Of a stretch of DNA of 64,000 nt, positions 1 through 64,000 are shown one piece after another. This DNA is from Verrucomicrobiota bacterium (GTDB taxonomy: Bacteria > Verrucomicrobiota > Verrucomicrobiia > Verrucomicrobiales > Verrucomicrobiaceae). Every line of letters begins with the position of its first letter. The first letter of the stretch is position 1. Where the stretch lies: contig JANYCZ010000013.1 of assembly GCA_025360015.1 (NCBI GenBank), positions 1 through 64,000 on the forward strand, in the 5' to 3' direction. The position numbers and the translations under genes are program-made. Below the pieces are notes generated by a model. The model was not told the DNA's origin, ran no database searches, and saw only the letters and a program-made list of their open reading frames with translations.

Positions 1-227
1 AGCCTCGCCTGAAGAGAGGGTTCAAAATCTGCGGGCTGAGAATCATGGATGGATGCTGTGTGCATCCACCTTCAGTTAACCGTGCAGTTCATTTGTACAG
101 CGCTCTTTTTCAACGCCTCCTCTTTTGCTTAGCGGCATTAGGGTTAGACCCCATGGAAAATTGCAGGCCAGAAAGAGAAGCTCGTGCGTTATCAAACACA
201 CACGCAAGCACTCATGACCTCCACCCT

Positions 228-575
228 ATGAAATCCCATCCCACTCCCAGCCTCCCGGTAAGGCGGCTCCCCCTGCTGCTTTGCGCAGCGCTCTTCGCAT
301 TCACTCTGTCAGCCAGTGCTGGCGGCCATGGTTACAGCCATCACTTCAATCCCCATTTCAACGGCCACCCTCCGGGGCATGCCTACGGCTGGGGAAATGG
401 CCGGGGCAACTACAACAACTTCAAACAGTACCATCCCCAGCACGGCTACTACCCGGGCTATTTCAATCACTACCCCGCCTACTCGCCGAACTACCGTGGC
501 CAAGGCTACTACAACAACAGCAACTACGACCACACCAACCACCGCACCCTTCTCAACCAGCTCCTCAACCGCTAA
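228..575 (+). CDS. Small secreted His/Tyr/Asn/Gly-rich protein
   Basis: The protein is 115 residues. The frame is open further upstream, but the ATG at 228 is chosen because it gives a clean signal peptide: basic start, then a Leu/Ala-rich core ending in an Ala-Ser-Ala type cleavage site near residue 31. The mature part is low-complexity, dominated by His, Tyr, Asn, Gly and Pro, with no recognisable fold; it resembles small exported structural or metal-binding peptides only in composition. Its TAA stop overlaps the ATG of the next gene (TAATG), so the two are probably translationally coupled. I do not recognise a family, and function is unknown. Confidence 0.6.
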   Translation: MKSHPTPSLPVRRLPLLLCAALFAFTLSASAGGHGYSHHFNPHFNGHPPGHAYGWGNGRGNYNNFKQYHPQHGYYPGYFNHYPAYSPNYRGQGYYNNSNYDHTNHRTLLNQLLNR

Positions 576-1564
576 TGAAAACTTCCTTCACCTCCGTGTC
601 GCGGCACATCCAACGCTTCGCCTTGCTCTCCGCCTTCGGCCTCCTTTCAGGAGCGGCCTTTTCTGCGCCTGACGTGCCCGTCGCCACGCCGCCGCATCGC
701 ATGATCTCGCTCGTGCTGCTGCTCAAGGAACCCCGCTCCCTTGATGCCACCACCGTGACAAAGGCGGTCTCGCTTGGCTGGGGCGCTCAGGTGCCTGAAA
801 GCGCCGTCACGGCCAGCCCCCCCTCATTCGTGGTCAAGTCAGCCCCCGGCCGCTACGCCATCAACAGCGTGGACAAGCCCTACTTCACCGACAGCAGCAA
901 GCTGGCCAACGAAGTGAAGGACCCCGCACTCGCCGGTGCCATCCGCGAGCACCGTGCTTGGATGTCCGTGGACTGGCTGGGCAACGACGACACCGCAGAC
1001 CTCCGTGTGGTCTATCAGCACATCAGTCAGATCATCGTGCAGTTCATCGGCAAGGACACCCTCGCCATTTACAACCCGGACACCGATCAGTTCCGCCTCA
1101 ATGACGCCACACTCGTTGAACACCTCAACAGCCCCGATCCGCTGCAGTCCCTCATCCCCGCCGGAGTGGACGGCACGACTGCCGCTGCCGACACTGTCAC
1201 CATCAACGACGACGATCCCCAGCTCCTGGCAGCGCAGGCCGAGGCCCGGAAAAACTGGCCGGAGTTCATGCAGGCCTACCAGGCACGCGGCAAAGACCAG
1301 TACTTTGCCGTCAAAGGCCCCATCCTCGAAGGCGACAACACTGAATACATGTGGCTGCAAGTCACCTCCATCGACGACACCCTCGTCCACGGCAAACTCG
1401 ACAGCGATCCTGAAACCCTGAAAAAAGTGGAGCGCGGTGCCGACCTCCACATCCCCATCGCCGATGTGGACGACTGGCTCTACAGCACCGGCAAAGACGA
1501 AAGCCACGGCGGCTACACACTCCGCCTGTTTGAAAAACTGGCCCAGGCCAAAGAAAAGAAATAA
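575..1564 (+). CDS. Exported DUF2314 domain protein
   Basis: 329 residues from the ATG at 575, which overlaps the preceding stop. Residues 1-29 form a signal peptide (basic start, hydrophobic core, cut after an Ala-Phe-Ser-Ala site). The N-terminal two thirds is a divergent domain with no family I can name. The C-terminal ~90 residues match DUF2314: an EARKNWPEF start, an FAVKGP strand, a TEYMWLQV strand and a terminal DVDDWLY motif. DUF2314 proteins have no established biochemical role. A strong intrinsic terminator follows 34 bases after the stop, so this gene closes a two-gene unit. The frame is open upstream to 281 but that part overlaps the previous gene and has no coding character. Confidence 0.8.
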   Translation: MKTSFTSVSRHIQRFALLSAFGLLSGAAFSAPDVPVATPPHRMISLVLLLKEPRSLDATTVTKAVSLGWGAQVPESAVTASPPSFVVKSAPGRYAINSVDKPYFTDSSKLANEVKDPALAGAIREHRAWMSVDWLGNDDTADLRVVYQHISQIIVQFIGKDTLAIYNPDTDQFRLNDATLVEHLNSPDPLQSLIPAGVDGTTAAADTVTINDDDPQLLAAQAEARKNWPEFMQAYQARGKDQYFAVKGPILEGDNTEYMWLQVTSIDDTLVHGKLDSDPETLKKVERGADLHIPIADVDDWLYSTGKDESHGGYTLRLFEKLAQAKEKK

Positions 1565-1597
1565 GGCCACTCCCAGCCTCAGCGCCCGTCCTTCTCC

Positions 1598-1635
1598 GCA
1601 GGCCATGGGTGATCCACCTCATGGCCTGCTTTTTT
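1598..1635 (+). terminator. Intrinsic terminator after DUF2314 gene
   Basis: A perfect 10-bp stem (GCAGGCCATG at 1598-1607 pairing with CATGGCCTGC at 1620-1629) with a 12-nt loop is followed at once by six T residues. It lies 34 bases after the DUF2314 stop and before the convergent methyltransferase gene. This is a textbook Rho-independent terminator for the plus strand. Confidence 0.88.
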
Positions 1636-1716
1636 GCACCGGCTTCGCCGGAGAGTGTGTGCCAGGTAGCTGATGGCTTCCTACTGCATTGCCCCCTTTT
1701 CACCTCTGCCCGCCCC

Positions 1717-2664
1717 CTACCGCCGGATGTGCAGAAACAAATTCACCCCCTCAGGCTCCCACATCACCTCAATCGAATCCGCCGGCGCACCTGCCTCCAG
1801 CGCGAGCTCGCGCAGGTGATCCCGAGTGCGGTGCTGCAGCACCCAGTCGCCCAGCAGCTCCATGTAGTCACGGCTCGGATTTTGGTCGGAAAAATTCCCC
1901 ACCACCACTTCCCCGCCCCGCTTGGCCACGGCCATGAGCGCCTTCAGCAGAAAGACAAACGTGCGATCCGTCAGGTAGTCAAACAACCCCGCTGACCACA
2001 CCAGCTCATACCCCTTCGCTGGCAAGAAGCGCAGCACATTGCGGTGGTAAAACTCCACCTTTTTAGCAAACGGTGCACACAGCTTCTTCGCCCGCTCAAT
2101 GGCGTGGGGGTCCGCATCCACACAGTCGAAAAACACCTCGCACTCAGGATTGTCCAGCACCCACTCCCGCACGTCCCGCGCCGGTCCGCTGGCCACGTTC
2201 AGCACATTCAGCGGTGCTCTGCTGCGCCCTACGGAGTGCGAATGCAGGAGCTGGTGAAAGTAGGATTTGCGATTCCGCACGGCGTTGGGCGCGGCCTGCG
2301 AGTGAAAGTAGAGATCCCAGCGCCGCAGGTGCGGCTCCTGCGCCGTTTGCATCGTGTAAATCGCCTCGATGATTTCGAAGTCGCCGCTGTAGCCGTATTT
2401 TTTCCCCAGCGCCCGCGCCTGCATGGTGCCTTCCAGGTGCCGGTGGGTGACATCCTGCGCATAGGCCACTACGTCATCCCGGGCGATCACCCCGGCACGC
2501 ACCGCGTCTCCCAGCATCCGCAGCGTGCGGTTCACCTGCGCATAATCGCTCGGCAGCGGACCGCCTTGGGCGATGAGCTCCCGCAGCAGATCATCACATT
2601 CAATCAAAGGCGCAAAGTCGTTCTTGCGAACTGAGTAGCGTTCCTGGAGGACAAGGGGCGGCAT
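1717..2664 (-). CDS. Class I SAM-dependent methyltransferase
   Basis: 315 residues. Around residues 152-166 sits the SAM-binding motif I (VLNVASGPARDVREW), followed by an acidic strand end (FFDCVDADPHAIERA) and later strands typical of a Rossmann-fold class I methyltransferase. The N-terminal ~140 residues are helical and probably form a substrate or regulatory domain. No signal peptide is present, so it should be cytoplasmic. The substrate cannot be read from the sequence. The gene is divergent from the glycosyltransferase at 2823, with ~160 bases of AT-richer DNA between them that must hold both promoters, and is convergent with the DUF2314 gene. Confidence 0.8.
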   Translation of the reverse strand: MPPLVLQERYSVRKNDFAPLIECDDLLRELIAQGGPLPSDYAQVNRTLRMLGDAVRAGVIARDDVVAYAQDVTHRHLEGTMQARALGKKYGYSGDFEIIEAIYTMQTAQEPHLRRWDLYFHSQAAPNAVRNRKSYFHQLLHSHSVGRSRAPLNVLNVASGPARDVREWVLDNPECEVFFDCVDADPHAIERAKKLCAPFAKKVEFYHRNVLRFLPAKGYELVWSAGLFDYLTDRTFVFLLKALMAVAKRGGEVVVGNFSDQNPSRDYMELLGDWVLQHRTRDHLRELALEAGAPADSIEVMWEPEGVNLFLHIRR

Positions 2665-2822
2665 GCGCTGAAGGTGGGCAAATAGAGGCTCTCTTTAGCC
2701 TAATTGATTGATAATAAGCTCTTCTTGACCATACGGGAAGCAAAAAATTACAGCACCGCCGTTTCTGTTGTTCTTCCGACAAGACTTCTTTACCAGAACC
2801 ATCCGCTTTGATAGTGCCTCTC

Positions 2823-4109
2823 ATGACTCAGGAAACGCCACCCCCGCACCCACTCCTGCGCATCTTATGGATTCGCACCGGCGGCTGCCTGCCGCTCACC
2901 TCAGGCGGAGTCATCTACTCCTATCATCTGCTCATGCACTTGATGAAGCACTGCCACGTGCATGCGCTGGAACTGCGCGGTGAGGGGGAGGAAGGGACGG
3001 GCGACGCCGTGCCCTACGCCCATGTGCTGGAGTGTATCTCCATCAAACGCCTGGCCGACTGGTCGCCGCGCCGTTTCTTCCAGTTCATCGGGCCCATCCT
3101 CTGGAACCTCTTCGCCTCGCGCAAGCCCTTCGTGCATGCCGTGTTTGAGAGCAGAGAGTTCAGCCAGCGTGTGCGGGAGCGCGTCCTGAGCGGTCAGTTC
3201 GACCTCGTCATCGCGGATGAACTGCTGGTCGCGCCGACCTTTGAGGGCTGGGAAAAAGAGCGTCAGGTGCCGGTTATCCTGCTGCAGCACAATGTCGAAG
3301 CGAACATCTGGAGCCGCATGGGCGGGCTCCAGCGCAACCCGTTTACCTGGCTCTTCTACCAGGAATTAACCCGCCGTATGCGAAGGCGCGAGCCCGAGCT
3401 GTGCCGCACCTTTGACGGTGTCCTGACGAATTCCGGCTACGATGCCGACTACTACCGCGACACCTACCATCTGCCCAACGTCCTCGGCAGCGTCCTCCCG
3501 GGCACCCTTCCCTGCCAGAGCGAGCCTCCCCCTGCGGTCCTCCAACAGCAGGCCGCGCCATGGGTCGCCTTCGTCGGCTCCATGAACTGGCCCCCCAACT
3601 CCGATGCCGCCATCTGGTTCATCCGTGAAGTCCTGCCGCTGATCCGGCAGACGCGCCCAGACGTTCGCTTTCGCGTCATCGGACACAAGCCACCACCGTC
3701 CTTTTACCAGCTCGCGGCCTCCATCCCCGGCATCGAAGTTACCGGCACCGTCCCCGCAGTGCTGCCCCTGCTGAGAGAGTGCACCGTGCAGGTCGTCCCA
3801 CTGCGGGCAGGCAGCGGCGTCCGGCACAAGATTCTTGAGTCCATGGGCGCTGGCGTGCCCGTGGTGAGCACCACCATCGGCGCCGAAGGCCTCTACCTCC
3901 GAGACGAGCACGAGATCCTCCTCGCAGACGACGCCCCCGCTCTCAGCGCCGCCATTCTACGCCTCCTCGCAGACAGCTCCCTGCGGAAAACCATCGCCGA
4001 AAACGCCTTCGCACGTATCAATCGCGAATTCCTCTGGGAGCATAGCGGCGACAAACTGTTGCGCCTCTGCTCCACGCTGCTGCCTAAAAAAGCGCAGCGC
4101 AAAACCTGA
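2823..4109 (+). CDS. Glycosyltransferase family 4 (GT-B fold)
   Basis: 428 residues from the ATG at 2823 (a TTG at 2808 is also in frame). The N-terminal half begins with a short strand and a Gly-rich loop (TGGCLPLTSGGV) typical of GT-B acceptor domains. The C-terminal half has the nucleotide-sugar-binding domain, with a VAFVGSMNWPPN strand start near residue 250 and the family signature around 330-355 (RHKILESMGAGVPVVSTT, then GAEGL). Overall organisation resembles exosortase-associated GT4 enzymes. It probably transfers a sugar during envelope or exopolysaccharide synthesis; donor and acceptor are unknown. It stands alone, with the sigma-factor cassette starting 66 bases later. Confidence 0.85.
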   Translation: MTQETPPPHPLLRILWIRTGGCLPLTSGGVIYSYHLLMHLMKHCHVHALELRGEGEEGTGDAVPYAHVLECISIKRLADWSPRRFFQFIGPILWNLFASRKPFVHAVFESREFSQRVRERVLSGQFDLVIADELLVAPTFEGWEKERQVPVILLQHNVEANIWSRMGGLQRNPFTWLFYQELTRRMRRREPELCRTFDGVLTNSGYDADYYRDTYHLPNVLGSVLPGTLPCQSEPPPAVLQQQAAPWVAFVGSMNWPPNSDAAIWFIREVLPLIRQTRPDVRFRVIGHKPPPSFYQLAASIPGIEVTGTVPAVLPLLRECTVQVVPLRAGSGVRHKILESMGAGVPVVSTTIGAEGLYLRDEHEILLADDAPALSAAILRLLADSSLRKTIAENAFARINREFLWEHSGDKLLRLCSTLLPKKAQRKT

Positions 4110-4175
4110 GTGGAATAAAAAACGCAATCGCCCGTAAAATCATCCCGTCTGGCGGAGATAGAAACATGACCGCCC

Positions 4176-4709
4176 ATGTCTCCGACCGAAAACGAACGCC
4201 ATCACCGCTTCCTGCGCAGCTTCACCGCGCATGAGCCCGCCATCCGCGCCCACGTGCGGCGGCTGGTGCCCGCACGCGCAGATGCGGACGATGTGATGCA
4301 GGAAATCAGCGTGGTCCTGTGGGAAAAATTCGACTCCCTGCGCGAGGGCGCAGACTTCAAAGCCTGGGCCTTCGGCGTCGCACGCTTCGAGGTCCTCGCC
4401 TGGCTGCGTGACCGTGGCCGCGACCGCCTCGTGCTGGATGAAGAAGTCATCACCAAGATCGCCGAAGAAACCACCGCCATCGAACCCCTGCTGGAGCGCC
4501 AGCGCGAGGCCCTGGAACTCTGCATGCAAAAGGTCCCCGAGGATCAGCGCGGACTCCTCATGCAAGCCTACCAGCCGGAGTCGAGCATCCAAACCGTGGC
4601 ACAAGGCAGCGGCCGCACCGTGCCCGGCTTTTACCAATGGCTGCACCGCATGCGCCAAAAACTGCTCGACTGCATCCGCCGCGCTCTGACCCAGGAGGTC
4701 GCATCATGA
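4176..4709 (+). CDS. ECF sigma-70 factor, Rhodopirellula/Verrucomicrobium type
   Basis: 177 residues, usual for the group. Region 2 lies near residues 25-95, with the helix [18 protein letters not shown] for core binding and the [20 protein letters not shown] segment for -10 recognition. Region 4 occupies roughly 110-170 (a [20 protein letters not shown] helix-turn-helix). It directs RNA polymerase to a small set of promoters, probably including its own cassette. It is the first gene of cassette A: its TGA overlaps the ATG of the FecR/LamG gene by four bases, so the pair is translationally coupled, as expected for an ECF sigma factor and its membrane regulator. Confidence 0.92.
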
Positions 4710-6160
4710 AAGCGGAACTTCCGGATCTCATCGCCGCCTATCTCAGCGGCACCATCACGCCTCCCCAAATGCAGCAGCTCAATGCCATGCTGCTGGCAGA
4801 TGCCGAAGCACGACGCGAATTCGCCGAACTCTTAAACCTAGACTCCGCCCTCGCAGCTCTGGCCGCAGACTGGACCCCCGCTCAAGTGGCAGTCAAGCCC
4901 ACCCGCTGGCTCACAGCCTCGCCACGTTGGCTCTCCGCCGCAGCCTGCATCTCCATGCTCTTCGGCACCTGGTTTTGGCAGGACACCCACCGCGCCTATG
5001 CCACCGTGGGAAAGGCCGCCGGCGTGGTGGAACTCGCAGATGGCGCAAGCCTGCGTGGCGAATCCTACCACATCAGCGCAGGCAGCATCTCCCTCATCAC
5101 CGCACGCGGCGCACGCATCGTCATCGAAGCCCCCGCAGAGTTTCGCTTTGAATCCGCGCAACGCCTGCACATGAAGCGCGGCCGCCTCGCCGCCGATGTC
5201 CCGCCTGCGGCCAAAGGCTTCACCGTCATCACCCCCACCGGCGATGCGATAGATCTCGGCACCCGCTTCGGAGTCGATGTCCCCTCCACCGGCTCCGCTG
5301 AAGTCCACGTCTTCCAAGGCGAGGTCATCACCCAGGCCTCCGGCTCCCACGCCAATCAAAGCCTGCGCGGTGGCGATGCCGTGTCCTTTGCCCAAGGTGC
5401 CAGCACAAACCGCGAGCTGCGCTCCTCCGCCTTCATCCAGCCCGATGAACTCCCCGGCCTCACCGCCGGACTCGCCGCCGGTCAGCGTGCGCAATCCGAT
5501 AACGCACTGGCTGCTCTGCGCAAAGACCCCGCACTCATCGCACTGCTCGATTTCGAATCCGCCGAAGAACTGCCCGGCGTGTATCGCACCGTGCAGGGCC
5601 GCTGGCCCGGCTCTCACGCACCCGAGTTTGTCAACGTGGGCGACCACTTGAAACTCGATGTCGGCGGCGACCACGGCTGGCCTCAGCTCACGCTCGCCGC
5701 ATGGGTCCGCATTGATCGCCTCGGCGCTCCCTACCAGTCCCTGCTGCACACGGATGGCTGGAGCAAAAACAACCCCGGTCAGGTTCACTGGATCATCAAC
5801 CGCGACACCACCATGCGCCTCGCCCTCATCGGCGACACACTCGCCCCCGGCTCCACCGAACTGCAAGGCTACCCCGATTCGCTCACCCCCGTGCTGCCCG
5901 AACAGGGCCGCTGGGTCCACCTCGCCGCTGTCTATGACTCCGCACGTGCCACCGTACGCTTTTATCTCAACGGCCAGTTCGACAAAGAAACCCGCCTGGA
6001 AATCGCGCATCCCGCCCGCCTCGGCCCCGCGCAGATCGGCAACTGGAACCAGCAGGACCGCAAGCTCAGCGGCCGTGTGGATGAACTCCTCCTCCTCGGC
6101 CGCGCCATGTCAGACTCTGAACTCCACGCCCTCCACGCCGCTGGCAATCCCTACCGCTGA
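4706..6160 (+). CDS. FecR-like anti-sigma regulator with C-terminal LamG domain
   Basis: 484 residues. The start at 4706 is supported by an AGGAGG box at 4693-4698 and the ATGA overlap with the sigma gene. Residues 1-45 form a short helical cytosolic head (likely sigma-binding). A membrane helix lies near 71-86 ([15 protein letters not shown]), and a FecR-type domain at ~95-205 includes the strands IDLGTRFGV and [10 protein letters not shown] LamG/concanavalin-like domain fills ~300-480 ([37 protein letters not shown]). The topology suggests a periplasmic carbohydrate-sensing arm controlling the sigma factor across the membrane; this is inference from family layout. Confidence 0.88.
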
Positions 6161-6169
6161 TCACACCGC

Positions 6170-8956
6170 ATGAAGTTGGTTGCTCTCATCCTCCTCACCT
6201 CCTCCGCTCTCGCCGCGCCCGTTGACTTCGTACGCGAGGTGCGCCCCATCCTGCAAAAGCACTGCTATAGCTGCCACGGCGAGAAAAAACAAAAGTCCGG
6301 CCTCCGCCTCGACATCAAAGCCGCAGCCCTCAAAGGCGGTGACAAACACGCTCCCGACATCATCTCCGGCAAAGCCAGCGGCAGCCCGCTCATCCACTTC
6401 ATCACCACCGATGAAGACGAGCTCATGCCCCCCAAAGGCAAACTCTCCGCCGACGACATCGCCACCCTAACTACCTGGATCAACGAAGGCGCCCCATGGC
6501 CCGAAGGCGTCGATCTCGTTAAACTCGAAGACCGCCGCGATCATTGGAGCTTTAAACCTCTCCAAGTTTCAAATTCAACATCGAAGCTCGACGCCTTCAT
6601 CGACGCCAAGCTCGCGGAAAAAAATCTCCATCGCTCACCACCCGCCGATCCCATCTCCTGGCTGCGCCGCGTCACCTTCGATCTTATCGGCCTGCCACCC
6701 ACCCCCACCGAAGTCTCCGCGTTTCTTCAAAACAAAGATCACACCGCCGTCGTCGAGCGTCTGCTTCAAAGCGAACGCTACGGCGAACGCTGGGCCCAGC
6801 ACTGGCTCGACGTCGTACGCTACGCCGACACACACGGTTTTGAGGTGAACACCGAGCGCCCCAACGCCTGGCCCTACCGCGACTACGTCATCCGCGCCTT
6901 CAACAACGACACGCCTTATGATCGCTTCATCAAAGAGCAGATCGTCGGCGATTCCATGGGCCAGGATGCCGCCACCGGCTTCCTCGTCACCGCTTCCGTG
7001 CTGCTGCCCGGCCAGATCGGCAAAGACGACCAGTCCAAACGCCTCGCGCGCCAGGACTCCGTCGATGAGATGGTCATGAACATCGGCCAGACCTTCCTCG
7101 GCCTCAGCATCGGCTGCGCCCGCTGCCACGATCACAAGTTCGACCCCATCACTGCCAAAGATTACTACTCCATGCAGGCCTTCGTCGCCGGTGTCGAGTA
7201 TGCCGACCGCGATCTCCACACGCCCGCAGCCGAAGCCGCACGCGCGGAGGAAAAACAGCTCAAAGCACGCCTCGCTGAAATCGACAAAGAACTCTCCCAC
7301 TTCGTGCCCATGGCGAAATCCGGCGCCGAGCGCCCCATGATCAACGCCCGCGAAAACTCGGACCGCTTTATCCCGGTAAAAACCCAGCGCCTGCGCTTCA
7401 CCATCAAGGCCACGACGAACCTTGAGCCCTGCATCGATGAACTCGAAGTCTTCAACACCCGTGGCGAAAACGTCGCCCTCGCCACCACCGGCACCAAGCG
7501 CAAATCCTCCGGCGACATCGGTGTCGCCGAGCGCCACGAACTCCGCTTCCTCACCGACGGTCGCTACGGCAACTCCCGCAGCTGGCTGTCCAGCAATCTC
7601 GGCCAAGGTTGGGTGGAACTTGAGTTCCCTCAGGAGCAGCAAGTGGAGCGCGTCGTCTGGGGCCGCGACCGCGACGGCAAATTCACCGACCGCCTCGCCA
7701 CCGATTACCAAATCGAAATCAGCGACTCCTCAGGCAACTGGCACACCGTCGCCGATGCCAGCGACCGCCAAAAATTTGATCCAAAAAACAAGAAAATCGC
7801 CAAGCCCACACTCAGTGGCCTCAGCGCCGATGAAGCCAAACGCGCCAAGCCCTTGATCCAGGAAAAAACCGCCACCGAATCAAAGATCACCCAGGCCATC
7901 AACGCCCAAAAAGTCTTCGCCGGAACCTTCCGCACACCGGACGACATCCACCTCCTCAATCGCGGAGATCCCGAGCAGCCAAAAGAAGCCGTCACCCCCG
8001 CCGTCCTCAGCGCCCTCGGCAATGTCACACTGCCCAAGGAATCCGCCGAGCAGGACCGCCGCCGCGCCCTCGCCGACTGGATCGCCAGCGCCCAAAATCC
8101 CCTCACCGCCCGCGTCATGGTGAACCGCATCTGGCAGGGCCACTTCGGCACCGGCCTCGTGCAGACCCCGAGCGACTTCGGTCGCATGGGCATCAAGCCC
8201 ACCCACCCCGAACTCCTCGACTATCTCGCCGCCGAGTTCATCCGCAGCGGCTGGAGCGTCAAGCACATGCACCGCCTCATCCTGCTCTCAGAAACCTACG
8301 GGCAGTCAAGCCAGGCTCAAGATTTGCCGCAAGCCTCCCCACCCCGCACGACTGGCAGCGAAATCGTAAATCATAAATCAAAAATCATAAATGAAGGCCC
8401 CCTTATCGACTCCGACGTCCGCTACCTCTGGCGCTTCCCATCCCGCCGTCTCGAAGCCGAATCCATCCGCGACTCCATGCTCGCCGTCAGCGGCCGCCTA
8501 AATTTAAAAATGTATGGCCGCGGCTTCAATCTCTTCGATCAACGCGGCGGCCTCAGCGGCTTCGATCCCATCGAGACCTTCACGCCCGAGAACCAGCGCC
8601 GCATGATCTACTCCCACAAAGTACGTCGCGAGCCCGAAACCGTCTTCGGTGCCTTCGACTGCCCCGATGCCGGCCAGAGCACCGCCCGCCGCATCGAAAG
8701 TACCACCCCCATCCAAGCCCTCAACCTCTTCAACAGCATCTTCACACTCGAACAATCCGAAGCCTTCGCCACCCGCGTCAAACAAGAAGCTGGCCCCGAA
8801 ACCGCCAAACAAATCACCCTCGCTTACCAGCTCTCCCTCAGCCGTCCTCCCACCGCCGCAGAACTCACCGATACCACCCCCCTCGTCCACACCCACGGTC
8901 TCACCGCCCTCTGCCGCGCCCTATTTAACAGCAACGAATTCCTCTTCGTGCCATGA
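6170..8956 (+). CDS. Large c-type cytochrome, PSCyt1-DUF1549-DUF1553, with F5/8C-like domain
   Basis: 928 residues with a short signal peptide (cleavage near Ala16). A PSCyt1 cytochrome domain has CYSCH at 32-36 and a distal ELMPPKG Met ligand near 85. DUF1549 follows (~140-345) with a second CARCH motif at 316-320. Residues ~395-545 look like a discoidin/F5/8C carbohydrate-binding domain. DUF1553 fills ~615-905. The protein is probably periplasmic; the family role (electron transfer linked to polysaccharide or sulfate-ester breakdown has been proposed) is unproven. It lies 9 bases after the FecR-LamG gene and overlaps the DUF1501 gene by four bases. AT-rich in-frame micro-insertions occur near 6560-6590 and 8360-8398. 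Confidence 0.92.
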
Positions 8957-10428
8957 GACTCCCCTCCGAACACCTCTCCCCCGCAGGTCACGCACTCCTC
9001 GACCGACGCCGCTTTCTCGGCAGCAGCGCCACCGCCCTCGGCTCCATCGCGCTGACCAATCTCCTCGGCCTCGATGGCCTGCTGGCGGCTGAGGCAAACA
9101 GTCCCATCATCGACCCCGCGCGTCCCTACGCCCCGCGCCAGCCGCATTTTCCCGGCAAGGCAAAAAACGTTGTCGTCATCTTCTGCGCCGGTGCCGTCAG
9201 CCAGCTTGAAACCTGGGACTACAAACCCGAGCTTATCAAGTGGGACGACAAGCCCCTCCCCGGTGGCCCCGCCGTCACCTTCCAAGGGCCCGCAGGCAAT
9301 CTCGCACGCCCCCAGTACGCATTCCGCCAGCGCGGCCAGACTGGCAAGTGGGTCAGCGACATGATCCCGCATCTCGCAGAACTCACCGACGACTTCGCCT
9401 TCGTCCACTCGCTCACCAGCAAGTCGAACACCCACGGCCCCGCCGAAAACTTCCTCTCCACCGGCTTCAATCTCGACGGCTTCCCCTCCCTCGGCGCATG
9501 GACCACCTACGCCCTCGGCAGTGAAAACCAGGACCTCCCCTCCTACGTGGCCATTCCCGATCCACGCGGGGTACCGCAAAACGGCGCGAATAACTGGGGG
9601 CCCGGCTTTCTGCCAGCCGCCTTCCAAGGCACCACGATGAGCTCCAAAGCCCCCGTGCGCCATCTCGCCGCCCCGGGTGTTTCACCCGCCACGGATCAAG
9701 CAGCGCGCACCCTCCTCCAGCGCATGAACGCCCGCCATCTCGAAGCTCATCCCGGCGATGGCAAACTCGCCGCACGCATCGCCAGCTACGAACTCGCCGC
9801 ACGCATGCAGCTCAGCGTGCCAGAGATCAGCGATCTCAGCACCGAGCCCGCGCACATCCTAAAACTCTACGGTGCCGACGACACGCAGAACCCAGACAAA
9901 GCCGCCTTCGCCAAGAACTGCATCCTCGCCCGTCGCCTCATTGAAAAAGGCGTGCGCTTCGTGCAGCTCTTCAACGGTGCCTACGCCAGCGGCGGCAAGC
10001 TCAACTGGGACGGCCACAACGCGCTCAAAGACCAGTACGACGTCCATGCCCCCATCCTCGATCAACCCGCAGCCGCACTCATTCGCGATCTCAAAGCCCG
10101 CGGCCTGCTCGAAGACACCCTCGTCGTCTGGTGCACCGAATTCGGCCGCATGCCCTTCTTCCAAAAAGGAGCCAAAGGCCGCGATCACAACCCCGACGGC
10201 TTCACCTGCTGGATGACCGGCGCAGGCGTGAAACCCGGCGTGAGCTGTGGCGAGACCGATGAACTCGGTCAGAAAGCCGTGAAGGACATCCACCCCCTCT
10301 ACGACTTCAACGCCACCATCCTCCACCTCCTCGGCCTGGATCACGAACGCCTCACCTTTGAGCACAACGGCGTCCAGCGCCGCCTCACCAATGTGGAGGG
10401 CCATGTGATCAAACAGATGCTCGCGTAA
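8953..10428 (+). CDS. DUF1501 protein, Tat-exported
   Basis: 491 residues. A twin-arginine signal ([13 protein letters not shown], Arg18-Arg20, then a hydrophobic run ending LLAAEA) predicts folded export. The rest matches DUF1501, an alkaline-phosphatase/sulfatase-fold family: [18 protein letters not shown] near the metal site start, [14 protein letters not shown] and [19 protein letters not shown] in the C-terminal half. DUF1501 genes almost always follow DUF1549/DUF1553 cytochromes in this phylum, and here the start codon overlaps the cytochrome stop (ATGA). It ends cassette A. The substrate is unknown. Confidence 0.92.
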
Positions 10429-10622
10429 TCATCTTCCTCCCGGAAGGCTTGGCACAGGAAGCACGCGAAATACCCAGCACCCAAAGCGTGGCGGCTCCCT
10501 ACCCCCATCCCGGATCAGCCCCAATCCGGCTCACACTTCCGTGTCCTCTGCGTCTTCCGTAGGCCCCCTCTCCGTTACTATTTTGGCACTGCACCGCCCC
10601 CCACCGGGAATACAATGTGCCC

Positions 10623-11153
10623 ATGCCAGACTCGCCCACCTCCACCGAACACCTCGTCCTCCTGCTCACCCAGCATCAGGAGCCGTTGTTTCGTTACATC
10701 TTCAGCCTCGTGCCACGCGAGGCGGATGCCCGCGACATCCTGCAAGAAACCAGCCTCGCGCTCTATCGCAAATTCGCCGAGTACGATGCCACGCGCCCCT
10801 TCCTCCCCTGGGCCTACCGTTTCGCCTATCTCCAGGTGCAAAAGCACCGCGAGAAATCCGCACGCTCTCCACTGCTCTTCAGCGAAGACGTCATGGACCT
10901 CCTCGCCTGCGAGCGCAGCTACATCGAGCCCAAGCTCGACGAACGCCTCCGCCTGCTCGACGCCTGCCTGCAAAAACTCACCGCGCAGGATCAGAAACTC
11001 GTCACCAGCCGCTACGCCATGCGTCAGAGCGCCGAGGAGATGATGAGCCGCTTCGCCCTCACTCGCCGCACCCTCTTCCGCAATTTGGAACTCCTGCGCC
11101 AGCGCCTGCATGAATGCGTCACGCACCAGCTTCAATCGGAGGGCCTCGCATGA
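10623..11153 (+). CDS. ECF sigma-70 factor (cassette B)
   Basis: 176 residues from the ATG at 10623; an in-frame GTG at 10617 would add two. Region 2 is clear (ADARDILQETSLALYRKF, then RPFLPWAYRFAYLQVQKHR) and region 4 ends with a recognition helix around SAEEMMSRFALTRRTLFRNL. It belongs to the same Rhodopirellula/Verrucomicrobium sigma group as the gene at 4176 but is clearly divergent, so the two probably read different promoters. Its TGA overlaps the ATG of the next gene. The ~190 bases upstream hold no gene. Confidence 0.92.
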   Translation: MPDSPTSTEHLVLLLTQHQEPLFRYIFSLVPREADARDILQETSLALYRKFAEYDATRPFLPWAYRFAYLQVQKHREKSARSPLLFSEDVMDLLACERSYIEPKLDERLRLLDACLQKLTAQDQKLVTSRYAMRQSAEEMMSRFALTRRTLFRNLELLRQRLHECVTHQLQSEGLA

Positions 11154-12691
11154 ATCTCGACTCCCTCATCCACGCCGAGATTGACGGCGAAATCACCCCC
11201 GAGCAGCACGCCCAGCTCGAAGACCTCCTGCGCGCCGACTGGCAGGCACGCCAGCGCTACCTGGAACTCGTCGATCAACACGCCCGCCTCCTTCAGCAGC
11301 CAACCGTAAACACCGGACGTCTCCAAAAAGCCAAGTCCGCGCGCCCCTCCCGCGGCTGGCTTCCAGCCCTCACCTCAGCCGCCGCCATCCTCGCCTGCGC
11401 CTTCATCTTCTGGCCTCATCACCCCAGCGAAACAGAAGCCACCTCCAACGGCGTCGCCATGCTCAGCCAGACCATGGATGCAAAGTTCACCACTAGCGCA
11501 CTCCGCAGCGGCGACACCCTCAAGCCCGGCACCATCCAGCTCTCTCACGGCCTCGCGCAGATCGAATTCTTCAGCGGCGCGACAGCCGTGATCGAAGGCA
11601 GTGCCGAAATCGAAATCCTCTCCGCGTGGGAGGCGCGCTGCTTGAGCGGCCGTGTGCGCGTGCATGTGCCCCCAGCCGCCAAAGGCTTCCTCATGCACGC
11701 CCCAGGGATGAAGTTGGAAGATCTCGGCACCGAGTTCGCGCTCAATGTGAAGGACAACACCAGCGCCGTGCACGTCTTCGAAGGCGAAGTCATCGCACAC
11801 ACAAACGCTGAGCCCCCCGCCAGTTTGAAACAAGGCATGTCCTTGTCCTCCGCCAAGACCACCACCTCTGTCTCGCCCCAAGACTTCCTCTCCATCAGCG
11901 AACTCCATGGCCTCGTGAAACAGCGCGACACCCAACGCTTTGCCGACTGGCAGCAGTGGTCACTCACCGCCTGCAAAGATCCGCGCCTCATCGCCTACTA
12001 CACCTTCAAACACTTAGAGGATGATCGCTGGGACCGCCTCGTGAAAAACGTCACGGAACCACGCCAGCCTCAACGCGCAGGCGGTGCCGTCGGTGCCGCC
12101 TGGACCGAGGGCCGCTGGCCGGAAAAAACCGCCCTTGAGTTCAAGCGCCCCGGCGACCGCGTCCGCCTCAATCTCGACGGCACCTATCAGGCCCTCACCC
12201 TCGCCTGCTGGGTGAAGGTCGATTCCGTGGACAAAAAATACAACTCTCTCCTGCTCACCGACGGCTACGACAACGGCGAGCCCCACTGGCAGATCTACGA
12301 AGACGGCAGCCTCATGTTCTCGGTTACGTACCGTCCGGCATCCGCCGCAAAGAACGCCAAATACAATCAGCTCTATTACAGCAAGCCCGTCTTCACCGCC
12401 GACAGCCTCGGCCGCTGGCATCATCTCGCCGTGACCTATGACAACACACACGGCGAGGTCATCCAGTACTTCGACGGTCAGCCGGTGGGCCACGAAATCT
12501 CCCCACTGCACCAGCCCGGGCGCGACATCGTTTTCGGCCCCTGCGAAATCGGCAACTGGGGCCTGCCCACCCAAGGCCATCAGTTCCCCATCCGCAATCT
12601 CAACGGTGCGATTGATGAATTCGCCATCTACAGCGCCGTCCTGAGCGCCGCTGAAATCAGCAACCTCTACGACCATGGCAAACCTGACTGA
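11150..12691 (+). CDS. FecR-like regulator with LamG domain (cassette B)
   Basis: 513 residues. The start at 11150 is set by GGAGGG at 11138-11143 and the 4-bp overlap with the sigma gene. Residues 1-45 are a helical sigma-binding-type head, a membrane helix sits near 70-88 (LTSAAAILACAFIFW), a FecR-type domain spans ~100-230 (MKLEDLGTEFALNV, AVHVFEGEVIAH), and a LamG domain spans ~325-510 (YQALTLACWVKVD, GRWHHLAVTYD, IDEFAIYSAVLS). It is the paralogue of the gene at 4706 and has the same likely role. Unlike cassette A, the next gene is not adjacent: 422 bases of hairpin-rich DNA intervene. Confidence 0.88.
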   Translation: MNLDSLIHAEIDGEITPEQHAQLEDLLRADWQARQRYLELVDQHARLLQQPTVNTGRLQKAKSARPSRGWLPALTSAAAILACAFIFWPHHPSETEATSNGVAMLSQTMDAKFTTSALRSGDTLKPGTIQLSHGLAQIEFFSGATAVIEGSAEIEILSAWEARCLSGRVRVHVPPAAKGFLMHAPGMKLEDLGTEFALNVKDNTSAVHVFEGEVIAHTNAEPPASLKQGMSLSSAKTTTSVSPQDFLSISELHGLVKQRDTQRFADWQQWSLTACKDPRLIAYYTFKHLEDDRWDRLVKNVTEPRQPQRAGGAVGAAWTEGRWPEKTALEFKRPGDRVRLNLDGTYQALTLACWVKVDSVDKKYNSLLLTDGYDNGEPHWQIYEDGSLMFSVTYRPASAAKNAKYNQLYYSKPVFTADSLGRWHHLAVTYDNTHGEVIQYFDGQPVGHEISPLHQPGRDIVFGPCEIGNWGLPTQGHQFPIRNLNGAIDEFAIYSAVLSAAEISNLYDHGKPD

Positions 12692-13113
12692 CATTCATGC
12701 TGCTCGGTTAAGGCGGTGTTTCGTTCCTTTGGTGGGCCTCCCGCGTCGCTGGAAGCAGCACCCACTGGAAGCGCCGATATTTTATCGGCTCTGGGCGAAC
12801 GTCCCTGCCGCCCCGACGCGCGCCACACCTCTCCGCCATACTCCAGCCCCAAAGGGGCTGCGGATTATAGCCCAGGGTCAGCCGAGCCTCAGCGAGGGGA
12901 CCCTGGGTCAACATGCCAGCAACCGGAAAGCAAACCCAAGACTCCGCCTCATCCGATGCTCACCCGCATCGTCTGCACAGAGTGCCGCGGCACCTCCGCA
13001 CCGTGATCAGGCAGCGCGCCCAGACTCTCAATGCACCCCTGAAACGCGTGCCATTCATGGCTGACTTTTTATCCAAGTCCGTTTGCATCTGCATACCTTT
13101 TCACTCCCCAGCT
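12692..13113 (+). repeat. Non-coding hairpin-rich insert inside cassette B
   Basis: There is no gene here. Three perfect stem-loops are visible: GCCGATA/TATCGGC at 12773-12789, AGCCCC/GGGGCT at 12845-12859, and CCCAGGGTC/GACCCTGGG at 12871-12907. The two ends resemble the termini of the foldback element at 57 kb: 12706-12723 matches the complement of 57275-57292 at 17 of 18 positions, and 13048-13059 equals 57295-57306. This suggests a decayed mobile or REP-like element of about 365 bp between the FecR-LamG gene and its cytochrome. A promoter for the downstream pair could lie near the 3' end (AT-richer 13060-13110). Confidence 0.55.
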
Positions 13114-15915
<2,802 letters not shown>

Positions 15916-15918
15916 ACA

Positions 15919-17343
15919 ATGAAGCCAAACTTCTTTCCCTGCGCCGGTTCTCGCGCCCTGCATGCGCCCACGCGCCGCGAGTTTGTCTATGGCTTGGGCA
16001 CCTCCCTCGGCAGTGTCGCTTTGACCTCGCTGCTCGCCGCTGAACAAACCGGTCCCCTCGCACCCAAGGCCCAGCAGATTCCCGCGAAAGCCAAGAACTG
16101 CATCTTCCTCATGATGGAAGGCGGCCCTTCCCACATCGACACGTTCGATCCCAAACCCGCGCTCGATAAACTCCACCTCAAAGAGTTCACCCGCGAAGGA
16201 AAGCAGAAGTCCGCCATGGAAAGTGGCAAGCGCTACTACGTGAAGTCCCCCTTCAAATTCGCCCAGCACGGCCAGAGCGGCGCATGGATGAGCGAGCCCT
16301 GGCAACACCTCGCAGGCGTCGCAGATGAGCTCTGCTTCTTCCGCGGCTGTCAGGTGGACTCCGTGAATCATCCCACCGCCATGTATCAGATGAACTGCGG
16401 CAACCGCTTCGGTGGCGATCCCGCCCTCGGTGCCTGGGTCACCTATGGCCTCGGTTCCGTGAATCAGGATCTGCCAGGCTTCATGGTGCTGCCAGAAATC
16501 AGCTATCCCCAGGGCGGCAGCGCCAACTGGAGCAACGGCTACCTCCCCGCTCAGTTCCAAGGCACCCCGCTGCGTCCCAAAGGCTCGCCCATTCTCGATC
16601 TGCAGCCACCACCCGGCATCTCCGCAGAGCATCAGCGCACAAACCTCGATCTCCTCGCCCAGCTCAACACCCGCCACGCCGAAGCTCACCCTTGGCACGA
16701 CGAACTGCGCGCACGCATGCACAACTACGAGCTGGCCTTCCGCATGCAGACCCAGGTCCCCGAAACGCTGGACCTCAGTCAGGAAGACGAAAAAACAAAA
16801 GCGATGTACGGCATCGGCAGCGATGCCACCGACGCCTTCGGCCGCAAGTGCCTCCTAGCGCGCAAGCTCGTGGAAAAAGGCGTACGCTTCGTCCAGCTCT
16901 ACGCCGGCACCTGGGACAGCCACGACTATATCGAGCGCGCCCACGGCAATCTCATCCATCAGGTGGACCAGCCCATCGCCGCCCTCATCAAAGACCTCAA
17001 ACAACGTGGCCTGCTGGAAGACACCCTCATCGTCTGGTGTGGTGAATTTGGCCGCACCCCAGACAACGGCGTGCGCGGCGGCACCGCCTACGGCCGCGAT
17101 CACAATCCCAAAGCCATGACCGTCTGGCTCGCTGGCGGCGGCGTGAAGGCCGGCCACACCATCGGTGGCACCGATGATCGTGGCATGGAAGCCGTCGAAG
17201 AAGTACATCATGTCCGCGATCTCCACGTCACCCTGCTGCGCCTGCTCGGGCTCAACGACAACAAACTCACCTTCTACCACGCCGGCCGCTTCAAGCAGCT
17301 CAGCCAGTTCGGCGGCCAGGTGATCGAGAAATTGATCGCGTAG
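15919..17343 (+). CDS. DUF1501 protein, Tat-exported (cassette B)
   Basis: 474 residues. A twin-arginine signal (TRREFVYGLGTSLGSVAL, Arg19-Arg20) is followed by the DUF1501 fold: NCIFLMMEGGPSHIDTFDPK near the start, VRFVQLYAGTWDSHDY mid-protein, LIVWCGEFGRTPDN and GRDHNPKAMTVWLAGGGV in the C-terminal half, consistent with an alkaline-phosphatase-like metal site. Compared with the paralogue at 8953 it has the more canonical GGPSHIDTFDPK motif, whereas 8953 reads [11 protein letters not shown] at that point. It closes cassette B; the double ModA-like gene starts 39 bases later on the same strand and may be co-transcribed. Confidence 0.92.
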   Translation: MKPNFFPCAGSRALHAPTRREFVYGLGTSLGSVALTSLLAAEQTGPLAPKAQQIPAKAKNCIFLMMEGGPSHIDTFDPKPALDKLHLKEFTREGKQKSAMESGKRYYVKSPFKFAQHGQSGAWMSEPWQHLAGVADELCFFRGCQVDSVNHPTAMYQMNCGNRFGGDPALGAWVTYGLGSVNQDLPGFMVLPEISYPQGGSANWSNGYLPAQFQGTPLRPKGSPILDLQPPPGISAEHQRTNLDLLAQLNTRHAEAHPWHDELRARMHNYELAFRMQTQVPETLDLSQEDEKTKAMYGIGSDATDAFGRKCLLARKLVEKGVRFVQLYAGTWDSHDYIERAHGNLIHQVDQPIAALIKDLKQRGLLEDTLIVWCGEFGRTPDNGVRGGTAYGRDHNPKAMTVWLAGGGVKAGHTIGGTDDRGMEAVEEVHHVRDLHVTLLRLLGLNDNKLTFYHAGRFKQLSQFGGQVIEKLIA

Positions 17344-17382
17344 TATTTGAGCGATGCCGCCTTTCTGCCACGTTCAGCCATC

Positions 17383-18906
17383 ATGCTGAAGAAACTCACT
17401 ATCGTCTTGTGCTTGGGAGCCGCCGCCGGAGCCTTCTGGGCTGCCTTAAAGTCCGCCGACATCAGCTCTCCGCCGCTGACGGTCTTCTGTGCCGCTGGAA
17501 TGAAGAAGCCGGTGGAAGAAATCGCCGCCGCCTATCAAAAGGAAACCGGGACCGAAGTCCGCCTGCAATACGGCGGCACCGGCACCCTGCTGAGCCAGCT
17601 CAAGATCACCCAGCAGGGGGATCTCTTCATCGCCGCTGATGACGGCGCTTTGGCCGATGCAAAGAAACTGGGTGTCACCCGCGAAGAGTTCCCGCTGGTC
17701 ATTCAGAAACCGGTGCTTGCGGTCGCCAAGGGCAATCCCAAGCACATCGACAGCATGGCGGCCTTGAAGAATCCCGCCATCAAACTGGCTCTGGCGAATC
17801 CCGAAGCCGCGAGCATCAGTCGTGTGACAAAGAAGCTCCTCGGCACCGAATGGGATGCGCTGGCCGCAAAAGCCGCCGTGATGAAGCCGACCGTGACCGA
17901 GATCGCCGCCGATCTCTCACTGGGTGCCGTCGATGCCGCCATCGTCTGGGACTCCATCGTCCCGCAGTTCAAGCTGGAAATCGTGCCGCTGCCCGAGCTG
18001 GCCAAGCACGAAGAACACGCCACCGCAGCCGTGTTGACGTTCAGCCAGCAGCCAGCAGAGGCCCTGCGCTTTGCCCGCTACCTCACCGCCCCAGAAAAAG
18101 GCGGCACCATTTTCAAAAAGCAGGGCTTCAGCGCCGTGCCTGGAGACAAGTGGTCCGCAATACCGGATTTGATCATCTACAGTGGCGGTGTGAACCGTCT
18201 CGCCATCGAAAAACTCCTGCAGCAGTTCGCCACGCACGAGGGCATCACCATGACCACGGTTTTCAATGGCTGCGGCATTCTCTGTGCGTCCATGAAGACC
18301 ATGGGGGACAGCAGCAATCCCAAATTCCCCGACGTGTATTACGCCTGCGATGTCTGCTTCGTGCCACCTGTGGCGGAGCAGTTCCCCGAGGCCGTCATCC
18401 TCACCGAAGCGGAAATCGTGATCGCCGTCCCCAAAGGCAACCCGCAGAACATCCACACGCTCGCTGACCTGGCCCGCCCCGGTCTGCGTGTCGGCATTTG
18501 CAATGCCGAGCAGTCCACCATCGGTTTTCTGACGCGCTCAATGCTGAAATCCATGAACCTATGGGACAGCGTCAGCAAGAACGCTTCATCCCAAGTGCCC
18601 ACTGCGGATTTTCTGGTCAATCAGATGCGCACCGGTTCTCTGGATGCCGCTGTGGTCTATGGGATCAACATCAACAACGACAAAGCCCATTTCGATGCCA
18701 TCCCGCTGCCTGCCGACAAATCAAAGGCCGTTCAGCCCTTCGCCGTGCGGCATGATTCCCCACACCAGCAAATGGGGCATCGCCTCCTGGCCTTTCTACG
18801 CGAGCAGCGGGCCAGCTTCGAAAATGCCGGCTTCGTCTGGAAAGGCGATTCCACCGCCTTCAAAAGCGCCGACATCGTCCTGCCAGACTGGTTAAAGCAA
18901 AAGTAA
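17383..18906 (+). CDS. Tandem ModA-like substrate-binding protein (two lobes fused)
   Basis: 507 residues from the ATG at 17383, which gives an N-terminal hydrophobic signal or anchor (LTIVLCLGAAAGAFWAAL). Residues ~32-250 match ModA molybdate-binding proteins (CAAGMKKPVEEIAAAYQ, YGGTGTLLSQLKI, DLFIAADD, VLAVAKGNP). Residues ~260-500 repeat the same fold (IYSGGVNRLAIEKLLQQF, IVIAVPKGNPQNI, GSLDAAVVYGI). Standard ModA has one such unit of ~250 residues. The second lobe replaces the anion loop with NGCGILC and carries four cysteines (297, 301, 322, 325). No modB or modC is nearby. It could bind oxyanions or metal for the preceding DUF1501 system; that is inference. Confidence 0.82.
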   Translation: MLKKLTIVLCLGAAAGAFWAALKSADISSPPLTVFCAAGMKKPVEEIAAAYQKETGTEVRLQYGGTGTLLSQLKITQQGDLFIAADDGALADAKKLGVTREEFPLVIQKPVLAVAKGNPKHIDSMAALKNPAIKLALANPEAASISRVTKKLLGTEWDALAAKAAVMKPTVTEIAADLSLGAVDAAIVWDSIVPQFKLEIVPLPELAKHEEHATAAVLTFSQQPAEALRFARYLTAPEKGGTIFKKQGFSAVPGDKWSAIPDLIIYSGGVNRLAIEKLLQQFATHEGITMTTVFNGCGILCASMKTMGDSSNPKFPDVYYACDVCFVPPVAEQFPEAVILTEAEIVIAVPKGNPQNIHTLADLARPGLRVGICNAEQSTIGFLTRSMLKSMNLWDSVSKNASSQVPTADFLVNQMRTGSLDAAVVYGININNDKAHFDAIPLPADKSKAVQPFAVRHDSPHQQMGHRLLAFLREQRASFENAGFVWKGDSTAFKSADIVLPDWLKQK

Positions 18907-18919
18907 CGCCACCAGTCGC

Positions 18920-20053
18920 TTACTCCACCGGCAGCAGTACCTGCTCCAGACCACTCGCCATCAAATCGTGCTGCCAGTTCATGAGATGACTGCCAGGATT
19001 CCCGTCAACGACAAGATCCTCGATTGTGCCACGTGACCCGAGCAGCGAAGGCTCGATTTCAAGCTCCAGTGCTACTTTTTCGCGATGGGCGCAGAGCTTG
19101 TCGATCTGATCCCGCTGAGTGTCACTGAGACGGCCTTTCGTCTTCTTGGCGCGCATCGGCCAGTCGGCGGCAGTGGAAGCCGTGATGGCTGCCACGATGT
19201 CGAAAAACTCCTTCTTCCAGCGCGGGCGCCAGCCATTCGGCGGATTCAGCGGCTGCCCAGCTTCAAACTGCTCGGCATAGGCCACCATTTGCTTGTTGGA
19301 CATGATCTTGAAACAGGGCGTGTCACGCTCTTTCGCGATGCCTTCACGCCATTCCCACATGCCTTTCAGAATCGCAAGCCCTCTGGGATGCAGACGGCCA
19401 CAGCCCTGCACACGCCAGGGATCCTCGCGCGCCACGTTGTCACGGGCGGCCACGTCTTCCTGCAAAGAAAGGCAGCTTTGATGAAACCAGTCTTCCCGCC
19501 CCTTCAGCTTGAGATCAGCAACGAATTTCTCCGCAATGGGCAGCAGATAGCGCACATCATCCACAGCATACGAAAGCATGTTCGGCGGCAGCGGCCGGCG
19601 GCTCCAGTCGGCCTTTTGTGACGCCTTGCAAAGATCCAGATCAAAGGCGTTTTTCACCAGCGCCGCGAGGCCAAACTGGCGTGCCCCGAGCAAACGCGCG
19701 GCGATCTGCGTGTCCCGAATCACCCGCGGATTCCAGTCATAGGTCCGCCGCAGCATCGTCAGATCGTAGTCCGCTCCATGAAACCAAAGCTCATGCGCAT
19801 CCAGCAGTTCCAGCAGCGGTGTGACATCCGTGATGGCCAGGGGATCCACCAGGGCATAGCGCCCGGCGCAGTTCACCTGCAGCAGGCAAAGCTTCTCGTG
19901 ATAGTGGTGCAGGCTGTCCGCCTCGGTGTCCAGGCAGCAGCGCTTGTCTGGGCTTTCCGCCAACCATGTCCTCATCTCCCCCACCCATTGGTTAAGATGC
20001 TCGGGGGTGTCGATGAACTCGTAGTCCTTCGGTGGTGATCCTTCTTCGTTCAT
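18920..20053 (-). CDS. rnd: Ribonuclease D
   Basis: 377 residues, normal for RNase D. The DEDDy 3'-5' exonuclease domain comes first: motif I CLDTEADSL (Asp42, Glu44), motif II WFHGADYDLTML near 105, and motif III LSYAVDDVRYL near 172-182 with the catalytic Tyr and Asp. An HRDC domain follows around 225-300 (LAILKGMWEWREGIAKERD, then FKIMSNKQMVAYA). It trims tRNA and other stable RNA 3' ends in the cytoplasm. The gene overlaps the end of rho by four bases and is last in the coaE-rho-rnd unit. It converges on the double ModA gene with only 13 bases between them and no visible hairpin. Confidence 0.93.
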   Translation of the reverse strand: MNEEGSPPKDYEFIDTPEHLNQWVGEMRTWLAESPDKRCCLDTEADSLHHYHEKLCLLQVNCAGRYALVDPLAITDVTPLLELLDAHELWFHGADYDLTMLRRTYDWNPRVIRDTQIAARLLGARQFGLAALVKNAFDLDLCKASQKADWSRRPLPPNMLSYAVDDVRYLLPIAEKFVADLKLKGREDWFHQSCLSLQEDVAARDNVAREDPWRVQGCGRLHPRGLAILKGMWEWREGIAKERDTPCFKIMSNKQMVAYAEQFEAGQPLNPPNGWRPRWKKEFFDIVAAITASTAADWPMRAKKTKGRLSDTQRDQIDKLCAHREKVALELEIEPSLLGSRGTIEDLVVDGNPGSHLMNWQHDLMASGLEQVLLPVE

Positions 20054-21516
20054 TTCAGGCCCATGAGAAGGATTTCCGCATTATTGCTGGTGCGGTTGAT
20101 GTTGCGGATGAGCATTTCAAGTGCCTCAGAAGCAGGGACAGCGGCAAGCTGTTTGCGCACCTGCGTGATGCGCCTGAATTCGTCTGGGTGGTAGAGCAAA
20201 TCATCGCGACGCGTGCCCGATTTGAGCAAATGCAGCGCGGGGTAAATCCGGCGTTCCGAAATTTCACGATCCAGTGTGGCCTCCATGTTGCCGGTGCCCT
20301 TGAACTCTTCAAAGATCACTTCATCCATGCGGCTCTCAGTTTCAATCAGCGCAGTGGCAATGATTGTGAGGCTGCCTCCTTCTTCAACATTGCGGGCAGA
20401 ACCAAAAAACTTTTTCGGCTTTTGCAGCGCCTTGGTGCCGACGCCGCCGGCCATGTAGGCCCCGCCCTTGCTCCCTTGCGAGGAGTTGTAGCCACGCGCG
20501 AGACGCGTGATGCTGTCCAGCAGGATCACCACATCCTTTTTCAGTTCCACCAGACGGCAGGCCCGCTCGCGCACGATCTCAGCCACCTGGCTGTGGCGCT
20601 TCGGACTTTCGTCAAACGTGGAGCTGTAGATTTCACACCCCTGCACCGTTTCCTCGAAATCGGTGACTTCCTCAGGACGCTCGTCGAGCAGAAGCACGAT
20701 GAGCGTGATCTCCTTGTGATTTAGCGAAATGGATTTGGCGATGTCTTTCAGGATCACCGTCTTGCCCGAACGCGGCGGCGCGCAGATCAGACCCCGCTGG
20801 CCTTTGCCCAGCGGTGAGATGATGTCGAGAATACGGGAGCTGACCGCGCAGGGCTTGGCGGTTTCAAGAATGATGCGCTTGTTGGGGAAGGTCGCCGTGA
20901 GCTTGTCGAACTCCGTGGGCGTCTCCCATTTGTCGATCGTCATGCCTTCGACCTCGGTGATGCGGTCGATCGCCAGATACTTGTCCCGGTCCTTGGGAGC
21001 CTTGGCAATCCCCGTAATCTTCTGGCTCGGGCGCAGGTTGAATTTCCTCACCAGAAACAACGGCACGAAGACGTCTTCCGGCAAGGGGGTGAAACTGTAC
21101 TTCGGATACCGGATCAGCCCGTAGTTGTCCGTGCCGATTTCCAGCACGCCTTCCACCTTGAGGCGCGTTTTGTGTTCCGCCATCCACGAACACAGGTCAT
21201 AAATGAGCTGGTGCTTCGTGCGACTGGCATTCAGGCGAAAACCCACCGTCTCAGCGAGCTCCAGCAGGTCTGCCAGTGAGCTGTTCTGCAGGTCGTTTAT
21301 GGAAACTTCCTCGGGAAAGGGCGCCTGGGCGCAGTCCGTCTTCGGCGGCTCAGCAGGCTGCTCTCCGGCATTGGCAGGAGCTTGAGGGGGGAATGCGGCT
21401 TCCGGCTGTTGCTCGGAATTCTCCACGGGAGGAGTGGCAACAGGAAGGGGTTCCGACCCTGAAGGGGCGGGAGGAGCCGCAACCGTTGCGGGGGATTCGG
21501 TAGATAGGTCGTTCAT
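20050..21516 (-). CDS. rho: Transcription termination factor Rho
   Basis: 488 residues, longer than the ~420 of E. coli Rho because of a Pro/Ala/Glu-rich N-terminal extension of about 70 residues. The Rho N-terminal helical domain follows ([20 protein letters not shown]), then an RNA-binding cold-shock-like domain ([31 protein letters not shown]). The hexameric ATPase has Walker A ([15 protein letters not shown], Lys near 252), a catalytic-Glu region ([14 protein letters not shown]) and Walker B ([16 protein letters not shown]). It unwinds RNA and ends transcription genome-wide. Its start overlaps the coaE stop by four bases and its stop overlaps the rnd start, an unusually tight arrangement. 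Confidence 0.97.
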
Positions 21517-22115
21517 GCTTGCAAGAGTGGACTTGCCAGCGTCAGCACTTGGGCTTCAAGAGAGGCCAGAGAACCATCATTCCAAATGACGGCATCTGCT
21601 CTTTCAACCTTGGCTTCGATGGGCCATTGGGCCTCCAGGAACTTCTGAACGGTCTGTTCATCGAGCCCCCGGGTTTCCATCATCCGCCTGACTTGCACCG
21701 ACCGGCTGGAAGCCACCACGATGACGAAGTCTGCTGAAACTGTACTTCCAATCTCATAGTGGAGGGGGACTTCCGCAAGGAAAAGATTCGCCCCGTCCTT
21801 TTCAGCCTCCCTGCGTGACAGCTCGAGAGCCGCAAGAACCGAGGGGTGCAGCACGCCTTCCAGCTTCTTGCGCAGCACGGCATCCGGTAAAACCACTTCG
21901 CGCAGCCAGGCTCGGTTGACCTCTCCAGGATTCGCCAGAACTCGCACACCTAAGGCGGCCACCAGCGCCTTGAGCGTTGCCTCACTTTTCATCACCTCTG
22001 CCACCATCAAATCAGCCGAAAAGAAACGGTGCTTCAAGGCTAGCTGCTGCAGCAGCAGCGCTGCCAGTGAGCTTTTGCCACAGCCTGCCCCACCCGTGAT
22101 CAACCAAGATTTCAT
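21513..22115 (-). CDS. coaE: Dephospho-CoA kinase
   Basis: 200 residues from the ATG at 22115, which puts the P-loop right at the N-terminus as in all CoaE proteins (ITGGAGCGKSSLAALL, residues 5-20). The frame extends 19 codons upstream without coding character. Further CoaE features are the ADLMVAEVMKSE segment, the LHPSV motif, the VPLHYE segment and the late VQVRRMMETRGLDEQ lid region. It phosphorylates dephospho-CoA in the last step of coenzyme A synthesis. The gene overlaps rho by four bases and follows the secretin gene after a 114-bp gap that contains a strong hairpin. Confidence 0.93.
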   Translation of the reverse strand: MKSWLITGGAGCGKSSLAALLLQQLALKHRFFSADLMVAEVMKSEATLKALVAALGVRVLANPGEVNRAWLREVVLPDAVLRKKLEGVLHPSVLAALELSRREAEKDGANLFLAEVPLHYEIGSTVSADFVIVVASSRSVQVRRMMETRGLDEQTVQKFLEAQWPIEAKVERADAVIWNDGSLASLEAQVLTLASPLLQA

Positions 22116-22167
22116 GGAAGTAAAAAAATGCCAGCGCCTGCTCACCCTCAACGGCCATTCCCCAAAA

Positions 22168-22204
22168 CACATCAGGCAGGATGCTTGCGCAACCTGCCTG
22201 ATGT
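22168..22204 (-). terminator. Hairpin between secretin gene and coaE
   Basis: A perfect 12-bp stem (22169-22180 with 22193-22204, core ACATCAGGCAGG) and a 12-nt loop lie 26 bases after the secretin stop. In the minus-strand direction the stem is followed by only four T residues, so it is a weak intrinsic terminator or an mRNA-stabilising hairpin. It may separate the five-gene pilus-like unit from coaE-rho-rnd, or let partial read-through feed rho. Confidence 0.5.
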
Positions 22205-22229
22205 TCGTTATTCAGATGAGATTGAGAGA

Positions 22230-24878
22230 CTACTGGCCTCCAGCAGCCACAGGAGGCAAGAGGGTTCCAACGGCTCCAGGTCCGGCGACCGGATCAGTCG
22301 GTGTTGTTCCACCGCTGACTGGCTTGATCCGCTGACCCGAGGGGTCAATCAAATGGGCCGTCACAAAGATCATCAGGTTGCGCTTGTAGTGCTGCTCGGA
22401 CTCGCTCTTGAACAGGCGGCCGATGAAGGGGAGATCGCCAAGAATCGGCACTTTGTCCTGAACGTCCTGTACGTCTTCGCGGATCAGGCCGCCCAGAGCG
22501 ACCGTCTGGCCATCCCAGATCGAAACGCCGGTAGTCACCTTGCGCACCGAGAACACAGGCTGGTTGATGATGTTGGGCGTGATCAGACGCTCAGGCTGAG
22601 TGAGCGGAACATAGCCGGTGGCTCCCACCGTTGTGGCAGCGGCTTGACCGAGCTGAATTGGCAGTACCGACTGGCTCGAAGGGGAAAGAATCGGAGAGCC
22701 ATAGTTGATGAAACCGTCAAACTCCACCACCTCAGGAGCGAGGGTAAGTTCAATAGTGTTGCCATCAGCACCCACCGTGGGTTCAGCTTCAAGACGCACA
22801 CCCGTCTGGCGCATTTCGAAGGCCGTCGGAGTCGTCGGTGTGGCAATCTGGGTGCCGCCGCCACCGCCACCACCCAGATTAAGACCACCACCGCCCTGTG
22901 GCAGACGCGGAGGATCAAATTCTGTTGGGTAAATAAACTCACGCGTGACTTCCATGGTGGCACGCGTGCCGCTCTTCGTCGTCACACTCGGGGCGCTCAT
23001 CAAGTCCACGCCTTTTTTCTGGCTCAGACCACGAATCACGTTCTGGAACTGAGGATTGGAGAAAATACCAGCCGTGGAGAAAATGCCGGGAGCCACAGAG
23101 GTCGTGCTGGTGGTTGAGCCCGTGGTCAGCAGGTTGTCAATGCTGCTGTTGCTGATGGCATAACCACCACTGCGATTCCCTGCAGTGACCGGCCCGCCAC
23201 CATAAGGAAATGGAGCGGTGGTACCGCTTGGCACCGGACCAGCAAAAGCCCCATTAACAGGGATAGGCGGGAACACCTGCAGCAGAGGCCCCCCCGCAGG
23301 ATTGGAAACGAACTGCGCCGGAGTCGTGTAATTCGATTGGAATGGATAGTTGCCGGGGAGATAAGCATTGCCATTGCCCGTGCTGCCGCCACCCACGAAG
23401 ACGTTGCTGTTCAAGCCCACTCCACCGAGGAGCCAGTCAAAACCGAGCTCTTCTGTATTTTTCTGAGTGACTTCCACAAACTTGGAGGTGATGACCACCA
23501 TCTTGGGCGCCGATTTTGTGATGGACTCCACATAGGCTTCCACCAAATCAAGATTAGGCTGGGTGTTTCTGACCACCAGCTGAGAGTTCGCAGGATTGTA
23601 GCTCGCCGAAGCTCCTTCAGGGAAGACGATCCCCGCTGCTTCAAGAATCTGCCGGGCCGATCTTCTTGTGATCAGGCCACTCCCGCCCGCCGGTGCCGCG
23701 CCACCAGCCGCAAAAGGATCTGCCGCAGGTGCCGCCCCCCCAGCAGGTGCCGCATCCCCACCACCTGAACTCAAGAAGTCAGGCGGGACACGGTAGCTCT
23801 TGGTATACTGCTCACTGGCATTTTCGGAAAGTGGCACTACTAGAACAGCGTGGGCTTCCACCTTATACTTCATCTGCGCAAGCTCCGTCACGTAACGAAG
23901 GGCTTCGGACATCGGCACATCTTTCAAGTCCAAGCTGATCGAAGCATTACTTGGCGCATCGCCCGTGCGAAGGATGATATTCACCCCCTTAACTCCACCG
24001 CTGTCCGTGAAGTTGTCCAAGTCACGGCTTTTGACACGTAGGTACTCAATGGCCTCATCAATGGTGGCCCCCTGGAACTGCACTGTCGGGAAAATGATTT
24101 TGTTCATTTTCTCGGTCAGATACGCACCAGGGCTGCGTCCCACACCATAGTCAAAGGTGACAGTCTGCCCCTGCACCGGCACCTTGTCCTCCCAGGACTC
24201 CGCCACCTGGGCCAGCATTTTGGCACGCTGGTGATCGTAGGCGGTTTTGAAATAGGCCATGCGTTTGCGCTCCGCATTCTCCATGCCGCGGCGCGCGGCG
24301 CTGTTGTAGGGATCCGTCCGCAGGACATCCTGATACTGCGCAATGGCGGCATCGTAGTTGCCAATTTCAACAGAGCTGTTTCCCAGCAGGAGCCCAGCTT
24401 GAACTTTACCCACGTTGGTCACGTGCTCGGCGGTGAGGGCAGGCGGCCAGCGGTCTGGATCATCCAGCTGCTTCAAAAAAGTCACGGCACCTTTGTGTCC
24501 TGGAATGTACACAATGGCACCTTCCAGCAATTGACGGGCCTCTTTGTAATTGCCTGCCTTGGCACGTTCCTGGGCCACCACGACACTGCAATCCGCATAC
24601 TTGAGCTGGGCCAGATTCAGCCAGTCACGCGTCAATGGTGCATTGGGCAGGGCGTCGATAGCTGTCTTGTATGAGCCAAGTGCACCTTCGTAGTCACCCT
24701 CACTGAACAGTTTGTCACCACGATCCATGGCCGTGCGCGCATCTTCAATGCGGGCATAACGACGTGCGATTTCGCGATTAGCCATTCCTGAGACGGAGCT
24801 TTGGGCCATGGCAGAAGGCGCGGCCGCAGTCAGGACGAGAAGAGAAAGGTTGAAGACCAGACGGGAGTGATGGGTCAT
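22230..24878 (-). CDS. Type IV pilus/T2SS-like secretin, Amuc_1098 family
   Basis: 882 residues. A signal peptide (ends PSAMAQ) is followed by TPR-like helices (~30-220; DKLFSEGDYEGALGSYKTA), an STN/N0-type domain (~285-360; FQGATIDEAIEYLRVKSRD), and a second N-domain (~415-500) that starts after a VPPDFLSSGGG linker and contains QILEAAGIVFPEGASASYN. The secretin core lies ~610-850: LMSAPSVTTKSGTRATMEV, RLEAEPTVGADGNTIELTL, WDGQTVALGGLIRED and the VPILGDLPFIGRLF signature. It should form a multimeric outer-membrane pore for a pilus or secretion system. It is the last of five genes ordered as in Akkermansia Amuc_1102 to Amuc_1098. A homologous module recurs three times in the protein at 33.9-36.6 kb. 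Confidence 0.92.
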   Translation of the reverse strand: MTHHSRLVFNLSLLVLTAAAPSAMAQSSVSGMANREIARRYARIEDARTAMDRGDKLFSEGDYEGALGSYKTAIDALPNAPLTRDWLNLAQLKYADCSVVVAQERAKAGNYKEARQLLEGAIVYIPGHKGAVTFLKQLDDPDRWPPALTAEHVTNVGKVQAGLLLGNSSVEIGNYDAAIAQYQDVLRTDPYNSAARRGMENAERKRMAYFKTAYDHQRAKMLAQVAESWEDKVPVQGQTVTFDYGVGRSPGAYLTEKMNKIIFPTVQFQGATIDEAIEYLRVKSRDLDNFTDSGGVKGVNIILRTGDAPSNASISLDLKDVPMSEALRYVTELAQMKYKVEAHAVLVVPLSENASEQYTKSYRVPPDFLSSGGGDAAPAGGAAPAADPFAAGGAAPAGGSGLITRRSARQILEAAGIVFPEGASASYNPANSQLVVRNTQPNLDLVEAYVESITKSAPKMVVITSKFVEVTQKNTEELGFDWLLGGVGLNSNVFVGGGSTGNGNAYLPGNYPFQSNYTTPAQFVSNPAGGPLLQVFPPIPVNGAFAGPVPSGTTAPFPYGGGPVTAGNRSGGYAISNSSIDNLLTTGSTTSTTSVAPGIFSTAGIFSNPQFQNVIRGLSQKKGVDLMSAPSVTTKSGTRATMEVTREFIYPTEFDPPRLPQGGGGLNLGGGGGGGTQIATPTTPTAFEMRQTGVRLEAEPTVGADGNTIELTLAPEVVEFDGFINYGSPILSPSSQSVLPIQLGQAAATTVGATGYVPLTQPERLITPNIINQPVFSVRKVTTGVSIWDGQTVALGGLIREDVQDVQDKVPILGDLPFIGRLFKSESEQHYKRNLMIFVTAHLIDPSGQRIKPVSGGTTPTDPVAGPGAVGTLLPPVAAGGQ

Positions 24879-24978
24879 AGGGCAGACTGACAGTATTTTG
24901 TGGTAAAGAGAGATTACTAACAGAAGAGGGCGAACTTTGGCGAGCTAATTTTTCAGCCGGATGAAAATAGCGAAGGCC

Positions 24979-25998
24979 TCAGCCCTGCTTGATTTCGATG
25001 GTTTCCTTCGTGGGTTTGCCATCTGTACCGAGGGGTGAAATGGTGGCTTTGTTTTCCTCCAATTTGAGGATGTAATAGGTTTTGCCAAGCCCGGGAAGCT
25101 GGAAGGTCCCGCCTTCTTTGACGCCTGGAATAACCCGCTTCTGTTTCCAGCGAAATTCAAACTCAGCTTCATACTCCGCCAGATTCACTTGGGTGCCTTG
25201 GACGAGTTCGAATTCCTTGTTGGTGGACAAATCCAGCATCTTCAAGATGGAAACCACCTTCGGACCCGTTTTCGGATCTTGGATAGTATCCTCCCGGCTC
25301 GAAAGAACCTTGAAGCGGTTGCCGCTGATTGTTGGATCTTTGGAGGAGGTGTCAAAGCCAAAGGGTTCATCGGCTTTCTTGAAAACACTTACGACTTTAC
25401 CGGGCGCCAGACGCTGAATCTGGAAGGAGCCTTCCGACCCGCCTTTCAGCAGCAGGATGTAGTCATGGCTGATGCGCCTACGCAGGAACAACTTGTCAGT
25501 GTAGGGTGGCATGGACTCTGCATCCCGGGGGTCCGTCTTGGCTCTGAATTCTTCAATATTGGAAAATCCGTCGTTGTCGGCATCCAGATCACCCACATTT
25601 GGAGAGAAGATACCAGGCAGTTGTGACTCCGGAGGATTTTTGCTCTTGTCGCCTGTGAGGAAGATGTTGGTCATGGGCTCACGGAACTTGGGCTCCGGCA
25701 GCAGGAGGTCGAACAGCTTCCCTTCTTTCATTACCAGCAGCACAGATTTGTTCAGTGGCACGGCCTTCTCATTGCGCACCGGAGAACCCCATGAATATTT
25801 TTTCTTCATGGTTTCGGTGGCCTCCGTCACTTTCTGACTGGCGGGTGCGTTCAGGTCGTTCTTGGAAGACGCCTGCGGCAGGATGATGCTCTCTTCAAAT
25901 CCTTGCGACTCAAGGATCAAAAACACCGCCACGCCGATGGCGAGGAGGGAGGAAATGATCAAAATGGTTTTTTCGTAGTTGCCCTGTCGGTTCTGCAT
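24979..25998 (-). CDS. Amuc_1099-like pilus-system membrane protein
   Basis: 339 residues with an N-terminal membrane anchor (TILIISSLLAIGVAVFLIL, residues ~11-29) and a large extracytoplasmic part. It contains a Thrombospondin-type-3-like acidic loop (GDLDADNDGFSNIEEF) near the middle, which may bind calcium, and a C-terminal beta-rich segment (YEAEFEFRWKQKR, YYILKLEENKATI). Position and size match Amuc_1099 of the Akkermansia pilus-like cluster, between the secretin and the Amuc_1100 homologue; the family call relies mainly on that context. It probably links the inner-membrane platform to the secretin, a PilP-like role by inference. Confidence 0.8.
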   Translation of the reverse strand: MQNRQGNYEKTILIISSLLAIGVAVFLILESQGFEESIILPQASSKNDLNAPASQKVTEATETMKKKYSWGSPVRNEKAVPLNKSVLLVMKEGKLFDLLLPEPKFREPMTNIFLTGDKSKNPPESQLPGIFSPNVGDLDADNDGFSNIEEFRAKTDPRDAESMPPYTDKLFLRRRISHDYILLLKGGSEGSFQIQRLAPGKVVSVFKKADEPFGFDTSSKDPTISGNRFKVLSSREDTIQDPKTGPKVVSILKMLDLSTNKEFELVQGTQVNLAEYEAEFEFRWKQKRVIPGVKEGGTFQLPGLGKTYYILKLEENKATISPLGTDGKPTKETIEIKQG

Positions 25999-26035
25999 GG
26001 TGGTGCTTTAAGGCTGCGGATTTAATAAAATGAAA

Positions 26036-27031
26036 TTATCGGCCTGGGGGAATCGCGGCAGCCGCAACTCCTGCAGCGGCGTCCAAAAATTTGACCAAAT
26101 CGATTTCCATCCTGACTTTCAGCATCTCATTGCCAAAGACGGAAACGGCATCTGGAAACGCTGGATCCGGCGGCTTGATCTCATCTGTAGCGGCTTCCTC
26201 TGTTTTAGCACCGGTGCCACCTGCAGCAGCGGCACCCCCAATAACAGGCTGCTGAACAGGCAGCTTCACCTCGGAGAGCAGCGGGCCGTCCTGTCGTTGG
26301 TTCTCAATGCGCAGCAACCGCAGGCTGGTGAAATAAGGCATGTCGCTCGGGTTGGTGAGGCTGCTGACCAGAAGCTGCAATGGCTTTTGGTCCAAGGTCA
26401 ATACCACCGAAATCTGACGTTTCTCCAAAATACCGCCCATAGCCTGTCCCTGCATTCCGGCGTTGTTGTTTCCCGGCGCTGGCGCAGCTTGTGTCTCTAT
26501 GGGCAGCTTGGCACGTTCCAAAAGATCCACCGACTGGACGCCGCAGGCCAGAAAGAGCTTCACCAGTTTGTCCATGGCATCCAGATAGCCTGAAAGCTCG
26601 GTGGCAGCAGCGGCGGATTTAGGCAGAGTCCTCGTGTATTCATCAAAGCCGAAGGAGAATTCCGCAGGAATTTGCATCCTGGATTGCACCGCCTTGCGGA
26701 CGTCAGCAATCTTGGCCTTGAGTTTATCCTGGAATTCGATGTCACCTATAGGCTCCACCTTCGGCTGCAGAATAAGCACCGTTCTGCCCAGCGTCGTCAC
26801 CAGCGTCGCATACTCGTCCACCACCGCCTGTTTGGCCTTGAGATTGGCCTCCGTGGGAGCCAGGCGCGCGCCTTTCATACCGGCGACCTGACCGCCAAGG
26901 CCAATGTAAGCCTCCTTCGTCTCACTATAGCTGCTCCATGCATCAAACAGCAGGTAGCCAAGGGCCAGTGAACCGACGATGATAACGCCAAGAATGGCGG
27001 CCAATGGTTTATTTTCACGTATCCAGTCCAT
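26036..27031 (-). CDS. Amuc_1100-like pilus-system protein (PilO-like)
   Basis: 331 residues: one membrane helix at the N-terminus (PLAAILGVIIVGSLALGYLLF, split around residues 9-29), then a coiled-coil stretch (~45-110), then a mixed alpha/beta domain to the end. This layout is that of PilO/GspM-type inner-membrane assembly proteins and of Akkermansia Amuc_1100, the host-interacting protein of ~317 residues. It lies 6 bases after the PilM-like gene and 37 before the Amuc_1099 homologue. An Ala/Gly-rich loop near the C-terminus (GGAAAAGGTGA) is low complexity. Sequence divergence from Amuc_1100 cannot be measured here. Confidence 0.82.
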   Translation of the reverse strand: MDWIRENKPLAAILGVIIVGSLALGYLLFDAWSSYSETKEAYIGLGGQVAGMKGARLAPTEANLKAKQAVVDEYATLVTTLGRTVLILQPKVEPIGDIEFQDKLKAKIADVRKAVQSRMQIPAEFSFGFDEYTRTLPKSAAAATELSGYLDAMDKLVKLFLACGVQSVDLLERAKLPIETQAAPAPGNNNAGMQGQAMGGILEKRQISVVLTLDQKPLQLLVSSLTNPSDMPYFTSLRLLRIENQRQDGPLLSEVKLPVQQPVIGGAAAAGGTGAKTEEAATDEIKPPDPAFPDAVSVFGNEMLKVRMEIDLVKFLDAAAGVAAAAIPPGR

Positions 27032-27037
27032 GATGCT

Positions 27038-28798
27038 TTATTGAAATTGCAGAGGATTGCGCAGGGGCAGTTTAATTTCGAAGTGATAGGCGTAGCGGCC
27101 TTCATCCACACCGCTGTCCACCTTTACATAGGTGTCGCGTTTGGCTTCAAAATCCGGCGTGTTGAAGGCGTTCAGTTTGGCCAGCTTGGCGGCAAAATCA
27201 TACACCACCTTCTGCTCTCCCATGTCGTTTTTACGATACAGACCCTGGATACGCAGCACATAAACCGGCGCGGCGGGAGCCGCGTTTTTAGCAGCGGTGG
27301 TGTCAGATGTCCTCGACGTGTTCTGATCCTCGCCACCACCCCAGAGCGACTTCGTGAGGGGCTTCCCATCTTTCAGCACTTCAATCACAGGCAGCCAGAT
27401 GAGATCATTGTCGAACTGCTGATTGAGGTCATTGAGCAGGTGGGCCCACCAGGAGCGGTCGGTCACAGCCTGCTCCAGTTGCACACTGCGCAGACGCAGT
27501 TCTTCCTGCCGGGCGTCAAGCCGGCCGATGTCAGCCGCCAGCCTGCTCAGCTGACCGCTTTCTGCCTGCAGGCTGGAAGCACGCTCTTCAATCACTGTTT
27601 TCGCGCTGTTGAACCAGGAGATCGAGGCCCCCAGCGCGCCTATGAGGCAGAGCCCGGCCATAATCAAGGCCGGTGCACGCCGCGCTGCATCGCGCGACGC
27701 GGCCAGCGCATCAGGGACGAGTTCGATTTCGCATGGGCAGGCCCCCATGCCGCGCAATGCCAGGCCGACGAGTTCCCCCAGCGCAGGCGCATCAATCTGG
27801 GCGGCGTCCGCGCTTACTCCGCGATCCGTCTGCACCCCCCGAAGCCCGTTGTAAACTTCCACCGGCAGCTTCAATTTTTCCGCAAAAAACTCCGCAATGT
27901 ATCCTGCTCCCGATCCACCGCCTGCGAGGAAGACCCGCTTCGGCGCGCTGCCACCCTGCTGGCTGCGGTAAAAGGTGATCGTGCGCATGATCTCAGCATG
28001 CAGCCGTGTCATCGAGTTGCGCATCACCTTGGACATGGCGTTCACGCCTTCATCCGGATGGTCCTCCACCGCTCCACCAAGAGCCACGAAGCCCTGGGAA
28101 CGCTTCTGGCGCTCCGCCTCGGCAAAGGGAATGCTGAATTCCTTGGCGATCGCATTGGTGACAGCGGCCCCGCCCACCAGCAAATTGCGGGTGAAGAAGC
28201 GCTCACCTTCGATAAACACCAGATTGGTGGAGCGTGCTCCCATGTCCACAATCAGGGCCGGCTCCTCGACATCTGGATAGCTATAACGAAAGGCATTGTA
28301 GAGCGCCAGCGGACCCACGTCCATTCCGACCACTTTGATGCCGGAGGAGGCCACTTCCTGATGTATCTCGTTGAGCAGCTCACGCTTCATGGCGGCCAGC
28401 ACCACTTCGATTTCGCCCAAATCTGACTTGGTGACGACCTCATAGTCCCACGAGACTTCATCCAGCTGCCACGGCACATTCTGCCGCGCTTCAAACTCAA
28501 CGATCTGCGCCAGCTTGTCCCCCTGCACCGGTGGCAGCTTCACAAAGCGACTGAATACGGGATGGCCAGGAATGGCGCACCATGCCTTCTGCCCCTTGAT
28601 CTTCAGCTTGGAGGCCAGCTCACTCAGCGCCGACTTCAACTGAGACAGGCGGCTGACATCCATGGAAGGATCGCCATCCAGCTCGATGATTTCATATCGC
28701 TTCAGGACCAGGTCCCCTCCCGACGTCTTGCCGAAAAATGCTCCGCTGATACGTTGGGAACCAAGACTGATGACTGCAATGCTAGTTGGGTCTGCCAT
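27038..28798 (-). CDS. PilM-PilN-like fusion protein, Amuc_1101 family
   Basis: 586 residues. The first ~360 are a PilM actin-like ATPase domain: ISLGSQRISGAFFGK phosphate-1-type start, VEFEARQNVPWQLDEVSW (typical PilM), LIVDMGARSTNLVFIEG phosphate-2 loop and FLAGGGSGAGYIAEFF adenosine motif. A membrane helix near 372-392 (ALIMAGLCLIGALGASISW) and a coiled coil (~395-440) follow, with a PilN-like C-terminal domain. Normal PilM is ~350 residues, so this is a PilM-PilN fusion as in Amuc_1101. It should assemble at the inner membrane and signal between the cytoplasmic motor and the secretin. The gene is 55 bases after the Amuc_1102-like gene. Confidence 0.9.
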   Translation of the reverse strand: MADPTSIAVISLGSQRISGAFFGKTSGGDLVLKRYEIIELDGDPSMDVSRLSQLKSALSELASKLKIKGQKAWCAIPGHPVFSRFVKLPPVQGDKLAQIVEFEARQNVPWQLDEVSWDYEVVTKSDLGEIEVVLAAMKRELLNEIHQEVASSGIKVVGMDVGPLALYNAFRYSYPDVEEPALIVDMGARSTNLVFIEGERFFTRNLLVGGAAVTNAIAKEFSIPFAEAERQKRSQGFVALGGAVEDHPDEGVNAMSKVMRNSMTRLHAEIMRTITFYRSQQGGSAPKRVFLAGGGSGAGYIAEFFAEKLKLPVEVYNGLRGVQTDRGVSADAAQIDAPALGELVGLALRGMGACPCEIELVPDALAASRDAARRAPALIMAGLCLIGALGASISWFNSAKTVIEERASSLQAESGQLSRLAADIGRLDARQEELRLRSVQLEQAVTDRSWWAHLLNDLNQQFDNDLIWLPVIEVLKDGKPLTKSLWGGGEDQNTSRTSDTTAAKNAAPAAPVYVLRIQGLYRKNDMGEQKVVYDFAAKLAKLNAFNTPDFEAKRDTYVKVDSGVDEGRYAYHFEIKLPLRNPLQFQ

Positions 28799-28853
28799 GC
28801 TGGGGAAGGTGTAAATCGCTGATCAATTGAGAGCTTGCGGAAGAACGACAGGC

Positions 28854-29486
28854 CTACTTGGTTTTGACCGGGACATCGTAATCGCCAAAAACATTCGCGA
28901 AAGGTGTCTGCATTTTGTTGAGCAGCAGTCCCGACATCATCGCAAAAGTGTCCTTGTTCTCCCACCAGGGCTTGTTACCTACGCTCGACTTGAACGCGAT
29001 GACTTTTCCTTCTGCAATCAATTCAACCCCCCAGCCTTGGATGTCAGAGGAGGCCGTCACGTTGTCCTTGAGAAAAATGGCTTTTAAAGCCGCTGGAGAA
29101 ATGTAGGCCAGCGCATGGCAGGTCTGATCAGCCGGAATGTCGATCAAATCCAGCACACCGGTAATGACTTCACGTTTGTTGTCCTTGCTCATGTGCTGTA
29201 GAGCCACGTAAACGTTGAGCTGCATTGCAGCATAGGTGCCTTTTCTTCCGCCTGCCGATTCAGGAAGCTTGATGTCAAACTCCATATCCAGCTCGATCCA
29301 GTTCTTCGGCTCCCAGCGCTTCGTCTTAACGTTGGACACATTGAACATCGGCGTCGGCTGCTCTTCAACCGCCACGGTTTTGATCCGCGCCTTCACCGCG
29401 GGCATTTTTTCACCAGGTGCCGGGGCCTGCGCCTGAAGGGCGCTGGTGATAAGAAGGGAGGCAAAAATCAAGCGGATGGATTTCAT
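28854..29486 (-). CDS. Amuc_1102-like exported pilus-system protein
   Basis: 210 residues with a signal peptide (SIRLIFASLLITSALQAQA, cleavage near 20). The mature part is predicted beta-rich with a conserved-looking WIELDMEFDIKLP strand and a NKPWWENKDTF motif near residue 182. No catalytic motif is seen. It is the first gene of the five-gene minus-strand unit and matches Amuc_1102 in position and length; no broader family is recognised. It is exported and probably part of the pilus-like complex. Confidence 0.78.
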   Translation of the reverse strand: MKSIRLIFASLLITSALQAQAPAPGEKMPAVKARIKTVAVEEQPTPMFNVSNVKTKRWEPKNWIELDMEFDIKLPESAGGRKGTYAAMQLNVYVALQHMSKDNKREVITGVLDLIDIPADQTCHALAYISPAALKAIFLKDNVTASSDIQGWGVELIAEGKVIAFKSSVGNKPWWENKDTFAMMSGLLLNKMQTPFANVFGDYDVPVKTK

Positions 29487-29785
29487 GGTGTGGCTGGTTG
29501 TTCCTGTATTTTAAAGTTTTATCAGCAAAACACCCCGCGCATCAAGCAGGGATTCTCAGAAAGTCGCGAAAATCCTCCGTCGCACGGGAAATCACCTCTT
29601 CAAACCGCATCTGCAGCATCCATGCGGCTCCGGTGACAGCAGCGGTCTTCATTGGGTGGTTCATAATGAGGGGGGTGGAGACAGGGCGGCGGAGTTTGTG
29701 GCAATCCTATCAGAGTGCAAGCAAAAGACAGGCGGGGATTTCGTGAACATCTCAGGCTTGTGCAAGTCTGAGTTCGCTGCCTAAA
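29487..29785. other. Divergent intergenic region, pilus-like unit / sugar-binding lipoprotein
   Basis: Nearly 300 bases separate the Amuc_1102-like gene (minus) from the lipoprotein gene (plus), and both promoters must lie here. The stretch 29510-29530 is AT-rich. A 40-codon minus-strand frame (29542-29664, ATG to TGA, with no Shine-Dalgarno) is present but unsupported. I see no hairpin or operator repeat. Confidence 0.4.
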
Positions 29786-30931
29786 ATGCCCTCCACCATG
29801 ATGTTCTCCTTCACCCTACCCGCCGCCCTCTTCATTGGCATGCTCTTTCTGACCGCCTGCGGACGGTCGAATGGGCCTGATGTGGAAACAATGGTCAGCG
29901 ACCTCGAAAAACAAAACCAGCAAAAAAAGGCAACGTCGGAAAGCAGCGCCCCCGCCCCCGTCAGCGCCCTGACATCTCCCAGCATCCTTGCGGCCACCGG
30001 CCTCGCCGCTCAGGATGAACGTGCCGAAATCATCCTTCTGCTGCCTGACTCCCGCATCGCCATGCAGGAATTCCAGCGCAATGGACTCTCCATGCTCGTC
30101 AGCAGGCAGGCAGGATACAAACTTACCACCAGTGACGCCGCTGGCAGCAGCACCCAGCAGTTGGAGCAGTTCCGTCAGGCCATCGTCGCCAAGCCCGCAG
30201 CCATCCTTGTCAGCCCCATTGATCCTCCGGCCATTGCGGCCCTGATCGTCGAGGCACAGACCCATGGCATCACCGTCATCGGCCTCGACAAACGCATGCT
30301 TAATGAAGGCTGCGCCAGCGTCGTGTTCAGCGATCAGCGTCGCGTCGGCCGAATGGCCGCCGACACCATCATCGACGCCCTCAAACGCAAAGCTGCCGAT
30401 GAAAAACGCACCGAGATCACTGGCCGTGTCGTCCAGCTGCGTGGTGTGGACGACAGCTACTCCACCAATGAGATCGCCGAAGGCTTCAGCGAAGGGCTGC
30501 GCATGCAGTCCGGCGTCATCCTCGTCCACGATGCCCCGGCGGACTGGAGCACTGAAAATGCTACCAAGTCCACCACCGAGGCCTTCAACCTCCAGAAAAA
30601 TTTCGACGCCATCTACGCCCACAGCGATGCCATCGCCATCGGCGCGGCCAAAGCGGCCGAAACCGCCGGCCAGCGGGAAAGCGTCTTCATCGTCGGCACG
30701 GACGGCCTCTCCGGTCAGAAACGCGGCCTGGAACTCGTCCGTCTCGGTGAGATCGACGCCTCCGTCGTCCAGCCCGCCCTGGTCGATCTCGCCCTGCAGA
30801 TCATCGTGAAGCTGCGCAGCGACAAAGCCTTCAAACCGCAGCCCTCCTATGAAATCCTCCCCGTGGTGATTTTGCCAAAAAACGTGGAGCAGTCCCTCCG
30901 CACCGGCACCTACAAGCTGCCGAATTTGTAA
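29786..30931 (+). CDS. Sugar-type periplasmic binding lipoprotein (RbsB-like)
   Basis: 381 residues. A lipoprotein signal ends in LTAC with the lipidated Cys at 25, then a ~50-residue Ala/Ser/Pro-rich linker leads to a type I periplasmic-binding fold: AEIILLLPDSRIAMQEFQRN, LEQFRQAIVAKPAAILVSPI, HGITVIGLDKRM, VVQLRGVDDSYSTNEIAEGF, FDAIYAHSDAIAIGAAKAAE and a final VVQPALVDLALQII. This is the RbsB/LacI-like family that captures sugars for ABC importers. The usual ATPase and permease genes are absent nearby, so it may act as a sensor or serve a remote transporter. The next gene starts 21 bases downstream. Confidence 0.85.
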   Translation: MPSTMMFSFTLPAALFIGMLFLTACGRSNGPDVETMVSDLEKQNQQKKATSESSAPAPVSALTSPSILAATGLAAQDERAEIILLLPDSRIAMQEFQRNGLSMLVSRQAGYKLTTSDAAGSSTQQLEQFRQAIVAKPAAILVSPIDPPAIAALIVEAQTHGITVIGLDKRMLNEGCASVVFSDQRRVGRMAADTIIDALKRKAADEKRTEITGRVVQLRGVDDSYSTNEIAEGFSEGLRMQSGVILVHDAPADWSTENATKSTTEAFNLQKNFDAIYAHSDAIAIGAAKAAETAGQRESVFIVGTDGLSGQKRGLELVRLGEIDASVVQPALVDLALQIIVKLRSDKAFKPQPSYEILPVVILPKNVEQSLRTGTYKLPNL

Positions 30932-30952
30932 ATCCCCCTCACGTTCCCCGCC

Positions 30953-31693
30953 ATGCTCCGCTCCCTCACCGCAGGCTTCCTTTTCATCTCCCTCGCGCAC
31001 ATGCCCGCGCAGGACGCCGCTGCGCCGAAACCCGACGCCAAAGCACAGCTCGAAGCCGCGCAAAAGCTCGTCAAGCAAATCTCCCCCGGCGTCTTTGATC
31101 TCAATGGCATCCAGATCACCGCCGCCACCCGCGAGCTGCGCATCCCCTGCGACATCCTCCATCAAAAACTCCCCATCGAGTACGCCCTCTGCCACGAAAC
31201 CGGCGAAAAAGTCCATGAGACCGTTCTCGAGACCAAGGTAAAGCCCATTCAAATCCAGCTCGCCCTCCTCCTCGCCAATTACCAGCCCGCCACCCTCGGC
31301 ATCCTCGAAAAGCTCGATCCAAAAGAAGAGCGCCCCTATAAGGACAAGGATACTGAGCCCAAAACCCCCGGCGCCAACCGCCTCGCCATCCACGTCGAAT
31401 GGAAAGACGGCGACAAAATCAAGAACGTCCCGCTCTCCGACTTCATTCAGGACATCGACAAACGCAAAACGCCCGACGACCTCGACACTTGGATCTTCAA
31501 CGGCTCTTTCATTGATGAAACCGGCTTTGCCGCCGAGCAGACCGGCTCCATCATCTCCACCTACGTGGATCGCGGTGCCATCATCAATTCCGCCGCCAAA
31601 GGCAATCAGCGCGACGACCTCTGGATCAGCATGCCCGCCAACATCCCCGCCGAAGAGACCAAGGTCACGCTCATCATCACCCCCGGGAAATAG
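30953..31693 (+). CDS. Exported YdjY-domain protein
   Basis: 246 residues with a signal peptide (SLTAGFLFISLAHMPAQ). The body resembles the YdjY domain widespread in planctomycetes and verrucomicrobia: a strand starting ELRIPCDILHQKLPIEYALC, then TGEKVHETVL, then IQIQLALLLANYQP, a VEWKDGDKIKNVPLSDFI segment and a WIFNGSFIDETGFAAEQTG motif before a final beta segment. The family function is unknown. It probably shares a transcript with the binding lipoprotein 21 bases upstream. The call rests on motif memory rather than a search. Confidence 0.72.
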   Translation: MLRSLTAGFLFISLAHMPAQDAAAPKPDAKAQLEAAQKLVKQISPGVFDLNGIQITAATRELRIPCDILHQKLPIEYALCHETGEKVHETVLETKVKPIQIQLALLLANYQPATLGILEKLDPKEERPYKDKDTEPKTPGANRLAIHVEWKDGDKIKNVPLSDFIQDIDKRKTPDDLDTWIFNGSFIDETGFAAEQTGSIISTYVDRGAIINSAAKGNQRDDLWISMPANIPAEETKVTLIITPGK

Positions 31694-32050
31694 CATCGGC
31701 AAGCGCCGAATAAATGAGACATCGCAGAGATTTTCAGAATCAATCTCTGCGGTGTGCATCTTCCCTTTCGCTTCAGACTCGGCGTTCTCTCCAAATCTCA
31801 GCGGTGCAAAATGAGTGACCCCATAAGAGAACAGATTCAATCTCTGCCCCCTCTGCCGCTTTGCCCCTGTGCGGCAAACCGAAGCTCCCCAGGCCCCTCA
31901 TGCTGGAAACGCGTTGGGTGAATCGCCAGACCTCCGCTGCGGTCAAAAAACGTCCGCCACCCACAAGCCGTGGTCAAGAATCGTCCGCCCCTGAAGACGT
32001 CCCCCTTGCCCATTGACGCCGCTCTCTTTCCACATCCAGTGATCTCAATC
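31694..32050 (+). other. Intergenic region with palindromic hairpin
   Basis: This ~355-base stretch holds no supported gene. CGCAGAGATT (31723-31732) pairs perfectly with AATCTCTGCG (31742-31751) to give a 10-bp stem with a 9-nt loop and no T tract. A related TCAATCTCTGCC motif recurs near 31837. It probably contains the 3' end of the YdjY transcript and the promoter of the cyclase-repeat gene. Confidence 0.4.
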
Positions 32051-33214
32051 ATGAAAATTTCCACCTTTCTTCTCACTCTCGCACTCGGCACCACCGCAGC
32101 CTTCCCGCAGGCCGCCACCCAGGCCTCGCGCAATGAATCCCTCAAGCAGGAGCTCCGCCTCGGCGTCGAGCGCGGCCTCAATTTCCTCCGCGCCAAGCAA
32201 AACCCCACCACCGGCCAGTGGGGCGAAGCCGAGCCCGTCGCCATTACCGCCCTCGGCATCATCGGCTTCATGCTTGATCCCAATCGCAAGCCCTCCGATC
32301 CCGTCCCCGCTGAGGTCGAAAAAGCCACCAAGTTTCTCATCAGCAATGCCCGGCCCGATGGCGGCATCTTCACCAAAGCCCGTGGCAACTACAACACCGC
32401 CGTCGCCCTCACCGCCCTTCTCCTCAACAACAAGCCCGAAAACGAAGAGGTCATGCTCAAAGCACGCCGCTACCTCGTGCGCTGCCAGGTGGACCTCGAC
32501 GAAAAAGGCAAGCAGGACAACCCCCTCGACGGCGGCATCGGCTACGGCGACGACAAAGGCATGCACGCCGACATGTCCAATCTCACCTTCGGCCTCGAAG
32601 CCCTCTACTACTCCCAGTCCCTCCTCGCAGACAAAGGCGACGCCGCCAAAAACGAGCCGCAGTTGAACGTCGCAGCCGCTATTGACTTCATCCAGCGCTG
32701 CCAGAACCGCCCGGAGAGCAACAAATCCAGTTGGGTCAGCAAAGACCCCGACGACGCCGGCGGCTTCATCTACAACCCCACCGAAACCCGCGGTGCCAAA
32801 GTCACGAACCCAGATGGCAGCGTCGCCCTCCGCAGCTACGGCAGCATCAGCTACGCCGGCCTCCTCAGCTTCATCTACGCCGGTGTCGATAAAGACGACC
32901 CCCGTGTCAAAGCCGTCATTGAATGGCTTCAAAACCATTACAACGCCGACGAAAACCCCGGCCTCGGCACCGCCGGCCTCTACTACTACTACCAGACCAT
33001 GAGCAAGGCCCTCAGCATCGCCAAGATCGACTACATCAAGACCAAAGACGGCAAGCTCATCGACTGGCGCAAAGACATCACCGAAAAACTCCTCAGCCTC
33101 CAAAAAGGCGACGGCTCCTGGTCCAACACCGAAGGCCGCTGGATGGAATCCGACCCCGTCCTCACCACCACCTACATCCTCATGGCCCTCGGCCGCATCC
33201 ATCAGACGCTGTAG
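32051..33214 (+). CDS. Exported prenyltransferase/squalene-oxidase-repeat protein
   Basis: 387 residues from the ATG at 32051, giving a clean signal peptide (ISTFLLTLALGTTAAFPQA); the open frame upstream is not needed. The mature protein has repeated alpha-barrel helices of the terpenoid-cyclase/prenyltransferase type: GLNFLRAKQNPTTGQWGE, AVALTALLLNN, DADMSNLTFGLEAL-like and the final GDGSWSNTEGRWMESDPVL with TTTYILMALGR. The catalytic DXDD of squalene cyclases is not seen, so it is probably a binding or structural protein in the periplasm rather than a cyclase. A strong terminator follows 43 bases after the stop. Confidence 0.85.
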   Translation: MKISTFLLTLALGTTAAFPQAATQASRNESLKQELRLGVERGLNFLRAKQNPTTGQWGEAEPVAITALGIIGFMLDPNRKPSDPVPAEVEKATKFLISNARPDGGIFTKARGNYNTAVALTALLLNNKPENEEVMLKARRYLVRCQVDLDEKGKQDNPLDGGIGYGDDKGMHADMSNLTFGLEALYYSQSLLADKGDAAKNEPQLNVAAAIDFIQRCQNRPESNKSSWVSKDPDDAGGFIYNPTETRGAKVTNPDGSVALRSYGSISYAGLLSFIYAGVDKDDPRVKAVIEWLQNHYNADENPGLGTAGLYYYYQTMSKALSIAKIDYIKTKDGKLIDWRKDITEKLLSLQKGDGSWSNTEGRWMESDPVLTTTYILMALGRIHQTL

Positions 33215-33257
33215 TAAAGTTGCCCCGTTTCGCCGCAACGGGCCTCAGTTCATTTCA

Positions 33258-33290
33258 AACGCCGCGCTCTCATCAGCGCGGCGTTTTTTT
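33258..33290 (+). terminator. Intrinsic terminator after squalene-oxidase-repeat gene
   Basis: AACGCCGCGCT (33258-33268) pairs perfectly with AGCGCGGCGTT (33275-33285); an uninterrupted T run extends to 33290. The GC-rich 11-bp stem, short loop and T tract make a strong Rho-independent terminator. Confidence 0.93.
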
Positions 33291-33876
33291 GTGCCGTCGC
33301 ATTCCCCTCAAATCTCCAACTTCCTCGTACGTAGTTCGGGGTTCGCCTCGCGGTTTCGCAGCAACCCGTTCGATCAAGCCAGCTTCAACCCAGCGTACGT
33401 ATTGTAGTCCCGGCTTCAGCCGATTCCGGCCAGCGCCCTCAAGCAGGCCAAACAATCCTCAAGTATCCCACAGCGGCCCAGCCTCCCATGAATGACACTC
33501 AGCGATTGAGGCTTGCCCAATAGACTGACGGTTCTGCCTTGAAGGCCAACGGCCTTCCGTCATTAAGCCCACGGCATTGAGCTTTAACCAGTGCTCCGCT
33601 GGGTCATGCGCTCCATCTACGGGAAGCAAACCCACCTCTGCGCCACAACCCACGCTCCCTAGTAAGCTTGCCCTTCGTAGCGCGTATCGGGAAGAACAGG
33701 CGTCTGCAACCAGCTACGCCACGCATTCACTCCGGTATCACACATCGCTCCAATATCACTCAAACTGCGTGCGTCCCCTGGCCTACGTCGTGTCCTCCGT
33801 TGCTCGAAGAACGAAGCGGGAAGCCTCGGCAAAGAAGGCTCGACAATCCGCCACCGCCTCCGGTAATCTTACCGGC
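33291..33876. other. Intergenic region, no supported gene
   Basis: Nearly 600 bases lie between the terminator and the secretin-module protein. Codon character is poor in all frames. Fragments such as TAGTCCCGGCTTCAGCCG (33410-33427) look like dispersed-repeat debris, but no second copy exists in this window. The promoter of the next gene should lie near the 3' end; none stands out. Confidence 0.4.
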
Positions 33877-34566
33877 ATGCCTCTCCGCATCCGCAGCCTC
33901 ATTCTGCAACTCACGCTCGCATGCTGCACGGTCCTGGATGCGGCGGTGCCGGAGCTTCGCACCCAGGTCTTCAAATTCCCCTCTGATTACGCCAGCCGGG
34001 GCTGGTCCTACGGAGACTCAGATCCACCCGGAGATCCATTTGCGGTTCCCGTTCCGCCAAGAAAGATCGTCAGAGAATATCTTGAAAAGCAGGGCGTCGT
34101 TTTCGCCAAAGGTGCCAGCGCCACGTATAATCCGCTCAGCGAGCTGCTTTCAGTCACAAACACAGAGCCCAACCTCGTTCTTGTCGAAGGGATTGCGGCA
34201 TCCTTCACACGGCAGTCTCCCGCAGCAATAACCTGCGTCGTCACCATCGTCGAAGGCCCTGGAGAGCTCATTCGCCAGGCCAATGCCGCCGCTTCACGGA
34301 CGATGAGCGCAGCTCAGGAACTCACCACGCTGCTCGGGTATGCAAAGAATCCCGGCTCCAATGTCCGCGTGGTGGGAGATGCCTTTCTCGAAACCAAATC
34401 CGGCGCCCATGCCACGGCTGCCGCCATACTTGACCATGCCAGCACAGCCAGTCTTGAAATGGACGCTCAAAGCCACGCTCCGTCGCTCAGCAAAGGCTTC
34501 AGACTGGCCTGCGGCTGGAGTATGAGCCATCTCTCGACACCGGTGGCAGCACCATCTCATCTGTGA
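33877..34566 (+). CDS. Secretin-module protein, 5' part before a frameshift
   Basis: 229 codons from the ATG at 33877 (signal peptide ILQLTLACCTVLDA); only about the first 200 read naturally. The N-domain (REYLEKQGVVFAKGASATYN, then VTNTEPNLVLVEG) closely resembles the second N-domain of the secretin at 22230. Homology continues through SGAHATAAAILDHAS and then breaks near 34475-34500. From there the minus-one frame carries the expected LRLEYEPSLDTGG segment and runs into the ORF at 34563. The two ORFs are therefore one gene of ~899 codons (33877-36575) disrupted by a single-base indel, or a sequencing error. Confidence 0.75.
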   Translation: MPLRIRSLILQLTLACCTVLDAAVPELRTQVFKFPSDYASRGWSYGDSDPPGDPFAVPVPPRKIVREYLEKQGVVFAKGASATYNPLSELLSVTNTEPNLVLVEGIAASFTRQSPAAITCVVTIVEGPGELIRQANAAASRTMSAAQELTTLLGYAKNPGSNVRVVGDAFLETKSGAHATAAAILDHASTASLEMDAQSHAPSLSKGFRLACGWSMSHLSTPVAAPSHL

Positions 34567-36575
34567 TCTCCCTGGATCTGCAGCCTGCGCCGCCTCGTGA
34601 TCGCCAGGTCAGCATCACAGAACCGAAACGTGGTGGTACGGCGGAGTTTCCGGTGACCGACATACCCGGTCTACACTTTTCCACCCAAATCTCCTGCCCG
34701 GCCGGCAGAACCAGGCTCATCGGCATCAGCAAACCCGTCGGCACCTCCAAACAGAACAACGATACCCTCTGGGCCGCCTTTCTGACCTTCAACGTGCGCA
34801 GCATCGCGCCGCTCCTCGCCTCAAAATCTGCCGCCTCTTCCCACATCATTCAAACATCCGGAGGCATGCATACCGCGGCGTTCAGTGTGCCCGAGGGCTT
34901 GCTGGACTTCTCCATGGAGGATGCGAAAACATTCTTCTCCGGGCCGCGAAAACCCGTGCAGCCGCAGGCATGGCTCGAATCCTCTGGCATCAAACCCTCA
35001 CCAGGAGCCACCGCCACACATGCCAAGGGCGTCCTGACCATCGTCAATACACCCGACAACGTCGAGCGCGTTGCCTCCTTGATTGATGATGCCCTCCACC
35101 ATCGGCCCCGGACGGCAGCCTTCACCCTTCATACCCTGCAAGCACCCGCCGCGTTTCTCCGAGATCTGGCGCATCGGACCTCTGCCACCGCCGATGATGC
35201 CGCCATGCTCGCAGCCGTGGAAGCCGCCGTCACTCGTGGTGAGGCCCGTTTCATCGATACCCACTTTCTCGCAACCAAACCGGCGTCAATCACCACGCAC
35301 GAATCCATACGCGAGCATGCGTATCTGTCCAGATTTGGCACCGATGCCAAAGGACAGCCGCAACTCACCTTCGCCATGCGTCCGGTGGGTTCCATCCTCA
35401 AGCTCGACCCTGTTGTCGATACCAACGGCCGCATGCTGCAAATCAAGCTGGAGCATGAACTGCACTCCGCGCCCCCTGAACAACGCCGCGAGCAGTTTCG
35501 AGATCCCGCATCCAGCAAGCCCTTCGAAATGCCCGTGGTCGATTTCCACTCCTCAAGGACGGTCACCGACATCCCGATGACCAGTGGTGGCACCAGGCTC
35601 ATATCCCTCAATCGTCCCACCAGCCACACCGAGGGAGATGTGCTCTGGGCCACGTTTATGAAATACGAACTCGTCAGCCATCTGCCGAAAGTCGAGCCAC
35701 CACCTCTCGAAAAGAAAAAGGCAGATCCCGCTGATCCCAAAGCCTGGAACACACGGGTGTATCATCTGCCGCCCGATTTCACCGCCAGCGGAGGAGATAC
35801 AGCTGAAGGAGCCGCCATGGATGGAAACAAACTAGTGCAAAGATTTCTCGAAGGGGCCGGCGCTCTCTTCCCTGAAGGAGCTTCAGTCTCATACACTCTC
35901 GCAGCAAATACGATGATCGTCAGAAACACGAATGAGAACCTCGCCATCGTGGATGCCTATGTTGAATCCATCACCAAATTATCGCCGAAAATCGTCGCTT
36001 GCACCATGCACGTCCTCCAGGGCCCCGGCCCAATGCTGCGCCGCATTGCCGCTCAAGCTGCCAACAAGAGCGAACACCGCAGTGAATTCGATGAAATGCT
36101 CGCCGCCATAAAGGCAGGCAGCGTGCAGTCTCTCAACACCTCCCGAATCAAAACCAAATCTGGCACCCGCGCCACGGCCAGACAGATCGTCGAGCATGCC
36201 TCCATCACCGGCGTGAGCATCAATGACCGAGGCGAGCCCGTGTTTGAACAAAAGATGCGCGAAGTCGGCCTCCGCTTTGAATTTGAACCCACCGTCGGCG
36301 CAGACGGCGTCACCATGGAGCTCACCCTCTCCCCCGAATTCCACACCGCTGAACCCTTCGAACATCGCGAACACATCATCGATACCCAGGGCCGCCGCCT
36401 CGAATTCCCCCTCACCGATTACTTCACCACCAAGCTCACCACCGGCATCACCATCCCCGACGGCAGCGCCCGCCTCCTCTCCCTATACAAACCCACCGGC
36501 AAACCCGAGTTCGAAAAAGAAGACATCCTCCAGGCCATCTTCATCACCTGCGACTTGTTACGCGCAGGCGAGTAG
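34563..36575 (+). CDS. Secretin-module protein, 3' part (modules 1 end, 2 and 3)
   Basis: 670 codons with no own signal peptide or natural start (GTG at 34563); it continues the gene begun at 33877 in another frame. Read as one protein it has three tandem modules of ~290 residues, each with a short PPDF-like entry, a secretin N-domain and a secretin-core-like beta segment. Module 3 is clearest: YHLPPDFTASGG, QRFLEGAGALFPEGASVSY, KTKSGTRATARQIVEHAS, LRFEFEPTVGADGVTMELTL and TTGITIPDGSARLLSLYKP. Compare the secretin at 22230. The TPR head and the final VPILGDLPFIGRLF pore signature are missing, so it is unlikely to form a normal channel. Function is unknown. Confidence 0.78.
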   Translation: MISLDLQPAPPRDRQVSITEPKRGGTAEFPVTDIPGLHFSTQISCPAGRTRLIGISKPVGTSKQNNDTLWAAFLTFNVRSIAPLLASKSAASSHIIQTSGGMHTAAFSVPEGLLDFSMEDAKTFFSGPRKPVQPQAWLESSGIKPSPGATATHAKGVLTIVNTPDNVERVASLIDDALHHRPRTAAFTLHTLQAPAAFLRDLAHRTSATADDAAMLAAVEAAVTRGEARFIDTHFLATKPASITTHESIREHAYLSRFGTDAKGQPQLTFAMRPVGSILKLDPVVDTNGRMLQIKLEHELHSAPPEQRREQFRDPASSKPFEMPVVDFHSSRTVTDIPMTSGGTRLISLNRPTSHTEGDVLWATFMKYELVSHLPKVEPPPLEKKKADPADPKAWNTRVYHLPPDFTASGGDTAEGAAMDGNKLVQRFLEGAGALFPEGASVSYTLAANTMIVRNTNENLAIVDAYVESITKLSPKIVACTMHVLQGPGPMLRRIAAQAANKSEHRSEFDEMLAAIKAGSVQSLNTSRIKTKSGTRATARQIVEHASITGVSINDRGEPVFEQKMREVGLRFEFEPTVGADGVTMELTLSPEFHTAEPFEHREHIIDTQGRRLEFPLTDYFTTKLTTGITIPDGSARLLSLYKPTGKPEFEKEDILQAIFITCDLLRAGE

Positions 36576-36729
36576 CTGTACGTACCTCGTGCTACAAGTC
36601 TGCTGGTGCGGACGAGAACTGGTCAAGACTGCGCCGGTCAAGAGGGTCAAGCAGCCGTCAAGTCAGCCCCATCGCGACCACTCTTGACCTCTTGACCATT
36701 CCTTGACGAGTCTTGACTCTTTCCCCCCC
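36576..36729. repeat. Mirrored GTCAAG/CTTGAC cluster between convergent genes
   Basis: Four GTCAAG hexamers (36622, 36637, 36646, 36657) are followed by four CTTGAC hexamers, their reverse complement (36683, 36691, 36702, 36712). The block can fold in several registers; GGTCAAGAG/CTCTTGACC gives 9 bp. It lies between the convergent secretin-module gene and the FHA/SEL1 gene, so it may act as a bidirectional terminator or a protein-binding array. Confidence 0.5.
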
Positions 36730-39150
36730 TCACTCCACAAACTCCGTATAATGCCTCCTTCGCGGCGGCTCCGTCACCAGCGCCTTCTGCTTCCAGAACG
36801 TCGCCTGCTGCGCATCCTTCTCGCACCCGACACCTTCCAGATAGCATTGCGAAAGGCTCTTCATCGCCTCCACCACCCCCTCCTCAGCAGCGCCTTTGAT
36901 CGCCGCAAATCCCGTTCTCCGCTCCTTCGTCGTCTGCCCATGATTTAAGAGCACCATCCCCGCCAGATTCTTCGCCGGCGGCAGTTTGTCCACCACGCGT
37001 GACAGCGTGTCATACACATCCTGCCACAGCGCCGGATCATGCTCCGCTTTGCGCCACAGCAGATGCGCCGCCAGGTAAGCCTCCAGCGGATGCTTTGACC
37101 GGCTCATAAACGCCAGCACCAGCGCCCCTGCCTTCTCAATATCCTGCGGCACCCCGCGCCCCTGAAACAAAGCCTCCGCATAGTAGAAGCGCGCATCACG
37201 CCGCTTCCCCGCCTCAAACGCCTTCTGATACAGCGCCAAGCTCCGCACCGGATCGCGCGGGCAGCCATAACCCGCCGCGTACAGATGCCCCTCCAGCAGC
37301 ATCGCAGACACACTGCCATGCTCCGCCAGTTGATGCGCCGGCTCCGCCCACGCCGCATCCAGCCACTGCCCCTTCATGAACAACTGCCGCGCCATGCGAT
37401 CACTCAGCGCATCCGCAAACGGCTGCCAAAAAGTCTCCTGCGGAAATTCATAAACCGCATTCATCAGCACCGTCAGCGCTGGCTTGAAATCCTCCGTCGC
37501 TTCTAAACCGCGCATCTGTTCCAGGATCTCCAGCCGCGCCTCCTCCACCTGCTCCTCATGCGTGAAAGCAGGCTTCATTTCCCGCAACGACGCCGCACTC
37601 ACAAACTGCTCCTTCGTCGGCAGCAGTTCGCTCACCTCGATCTTGTCACTCGCATCCGTGATGCGCCAGCGGTCCGCCACATCCTGCTGCACCCGGCACA
37701 CCAGCACGCCCTTGCCCCGGGCGATGCGCACACCGCGCTGCACTTCGAACTGAAACGGCTGCGTCACCTTGATGAGGTCAAACGTCTCCACCTCCGCCTG
37801 CGCTCCCGCCATCACGCTGATGCGCCGCAGCGGCCACCGCGCCCGCAGTTCCTCCTCCAGCCGCAGCAGCACCTCCATCGGCGCATGGTCCAGCATGAAA
37901 AACTTCCCCTGCCCCGCCGCCACATGATCCAGCAGCGTCGCCACAGACACCTCATTCCACGACCTCACATACCCCGCCACCCGCTCCAGCGCCTCCTGCC
38001 TCGCCGAGAGCTTGCCCGCCGCCCGCTTGTCTCCAAATCGACGCGCCTTCTCAAACGCCGCCAGCGCCAGCTTGATGTCCGCCGCCGTGCCATTGCCGAA
38101 CTCGTAGCGCTCCCCCAGCGGCATCCACGCGGATGCCTCCCCCAGCTTCGCCGCCAGTTGCAGTTGCTTAAATGCACCCTCCGAGTAGCGCGCCGGATTC
38201 TCCGGATCATCCACCACACTCACAAAATCACGCAGCGCCTCGCGTCGCCCTCCCTCGACCGCCTGTTGCAGTAGAAACACCACCTCCCCGCCAAACTGAT
38301 CCGAAGCCCGCAGCGCCAGCCCCAGCTCATGCATCGCCGCCAGATCGCCCGTTTCAGCCAGCGACATCAGCACCTGCGCAGCCAGCAGCGGCGCGCCCAA
38401 CCGCAGCAGATCTTCGCACGCCTTTACAGTGGCTTCCGGCGAAAGCTCGGGCGCAGCCACCACCGGCTGCGTCACCACGTCCCCTTTCGCAGCCGAAATC
38501 TGGTCCAGATGATACGGCCAGTAAACAATGCCCGCAATCATCGCCCCACACACCAGCAGTCCCATCAGCAGCAGCGAAGACGACTCCTCCTCATCCTGCG
38601 GCAGTTTCGTTTCCGCAGCCACTTCCACACTCGGCGGCGGCAGGTTTGCAGGCGGCAAAGCCATAGGCATCTCCATTTCCGGCGCAGAGACCACCGGCAA
38701 AATCACCTCCCCCACTCGCACTCCACCACGCGGCTTCAAAGAAATCGGCTTCAGCAAATAGCCCCGCTTGCTGACTCGCGGCCCCGTCGGTGCTCCTTCA
38801 GTTCCAGCCTCACTCGCTTCCACCACCGCCTCTTCCAAAGGCTCTTCTCCCTCAGCCAGATCCACATCAAACACCTCGCCACCAATCCCAAATTTGAACG
38901 GCACATCCACCTCCAACTCGCTCGAAATCACCCCGTTCACCGAGAACTGCGCCGCCACAAACACACCAATGATCTGAAACGTCCGCTCCCCCGTCCGGTA
39001 CAGCACGCAGTGCCGCGGCAGAATGCTCACGCCCTCAAATGTGACATCACACTCCGGGCCGCAGCCCAGCGTCAGCGACGCATGCAGCGGGCACGAAATC
39101 CGGTGCTCACCCTCTTCAGTGCGCAATGTCAAAACCGTCAGGGCCATCAC
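36730..39150 (-). CDS. FHA-like and SEL1/TPR-repeat membrane protein
   Basis: 806 residues. The first ~100 resemble a degenerate FHA domain (LTLGCGPECDVTFEG, ILPRHCVLYRTGERTFQIIG, FSVNG), which normally reads phosphothreonine. A Pro/Glu-rich linker leads to one membrane helix near 192-212 (LLLMGLLVCGAMIAGIVYW). The extracytoplasmic part has SEL1/TPR-like helical repeats: ~255-380 (LASEMHELGLALRA-type, WMPLGERYEFGNGTAADIK) and ~590-790 (GHLYAAGYGCPRDPVRSLAL, YYAEALFQGRGVPQDIEKA, LSQCYLEGVGCEKDAQQA). It is the last gene of the MoxR operon, 63 bases after the DUF4175 gene. A signal-dependent scaffold role is inferred. Confidence 0.8.
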   Translation of the reverse strand: MMALTVLTLRTEEGEHRISCPLHASLTLGCGPECDVTFEGVSILPRHCVLYRTGERTFQIIGVFVAAQFSVNGVISSELEVDVPFKFGIGGEVFDVDLAEGEEPLEEAVVEASEAGTEGAPTGPRVSKRGYLLKPISLKPRGGVRVGEVILPVVSAPEMEMPMALPPANLPPPSVEVAAETKLPQDEEESSSLLLMGLLVCGAMIAGIVYWPYHLDQISAAKGDVVTQPVVAAPELSPEATVKACEDLLRLGAPLLAAQVLMSLAETGDLAAMHELGLALRASDQFGGEVVFLLQQAVEGGRREALRDFVSVVDDPENPARYSEGAFKQLQLAAKLGEASAWMPLGERYEFGNGTAADIKLALAAFEKARRFGDKRAAGKLSARQEALERVAGYVRSWNEVSVATLLDHVAAGQGKFFMLDHAPMEVLLRLEEELRARWPLRRISVMAGAQAEVETFDLIKVTQPFQFEVQRGVRIARGKGVLVCRVQQDVADRWRITDASDKIEVSELLPTKEQFVSAASLREMKPAFTHEEQVEEARLEILEQMRGLEATEDFKPALTVLMNAVYEFPQETFWQPFADALSDRMARQLFMKGQWLDAAWAEPAHQLAEHGSVSAMLLEGHLYAAGYGCPRDPVRSLALYQKAFEAGKRRDARFYYAEALFQGRGVPQDIEKAGALVLAFMSRSKHPLEAYLAAHLLWRKAEHDPALWQDVYDTLSRVVDKLPPAKNLAGMVLLNHGQTTKERRTGFAAIKGAAEEGVVEAMKSLSQCYLEGVGCEKDAQQATFWKQKALVTEPPRRRHYTEFVE

Positions 39151-39213
39151 CTCAGTATGCTAAACAACTCTTTAGCGTCGAGTCGGCATTCCACGAAAGA
39201 ATCTCGGACATCC

Positions 39214-42200
39214 TTACTTTCCAGCCCCCAGCTCCTGATAGTACCGCTTCACCAAATCGCGATACTCCGCCGGCACCGGATCACGATCCACGGGCGCCAG
39301 ATTCTTCCCCGCATCCTTCTTCGAGAGCTCCTCCACCACCCGGTCCCGCAGTTCCATCAGCGGCTGCGTGATCCGCGTATTCAAATAGGCCGACTGCGGC
39401 GCTTCATTGCTGCGCTTGAGATCAATCCGCAGCGACCGCGCGCGATCCTGCACCTTCGCCGCCTCATTGCGCAGTTCAGGATTATCCAGAAGCTCCTCCA
39501 CATTGCGCAGTCGGTCGCTCCACTGGTCATAGCCGCTGCCGGTAAACACCCCGCTGTCCGGCTTCTCCTTGCTGTCTTCAAAAAAGAGCGCCTCAGGCAC
39601 AGCCCCCCCATTGATCTGCGGCCGCGTCCGATCATTGTCGGCATCACGATCCCTCGTCATGTTTAGTCCGCCATTGGTACTCGCCGTCTGCGCTTGTCCC
39701 CCCTGCCCCTTGCCCTGACCACGCCCTTCCTTCTGCTCATCACCGGGTTGCTGACCTTTGCCCGGCTTCTGTCCTTCTCCCGGTTGCTGACCATTCTCAG
39801 CAGTTTGCGGTTCCCCCTGCCCTTTGCCTTGGCCGGGCTGCTCGCCCTGACCCGGCTGCTGCCCATCCTTGCCAGGTTGCTCCCCAGGCTTGCCCCCCTT
39901 CGGCTGCTGCCCTGAAGCCTGCTTCTGCCCCTGCCCTTCGCCTTCACCCTCAGGACCAAGCTGCTGCCCCTCCTGCCCTTTTTCCCCAGGCTGCTTCCCT
40001 TGCCCAGGCTTCTGCCCGCCCTCAGCCATCTGCGCATCTTTACCCTCACCAGCCTTGCCCTCTCCAGGCTTTGGCTGACCTTCCCCCTCTTTGCCCGGCT
40101 GCGGCCCTTCGCCAGCCATCTTCGGATCTTGCGGCTGGCCTTGCCCGTCTTTGCCCTCACCGCCCTTGGTCGGCTGCTTTCCTTCTGCATCTTTCCCCGG
40201 CTCTTTACCAGCTCCGGCCTTCTCACCTTTCTCAGCAGATTTTAAGTCTGCTGTATCCGCCATCTTTTGTCCTTCTTGCCCCTTCTGGCCTTTCTCAGCG
40301 CCCTCCTGCTCCTGCGCCTCCTTGATCAGTTTATCCAGCTCATTCTTCGCCACGCGCAAAGCCTCGCTCTCACTGCCCAGCACACTCTCAGCAGCCTTTT
40401 CCACACCCTTCCTCAGCTCCTCCACAGCGTTGGCGGCCTTCCGCTCCGCATCCTTGGCTTCAGCCTGGGAGCCGTAGCGGAGTTGATCCCGCGTCTCCTT
40501 CAAGTTTTCCTCCAGCCCGCTCGTCTGCGCCTTGCGCACCGCATCGTAAAGATTGCGGTGCAGCAGCGGCTCACTCTCCTCCGCCTGCTCGCTCAGCTGG
40601 CGCATGCTGTTGAGTAGTTTCTCCACCTTTTCCTGCTGCTCGCCCACCTGCCGGCTCTCCGCAGCGTTCTGCATGTTCTTCTCGATGTCTGACCCCGGCT
40701 CCTTCTGATTTTCCAGCGCCTCGCTGATCTTCTTCTCATTCTCCGCCGCATCGCGGGCCTGCTGCCGGATCTGCTTCATCTCCTCCGCAAATTTCTTCGA
40801 AGTCTTCTGCCGGAAATCCTCCTGCATCTTTTCAAGTTCACGCTGCGCACGCGTAGCTGAGTTCGCGGCATCCGCCAGCTTTTCATCCTTCAGGTGCTCC
40901 GCAGCCTCCCGGACCTTCTCACGCGTCTGCTCCAGCTGCTCTTTGGCCTCCGCCATGTTCTGCGCGTTCTCCGGCTTCTCCATCCTCTCCTTGAGATCAT
41001 CCAGATCACTCAGCAGTTGCTCCTGCTCGGCCTGCAAACGCTTGAGCTGGTTGTCCAGCTCCTGCTTCTCCTCCTCTGTCTTTGCGTTGGCGATCTGGTT
41101 TTGCAGCTCCTTGATCTTCTCCGCCAGCGCCTCCTGCCTCCGCGCCAGTTCCTTCAGCCGGTTCAGCACCTGCAGGTTCTCCTGCTGCTCCGCCGTCTGC
41201 TCCTCAGTCGCCGCTTTCTCCTCTTCATAGCGCTGCTCCTTCTGCTTTAGCTCCAGATCCATGAGCTGGTTCTTGTTCGCCTTCTCCTGTCCCGGAGAGG
41301 GCTTGTCCTGCCGGATCACCTGATGCTCGCGGCTCTGCGCACGGTGCAGCCATTCCAGCGCCGTCTGTTCAAACGTCAGCGCCTGATTCAGTGGCGAGCG
41401 CTTCTTCTCCGCTGCCGCCTGCTGCAGCGGCTCCTCGGCGTCCTTGAGACTTTTCCACGCTTCAGTCAGCGACTGCTTCACCTCCGCATCCTCCACTTCC
41501 TCCATGACTTCTTTGATCTTCGCCATGGCAATGCCCACCGACTGATGCACCACATCGATGTCCGGCACAGCAGCCTCGATGGCGCGTCCGCCATTGGCAT
41601 CACGAATGATCTTCCAGGTGGCGTTGACCAGTTGTTTGACCAGCTCGACGAGCCCGTCGCTTTTAGGCTTCGCCTGTCCCGGCGGCGGGGCTTCCCCCTC
41701 GCGGAAGATGTCTTCAAAGTGCCGCACATCCGCAAAAAACATCTCACTCATGTTCCGCCGCACTTCCCCCTTCGGTCCCGTGTCTTCCGCCCACACGTAA
41801 TAGCTCACCAGCTGCCGCGGCTCCGCGTGCTCCTTTTCCAGCGCCAGCTCCGCCCGCACATCCTGCTTCTTCAGCGGCGCGGTGGCCGCATGCTTGAAGA
41901 TGATCTCCTTGCTGTTGCCGTTGATGCTGAAAACCGCCCCCGACTTGGTGACCCCTAGGTCATCCGAAACCTTCGCCTCCACCGGCAGTTCCTGAATGCT
42001 CGACACCTGCAGATCCCGCTTCGGAAACACCACCTCGATCTTCGCCAGCTGATTCGACTGCACCGTCACCGTAAACCACGGCGGATTCTTGTTCCCACGC
42101 TCCGCCTCATCCACCAGATGCAGCCGATACTTCTGCGATTTCTCCGCCATCATCTCAGCTTCCAGCACCGTCGCATCGCCCGCCGATGGCGTGAGCACGA

Positions 42201-43263
42201 TCACACTCTTCTCTTCACCAAAAAGTTCCGCAGCCGTGAGATGCGGCACAAACGGCGAAACATCTTTGCGAGCAGCTCCGCCTGCCCCTAGCAGCGGTTT
42301 GTTGACCTTGATCTTCCACGCAATCTTCGAGCCCTCCAGCGCCGCCACCTTTTGCGTGTTCTTCGTCTCCTTCGCTGGCAGCTTCGTGTATTCCGGCGGC
42401 GTCACCATCACATCGCTGCGCACCAGCGCCGGAAAATCAAATACCGTCAGCGTGTGCGTCTGCGACTTCTGCTCCGCAAACTCCACGTGGTATTTCGTAT
42501 CACGCTCCACCTTGTTAATCATGCCGCCATAGACCTGCGCATCCACCGTCAGCCGCATCGGCAGCCGCTCTCGCTCCTTGTCATCCGCCTCAGATACAAT
42601 CAGCATGGCATCCGCCGGCACCGGCCCATTGAACCGCGCCTCAATGACAAGGCGCGAACCCCGCTCCAGCTCCGCATCTCCCGGCGTCAGCGTCGCCCTA
42701 AACTCCGTCGGCTTCGCCACCTCCTCCGTCTGCGTCTTGGCGATGTCCGCTTTGCGATGCGCTGATTGCATCCGCAGCGCCACATCCGTCACCACAAAAG
42801 CAAGCACCGCCAGCCACGCCCCCATCAGCGCCCGTGCATAGGGCTTGTGCGCCACCGTCACCGGCCAGTTCTGCGTCGCTGCATGCGCCAGCGCACGATC
42901 AATCAGCCGCTCATGCAGAAACCCCGTCGGCGCATCAGCCCCCGCTTCATGCTCAATCGCCGTCAGCAGCAGCGCATTCAGCGAAGGATGCTTCCGCTCA
43001 ATCACCCGCGCAATGTCATGCGCACTCCAGATGTTCCGCCGCCCCTTCAGCCACGCGATCACTCCCAGCACTCCCAGCCCAACCATCGACCACCGATCCA
43101 GCCCCTTCGAAATCTGAAACCCATTCAGCGTAGCCAGCAGCAACGCTCCCCGCACCACAACGCCGATCACAAAAACCGCCGCAAGATGACGCAGCAGGCG
43201 CGCACGCCGCAGCGCCTCACGAACTTCAGCAATGCGGGCTTCAAGAATGGTGCGTGCGATCAT
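39214..43263 (-). CDS. DUF4175-family giant membrane/coiled-coil protein
   Basis: 1349 residues. Two or three membrane helices lie near the N-terminus (LRHLAAVFVIGVVVRGALL, MVGLGVLGVIAWL, GAWLAVLAFVVTDVAL around 190), then beta-sandwich-like extracytoplasmic domains to ~560. A very long Glu/Gln/Lys coiled coil spans ~630-1010, and ~1015-1260 is low-complexity Gly/Gln/Lys/Glu/Pro made of GQ-x-PG-type units. A conserved C-terminal helical domain (YDQWSDRLRNVEELLDNPEL) closes it. DUF4175 genes sit beside MoxR/Bat genes in these phyla; a role in envelope integrity or surface assembly is inferred only from that. It follows the BatA-type gene after 12 bases. Confidence 0.87.
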   Translation of the reverse strand: MIARTILEARIAEVREALRRARLLRHLAAVFVIGVVVRGALLLATLNGFQISKGLDRWSMVGLGVLGVIAWLKGRRNIWSAHDIARVIERKHPSLNALLLTAIEHEAGADAPTGFLHERLIDRALAHAATQNWPVTVAHKPYARALMGAWLAVLAFVVTDVALRMQSAHRKADIAKTQTEEVAKPTEFRATLTPGDAELERGSRLVIEARFNGPVPADAMLIVSEADDKERERLPMRLTVDAQVYGGMINKVERDTKYHVEFAEQKSQTHTLTVFDFPALVRSDVMVTPPEYTKLPAKETKNTQKVAALEGSKIAWKIKVNKPLLGAGGAARKDVSPFVPHLTAAELFGEEKSVIVLTPSAGDATVLEAEMMAEKSQKYRLHLVDEAERGNKNPPWFTVTVQSNQLAKIEVVFPKRDLQVSSIQELPVEAKVSDDLGVTKSGAVFSINGNSKEIIFKHAATAPLKKQDVRAELALEKEHAEPRQLVSYYVWAEDTGPKGEVRRNMSEMFFADVRHFEDIFREGEAPPPGQAKPKSDGLVELVKQLVNATWKIIRDANGGRAIEAAVPDIDVVHQSVGIAMAKIKEVMEEVEDAEVKQSLTEAWKSLKDAEEPLQQAAAEKKRSPLNQALTFEQTALEWLHRAQSREHQVIRQDKPSPGQEKANKNQLMDLELKQKEQRYEEEKAATEEQTAEQQENLQVLNRLKELARRQEALAEKIKELQNQIANAKTEEEKQELDNQLKRLQAEQEQLLSDLDDLKERMEKPENAQNMAEAKEQLEQTREKVREAAEHLKDEKLADAANSATRAQRELEKMQEDFRQKTSKKFAEEMKQIRQQARDAAENEKKISEALENQKEPGSDIEKNMQNAAESRQVGEQQEKVEKLLNSMRQLSEQAEESEPLLHRNLYDAVRKAQTSGLEENLKETRDQLRYGSQAEAKDAERKAANAVEELRKGVEKAAESVLGSESEALRVAKNELDKLIKEAQEQEGAEKGQKGQEGQKMADTADLKSAEKGEKAGAGKEPGKDAEGKQPTKGGEGKDGQGQPQDPKMAGEGPQPGKEGEGQPKPGEGKAGEGKDAQMAEGGQKPGQGKQPGEKGQEGQQLGPEGEGEGQGQKQASGQQPKGGKPGEQPGKDGQQPGQGEQPGQGKGQGEPQTAENGQQPGEGQKPGKGQQPGDEQKEGRGQGKGQGGQAQTASTNGGLNMTRDRDADNDRTRPQINGGAVPEALFFEDSKEKPDSGVFTGSGYDQWSDRLRNVEELLDNPELRNEAAKVQDRARSLRIDLKRSNEAPQSAYLNTRITQPLMELRDRVVEELSKKDAGKNLAPVDRDPVPAEYRDLVKRYYQELGAGK

Positions 43264-43275
43264 AAGCGGAGAGAA

Positions 43276-45306
43276 TTACGCGGTTTGTAGAGCCGTCTGT
43301 CGGGCGCGCCCCGCAAACCAAGTTTCGAGCAGAAGAACGGCCAGGAGCATGAGAAGAATATACCACCACGACTGCTGCCGCTGCTCCGCGTCAGTCGCCG
43401 TAAGCCGCTCATCCGAGGTCTTGCCATCAGCCGCACCCTCAGCCTCACTGGAAAGCTTGATCCCATATTCCGCCAGCTTCTGCGGAGCCAGCGGCAAAAC
43501 ACGCCCTTCGTCCGGCGGCAGATTGACCGCAAACACCTGCGTGTGTGAGGCCCCCTGCACCTGGTGCAGGCCAATCTGCGTCGCGGTAAATCCCTCGCCA
43601 GCCTTGAGACTGTGCGTCTTGCCATCCGGCTCCGTAACCGTGTGCGCAGAAGCAGCGTCCAGCGGCAGTTCTTCGCCAACCAGCAGCGTCGCCGCCGGAT
43701 CATGGCTGAAGCCAGCCGCCGCCAGCCACCCATACAGCAGCGGCACAAACTTCGTGCTGAGAGCAAGCTGGCTGTCACTCGGATGCCACCCAGACGCCAG
43801 CACAATGAGAGTCCCCTTCCCAATCCGGGCGCTGAGGATCGCAGGCTGCCCATTGTCAAAGCTCGCGATCGTTTCGATCTTGCCATCGCCATCTTTGATC
43901 TCGATCCGCCGCTGCTTCCAAAACCGCAGCTTGGTAAAATCACGCAGCTTCGGATCACCAAACGGTCTGAGCAGCGGATGCTCCGTTTTGACATCCGCCA
44001 GCATGCGGTAGTCCTCATTGGCATCCCCGTCCTTGACGCTAATGCCAGGAATCCCAGTGAGAGTTTGCAGCAGAGCCGCATCCGCAGTGGAAGTCGCGAC
44101 TTCCACCAGAAACCCGCCAGCACTCACAAATTCGCGGAGGCCTGCATGCTCTCCCACCGGCGGCGTAGTCCCCGAGATCACCAGCAGATCCGGCTTCTGC
44201 GCAGGCAACACCTTGCCCGCCGTCAGCACCGGTGCCAGCGCGGCCGTAGGCTGCAACGCCCGCGTCAGATAATACAGCGGTGCCGCCGCCTCATCCCGCG
44301 TGGCCTCATCCCCCAGGAAATGAATCCTTACCGCACGCGGCTGCGGCGGCGCGATGAAAAGCCGGTTGTCGAAATCGTATTTGTCCCCGGTCAGGACAAG
44401 CGACGCCGCCTTCGTCGAATTCGGCGGCGCTGTGAGGATGCGCGAAGCCCCCGCAGGAATCTGTGCCGTGATGCTGTCTGTCTGCGGACCTTTTTCCCAC
44501 GCCAAAGTGAAGTCACGCAAAGCCGAGTCCCGCGTGTTGCTCAGCCGAATGCGCACCTGCGCATCCCCGCTCCCCTCCTCATCCCGCGCCGCCAGCGCGA
44601 TGGAAAAATTGTCATTTGTGCCCGGCTCAAGCCGGTGAACATTCAACGAAAGTTCCGCCGGCCACGCAATCGTCCGCAAAGCATCCAGGCGCGTCCCCTC
44701 CTGCAGATCCGTGATGAGATCAATGCGCTTTTTCAGTTTGGCCGTGCTCGCATCAAAAGACGGCACCGCCACAATGAGCGCGCGATCAAGCTGCGTAGCA
44801 CCCCAAGTCGGCGCGAGCGCCGCAAGCCGGCTCTGTAACGCCACACCACGGTTCGCCGGCGTGTTGCGATCCTCCTCAAAAGTCCACACCGGCACTAGCT
44901 CCCCATCAAACACCGCCAGCGCGATGCGATCCGTAACCTTCGCCGCTTTAAACAGCCGCTCCGCCTCCGCCACACCACGCTTCCACAGATCCTCCCGCCG
45001 CATCGAAGCACTCCGATCCAGCAGGATCAGCGTCGCCTGATCCGCCGACGACGCCGTCGCGCTTTCACTCTGCAAAAACGGCCGCGCAAACATCAGCGCC
45101 AGCAGGATCAGCGCCAGGCATCGAAGCAACAGCAGCAGCCAGTTTTCCAAACGACGCTTGCTCACTGGCACCGGCGTGCTCGCATCCAGAAACATCAGCG
45201 TACTGAACTCCACCCGATCCTGCGGCGGCCTGCGTCGCAAGTGCAGCAGAATCGGCGCGATGATCGCAGCAGCACCAGCGAGGTAGATGGGAAAAAGCCA
45301 GGACAT
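43276..45306 (-). CDS. BatA/VWA-domain membrane protein
   Basis: 676 residues from the ATG at 45306 (another ATG at 45333 adds nine). A BatA N-terminal domain with two membrane helices (LFPIYLAGAAAIIAPILLHL, LLLLLRCLALILLALMFAR) has the typical LRRRPPQDRVEFSTLMFL between them. A VWA domain follows with a MIDAS-type motif LLDRSASMRRED near 105, then a DUF4159/glutamine-amidotransferase-like region (~340-470; LLVISGTTPPVGEHAGL). A last membrane helix lies at ~650-670. It probably works with MoxR and DUF58 as a metal-dependent protein-assembly or stress complex at the membrane. It lies 12 bases upstream of the DUF4175 gene. Confidence 0.88.
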   Translation of the reverse strand: MSWLFPIYLAGAAAIIAPILLHLRRRPPQDRVEFSTLMFLDASTPVPVSKRRLENWLLLLLRCLALILLALMFARPFLQSESATASSADQATLILLDRSASMRREDLWKRGVAEAERLFKAAKVTDRIALAVFDGELVPVWTFEEDRNTPANRGVALQSRLAALAPTWGATQLDRALIVAVPSFDASTAKLKKRIDLITDLQEGTRLDALRTIAWPAELSLNVHRLEPGTNDNFSIALAARDEEGSGDAQVRIRLSNTRDSALRDFTLAWEKGPQTDSITAQIPAGASRILTAPPNSTKAASLVLTGDKYDFDNRLFIAPPQPRAVRIHFLGDEATRDEAAAPLYYLTRALQPTAALAPVLTAGKVLPAQKPDLLVISGTTPPVGEHAGLREFVSAGGFLVEVATSTADAALLQTLTGIPGISVKDGDANEDYRMLADVKTEHPLLRPFGDPKLRDFTKLRFWKQRRIEIKDGDGKIETIASFDNGQPAILSARIGKGTLIVLASGWHPSDSQLALSTKFVPLLYGWLAAAGFSHDPAATLLVGEELPLDAASAHTVTEPDGKTHSLKAGEGFTATQIGLHQVQGASHTQVFAVNLPPDEGRVLPLAPQKLAEYGIKLSSEAEGAADGKTSDERLTATDAEQRQQSWWYILLMLLAVLLLETWFAGRARQTALQTA

Positions 45307-45351
45307 GGAAAAAATAAAATGGGCGAACGACATGCAGCTATCTTAACAGAA

Positions 45352-45517
45352 ATCGTCCTCATCCTCCTACTCGAACTCGTCCTCGATCATAAGACAGCGA
45401 GAGCAGCAAAAGGAGACAATTTAGAACAGGCGTGTTGTCATGGGGTTTGGAAAGGCATGAGTGATTGTGAAGTAGTAGAATCGAGAACGAGTTCGAGTAG
45501 GAGGACGAGTAGGATCA
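45352..45517. repeat. Inverted-repeat element between DUF58 and BatA genes
   Basis: Arms of 26 bases (45362-45387 and 45480-45505, core CTCCTACTCGAACTCG) match at 25 of 26 positions and flank ~90 bases of AT-richer DNA. The arms are built of CTCGTC/TCCTAC-like units and extend imperfectly outward. The DUF58 stop codon lies at the right edge (45515-45517). Foldback insertion or an intercistronic attenuator are the two readings. Confidence 0.55.
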
Positions 45518-46465
45518 TCCAGCCACCCTCGCCGCAGCAGATTTAGAAGCCTTCTTCCTCTGCCGCGCACTCAGGAAATTAAACAGCACCTCCTCCAACG
45601 GCTGATCCGTCGGACAAAAGTGATACTCCACATTATGCCGGTCCGCCGCCGCCTGGATCGTATCCCGGTGCGCCTGCAGCCGCTTCAAATAATTCTCGCG
45701 CACCAGTAGCGGATCAATGAACCGCTCCGCCCCCGTCTCCGCATCACGGAAGTGTGCCGACTTCTCAAAGTTAAAATCAATCTCCGCACGATCCAAGAGA
45801 TGAAACAGCACGAGGTCATGCCCCATCGCACTCAGCAGCGCGAGCTGCTTCTCCAAATGCTCCACCGGCGCGAGCAGATCCGTGATCAAACAAATCATCC
45901 CCCGCTTCCGCAGAAGATCCGCCAGCTGCCCCACCGACAGCGCCAGTGAAGTCCCCGCCGCCTTCGCTGGCCGCTCCAGCTCCGCAATGATCCTCCGCAG
46001 ATGCCCCGGCCGATTTCGCGGCGGCATGTGCTCCTCAATCCCTTCCGCAAACGTCGTCAACCCCGCCGCATCCCCCTGCTTCATCAAAAACGACGCCAGC
46101 GTCGCAGCCAGCGTCGCCGCATAATCCGCCTTGGTATATCCCAGCGAACCAAACGTCATCGACTTGCTGTGATCAATCACCAGCTGGCACCGCAGATTCG
46201 TCTCATCCTCAAACTTCTTGATGTACGTCCGGTCACTCCGCGCCAGCACCTTCCAGTCAATGTATCGCGGATCATCCCCCTGCACATACGCCCGATACTC
46301 CGAAAACTCCACCGAGAACCCATGATACGGACTCCGGTGCATCCCCTTCCACAACCCCTCCACCACCACCTTCGCCCGCAGCTCAAGCGACTTGATCCGC
46401 ATCAGCGCGGCAGGATCAAGAAAGGAAGCCTGCGAGTTGCGCGAGGATGTTTGGATCGGATTCAC
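45515..46465 (-). CDS. DUF58 protein (VWA-like)
   Basis: 316 residues, usual size. It shows the DUF58 core: GMHRSPYHGFSVEFSEYRAY, then GDDPRYIDWKVLARSD and YIKKFEDETNLRCQLVID, with a MIDAS-like DHSKSMTFG near residue 98. A KRGMICLITDLLAPVEHL segment lies in the second half. DUF58 proteins accompany MoxR ATPases and BatA-type proteins and are thought to form a chaperone-like complex. The stop lies at the edge of the inverted repeat at 45352-45517. Upstream, the expected neighbour MoxR is separated by a nucleotidyltransferase pair. Confidence 0.92.
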   Translation of the reverse strand: MNPIQTSSRNSQASFLDPAALMRIKSLELRAKVVVEGLWKGMHRSPYHGFSVEFSEYRAYVQGDDPRYIDWKVLARSDRTYIKKFEDETNLRCQLVIDHSKSMTFGSLGYTKADYAATLAATLASFLMKQGDAAGLTTFAEGIEEHMPPRNRPGHLRRIIAELERPAKAAGTSLALSVGQLADLLRKRGMICLITDLLAPVEHLEKQLALLSAMGHDLVLFHLLDRAEIDFNFEKSAHFRDAETGAERFIDPLLVRENYLKRLQAHRDTIQAAADRHNVEYHFCPTDQPLEEVLFNFLSARQRKKASKSAAARVAG

Positions 46466-46524
46466 AAGATTTTGCTCTTCAGGTTTTTGCCTCTTAATCT
46501 CAACGTCATAAGTAATCAGAAAAA

Positions 46525-46974
46525 TCAGCCCGGATGCGTTCGTGAGATTTCTTCAAGATCAGCGAGATCAACCTGGCGCCCGGCGTGTTGCTTGGCGGCC
46601 TTGAGATCTTCGAGACCCAGGTAGTGCATGGAAAATTCTTCCTGGCGGCTGGTCTTGCGCCGTTTCCAGCAGTCGGCGAATTTTAAGGGTGGAATGGACG
46701 TGAGAAAGTCGATCTGCACCGGAGAGCGGCCAATGAGAAACTGGGTGCCCTCTTGAGCAAGATCAGCTTCAGTGATCTCGACGAGTGGCACGCCAAACTC
46801 GCGCATCGCCGCTGCGGAGCGACGAGCATTGGCGCCGGTGGGTTCGAGCCAGACATCGAGATCCTTCGTGAAGCGCGGCTGCGTGTAGTGGATGACAGCG
46901 TATCCGCCGACAACCAGGTAGCGCACCTTATGCTTTGCGAAGCACTTGAGCAGATCTCTGAAGTCGGAGTTCAT
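46525..46974 (-). CDS. Nucleotidyltransferase-fold protein (MNT/AbiEii-like)
   Basis: 149 residues from the ATG at 46974. The nucleotidyltransferase core is clear: VRYLVVGGYAVIHYTQPRFT gives the GG-x-A helix and TKDLDVWLEP supplies the catalytic DxD. A third acidic position may be VQIDFLTSIP. A LEDLKAAKQHAGRQVDLADL helix closes the domain. The fold is that of MNT- or AbiEii-type enzymes that nucleotidylate a partner protein or RNA. Its start lies inside the small upstream gene (46928-47137) with a 47-base overlap, as in toxin-antitoxin pairs. It interrupts the MoxR-DUF58 pair, which suggests later acquisition. Confidence 0.82.
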   Translation of the reverse strand: MNSDFRDLLKCFAKHKVRYLVVGGYAVIHYTQPRFTKDLDVWLEPTGANARRSAAAMREFGVPLVEITEADLAQEGTQFLIGRSPVQIDFLTSIPPLKFADCWKRRKTSRQEEFSMHYLGLEDLKAAKQHAGRQVDLADLEEISRTHPG

Positions 46975-47137
46975 TCGGATCGCGTTTTTGCATTTGCCAG
47001 GCCTCGACCACGAGTTCCCACGCCGCCTGCCGACGCTCGGCTGCGCTGCGGCGCTGCCAGTTGCGAATGCCAATACGCCGCATGTCCTCAAAGGAGTCGC
47101 AGCGAGTGACTGTCCAATTTTTGCGCGAGGCGCTCAT
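46928..47137 (-). CDS. Small basic partner protein of the nucleotidyltransferase
   Basis: 69 residues, rich in Arg and Trp (KNWTVTRCDSFEDMRRIGI, RRSAAERRQAAWELVVEAW), and predicted helical. Its 3' end overlaps the nucleotidyltransferase gene by 47 bases and its start is 3 bases after the MoxR stop. Small proteins of this type precede nucleotidyltransferase genes in other bacteria and may be the antitoxin or target. I see no DNA-binding motif. The call rests on the tight gene arrangement. Confidence 0.6.
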   Translation of the reverse strand: MSASRKNWTVTRCDSFEDMRRIGIRNWQRRSAAERRQAAWELVVEAWQMQKRDPNELRLQRSAQVLRKA

Positions 47138-47140
47138 GGT

Positions 47141-48157
47141 TTAAGCTTTGACGGTTTCGAGGAGTTTCGCAATCACCTTCTCCACCGACACCCCCTCCGC
47201 CTCCGCCTTGTAGTTCACCAAAATACGATGCCGAAACACCGGCAGCGCCATCGCCCGAATATCTTCCACCGTCACATGCGTCCGATTATGCAGCAGCACC
47301 CGCGTCTTCGCCCCCAGCACCAGATTCTGGCTCGCACGCGTCCCCGCCCCCCAGCTCACCCACTGATTCACAAAATCTGGCACGCCCTCTCTCCCCGGCC
47401 TCGAAGCCGCCGAAAGCCGCACTGCATACCGCGCCACATCCTCCGCAATCGGCACCTTCCGCACCACCTGCTGAAACGCCAGCAACTCCTCACCGCTGAA
47501 CAGCCGCTGCACCGGCTCCCCTTTCCCAGAGGTGGTTTTCGTCACCACCGTGACCTCATCATCCTCGCTCAGATAATCGATCACGATGTTCAGCATGAAC
47601 CGGTCAAGCTGCGCCTCCGGCAGCGGATACGTCCCCTCCTGCTCAATCGGATTCTGCGTCGCCAGCACAAAGAACGGCTCCGGCAGATGCATCGTCTTCC
47701 CGTTCACCGTCACCTGATGCTCCTGCATCGCCTCCAGCAAAGACGCCTGCGTCTTCGGCGGCGTACGGTTGATTTCATCCGCCAAAATCATGTTCGCAAA
47801 CACCGGCCCCCGGCTGAACACCAGCTTGCGCCCCTCCGGGCTGTCTTCCAAAATCTCCGTCCCCGTGATGTCCGACGGCATCAAATCCGGCGTGAACTGA
47901 ATCCGCTGAAAGCTCAGATGACACACATCCGCCACCGTCTTGATCAGCAGCGTCTTCGCCAGCCCTGGTGCCCCCGTGATCAGGCAATGCCCCCCGCTCA
48001 GCAGCGCGATGAGCATCTCATCAATCACATGCAACTGCCCCACAATCACCTTCCCCACTTCTGCAAACAGACGCTGACGGGCGCTGGAGAGCAGTTCGAC
48101 AATCTGGCGTTCAGTGAGAGGGGCGGAAGACGGCAAAAGGTCGGGAGGGGCGCTCAT
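47141..48157 (-). CDS. MoxR-family AAA+ ATPase
   Basis: 338 residues from the ATG at 48157; the frame extends 22 codons further but without conservation. AAA_3/MoxR motifs are Walker A GAPGLAKTLLIKTVA (~60-75), Walker B MILADEINRTPPKTQASLL (~122-140), sensor 1 VLATQNPIEQEGTYPLPEAQ and the arginine finger region LDRFMLNIVIDY. A lid domain follows (~220-330). MoxR ATPases act with VWA proteins to mature or insert metal or cofactor into partner complexes. It is the first gene of the minus-strand unit that continues, after the inserted pair, with DUF58, BatA/VWA, DUF4175 and FHA/SEL1. Confidence 0.94.
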   Translation of the reverse strand: MSAPPDLLPSSAPLTERQIVELLSSARQRLFAEVGKVIVGQLHVIDEMLIALLSGGHCLITGAPGLAKTLLIKTVADVCHLSFQRIQFTPDLMPSDITGTEILEDSPEGRKLVFSRGPVFANMILADEINRTPPKTQASLLEAMQEHQVTVNGKTMHLPEPFFVLATQNPIEQEGTYPLPEAQLDRFMLNIVIDYLSEDDEVTVVTKTTSGKGEPVQRLFSGEELLAFQQVVRKVPIAEDVARYAVRLSAASRPGREGVPDFVNQWVSWGAGTRASQNLVLGAKTRVLLHNRTHVTVEDIRAMALPVFRHRILVNYKAEAEGVSVEKVIAKLLETVKA

Positions 48158-48402
48158 AGAGATGTGTGGTGTATCAAACAGCGGCCACGGTGCCAAGTTT
48201 TCATTCACTCCACAGGAACCCAAGATTGATTGGAAACGCCCCGCCCAATCGGCAACGATCAGGCAAATCTGCTGCTACCGAGCCGCGAAGCACCCCTGCT
48301 CTTTGTCGCTATCACGTACAACCTCATGCCAGGCCAAGGCGAGCGCATCGGGACCGTGGGGTCTCGATGACTCTCTCAGCCCGGGCCCACTCATCAGGGG
48401 CC

Positions 48403-50862
48403 TCAGGAGCCGATCTGCGGCAGGTTCCAGACCTTCTTGGCGTACTCCAGGATCGTGCGGTCGCTGCTGAACTTGCCCATGCGGGCGGTGTTGTGGATGG
48501 CCATCTTCTGCCAGCGGGGCTGGTCGCGGTAGGCTTTGTCCACCTCGAGCTGAGCGGCGGCATAGGCATCGTAGTCAGCCATGACGAGGAAGGGATCGCC
48601 GTGGGAGAGGAGGCTGTCGCGCAGCGGTTTGAATTCGTCCTGATTGCCGGTGAAGTAGTCGGAGGCCAGCCAGTCGATGCTGAGGCGCAGGTCTTCGCTG
48701 GCGTGGTAAAAGTCCCAGGGATTGTAGCCTTTGGCGTAGAGCTCGGTGACTTGTTCGACGGTGAGGCCGAAGATGAAAATGTTGTCCGGACCGACTTCTT
48801 CGAGGATTTCGACATTGGCTCCATCAAGCGTGCCGATCGTCAGCGAGCCGTTGAGAGCGAGCTTCATGTTGCCGGTGCCGGAGGCTTCCTTGCCGGCGGT
48901 GGAGATCTGCTCGGAAAGATCTGAGGCGGGAATGATGCGCTCAGCGAGGGAGACGCCGTAGTTTGGAATGTAGATGACCTTCAGCTTGCCGTTCACGCGG
49001 GGGTCATGATTGACCTTGGCCGCGAGGGCATTGATGGCGTGGATGATGTTCTTGGCCAGGTAGTAGCCGGGAGCGGCCTTGGCACCGAAGATGAAGACAC
49101 GGGGGGCCATGTCGAAGTTCGGATCGGCGATGATCTTGCGATAGAGCGTGACGATGTGCAGCAGGTTGAGGTGCTGGCGCTTGTACTCGTGCAGACGTTT
49201 GATCTGGACGTCAAACAAGGCGTCGGGGCTGACGCTGACGCCGCAGGTGTCCTGAATGATCTTGGCCAGACGGACCTTGTGCCCGCGCTTGATGGCCTGG
49301 AATTTTTCACGGAACGAAAGGTCATCGGCAAACTTGTCGAGCGCGATGAGCTTGGTGGAGTCCTTCAACCAGCCGGCACCGATGGATTCGGTGATGAGGG
49401 AGGAAAGCTCCGGATTGCAGACGTCGAGCCAGCGACGGAAGGTGACGCCGTTGGTCAGATTGAGGAAACGGTCTGGATAAAGCTCGAAGAACTCGGGGAA
49501 GAGACGTTCGCAAAGCAGACGGGTGTGCAGCGCGGCCACCCCGTTGGTCGCATGGCTGCCGAGCACGGACATATGCGCCATGCGCACCTTCTTGCCACCG
49601 CTCTCTTCGATGAGGGAGAGCGCACGCTTCTTCTCACCGTCCCCTGGCCAGCGGGCCTCGACTTCATCCATGAAGCGGCGGTTGATTTCATAGATGATCT
49701 GCAGGTGGCGCGGCAGCACACGCTCAAACAGCGCAGCACTCCAGGTCTCCAGGGCTTCGGGAAGCAGGGTGTGGTTGGTGTAGGAGAAGGTCTTCTGGCA
49801 GATGTCCCAGGCCTGGCTCCATTCAAGCTTCTCTTCATCCACGAGGATGCGCATGAGCTCTGGAATGGCGACGGCGGGATGCGTGTCGTTGAGCTGTACG
49901 GCGGCCTTGGCCGGAAACTCACTCCATGGGAGATCGTAGCCACCCTTGAAGCGGCGCACGATGTCGGCGAGCGAGCAGGCGACGAAGAAGTACTGCTGCA
50001 CGAGGCGCAGTTCTTTGCCGCTTTCGGTGGCGTCGTTGGGGTAGAGCACTTTGGAGACGGTTTCAGCGATGGCTTTTTCGCGCAGAGCTTCGATGTAGCT
50101 GCCTTCGTTGAAGACTTTGAAGTTGAAGTCTTCATCCGCCTGCGCCTGCCAGAGACGCAGCACGTTCACGGTGTTGCTTTCATAACCGACGATGGGTATG
50201 TCCCAGGGAAGGCCGAGCAGGCACTTGGTTTCGACCCACTCATGGTGTGGCCGGCCAAACTCGTCGAACTTCTGAATGACATTCCCGTAGAGCTTCACGG
50301 TCTGGCGATAGGACGGGCGGGCGATCTTCCAGGGGCTGCCGTCGCGCATCCAGGCATCTGGATGCTCAACCTGCTTGCCGTTGACAAACTCCTGGCGGAA
50401 CAGGCCAAACTCATAGTGAATGCCGTATCCGATGGCGGGCAGATCCATGGTGCTGAGGGAGTCCATGAAGCAGGCGGCGAGACGTCCGAGGCCGCCATTG
50501 CCGAGACCCATGTCCGGCTCTTTTTGCACCAGCGCATCCAGATCCTTGCCCATTTCAGACAGGGCCTGCTTGGTGGCGTCATAGATGCCGGCATTGCGCA
50601 GGTTGTTTTCCAGCAGGCGGCCCATGAGGTACTCCAGCGAGAGGTAATGCACGCGGCGCACGCCCTGAGAACGATGCTGACGGCGTGACTGCGTGGCGCG
50701 CTCCATGACGCGGTCCCGCACTGCGAGCGAGGTGGCCACATACCAGTCATTCTCACTGGCCGATGCAATGTAAGCGCCCAGGGTAAAACGCAGGTGATTG
50801 GTGATCGAAAGTTTGAGACTGTCGGTGGTGTTGAGAACGGCGCAGTTGGCGAGGGCTTCCAT
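48403..50862 (-). CDS. glgP: Glycogen/starch phosphorylase
   Basis: 819 residues, full length for the family. Hallmarks are [20 protein letters not shown] near 60, [18 protein letters not shown] near 120, [13 protein letters not shown] mid-protein, the [19 protein letters not shown] segment, and the PLP-binding region [20 protein letters not shown] with the cofactor Lys near 665. It releases glucose-1-phosphate from glycogen in the cytoplasm. The rsmI gene lies 24 bases upstream on the same strand, so co-transcription is possible. ~245 bases without a gene separate it from MoxR. Confidence 0.97.
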
Positions 50863-50886
50863 GGGAGATGCTGAGTTGTGATTGGA

Positions 50887-51723
50887 TTACCAGGTCAACC
50901 ACTTGGGGGGATCGACCGGCGCGATGAGGAGAGTGATTTCGCCCTTTGGCGTCTTGGTTTGGTAATAAGATAGCAAGATGCTTGCCGGGCCACGTTTGAA
51001 TTCTTCAAACTTCTTGGTCAATTCCCTTGCCACCACCACCCGATGATCTGGCTTAGCCTCCGCGAGGATGGCCAGCGTATCGGCGAGACGGTAGGGGCTT
51101 TCAAAGAAAATGCTGGTGCAGTCACGCTGCAGGGCGGCGTTCAGCACGGTGGCGCGGGCACCCTTTTTGTGGGGGAGAAAGCCGCCAAAATAAAACGGGG
51201 TGGTGGGCAGTCCTGAGGCGGCGAGGGCCGTGATGACGGCGCTGGGCCCGGGGAGGGCCTCCACATGAAGGCCTGCTCCCACGGCAGCCCCGGAGAGCCG
51301 CTGCCCGGGGTCAGACACCGTGGGCATGCCTGCATCTGAGATCAGCGCCACGCTGCCACCCTGGCGCATGTGTTCCAGCAACTGGGGGATGCGGTGCGCT
51401 TCATTGTGCTCATTGAGGCTGATGAGCCGCGCACTGATGCCATGATGCTTCAGCAGCATGCCGGAATGACGCGTGTCCTCACAGGCCACCAGATCGGCGA
51501 TACGGAGGGTGTCGAGCGCACGCTGCGTGATGTCACGCATGTTGCCGATGGGAGTGGCCACAAGATGCAGGCCCGGTGTCAAACGCCCGGTGGGCACCAC
51601 GGGCTCAAATGACACATCCTCTTCGCTGGTGGGCACCACGGGCTCCAACAGCTCATCTTCTGCGCCGGCTGACGGCTCTGCGTCTGACTGCTCTGCGGCT
51701 GAATCCGGCTCTGACGACATCAT
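50887..51723 (-). CDS. rsmI: 16S rRNA (cytidine1402-2'-O)-methyltransferase RsmI
   Basis: 278 residues from the ATG at 51723. An acidic Ser/Glu-rich head of ~45 residues with a duplicated VVPT segment precedes the conserved body, which starts at GLHLVATPIGNMRDITQRAL. Other tetrapyrrole-methylase-fold motifs are ADLVACEDTRHSGMLL, LISDAGMPTVSDPGQRL and ALPGPSAVITALAASGLPT, then FESPYRLADTL and VVVARELTKKFEEFKRG. It methylates C1402 of 16S rRNA. The N-terminal head is unusual in length. It lies 11 bases after the LptE-like gene. Confidence 0.94.
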   Translation of the reverse strand: MMSSEPDSAAEQSDAEPSAGAEDELLEPVVPTSEEDVSFEPVVPTGRLTPGLHLVATPIGNMRDITQRALDTLRIADLVACEDTRHSGMLLKHHGISARLISLNEHNEAHRIPQLLEHMRQGGSVALISDAGMPTVSDPGQRLSGAAVGAGLHVEALPGPSAVITALAASGLPTTPFYFGGFLPHKKGARATVLNAALQRDCTSIFFESPYRLADTLAILAEAKPDHRVVVARELTKKFEEFKRGPASILLSYYQTKTPKGEITLLIAPVDPPKWLTW

Positions 51724-51734
51724 GCGGCAGAGGG

Positions 51735-52244
51735 TTACCAGCCTTCGGAAACCTGATCCGCCAGATTGTAGGCGAGGCGCTGGGCGGTGTCTTCGAGGAG
51801 CTGGGTTTCTGAGAGCTGCAAATTGGCATCCAGAATGATGTAGGAATCCGCATAGGCGTTCCCGTTGTGGAGGATCTTGCCAGAGGCGGTGTCCTTGATG
51901 GAGAACGGGCACACCAGCGTGGCCTGGATCTGCGAACTGCGCAGGACGTTGTTGAGGTCTGAGCGGAACTGCGTGCGGTTGATGTTGGAAATTTTCCCCT
52001 GCAGCACCGCCTCGGCATCCTTTCTGGCCACGATCTGATAGGACCCGTGGTTTTGCAGCTGCTTGATGATGGCATTCGTCACGAGGACGGCAAGCCGGGG
52101 CTCCAGCGTGAGATTTTCAAACGTGGGCACCGCGAGCTTGGTGATGTGGCGCAGGTGGGCGGGCTTGTGAGCGCCCAGAGTGTAGCCTGCGCAGCCGGAG
52201 AGCAGGAGGCAGCCAGAGGCCAGCAGAAGAAAAAGCGATTTCAT
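51735..52244 (-). CDS. LptE-family LPS-assembly lipoprotein
   Basis: 169 residues with a lipoprotein signal (LFLLLASGCLLLSGC, lipid Cys at 18). The mature part matches LptE: GYTLG right after the Cys, then ITKLAVPTFENLTLEPRL, LVTNAIIKQL, ARKDAEAVLQGKISNINR and a C-terminal helix. LptE plugs the LptD barrel that inserts lipopolysaccharide in the outer membrane, pointing to a diderm with LPS or LPS-like lipid. lptD is not in the window. A 7-bp hairpin (GCATGGC/GCCATGC, 52274-52292) lies between this gene and the TPR gene. Confidence 0.85.
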   Translation of the reverse strand: MKSLFLLLASGCLLLSGCAGYTLGAHKPAHLRHITKLAVPTFENLTLEPRLAVLVTNAIIKQLQNHGSYQIVARKDAEAVLQGKISNINRTQFRSDLNNVLRSSQIQATLVCPFSIKDTASGKILHNGNAYADSYIILDANLQLSETQLLEDTAQRLAYNLADQVSEGW

Positions 52245-52304
52245 CCAAATAGTTTAAGAAGTAAGCCCGCCGAGCATGGCGTGCTGCCATGCCTGCGCAA
52301 GAAT

Positions 52305-53663
52305 TTATGACGATGGCTTCCTGGTGGAAGGCACGGGCGGCACGGGCGGCAGCGAGTTGTCTGCACCCGGGGAGGGCCGCAGCATGGAGGGCACATTGGG
52401 ATTCGGCGGCACGGGCAGCAGCGCGGGCTTCTCCGTGTCTGGCACCGGCGGCAGCAATGAACCGGCTCCAGGGGAGGTGGCTCCCGGACGCAGTGGCAGG
52501 GTGGGTTCCGTCAAAGGGATGGGCTTGAAGCTATCGTCACCCGTACGCATTTTGGGCTTCTGGCTGAGGCGGTTCAGCTCCGGAGCCAGCGGTCCGACAT
52601 AATCATCCCGCGCCTTCAAGTTTTCCGCCGTGAGGGCGGTGTAGTCCTGGCCCGGTCCTTTCCTGGCATTCGCCACGCCATCAGGATCGGTGGCGGCGAG
52701 CTGGGCCAGCATGGTGCGGGCCTGGGCCGAAACCTCGGGAGAGCCAAATTTAAGCGCCTCATTGAGGTAGATGGCAGCCGCCGGGGTCTTGCCCACGCGC
52801 TGGTAGAACTTGGCCACATTCAGCGATTGATTGGCCTCTGCCGTGTTGACCTGATGCAGGATCATCTCCGTCTCCTGCTTGCGATCACCCGCAGGATTGG
52901 TGGCGATGTAGGTGCGCAGGGCGTCACGCGCGGCCAGGAGGTTGGAGGCGTCTTCGCTGCGCTGCGCTGCAATGTTGCTGATGGAGCCGATGCGGAACTG
53001 CGCTTCGGCCGCCTGCGAGGTGTTGGGGTAGTTTTCCACCACCTTTTGGTAGGCGGCCACGGCCTTGTCCTTTTCCTTCAAATCCTGCTGCACTTCCGCG
53101 ATGCTGAACTGGGACAAAGGGGCGTATTTGCCAAAGGGGGCATTTTTGATGATTTGTTCGTAGAATTTGATCACGTCAGACGAGTTCATCTTCATGTTGA
53201 GCAGCATAAACCCGCGCTGCTTTTTGCCCCCCTTTGCCTCTTCCGCGATCTCATACTCCTTTTCGATGGCTTCGCTGAAATGCGGGCTGTCACGATAGGA
53301 ATGGATGAAGGTCTGGAGCGCCTGAAAGGCAGCATCCATCTTGCCGTTATGGCGGATGATGAGGGCATTTTGGAAGGAGGCCTCCGCAGCGCTCGGGGTG
53401 AAGGAATACCGCTTCACAATGGCCTGGTACAATCCCTGGGCCTTGCTGACTCTGCCTGCGTTCTCTGCCTGCCGGGCCTGCGCCAGCATGGCGGAGGCGG
53501 CGAGCTCCTGCGACTCACGCTCACTGTCCACAGGCACCACCTTGTCCTTCTTGCCTGAGAAAGGCCAGAGGGCGGAGGATGGGGTGGTCAAAGCGAGGAA
53601 TGAAACCGCACATGCCAGAAGTACCGGCAGGCGGGCGTGAGGGGGAAATTTCATCATCGCCAT
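52305..53663 (-). CDS. Exported TPR protein, BamD/YbgF-like
   Basis: 452 residues; starts at 53663 or at one of two nearby in-frame ATGs, giving a signal peptide that ends TTPSSA. Tetratricopeptide repeats fill ~50-320: ARQAENAGRVSKAQGLYQAI, FQALQTFIHSYRDSPHFSEA, KAVAAYQKVVENYPNTSQAA and FRIGSISNIAAQ are BamD/YbgF-like. The last ~110 residues are Pro/Ser-rich and disordered. It probably helps outer-membrane protein assembly or cell-division envelope work, in keeping with the LptE-like neighbour 60 bases downstream. It has no lipobox, unlike true BamD. Confidence 0.82.
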   Translation of the reverse strand: MAMMKFPPHARLPVLLACAVSFLALTTPSSALWPFSGKKDKVVPVDSERESQELAASAMLAQARQAENAGRVSKAQGLYQAIVKRYSFTPSAAEASFQNALIIRHNGKMDAAFQALQTFIHSYRDSPHFSEAIEKEYEIAEEAKGGKKQRGFMLLNMKMNSSDVIKFYEQIIKNAPFGKYAPLSQFSIAEVQQDLKEKDKAVAAYQKVVENYPNTSQAAEAQFRIGSISNIAAQRSEDASNLLAARDALRTYIATNPAGDRKQETEMILHQVNTAEANQSLNVAKFYQRVGKTPAAAIYLNEALKFGSPEVSAQARTMLAQLAATDPDGVANARKGPGQDYTALTAENLKARDDYVGPLAPELNRLSQKPKMRTGDDSFKPIPLTEPTLPLRPGATSPGAGSLLPPVPDTEKPALLPVPPNPNVPSMLRPSPGADNSLPPVPPVPSTRKPSS

Positions 53664-53769
53664 AGTAAGTTCTAGTTAACCTTGCGTCAAGGTGGCAACA
53701 CACCTGTCTCTCCCCCCCGCTTCACGGCCCTTGTTTTGCCCGTTTCCCCGGTCTAAAGGACGGCAAATC

Positions 53770-54693
53770 ATGCGCTCTTTGCTCCTCCTCGCCCTCACGT
53801 TTCCGCTTCTGGCCCAGTGCCAGAAAGCCTCGCCTGCCCCTGCTGGCTTTCGCGCGCTGCGAAATCTCGACTACGTGGGCGCTGGCAACACGCGTCAGAT
53901 GCTCGATCTCTACCTGCCCGAAGCCAAGTCGGACAAGCCGAATCCGCTGGTCGTTTACATCCATGGCGGCGGCTGGGAGGCTGGCAGCAAGGACCAGGCG
54001 GACGTGCTGGTGGGGCTCATCAAAAACGGCACCCCCTACGCCGGGGCCAGCCTGAACTACCGACTGACCGATCAAGCCCAGTGGCCTGCACAGATCTACG
54101 ACTGCAAGGCCGCCATCCGCTGGCTGCGCGCTCATGCCCAGGAATACAACCTCGACCCCGACAAGATCGCCGTTTTCGGCATCTCCGCCGGCGGGCACCT
54201 CGTGAGCATGCTGGGCGTCACCGGCGGCGTGAAGGAGCTCGAAGGCGAGCTGGGCAAGCATCTGGACCAAAGCAGCCGCGTCTCCTGCGTCATGGACTTC
54301 TGCGGCCCGTCCGATTTCCTCACCTTCGGCGGTAAAGGCAGTGTCCTTGATCCGGACGATCCCAAGGGCCCGCTGGCCAAGCTCATCGGTGGCCCGCTCA
54401 AGGACCGCCAGGAGGAGGGGCGCAAGGCCTCCCCGGTGACCTACATCACTCAGGACGACGCCCCCTTCCTCATCATCCACGGGGACAAGGACAACCTCGT
54501 GCCCTACGCTCAGGCCACGGAATTCGAAACCGCCCTCAAAGCCGCTCATGTCCCCGCCATCCTCCTCACCGGCAATGACGGCGGCCACGTCTTCCTCAGC
54601 GGCCCGCTGGTCGAGCGCATGTACGCCTTCAACGCCCGCCACCTCCAGGGCAAAGACGTCCAAATCCCCGAAGGAGCCGTTCCTTCCAAGTAA
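53770..54693 (+). CDS. Exported alpha/beta-hydrolase (BD-FAE-type esterase)
   Basis: 307 residues from the ATG at 53770. A signal peptide with a possible lipobox (LLAQC, Cys 17) is followed by the hydrolase: VVYIHGGGWEAGS oxyanion loop near 65, YRLTDQAQWPAQIYDCKAAI, nucleophile elbow FGISAGGHLVSML with Ser139, FLIIHGDKDNLVP (Asp) and GGHVFL (His). This is the carboxylesterase/BD-FAE group found with polysaccharide-degrading genes. It probably removes acyl groups from polysaccharides outside the cytoplasm. It is divergent from the TPR gene and precedes proA by ~100 bases of repeat-containing DNA. Confidence 0.88.
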   Translation: MRSLLLLALTFPLLAQCQKASPAPAGFRALRNLDYVGAGNTRQMLDLYLPEAKSDKPNPLVVYIHGGGWEAGSKDQADVLVGLIKNGTPYAGASLNYRLTDQAQWPAQIYDCKAAIRWLRAHAQEYNLDPDKIAVFGISAGGHLVSMLGVTGGVKELEGELGKHLDQSSRVSCVMDFCGPSDFLTFGGKGSVLDPDDPKGPLAKLIGGPLKDRQEEGRKASPVTYITQDDAPFLIIHGDKDNLVPYAQATEFETALKAAHVPAILLTGNDGGHVFLSGPLVERMYAFNARHLQGKDVQIPEGAVPSK

Positions 54694-54795
54694 ACCCGCA
54701 GCGCGACCGTCCCGCTTGCCCCCGTAGCACAACCCGTCCCGGTTGTTCCCTTTGCACCGTGACACAACCGTCCGGTTGTTCCCCTTCCCCTTCAA
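54694..54795 (+). repeat. Short near-duplicate hairpin units before proA
   Basis: Two near-identical units lie at 54727-54750 and 54762-54784, each containing an ACAACC...GGTTGT palindrome followed by TCCC. A third, worn copy may be at 54703-54722. They look like REP-type units; they could also end the esterase transcript. Confidence 0.45.
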
Positions 54796-56064
54796 ATGAC
54801 CGATTCCGACATCAAGTCCGCCATCCTCGACATGGGCCGCCGTGCCCGTGCCGCCTCGTATGCCCTCGTCAAGCTGACCAGCGAGCAGAAGAACGCCATC
54901 CTCATCGCCATGGCGGACGAGATCATGCTGCGGCAGGACGCCATCCTCGCCGCCAACGCCCTCGACCTCTCCCGCGCAGAGCAAAACGGCCTGAGCAAGG
55001 CCATGATCGACCGCCTCACGCTGGACCCCAAGCGCCTCAAAGCCGTGGCCGATGCTGTGCGCGAGGTCGCCCTCCTGCCTGATCCCGTGGGCGAAAAACT
55101 CACCGACTGGACCCGCCCCAACGGCCTGCACATTCGCAAGGTGCGTGTCCCCATCGGCGTCATCGGCATCATCTTCGAATCACGCCCGAACGTCACCACC
55201 GACGCCGCCTCCCTCTGCTTCAAAACCGGCAACGCCACCATCCTGCGCGGCGGCAGCGAAGCCATCGACAGCAACCGCGCTCTCGCAGCTGCCCTGCAAG
55301 CGGGTGGCGAACGCGCGGGCCTGCCGCCCGACAGCATCCAGCTCATTCCCTTCACCGACCGCGCCAGTGTGGAGCACATGGCGCAGATGGATCAGTACCT
55401 CGACCTCATCATCCCCCGCGGCGGCAAAGGCCTCATCGAAAAAGTCGTCGCCACCGCACGCATGCCCGTCATCAAGCACTACGACGGCGTCTGCCACGTG
55501 TATGTCCATGTGGATGCCGATCTCGATATGGCGGCCAACATCATCGTCAACAGCAAGTGCCAGAAGCCCGGCGTCTGCAACGCCCTCGAAACCATCCTCG
55601 TTCACGAGGATCTCGCCGCCACATTCTATCCCCTCGTCGGCCAGCGTCTCATGGAAGCCGGTGTCGAAATCCACGCAGACCCCACCGCCCTGCTGCACCT
55701 CGGCGTGGCCGCCCACCCCGCCACCGAAGAAGACTGGAGCACCGAGTACCTCGACCTCATCCTCGCCGTCAAAACCGTCAGCGGTCTGGACGAAGCCATC
55801 GCCCACATCAATCGCTACGGCTCCCACCACACCGACACCATCATCACCAAAGACCGCGCCACCGCCGAACGCTTCCAGCACGAAATCGACAGCGCCGTCG
55901 TCATGCACAACGCCAGCACCCGATTCAACGACGGCGGCGAATTCGGCTTCGGTGCGGAGATCGGCATCTCCACCGACAAACTGCATGCCCGCGGCCCCAT
56001 GGGCCTCGCCGAACTGTGCAGCTACAAGTACCTCGTGGATGGCAGCGGGCAGGTGCGGGGGTGA
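54796..56064 (+). CDS. proA: Gamma-glutamyl phosphate reductase
   Basis: 422 residues, typical of ProA. Markers are the MGRRARAASYALVKLTSEQK start, PIGVIGIIFESRPNVTTDAA, LCFKTGNATILRGGSEAI, IIPRGGKGLIEKV, PVIKHYDGVCHVYV, the catalytic region KCQKPGVCNALETIL (Cys261) and NASTRFNDGGEFGFGAEIGI near the end. It reduces gamma-glutamyl phosphate to the semialdehyde in proline synthesis using NADPH. proB is not in the window. The gene converges on a hypothetical gene with a perfect 10-bp inverted repeat between them. Confidence 0.97.
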   Translation: MTDSDIKSAILDMGRRARAASYALVKLTSEQKNAILIAMADEIMLRQDAILAANALDLSRAEQNGLSKAMIDRLTLDPKRLKAVADAVREVALLPDPVGEKLTDWTRPNGLHIRKVRVPIGVIGIIFESRPNVTTDAASLCFKTGNATILRGGSEAIDSNRALAAALQAGGERAGLPPDSIQLIPFTDRASVEHMAQMDQYLDLIIPRGGKGLIEKVVATARMPVIKHYDGVCHVYVHVDADLDMAANIIVNSKCQKPGVCNALETILVHEDLAATFYPLVGQRLMEAGVEIHADPTALLHLGVAAHPATEEDWSTEYLDLILAVKTVSGLDEAIAHINRYGSHHTDTIITKDRATAERFQHEIDSAVVMHNASTRFNDGGEFGFGAEIGISTDKLHARGPMGLAELCSYKYLVDGSGQVRG

Positions 56065-56072
56065 GAGCCTTT

Positions 56073-56142
56073 CAACCACGGATCACACGACCAGCACGGA
56101 TGCCAGAATCTGATCCGTGCCCATCCGCGAAATCCGTGGTTC
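56073..56142. repeat. Inverted repeat between convergent genes
   Basis: AACCACGGAT (56074-56083) and ATCCGTGGTT (56132-56141) pair perfectly, and a nested GCACGGAT/ATCCGTGC pair (56095-56119) can extend the stem. It lies just after the proA stop and before the 3' end of the minus-strand gene. This AACCACGGAT-type sequence is a common REP-like unit in environmental bacteria; here it may serve as a bidirectional terminator. Confidence 0.6.
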
Positions 56143-56177
56143 AACTTCAAAACCGCTCATTAAACTGCCTTTTTCCA

Positions 56178-56912
56178 TTACGGCAGCGTGACTTCCACCA
56201 CTCGCCCACCAGCAAAGCGGACGCTGAATTTCGACCACACCGCCCAGCCCGTGGCAGCATCGCGGCTCAGAGCTTTTCCGTGAGTAGCTTCGATCTCGGC
56301 GAGTGTTTTGCCTTCCATCGCTACCTGCGCACCTTGCATCATCGCCTGCCTTTGCTCTTTCTCCGAAGGCTGGGGGAGCTTCTGCATCAGTTCGCGGTAT
56401 GGGTCCATATCTGCACCACGGCTGAACCAACCATCAAGTACAGCCTGCAAGGGTGCCATGTGGCCGGGCGTCCAGGTGAATTCATCCACACCGATTTTCA
56501 TGCGGATTTCTTTCGCCATCGTGAGACGCACCATTTGCTCAGGACTGAGACTCAACGGCAGCGCCTCATACACATTGCCACCACTTAAAACTTCAGTGTC
56601 CACCTTCATGTCCGAGATCTTCATCGGCTCGCCATCCACTAAGAATTTCACAGGGTGATATTTCATCCAACGCCAGTCATCATGAACTCGCGTCAACATC
56701 ACCACGAAATGCACTGCTTTGATGTCTGCTGTTTTCCACACTGCATGAGCCGTCATTTCTACACCGCCATCAAAATGGATGACGCTGCCCGCGTATGACA
56801 GAGATGTCGTGCGGTCAAAGTCATCGACTTTTTCCGTCACCAACCCGGCCATGCAAGGCAATGATCCGAAGAACAGAAGAAGAAAGATGGAGGAAATTCG
56901 CAAAAACTTCAT
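56178..56912 (-). CDS. Exported hypothetical protein
   Basis: 244 residues with a signal peptide (ISSIFLLLFFGSLPCMAG). The body is mixed alpha/beta with HFVVMLTRVHDDWRWMKY near 70-87, a VDGEPMKISDMKVDTEV strand pair and an amphipathic C-terminal helix with AQVAMEGKTLAEIEATHGKA before a terminal FAGGRVVEVTLP strand. I do not recognise a family. It converges on proA; upstream the next ~900 bases are repeat DNA. GC and codon use look like the neighbours, so it is probably a real chromosomal gene. Confidence 0.65.
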   Translation of the reverse strand: MKFLRISSIFLLLFFGSLPCMAGLVTEKVDDFDRTTSLSYAGSVIHFDGGVEMTAHAVWKTADIKAVHFVVMLTRVHDDWRWMKYHPVKFLVDGEPMKISDMKVDTEVLSGGNVYEALPLSLSPEQMVRLTMAKEIRMKIGVDEFTWTPGHMAPLQAVLDGWFSRGADMDPYRELMQKLPQPSEKEQRQAMMQGAQVAMEGKTLAEIEATHGKALSRDAATGWAVWSKFSVRFAGGRVVEVTLP

Positions 56913-56988
56913 CGTGGCAATCAGGCAAGTTCGTAAACGCTGTCAACTTTCCAACCCCAGCCGGATGCCCGACCGCTTTAGATTCTTA

Positions 56989-57316
56989 AAATGCCTGGTA
57001 TGAATGGCACTTGGTTAAGACCATTGATCGTCAATTTGGGAGACTGGGGCACCGGAAAAACGCGACAGCGTCTTGGAGTGCGGTGGCACAGATGCACGGC
57101 GCAAGCCTGCATCGACGACACCGCTTTCGGGAGGTGTAGCACACACTTCGTCCACACCGTGCCGTCCGGCCAGCGAAAGCGGCGTCGCGCCTAGGCTTGC
57201 CGCACGCACTCCAAGACGCTGTCGCGCTCGCGTGAGTGCTGAGGCGAACCTTGTCGGCGAGCTGTGGAAACACACGAAACTCCGCCTTAACCAAGTGCCA
57301 TTCATGCCTAGCATTT
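56989..57316. mobile_element. Foldback (MITE-like) element with nested inverted repeats
   Basis: The outer arms 56989-57019 and 57286-57316 match as inverted repeats at 28 of 31 positions (core ATGAATGGCACTTGGTTAAG). A second perfect 22-bp pair lies inside (57061-57082 with 57205-57226, core GACAGCGTCTTGGAGTGCG), then CCGCTTTCG/CGAAAGCGG (57121-57129 with 57173-57181). There is no transposase. A related, decayed copy appears to sit at about 12.7-13.1 kb. A non-autonomous mobile element is the best reading. Confidence 0.7.
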
Positions 57317-57855
57317 GTGCGTGGCGTCCCCGCAAGCCGCGATGCCAGAGGTAGCAGCGGCGGTTTTTGGGATCATTCAGGATCACCCGTTGGGTTCAGG
57401 GTCAGGTTTACGGCCACCCGTTGGAGGCTGGGTTCAAAATCCATTTTGAACCCATTTTGAACCCAGTGAACCCAAACCCCATGGCTCAGGTATCCCGTAG
57501 CCTGTGTCGTGCCGGGTTCGCTTCGTGGTTTGGCAGGAGGGGGATCATCTTGATCCTCCAGTTTGGGAGCCAGAGGCAGGATCACCCGTTGGGTCTGGGT
57601 TCAGGTTCAACCCAGGCTCATAAGCCTACTTTGAGCCTGAGCCTGGCGCATCACGTGCGCAGGTGGCACACGGCGAAGACGCCGCACACGGAGCGTGCGC
57701 CCCCCCCCGAGACGGACTTCGGCATGGCACCTTTCTTGCGCGCGTTTGACAATAAGCACTGCATCTTTGCTTGCGGGATGGGGCGTTACCGTTCTCTTTG
57801 GGACGCTCAAATCCACGAAAAGCCCTCGCAGTTGCGATAGGCTTTTCAATCCCCA
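57317..57855. repeat. Palindrome-rich non-coding region before L,D-transpeptidase
   Basis: No gene is supported. An 18-nt direct repeat (CAGGATCACCCGTTGGGT) occurs at 57378-57395 and 57577-57594. A perfect palindrome spans 57429-57454 (TGGGTTCAAAAT, CC spacer, then its complement), followed by another ATTTTGAACCCA copy. Ten consecutive C residues lie near 57700-57709. A TTGACA box at 57746-57751 could be a -35 element for the next gene, but no good -10 follows. Confidence 0.55.
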
Positions 57856-58938
57856 ATGAAACTTCCGCTTCTCAAACTCCTCCCCCTGCTCTTCCTCGCC
57901 TGCGCCTCCGCCCAGGCGGTGATCCCGAACCCGCTGCCGAAGGCGCCGGAACCCGTCGATGACATCCTGCGCCTGCAGATCTTTCTGGACACGCAGCTCT
58001 TTGGCCCGGGGAAACTGGATGGTCGGCCGGGTGAGTTCACCACGAAGGCGCTCAAACGTTACGAGAAGTCCCATGGACTGCCTGAGACGGAGATGGAAAA
58101 CAACACGCTGGATCTCTCCAGCGTGCCGGAGATTTACACCACCTACACCATCCGTGAGGAAGACCTCAAGTTCGTCGGCGAGGTGCCGCGCCAGCCTTCG
58201 GAGCAGAGCAAAAAGAAGTACCTGCCCTATGACTCGCTGCTGGAGTTTCTGACCGAGCGCTTTCACAGCGCGCCGGAACTGCTGGAGTTCATCAACAAGC
58301 CCATGAAACTCGGCGCGCTGAAGCCGGGCGATGTGGTGAAGGTGCCCACCGTGCAGCCGTTCCTCATCGAGTCCCTCACAGAGATCGCGAAGCTGCCGGA
58401 GGTGCCGGAGTTTCTGACGCGCGTGATCAAGATCGACACCCGGGAAAAGGTGCTCGACGTTTGGGATGGTGAGAAGCTTCTCGCCAGCCTGCCCATCACC
58501 CCTGGCAGTGGTCATCTGGCCACACCGCCTGGCACGTGGCGCATCCTCGGCATCACGCAGATGCCCACCTTCCGCTGGGACAAGAGCGTGCTGGAATACG
58601 GCGTGCGCAGCGGCAATTTTTACGAGCTGCCCATCGGCCCGAACAATCCCGTCGGTGTCATGTGGATCGGCCTGAACCGCCCCGGCATCGGCATCCACGG
58701 CACGAACTCGCCGCAGAACATCGGCCGCACTTCCAGCCACGGCTGCATGCGCACGGCCAACTGGGATGTGGTGCGGCTGGTGAAGCTCATTACCCAGGGC
58801 ATGACGGTCATCATTGAAGGCCCGGCTGCGGAGCCGCGCCCAGTGGTGATCGCCAAGGCAAGACCTGAGGCTGCCCCTGCCCCGCCACCGGTCGAGCCAA
58901 GACGTGGCTTCTTCTCCCGCCTGTTTGGCAGGAGGTAG
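57856..58938 (+). CDS. L,D-transpeptidase (YkuD/ErfK family)
   Basis: 360 residues. A signal peptide (ending CASAQA) is followed by a peptidoglycan-binding-like segment (~35-75; LQIFLDTQLFGPGKLDGRPG) and a LysM-like stretch (~125-175). The YkuD catalytic domain spans ~195-320 with GIHGTNSPQNIGRTSSHGCM, which contains catalytic His295 and Cys297. It makes 3-3 peptidoglycan cross-links or attaches proteins to the wall in the periplasm. The C-terminus is Ala/Pro-rich and basic. A paralogue at 61210 has the same layout but a ruined active site. The first MITE copy lies ~150 bases downstream. Confidence 0.92.
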   Translation: MKLPLLKLLPLLFLACASAQAVIPNPLPKAPEPVDDILRLQIFLDTQLFGPGKLDGRPGEFTTKALKRYEKSHGLPETEMENNTLDLSSVPEIYTTYTIREEDLKFVGEVPRQPSEQSKKKYLPYDSLLEFLTERFHSAPELLEFINKPMKLGALKPGDVVKVPTVQPFLIESLTEIAKLPEVPEFLTRVIKIDTREKVLDVWDGEKLLASLPITPGSGHLATPPGTWRILGITQMPTFRWDKSVLEYGVRSGNFYELPIGPNNPVGVMWIGLNRPGIGIHGTNSPQNIGRTSSHGCMRTANWDVVRLVKLITQGMTVIIEGPAAEPRPVVIAKARPEAAPAPPPVEPRRGFFSRLFGRR

Positions 58939-59091
58939 CTGACCAAGGGAGAGGCTGTGAATGAATAAGCGCCCCAGGCTACCAACGCGAATGTCCGTAA
59001 ATTTTCTCGAATGGCGCTGGGGCAGATTCCGATGCGCGGTCATTCCTCTGCATTCGCTTTAAAAATGCACAGGCGCTTTTCCATGGGCCTG

Positions 59092-59299
59092 GAGCGTTTT
59101 AAAATATTTTATAGGCGTTGGAGTTTTGCAGCCGAAGGCTGGCGCAAAAAGTGGCCCGCTCAGTCCTCTGAGCGGAACCCAGCGCGCACGACTGCCCAGA
59201 CACCGCTCAGAGGACTGAGCGGGCCACTTTGCTGGTGCACTCGCGAGGCCCTTTGGCTATTTTCACCTTTGGCTGGCCACGGTGTTAGTTAAACCGCTC
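59092..59299. mobile_element. MITE-like element, copy 1
   Basis: The 208-bp element has short terminal inverted repeats (GAGCGTTTTAAA at 59092 and TTAAACCGCTC ending 59299). A perfect 28-bp inverted repeat lies inside (59148-59175 with 59203-59230, core GGCCCGCTCAGTCCTCTGAG), each arm itself palindromic. A second copy lies at 60996-61196. It has no coding capacity. The flanks show no clear target duplication. Confidence 0.75.
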
Positions 59300-59323
59300 G
59301 ATTCAATCAGCGAGTCTCCAGCA

Positions 59324-60142
59324 TCAATTGGGCCGCAGTGTGATGGAGCTGGAATCCCTCACCTTCCAGCCACGCGGGCTGCGCGTCATCTGCTCATACT
59401 GCACGGCCCAGTGGTGAAGGGTGTTCACCGCGTGGCCGTAGGGCTGATAATCGCGCACGTTGATGAAGGTCAGCTTGTCGCTTTCGTTGTCGGCAAACTG
59501 GAAAAAAGCCCGGCCTGAGGCGGAGTCCACCACCTTGCCTTCGATGGCCATGTTGCCCTTGGTGAAGTAGGCCGCGAGTCCGATCACCGGCGTCACCACG
59601 AACTTCAGCACCGTCACCATCGCGTTGCCCTTGGGACTCGTGGGATTGAGCTCGATGACGGCCAGTTGCAGCGTCAGTGTGTCCTTGCCGGGCTGGCCCA
59701 CAAGCTGGTACAACGGCGATGGCGAGCGGCGAAAGGCATCCACAAATTCCTCCCGCAGGCGCGTGGCAATCTCAAGCTGCCGACGCTGGACGCCACCCCA
59801 GGCGACCTCCCCAGAAGCCAGCGCCCGATTCACCGGGCGCAGATAATGCAGCGTGACGGGAGCGATGTAGAGTTTTCGTTTCGCCATCCCCGCCGCCAGC
59901 ACCTGCGGATCAGGAGTGGTCCAGACTTTTTGAAATCCCAGCTGCTCACTCGCATCCTGTGCCAGCCACGGCTGCTCAAAAAAGGGCGACAGTCCGGTTG
60001 GCTTGGCTTTGAGCAGACGACTCGTCGAGCTGCAGGCTGGGAGGACCAGCAGCAGCAGAACGAAAAGAGAATGCAGAAAACGCAGGGAGGACAAGGCCAC
60101 GATAAAGCCACGATAAAGCCACAGAACCCACCTGCTGCGCAA
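59324..60142 (-). CDS. DUF3313-like lipoprotein
   Basis: 272 residues as read from the ATG at 60142, but the first ~15 look untranslated: a repeated CACGATAAAGC motif lies there, and a later non-ATG start is possible. The lipobox LPAC puts the lipidated Cys at 37, unusually far from this start. The mature part resembles DUF3313: GLSPFFEQPWLAQDASEQLG, KLYIAPVTLHYLRP, TRLREEFVDAFRRSP, LTLQLAVIELNPTSPKGNAM and a late ASGRAFFQFADNES strand. It is probably an outer-membrane lipoprotein of unknown role. It is bracketed, with the GT2 gene, by the two MITE copies. Confidence 0.72.
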   Translation of the reverse strand: MRSRWVLWLYRGFIVALSSLRFLHSLFVLLLLVLPACSSTSRLLKAKPTGLSPFFEQPWLAQDASEQLGFQKVWTTPDPQVLAAGMAKRKLYIAPVTLHYLRPVNRALASGEVAWGGVQRRQLEIATRLREEFVDAFRRSPSPLYQLVGQPGKDTLTLQLAVIELNPTSPKGNAMVTVLKFVVTPVIGLAAYFTKGNMAIEGKVVDSASGRAFFQFADNESDKLTFINVRDYQPYGHAVNTLHHWAVQYEQMTRSPRGWKVRDSSSITLRPN

Positions 60143-60240
60143 TGTCAGAACTGCGGCCGCTGTGCAAAAGATGCGCGACCGCCATGGATTTGGCTTTTAA
60201 CTCCCGTCGTTTCTGGTGAACATCCGTCATCAGCCACTCA

Positions 60241-60996
60241 ATGCCTCCAGCCACAGTTCATCTCGTGATCCCCTGCTATCAGGAAAGCGGGCGCATAGGC
60301 CCGTTCCTCACCGAACTGTGCGGGGTGACGCGTGAGCTCGGCGGTGTGACCATCCAGGTGGTGGAGGACGGCTCGGACGTGGCGGAGGCCGCGCGCATGC
60401 GGGACATCATCACCCCGCTGTGCCAGCAACACGCGCACCTCCTCCCCCCGCTGTTTCTGCCACAAAATCTCGGCAAAGGCGGAGCTGTCTATGCCGGCTG
60501 GGATCAGGCAGCGCCGGTGGACTGGCTGGCCTTTGTGGATGCGGATGGCTCATGCTCCGCTGCCGAAGTCGCCAATCTTATCCGCAGAATCCGGCAGCAA
60601 CCATCACCGCAGACCGCAGTGTTTGCCTCACGCTGGGACCAGACCAGCGCCCGGGTGCAGCGGCAGTGGAAGCGGCGGCTCATGGGGCGCATCTTTGGCG
60701 CCCTGGTCTCCACCCTGCTGCACATCCCGATCCACGACAGCCAGTGCGGACTCAAATTCGTCCCACGCTCTGCCTATCAGCGCATCGCCTCAGGCCTGCG
60801 CATCCATGGCTTTGCCTTTGATGTCGAACTCCTGGCCGCGCTGCATGACAGCGGCTGCGCCTTTGAGGAGGCTCCCATTCCGTGGCATGAAACTGCCGGC
60901 GGCCATGTGCATTTGATCCGCGATTCGTTTCGCATGGCACGGGATGTTTTGGCGATACGGAAACGACGCAGCAAAAGACCAAAGCTCGACGCTTAG
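60241..60996 (+). CDS. Glycosyltransferase family 2 (dolichyl-phosphate-mannose-synthase-like)
   Basis: 251 residues. GT-A fold motifs are HLVIPCYQESGRIGPFL at the start, FLPQNLGKGGAVYAGWDQA near 75-92, the metal-binding FVDADGSCSAAEV near 100, and SQCGLKFVPRSAYQ with GFAFDVELLAAL towards the end, as in DPM1/UppS-type enzymes that glycosylate polyprenyl phosphate. No membrane helix is seen. The TAG stop uses the first G of MITE copy 2, so the element abuts or may have trimmed the C-terminus. It is divergent from the DUF3313-like gene. Confidence 0.88.
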   Translation: MPPATVHLVIPCYQESGRIGPFLTELCGVTRELGGVTIQVVEDGSDVAEAARMRDIITPLCQQHAHLLPPLFLPQNLGKGGAVYAGWDQAAPVDWLAFVDADGSCSAAEVANLIRRIRQQPSPQTAVFASRWDQTSARVQRQWKRRLMGRIFGALVSTLLHIPIHDSQCGLKFVPRSAYQRIASGLRIHGFAFDVELLAALHDSGCAFEEAPIPWHETAGGHVHLIRDSFRMARDVLAIRKRRSKRPKLDA

Positions 60997-61196
60997 AGCG
61001 TTTTAAAAAATATTTTATAGCTGGGGGAGCCGAAGGCTGGCGCACAAAGTGGCCCGCTCAGTCCTCTGAGCGGAACCCAGCGTGCACGACTGCCCTGACA
61101 CCGCACAGAGGACTGTGCGGGCCACTTTGCTGGCGCATTCACGAGGCCCTTTGCTACCTTCACCTTTGGATGGCCGCGGCATCATTTAAACCGCTC
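60996..61196. mobile_element. MITE-like element, copy 2
   Basis: The 201-bp element is collinear with copy 1 at 59092: the same GAGCGTTTTAAA start and TTTAAACCGCTC end, with internal arms 61046-61073 and 61101-61128 matching at 26 of 28. TA occurs on both sides (60994-60995 and 61197-61198), compatible with a TA target duplication. Its first base is the last base of the glycosyltransferase stop codon. Confidence 0.75.
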
Positions 61197-61209
61197 TAAC
61201 CTTCCTCCA

Positions 61210-62781
61210 TTATTCCCACTTCAGCTCGGTGCCTGCGGGTAGCAGACGCGCAGCGCGGGCGATGTCCCAGTTGGCCAGGCGGAAGCCGCCGATGCTCTCC
61301 TGCTTCGTCATGGTGCCGGGGATGCTGGTGCCGTGCAGGCCGTAGGGCAGAGGCTTGGGATCGTTGCTTTTGGCGAGATTGATCCACAGGATGCCCACGG
61401 GATTGTTGGGTCCGGCAGCGAGCCGGTAGGGCACGCTCATGGGCGCAGCGGCATCGCCTGTGCTGGAAAGGCGGGGGCGCGGAATGACATCGAGAACCTT
61501 CCACGTCTTGCGCCCATGCAGCCCTGGACGTGCCGCAGAAACTGGCATGCTGGCGATGATGGCTGCACCCCGGCGAATGATCAGCCGGGTCACTCCCAGC
61601 ATGCTCGCAGTGACGGGTGCCGCAGGATCGGCGACTGGCTGCAGCGGCTCTTCCAGGGACTTTTCTATTTCGAACGGCAGCACATTCGGCACGAGAAAGA
61701 TCGCGCCCGGAGCATTGGGATTTTTGAGCCCCGGATTGATGTGACGCAGGAAGGACTCGGCGGCATGGAAGCGCTCGGCCACAAATTCCCAGGAGGAGTG
61801 GTAGGTCATGAAAGACTCATGCGTGAGTTCTTCAAACGTGGGCGGCGGCTCGACCACGGTCTTGCTCTTGCCTTTGCCGCTGGGTGTGACGCCCGGGCGG
61901 GGTGAAATCCAGCGCATGTCCGCTGGGGTGAGGACGTATTCCACGTAGGGGCCGCCAATGGCTTTCATGGCAGGCGAAGGCTGGCCTTCAGGCGTGTGCA
62001 GCTCGCCAGGATGCGCTTTTTCAAACGCCTTGTAGGCCGCATCGTACATCGGCCCTGAAGTGCCATCGATCGGTCCAATGGTGAAACCCTGGCGATCCAG
62101 AAAGGCCTGGATGAGCACAAGCTGCCCGGCCCCCCACGCCCCAGGCGGCAGCGGGCGGTGAGGCTTGGTGGCGATGAGCACCGGGGCCACCTCTTCTTTG
62201 ACGGGAGAAAGCGCTTTCTTGTTTTTCGCCGGGGCGGCTGCGGCTTTCTTGGGCGCTTCCACCTTGGCAGGTTCCTTTGCAGGAGCAGCGGCGGCGATCA
62301 TCGCCTTGACGTCATTCTCTCCCGGCACCTTCACCACCTGGCCGATGACGATGCGGTCATTCTTCATCTCATTGAAGATCTTGAGCTGGTCTATCGTCAC
62401 GCCGTTGGCATGCGCGATCTTGGTGAGCGAGTCTCCTTTCACCACGACATGTTCAAGCATCGTCGCAGGCGGTCCTTGGCGAACGATCTTAACCACAGGC
62501 GCGGCTCCGCCCGGCTTTTGCGGCTGGGCTGTGGTCGGGCTACCGGGCTGCCCTGCGGGAGCTTCGGCAGGTGCATCGACGGGAAGGCCCCAGGCTGCCG
62601 CATCCGAAGGCTCCACCTGCCACGTCCATTTCACCGCCTGGTCCAATCCCGGCTCAACGACGGGGATTGCAGCCTTCACCGTTTCCGCCTGAGCCATGAG
62701 CATGCCCGGAAGACAACCCGCCAGCGCAGGCAAAGCCCAAAACACCCACGAAAACTTTGATGGCAGCAGATTCAGCGTCAT
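61210..62781 (-). CDS. L,D-transpeptidase paralogue with LysM, probably inactive
   Basis: 523 residues from the ATG at 62781 (62799 also possible). A signal peptide (PALAGCLPGMLMAQA) is followed by a LysM domain (~105-150; VVKGDSLTKIAHANGVTIDQ), a basic Ala/Lys linker, a peptidoglycan-binding-like segment (~220-270; IQAFLDRQGFTIGPIDGTSG) and a YkuD-like C-terminal domain. Where active enzymes read SHGC(M/V)R, this one reads ESIGGFRLANW: the catalytic His and Cys are both replaced. HGTSIPG is kept. It probably binds peptidoglycan without transpeptidation. Compare the active paralogue at 57856. Confidence 0.85.
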   Translation of the reverse strand: MTLNLLPSKFSWVFWALPALAGCLPGMLMAQAETVKAAIPVVEPGLDQAVKWTWQVEPSDAAAWGLPVDAPAEAPAGQPGSPTTAQPQKPGGAAPVVKIVRQGPPATMLEHVVVKGDSLTKIAHANGVTIDQLKIFNEMKNDRIVIGQVVKVPGENDVKAMIAAAAPAKEPAKVEAPKKAAAAPAKNKKALSPVKEEVAPVLIATKPHRPLPPGAWGAGQLVLIQAFLDRQGFTIGPIDGTSGPMYDAAYKAFEKAHPGELHTPEGQPSPAMKAIGGPYVEYVLTPADMRWISPRPGVTPSGKGKSKTVVEPPPTFEELTHESFMTYHSSWEFVAERFHAAESFLRHINPGLKNPNAPGAIFLVPNVLPFEIEKSLEEPLQPVADPAAPVTASMLGVTRLIIRRGAAIIASMPVSAARPGLHGRKTWKVLDVIPRPRLSSTGDAAAPMSVPYRLAAGPNNPVGILWINLAKSNDPKPLPYGLHGTSIPGTMTKQESIGGFRLANWDIARAARLLPAGTELKWE

Positions 62782-62865
62782 GCAGCATTCAAACCGCATT
62801 TGTTGCGTTCACAAGTTTCTGTTCGCCACAGCACAACGAAAACACGCCACCGGAGCAATCTCTCC

Positions 62866-63960
62866 CTATTTCCCCAGCACCTGCTTCAGCACCTCCATGC
62901 AGCGCTCGTTTTGCGGCATGGTTCCGACGCTGATGCGCACCCATTCGGGCAGCTTGTAGGCGGCCATGGCGCGGACGATGACGCCCTTGTCCATCATGGC
63001 TTTGAAGACGGCATTGCCATCGCCCACTTTGACGAGGACGAAGTTCGCGTAGCTGGGGATGTATTCGAGGCCGAGTTCGCCAAACTGCTGCTGCAGGTAG
63101 GCGCGGCCTTCGTCGGTGATGGCCTTGGTCTTGTTCTGGTGCTCTTGGTCGAGCAGTCCGGCCAGCGCACCGGCTTGGGCGACGGAGTTGAGGTTGAAGG
63201 GCTGCCGCGTGCGCTGGAGCACATCGATGAGCTCCTTGTTGGCGATGCCGTAGCCGACGCGTGTGCCTGCGAGTCCCTGGATCTTGGAGAAGGTGCGCAG
63301 CAAGATGACATTGCGCCCTTCACGCACGTATTTGAGCGTATCCGGCGGATTGTCGAGGAACTCATAGTAGGCCTCGTCAAACACGACGACGACATGCTCC
63401 GGCACCTTGGCCATGAAGCGGTCGATCTGCTCCTGCGTGACGAGCGTGCCGGTGGGGTTGTTCGGATTGGCGATGAAGACTTCCTTCGTGTTCGGCGTGA
63501 TGGCAGCGGCCATCGCATCCAGATCATGCACGTAGCCGGGGTCCGGCACTTCGATGGTGTCTGCGCCAAAGACCTTGGCCATGAGCTTATAGACGAGGAA
63601 AGCGTGCTCGGCGGTGATGATGTTGTCGCCGGGCTTGAGGAAAGCGTGGCCGATGAATTCGATCACTTCATTGGAGCCGCAGCCCATGATGATGTTGCCC
63701 ATTTCCAGGCCGAATTTTTCCGCCAGTGCGGTGCGCAGCTTCCAGGAAGCACCATCGGGATAGATGTTCACCTCCGTGACGGCCTGCTGCATCGCCGCGA
63801 TGGCCTTGGGCGAAGGGCCCAGCGGGTTCTCGTTGGAGGCCAGCTTGATGATGTCCTCCGGCTTCAGGCCGCGCTCACGAGCCACATCTTCGATGGGCTT
63901 GCCGGGTTCATAGGCGACGAGGTCTTTGAGCTGTGGGTTGGCGTAGTTCCAGATGGACAT
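62866..63960 (-). CDS. hisC: Histidinol-phosphate aminotransferase
   Basis: 364 residues, usual for class I/II fold HisC. Motifs are KLASNENPLGPSPKAIAAM near the start, GCGSNEVIEFIGHAFLKPGD, FIANPNNPTGTLV (with the PLP-binding Asn), VVFDEAYYEFLD with the cofactor Asp and Tyr, and the PLP-Lys motif LRTFSKIQGLAGTRVGY (Lys near 223). A terminal WVRISVGTMPQNERCMEVL carries the substrate Arg. It converts imidazole acetol-phosphate to histidinol-phosphate in histidine synthesis. No other his genes are in the window. The start is ~40 bases from the window end, so upstream context is unseen. Confidence 0.96.
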   Translation of the reverse strand: MSIWNYANPQLKDLVAYEPGKPIEDVARERGLKPEDIIKLASNENPLGPSPKAIAAMQQAVTEVNIYPDGASWKLRTALAEKFGLEMGNIIMGCGSNEVIEFIGHAFLKPGDNIITAEHAFLVYKLMAKVFGADTIEVPDPGYVHDLDAMAAAITPNTKEVFIANPNNPTGTLVTQEQIDRFMAKVPEHVVVVFDEAYYEFLDNPPDTLKYVREGRNVILLRTFSKIQGLAGTRVGYGIANKELIDVLQRTRQPFNLNSVAQAGALAGLLDQEHQNKTKAITDEGRAYLQQQFGELGLEYIPSYANFVLVKVGDGNAVFKAMMDKGVIVRAMAAYKLPEWVRISVGTMPQNERCMEVLKQVLGK

Positions 63961-64000
63961 GGTTGGAGGCTTGGAGGAAACGTTTCTTGGACTTGGATGG

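Follow-up and report, generated by a model that had tools for sequence, protein, structure and literature searches.

Three tandem secretin-derived modules that lack the pore parts, encoded by a frameshifted gene of a Verrucomicrobiota bacterium

Secretins are known as large multimeric pores. GspD, PilQ, InvG and phage pIV each carry one core per chain and form multimeric outer-membrane pores, whose pore parts are the gate, contributed by long insertions in the core, the lip, and a hairpin that crosses the membrane. In the 64,000-nucleotide stretch of Verrucomicrobiota DNA analysed here (the window), a pore-forming relative of these proteins is encoded on the minus strand at 22230-24878. This Amuc_1098-type type IV pilus secretin scores 988.6 bits against NF042912, the NCBIfam model of the Amuc_1098 family, where the equivalog cut-off is 750 bits, and 110.1 bits against PF00263. 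An initial annotation had placed such a secretin 9 kb from a gene for three tandem secretin-like modules, and the NF042912 score bears out that assignment. The annotation knew of no described system with this architecture, and this agrees with our search, which found no description of tandem secretin cores in those parts of the open-access literature that it reached.

The gene lies on the plus strand at 33877-36575, as delimited by open reading frames, translation and profile, and is read in two frames. The first has an in-frame ATG at 33877 and a stop at 34566, and the second runs from about 34476 to a stop at 36575. Against a 905-position profile of 24 rows, one of which is the window's own long frame, 33886-34482 corresponds to positions 5-213 and 34476-36572 to positions 212-905. 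Because positions 213 and 212 meet at 34476-34482, the gene appears to contain a single frame change there and to have lost no module. A signal peptide, recognized by eye from a hydrophobic N-terminus with an Ala-rich end (33877-33945, end approximate), is followed by three modules of about 280 residues: module 1 at 34036-34829, split over both frames (34036-34479 plus 34470-34829 on profile A4), module 2 at 34878-35723, placed by the profile, BLASTP to module 3 and a quick tree, and module 3 at 35760-36569. Module 2 matches module 3 in BLASTP at E 2e-31 and the N-part of module 1 does so at E 2e-23. The frameshifted, three-module gene that had been proposed is thus confirmed by the profile and by E-values far beyond chance, and the motifs cited for it (EGASASYN in the secretin, KGASATYN and EGASVSY in the modules) are all present in the translations. 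A full-length product of this interrupted copy is probably absent. Copies in three related genomes are also broken, with the break near profile position 213 in the window, near 725 in G029, near 741 in G010, whose copy lies at a contig end, and somewhere from 155 to 822 in G036, which indicates either that loss of the gene is not rare or that these are assembly errors. We considered programmed frameshifting and judge it unlikely, since the breaks are scattered and most homologues are open.

The window protein was compared with four domain libraries, Pfam and NCBIfam with both frames and PHROGs and PADLOC with the long frame only, and the Amuc_1098 model of NCBIfam alone was significant. The two frames match it at E 1.9e-23 and 2.4e-12 (82.5 and 45.7 bits), short of the 750-bit equivalog score. 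In Pfam, neither frame matches PF00263 at E <= 1; a two-module relative does pass the cut-off of that model (33.1 versus 27.5 bits). The long frame has no match in PHROGs or PADLOC, so nothing there favours a phage or defence reading. Module 3 matches the secretin at 22230-24878 in BLASTP at E 8e-17 through two common blocks, with 52% identity over 61 residues of the N-domain and 69% over 29 residues of the core, and a module HMM finds collinear pieces at secretin residues 407-473 (88 bits), 614-655 (weak, 10 bits) and 684-717 (31 bits). Profile alignment with hhalign joins modules and secretin in one collinear run of 241 columns (99.8%, E 1.3e-29) that spans the last N-domain and the core up to the strand before the lip; a second, more diverse set of 21 module rows, four of them common to the first set, gives E 3.1e-27. 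The initial annotation had described each unit as repeating the entry, the N-domain and a core-like beta segment of this secretin. The repeat itself stands, while "core-like segment" proves too modest, because the module is a nearly whole secretin core, late strands included, minus its pore parts.

Predicted structure leads to the same place. The AlphaFold model of module 3 (with 52 modules) reaches pLDDT 92.8 and pTM 0.80. Judged by title, every one of ranks 1-39 in a Foldseek search with it is a secretin or a chain from a complex that contains one (best E 3e-9); 38 PDB chains fall at E <= 0.001, and TM-scores to the query are 0.29-0.40 over ranks 1-38. VIA returns only secretins or chains of secretin-bearing complexes, again by title, in rows 1-28, with Z from 14.1 to 9.7. 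The best of these rows is a loose superposition of 202 residues (Z 14.1, rmsd 8.1 A; 22 A in another row); the core alone aligns over 143 residues at 4.1 A with Z 13.2, and the N-domain alone finds XcpQ N-domains with Z 6.4-6.6. A PDB search by sequence alone yielded three chains, all secretins, at weak E-values of 0.047-0.34. The secretin N-domain fold that the annotation had named as a test of its proposal is therefore found in module 3, as is the full arrangement of N-domain plus core (hhalign E 1.3e-29; VIA Z 14.1). Together, hhalign, Foldseek and VIA support the secretin ancestry that had been suggested, and it is almost certain that the modules derive from an Amuc_1098-type secretin, namely from its core and last N-domain.

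Alignments find no TPR head, upstream N-domains, long core insertions or lip in the window protein, in line with the earlier observation that head and lip are missing. Neither the HMM nor hhalign finds a module counterpart for secretin residues 474-613 or for the Gly-rich stretch before residue 684, and in the alignments a short loop takes the place of the lip motif near the C-terminus. Module proteins start with a probable signal peptide, and their hairpin appears less hydrophobic overall than that of the secretin. The hairpin region holds 29% charged residues plus His in 52 modules against 8% in 10 secretins, and its mean hydropathy is -0.60 against +0.20, for stretches that differ in length. 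In the first hairpin tip strand the charged residues plus His are about equal (26% in modules, 24% in secretins), with hydropathy at -0.45 in modules versus +0.15 in secretins and aromatics also lower in modules. From these sequence features we infer that the module protein would be unable to form an outer-membrane pore, and we think it likely that it is soluble rather than pore-forming.

Homologues with the same three-module order, which the annotation had also set as a test, occur intact in relatives. Of the 48 genomes of the genus, 47 match the query and one does not; a long homologue, defined by a match that covers 400 or more of 695 residues, is found among the matches listed in at least 20 genomes, sometimes in tandem, and the matches listed for 27 further genomes are shorter and mostly of the secretin N-domain kind. 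The 82 stretches of DNA that we chose for their matches (100 stretches in all, with 18 more) contain 32 complete three-module ORFs, 31 two-module ORFs, a count that includes the window's second frame and L177, which looks like a worn three-module gene, and 18 one-module ORFs; of these 18, L178:3691 and L181:1726 also contain part of a second module, and L197, at 280 aa, looks like a fragment. A lenient home-made signal-peptide rule is passed by 31 of the 32 three-module ORFs. One-module genes stand in adjacent pairs at four loci (L165, L166, L168 and L159, where a contig end cuts the second gene). Across the order, hits to a module profile at E <= 1e-25 came from 51 of 288 genomes, spread over 15 of 50 genera, when up to eight candidates per genome were scored. 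Core-only ORFs of 225-294 aa occur in a different family of the same order, f2, and are paired at 4 of the 6 loci covered there. Outside the order, the matches of a phylum-wide search (58 of 387 genomes) fell mostly at profile positions 87-222; the ORFs concerned, about 900-1150 aa long, we take for ordinary secretins. The window's own genome also encodes a second Amuc_1098-type secretin (L017:8196-10889 on contig C33, 897 aa, 55% identical to the window's) and, on contig C60, a 3380-aa ORF (L016:4145-14287) with two Amuc_1098-type N-region copies, the first behind what by eye is a TPR-like head, in which the module HMM found no secretin core. G040, G029 and G036 have further long ORFs (1881-3261 aa) in which the Amuc_1098-type N-domain is matched once or twice.

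The modules appear to have diverged long ago. Our quick tree covers 118 of 163 modules (the three-module set was halved) and leaves 39 of its 115 inner branches open. Six labels, for positions a, b and c of three-module proteins, positions a and b of two-module proteins, and single modules, need 10 changes on this tree versus 73 in shuffles, with the window's two complete modules and L177 labelled as two-module rows. The window's modules 2 and 3 group with the second and third modules of three-module proteins. Since modules group by position, we take the triplication to be old and its units to have since diverged; support for the deeper branching order is poor.

A functionless, decaying secretin duplicate would fit the interrupted gene in the window, the broken copies in G029, G010 and G036 and the patchy distribution. 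Such decay is very improbable as a general account, given the 32 complete three-module ORFs, the old positional groups in the tree, and dN/dS values of 0.24-0.40 in six pairs. Four of these pairs compare relatives with one another (0.24-0.35; the broken G029 copy, through its long frame, takes part in two), and the other two pair the window's long frame with two relatives (0.40). A second alternative has the protein dock on the Amuc_1098 secretin as an adaptor or decoy, so that it tunes or plugs the type IV pilus; ring, decoy and adaptor had all been put forward as possibilities in the initial annotation. The module N-domain is close kin of that secretin's, and the window gene sits near the pilus secretin cluster, with a copy about 8-15 kb from the secretin there and in several relatives. 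However, paralogues occur at many other places, many of them on other contigs, and 28 of the 48 genus genomes have no long homologue among the matches listed, although most have secretin-type matches. Nothing ties the module family to the pilus, and we consider docking on the secretin unlikely.

A third alternative is that the three modules together make one small outer-membrane beta-barrel with a narrow monomeric pore, a single-chain mini-secretin. The full-length model of an intact 913-aa homologue with three modules has a pTM of 0.80 (80 residues fall below pLDDT 50), and after the 28 secretin rows the rest of its VIA output consists mostly of single-chain outer-membrane barrels, among them BrkA, CymA, OmpG and NalP, which align to modules 2-3 at about residues 409-876. 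Yet these barrels reach Z of only 4.0-5.3, below the value of 8 under which VIA warns of a mere common arrangement, and the hairpin region has a more polar make-up than in the secretin. Single-chain outer-membrane barrels also usually end in F, W or Y, and 0 of the 24 profile rows do so. We regard a monomeric pore as quite unlikely. The same pTM hints that each module has a fixed position relative to the others; read from pTM alone, side-by-side packing of the modules is a reasonably probable prediction.

The surroundings of module genes hint at signalling or envelope roles through M56, sigma-factor and VIT-domain links. At L175:6311-9000, a BlaR1-type M56 protease carries a secretin-like core and N-region where its sensor would be, and a BlaI-type repressor gene (PF03965) adjoins the fusion; L168 has an M56 gene near two one-module genes, and in L263 an M56 protein contains part of an N-domain and matches STN below the threshold. 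Genes for an ECF sigma factor and an RskA-type anti-sigma factor lie directly upstream of one three-module gene, in L062. These M56 and sigma-factor links amount to a handful of loci among the 100 stretches, and the window frames have no Pfam match to the M56 peptidase family PF05569. VIT-domain proteins of about 1050-1100 aa adjoin core-only secretin-like genes (L254:5189-9846, L261:2450-6531 and L265:1349-5951). The one from G150 was matched in 3 of 11 genomes (G150, G160 and G133), always beside core-only modules, with SLBB above its cut-off in G150 only; it had no match in G139, G145 and G154, which carry core-only modules. A link from these proteins to the window was rejected, as a search of five genus genomes, among them G000, gave no match to the G150 protein. 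The window gene is itself followed by a minus-strand gene (36730-39150) that encodes Sel1 repeats and matches FHA in Pfam below the threshold, of a kind found at most five genes from module genes in 11 genomes, which we read as local synteny, and is preceded on the plus strand by a gene (31970-33214) resembling the squalene-hopene-cyclase C-terminus (PF13243, 29.4 bits, cut-off 26.1). Sulfatase neighbours (a cluster of 11 ORFs in 10 genomes, among 561 neighbours) were taken for the base rate, because those ten genomes have at least 50-88 scored sulfatase matches each.

Overall, we cautiously favour a soluble periplasmic scaffold or sensor made of joined, poreless secretin protomers. The three modules would pack together as covalently joined protomers into a beta-rich periplasmic scaffold, an arc or a small ring, whose task would be to bind a partner in the envelope or to sense the envelope's state. 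The protomers may first have worked as separate neighbours, as the paired one-module genes and the pTM of the 913-aa model suggest, and only later been fused. With the pore parts missing, a scaffold or sensor is the likeliest role, though as a specific function it is tentative; the sensing idea comes from relatives that carry the module where the sensor domain of BlaR1-type M56 proteins sits. A covalent mini-secretin, in which the fused poreless protomers close into a small pseudo-threefold beta structure serving as envelope scaffold or sensor, is doubtful.

A poreless family with one, two or three cores per chain would make the secretin core a reusable envelope building block, and would offer a covalent object of few protomers for studying how secretin protomers pack. 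Among described systems, the Amuc_1098 family is the closest: its last N-domain and core strands are collinear with the modules and a similar linker precedes the N-domain, whereas its TPR head, upstream N-domains, core insertions and lip have no place in the window protein, which has three copies per chain. GspD, PilQ, InvG and phage pIV (PDB 9k8v, 5wq8, 6w6m, 6dv3 and 7ofh) are alike in module fold, with Z of 13.2-14.1, but have the pore elements that the module proteins lack. The BlaR1-type M56/BlaI system resembles the family through the relative at L175, with its module in the sensor position, and differs from the window protein in the M56 domain, for which the latter has no match.
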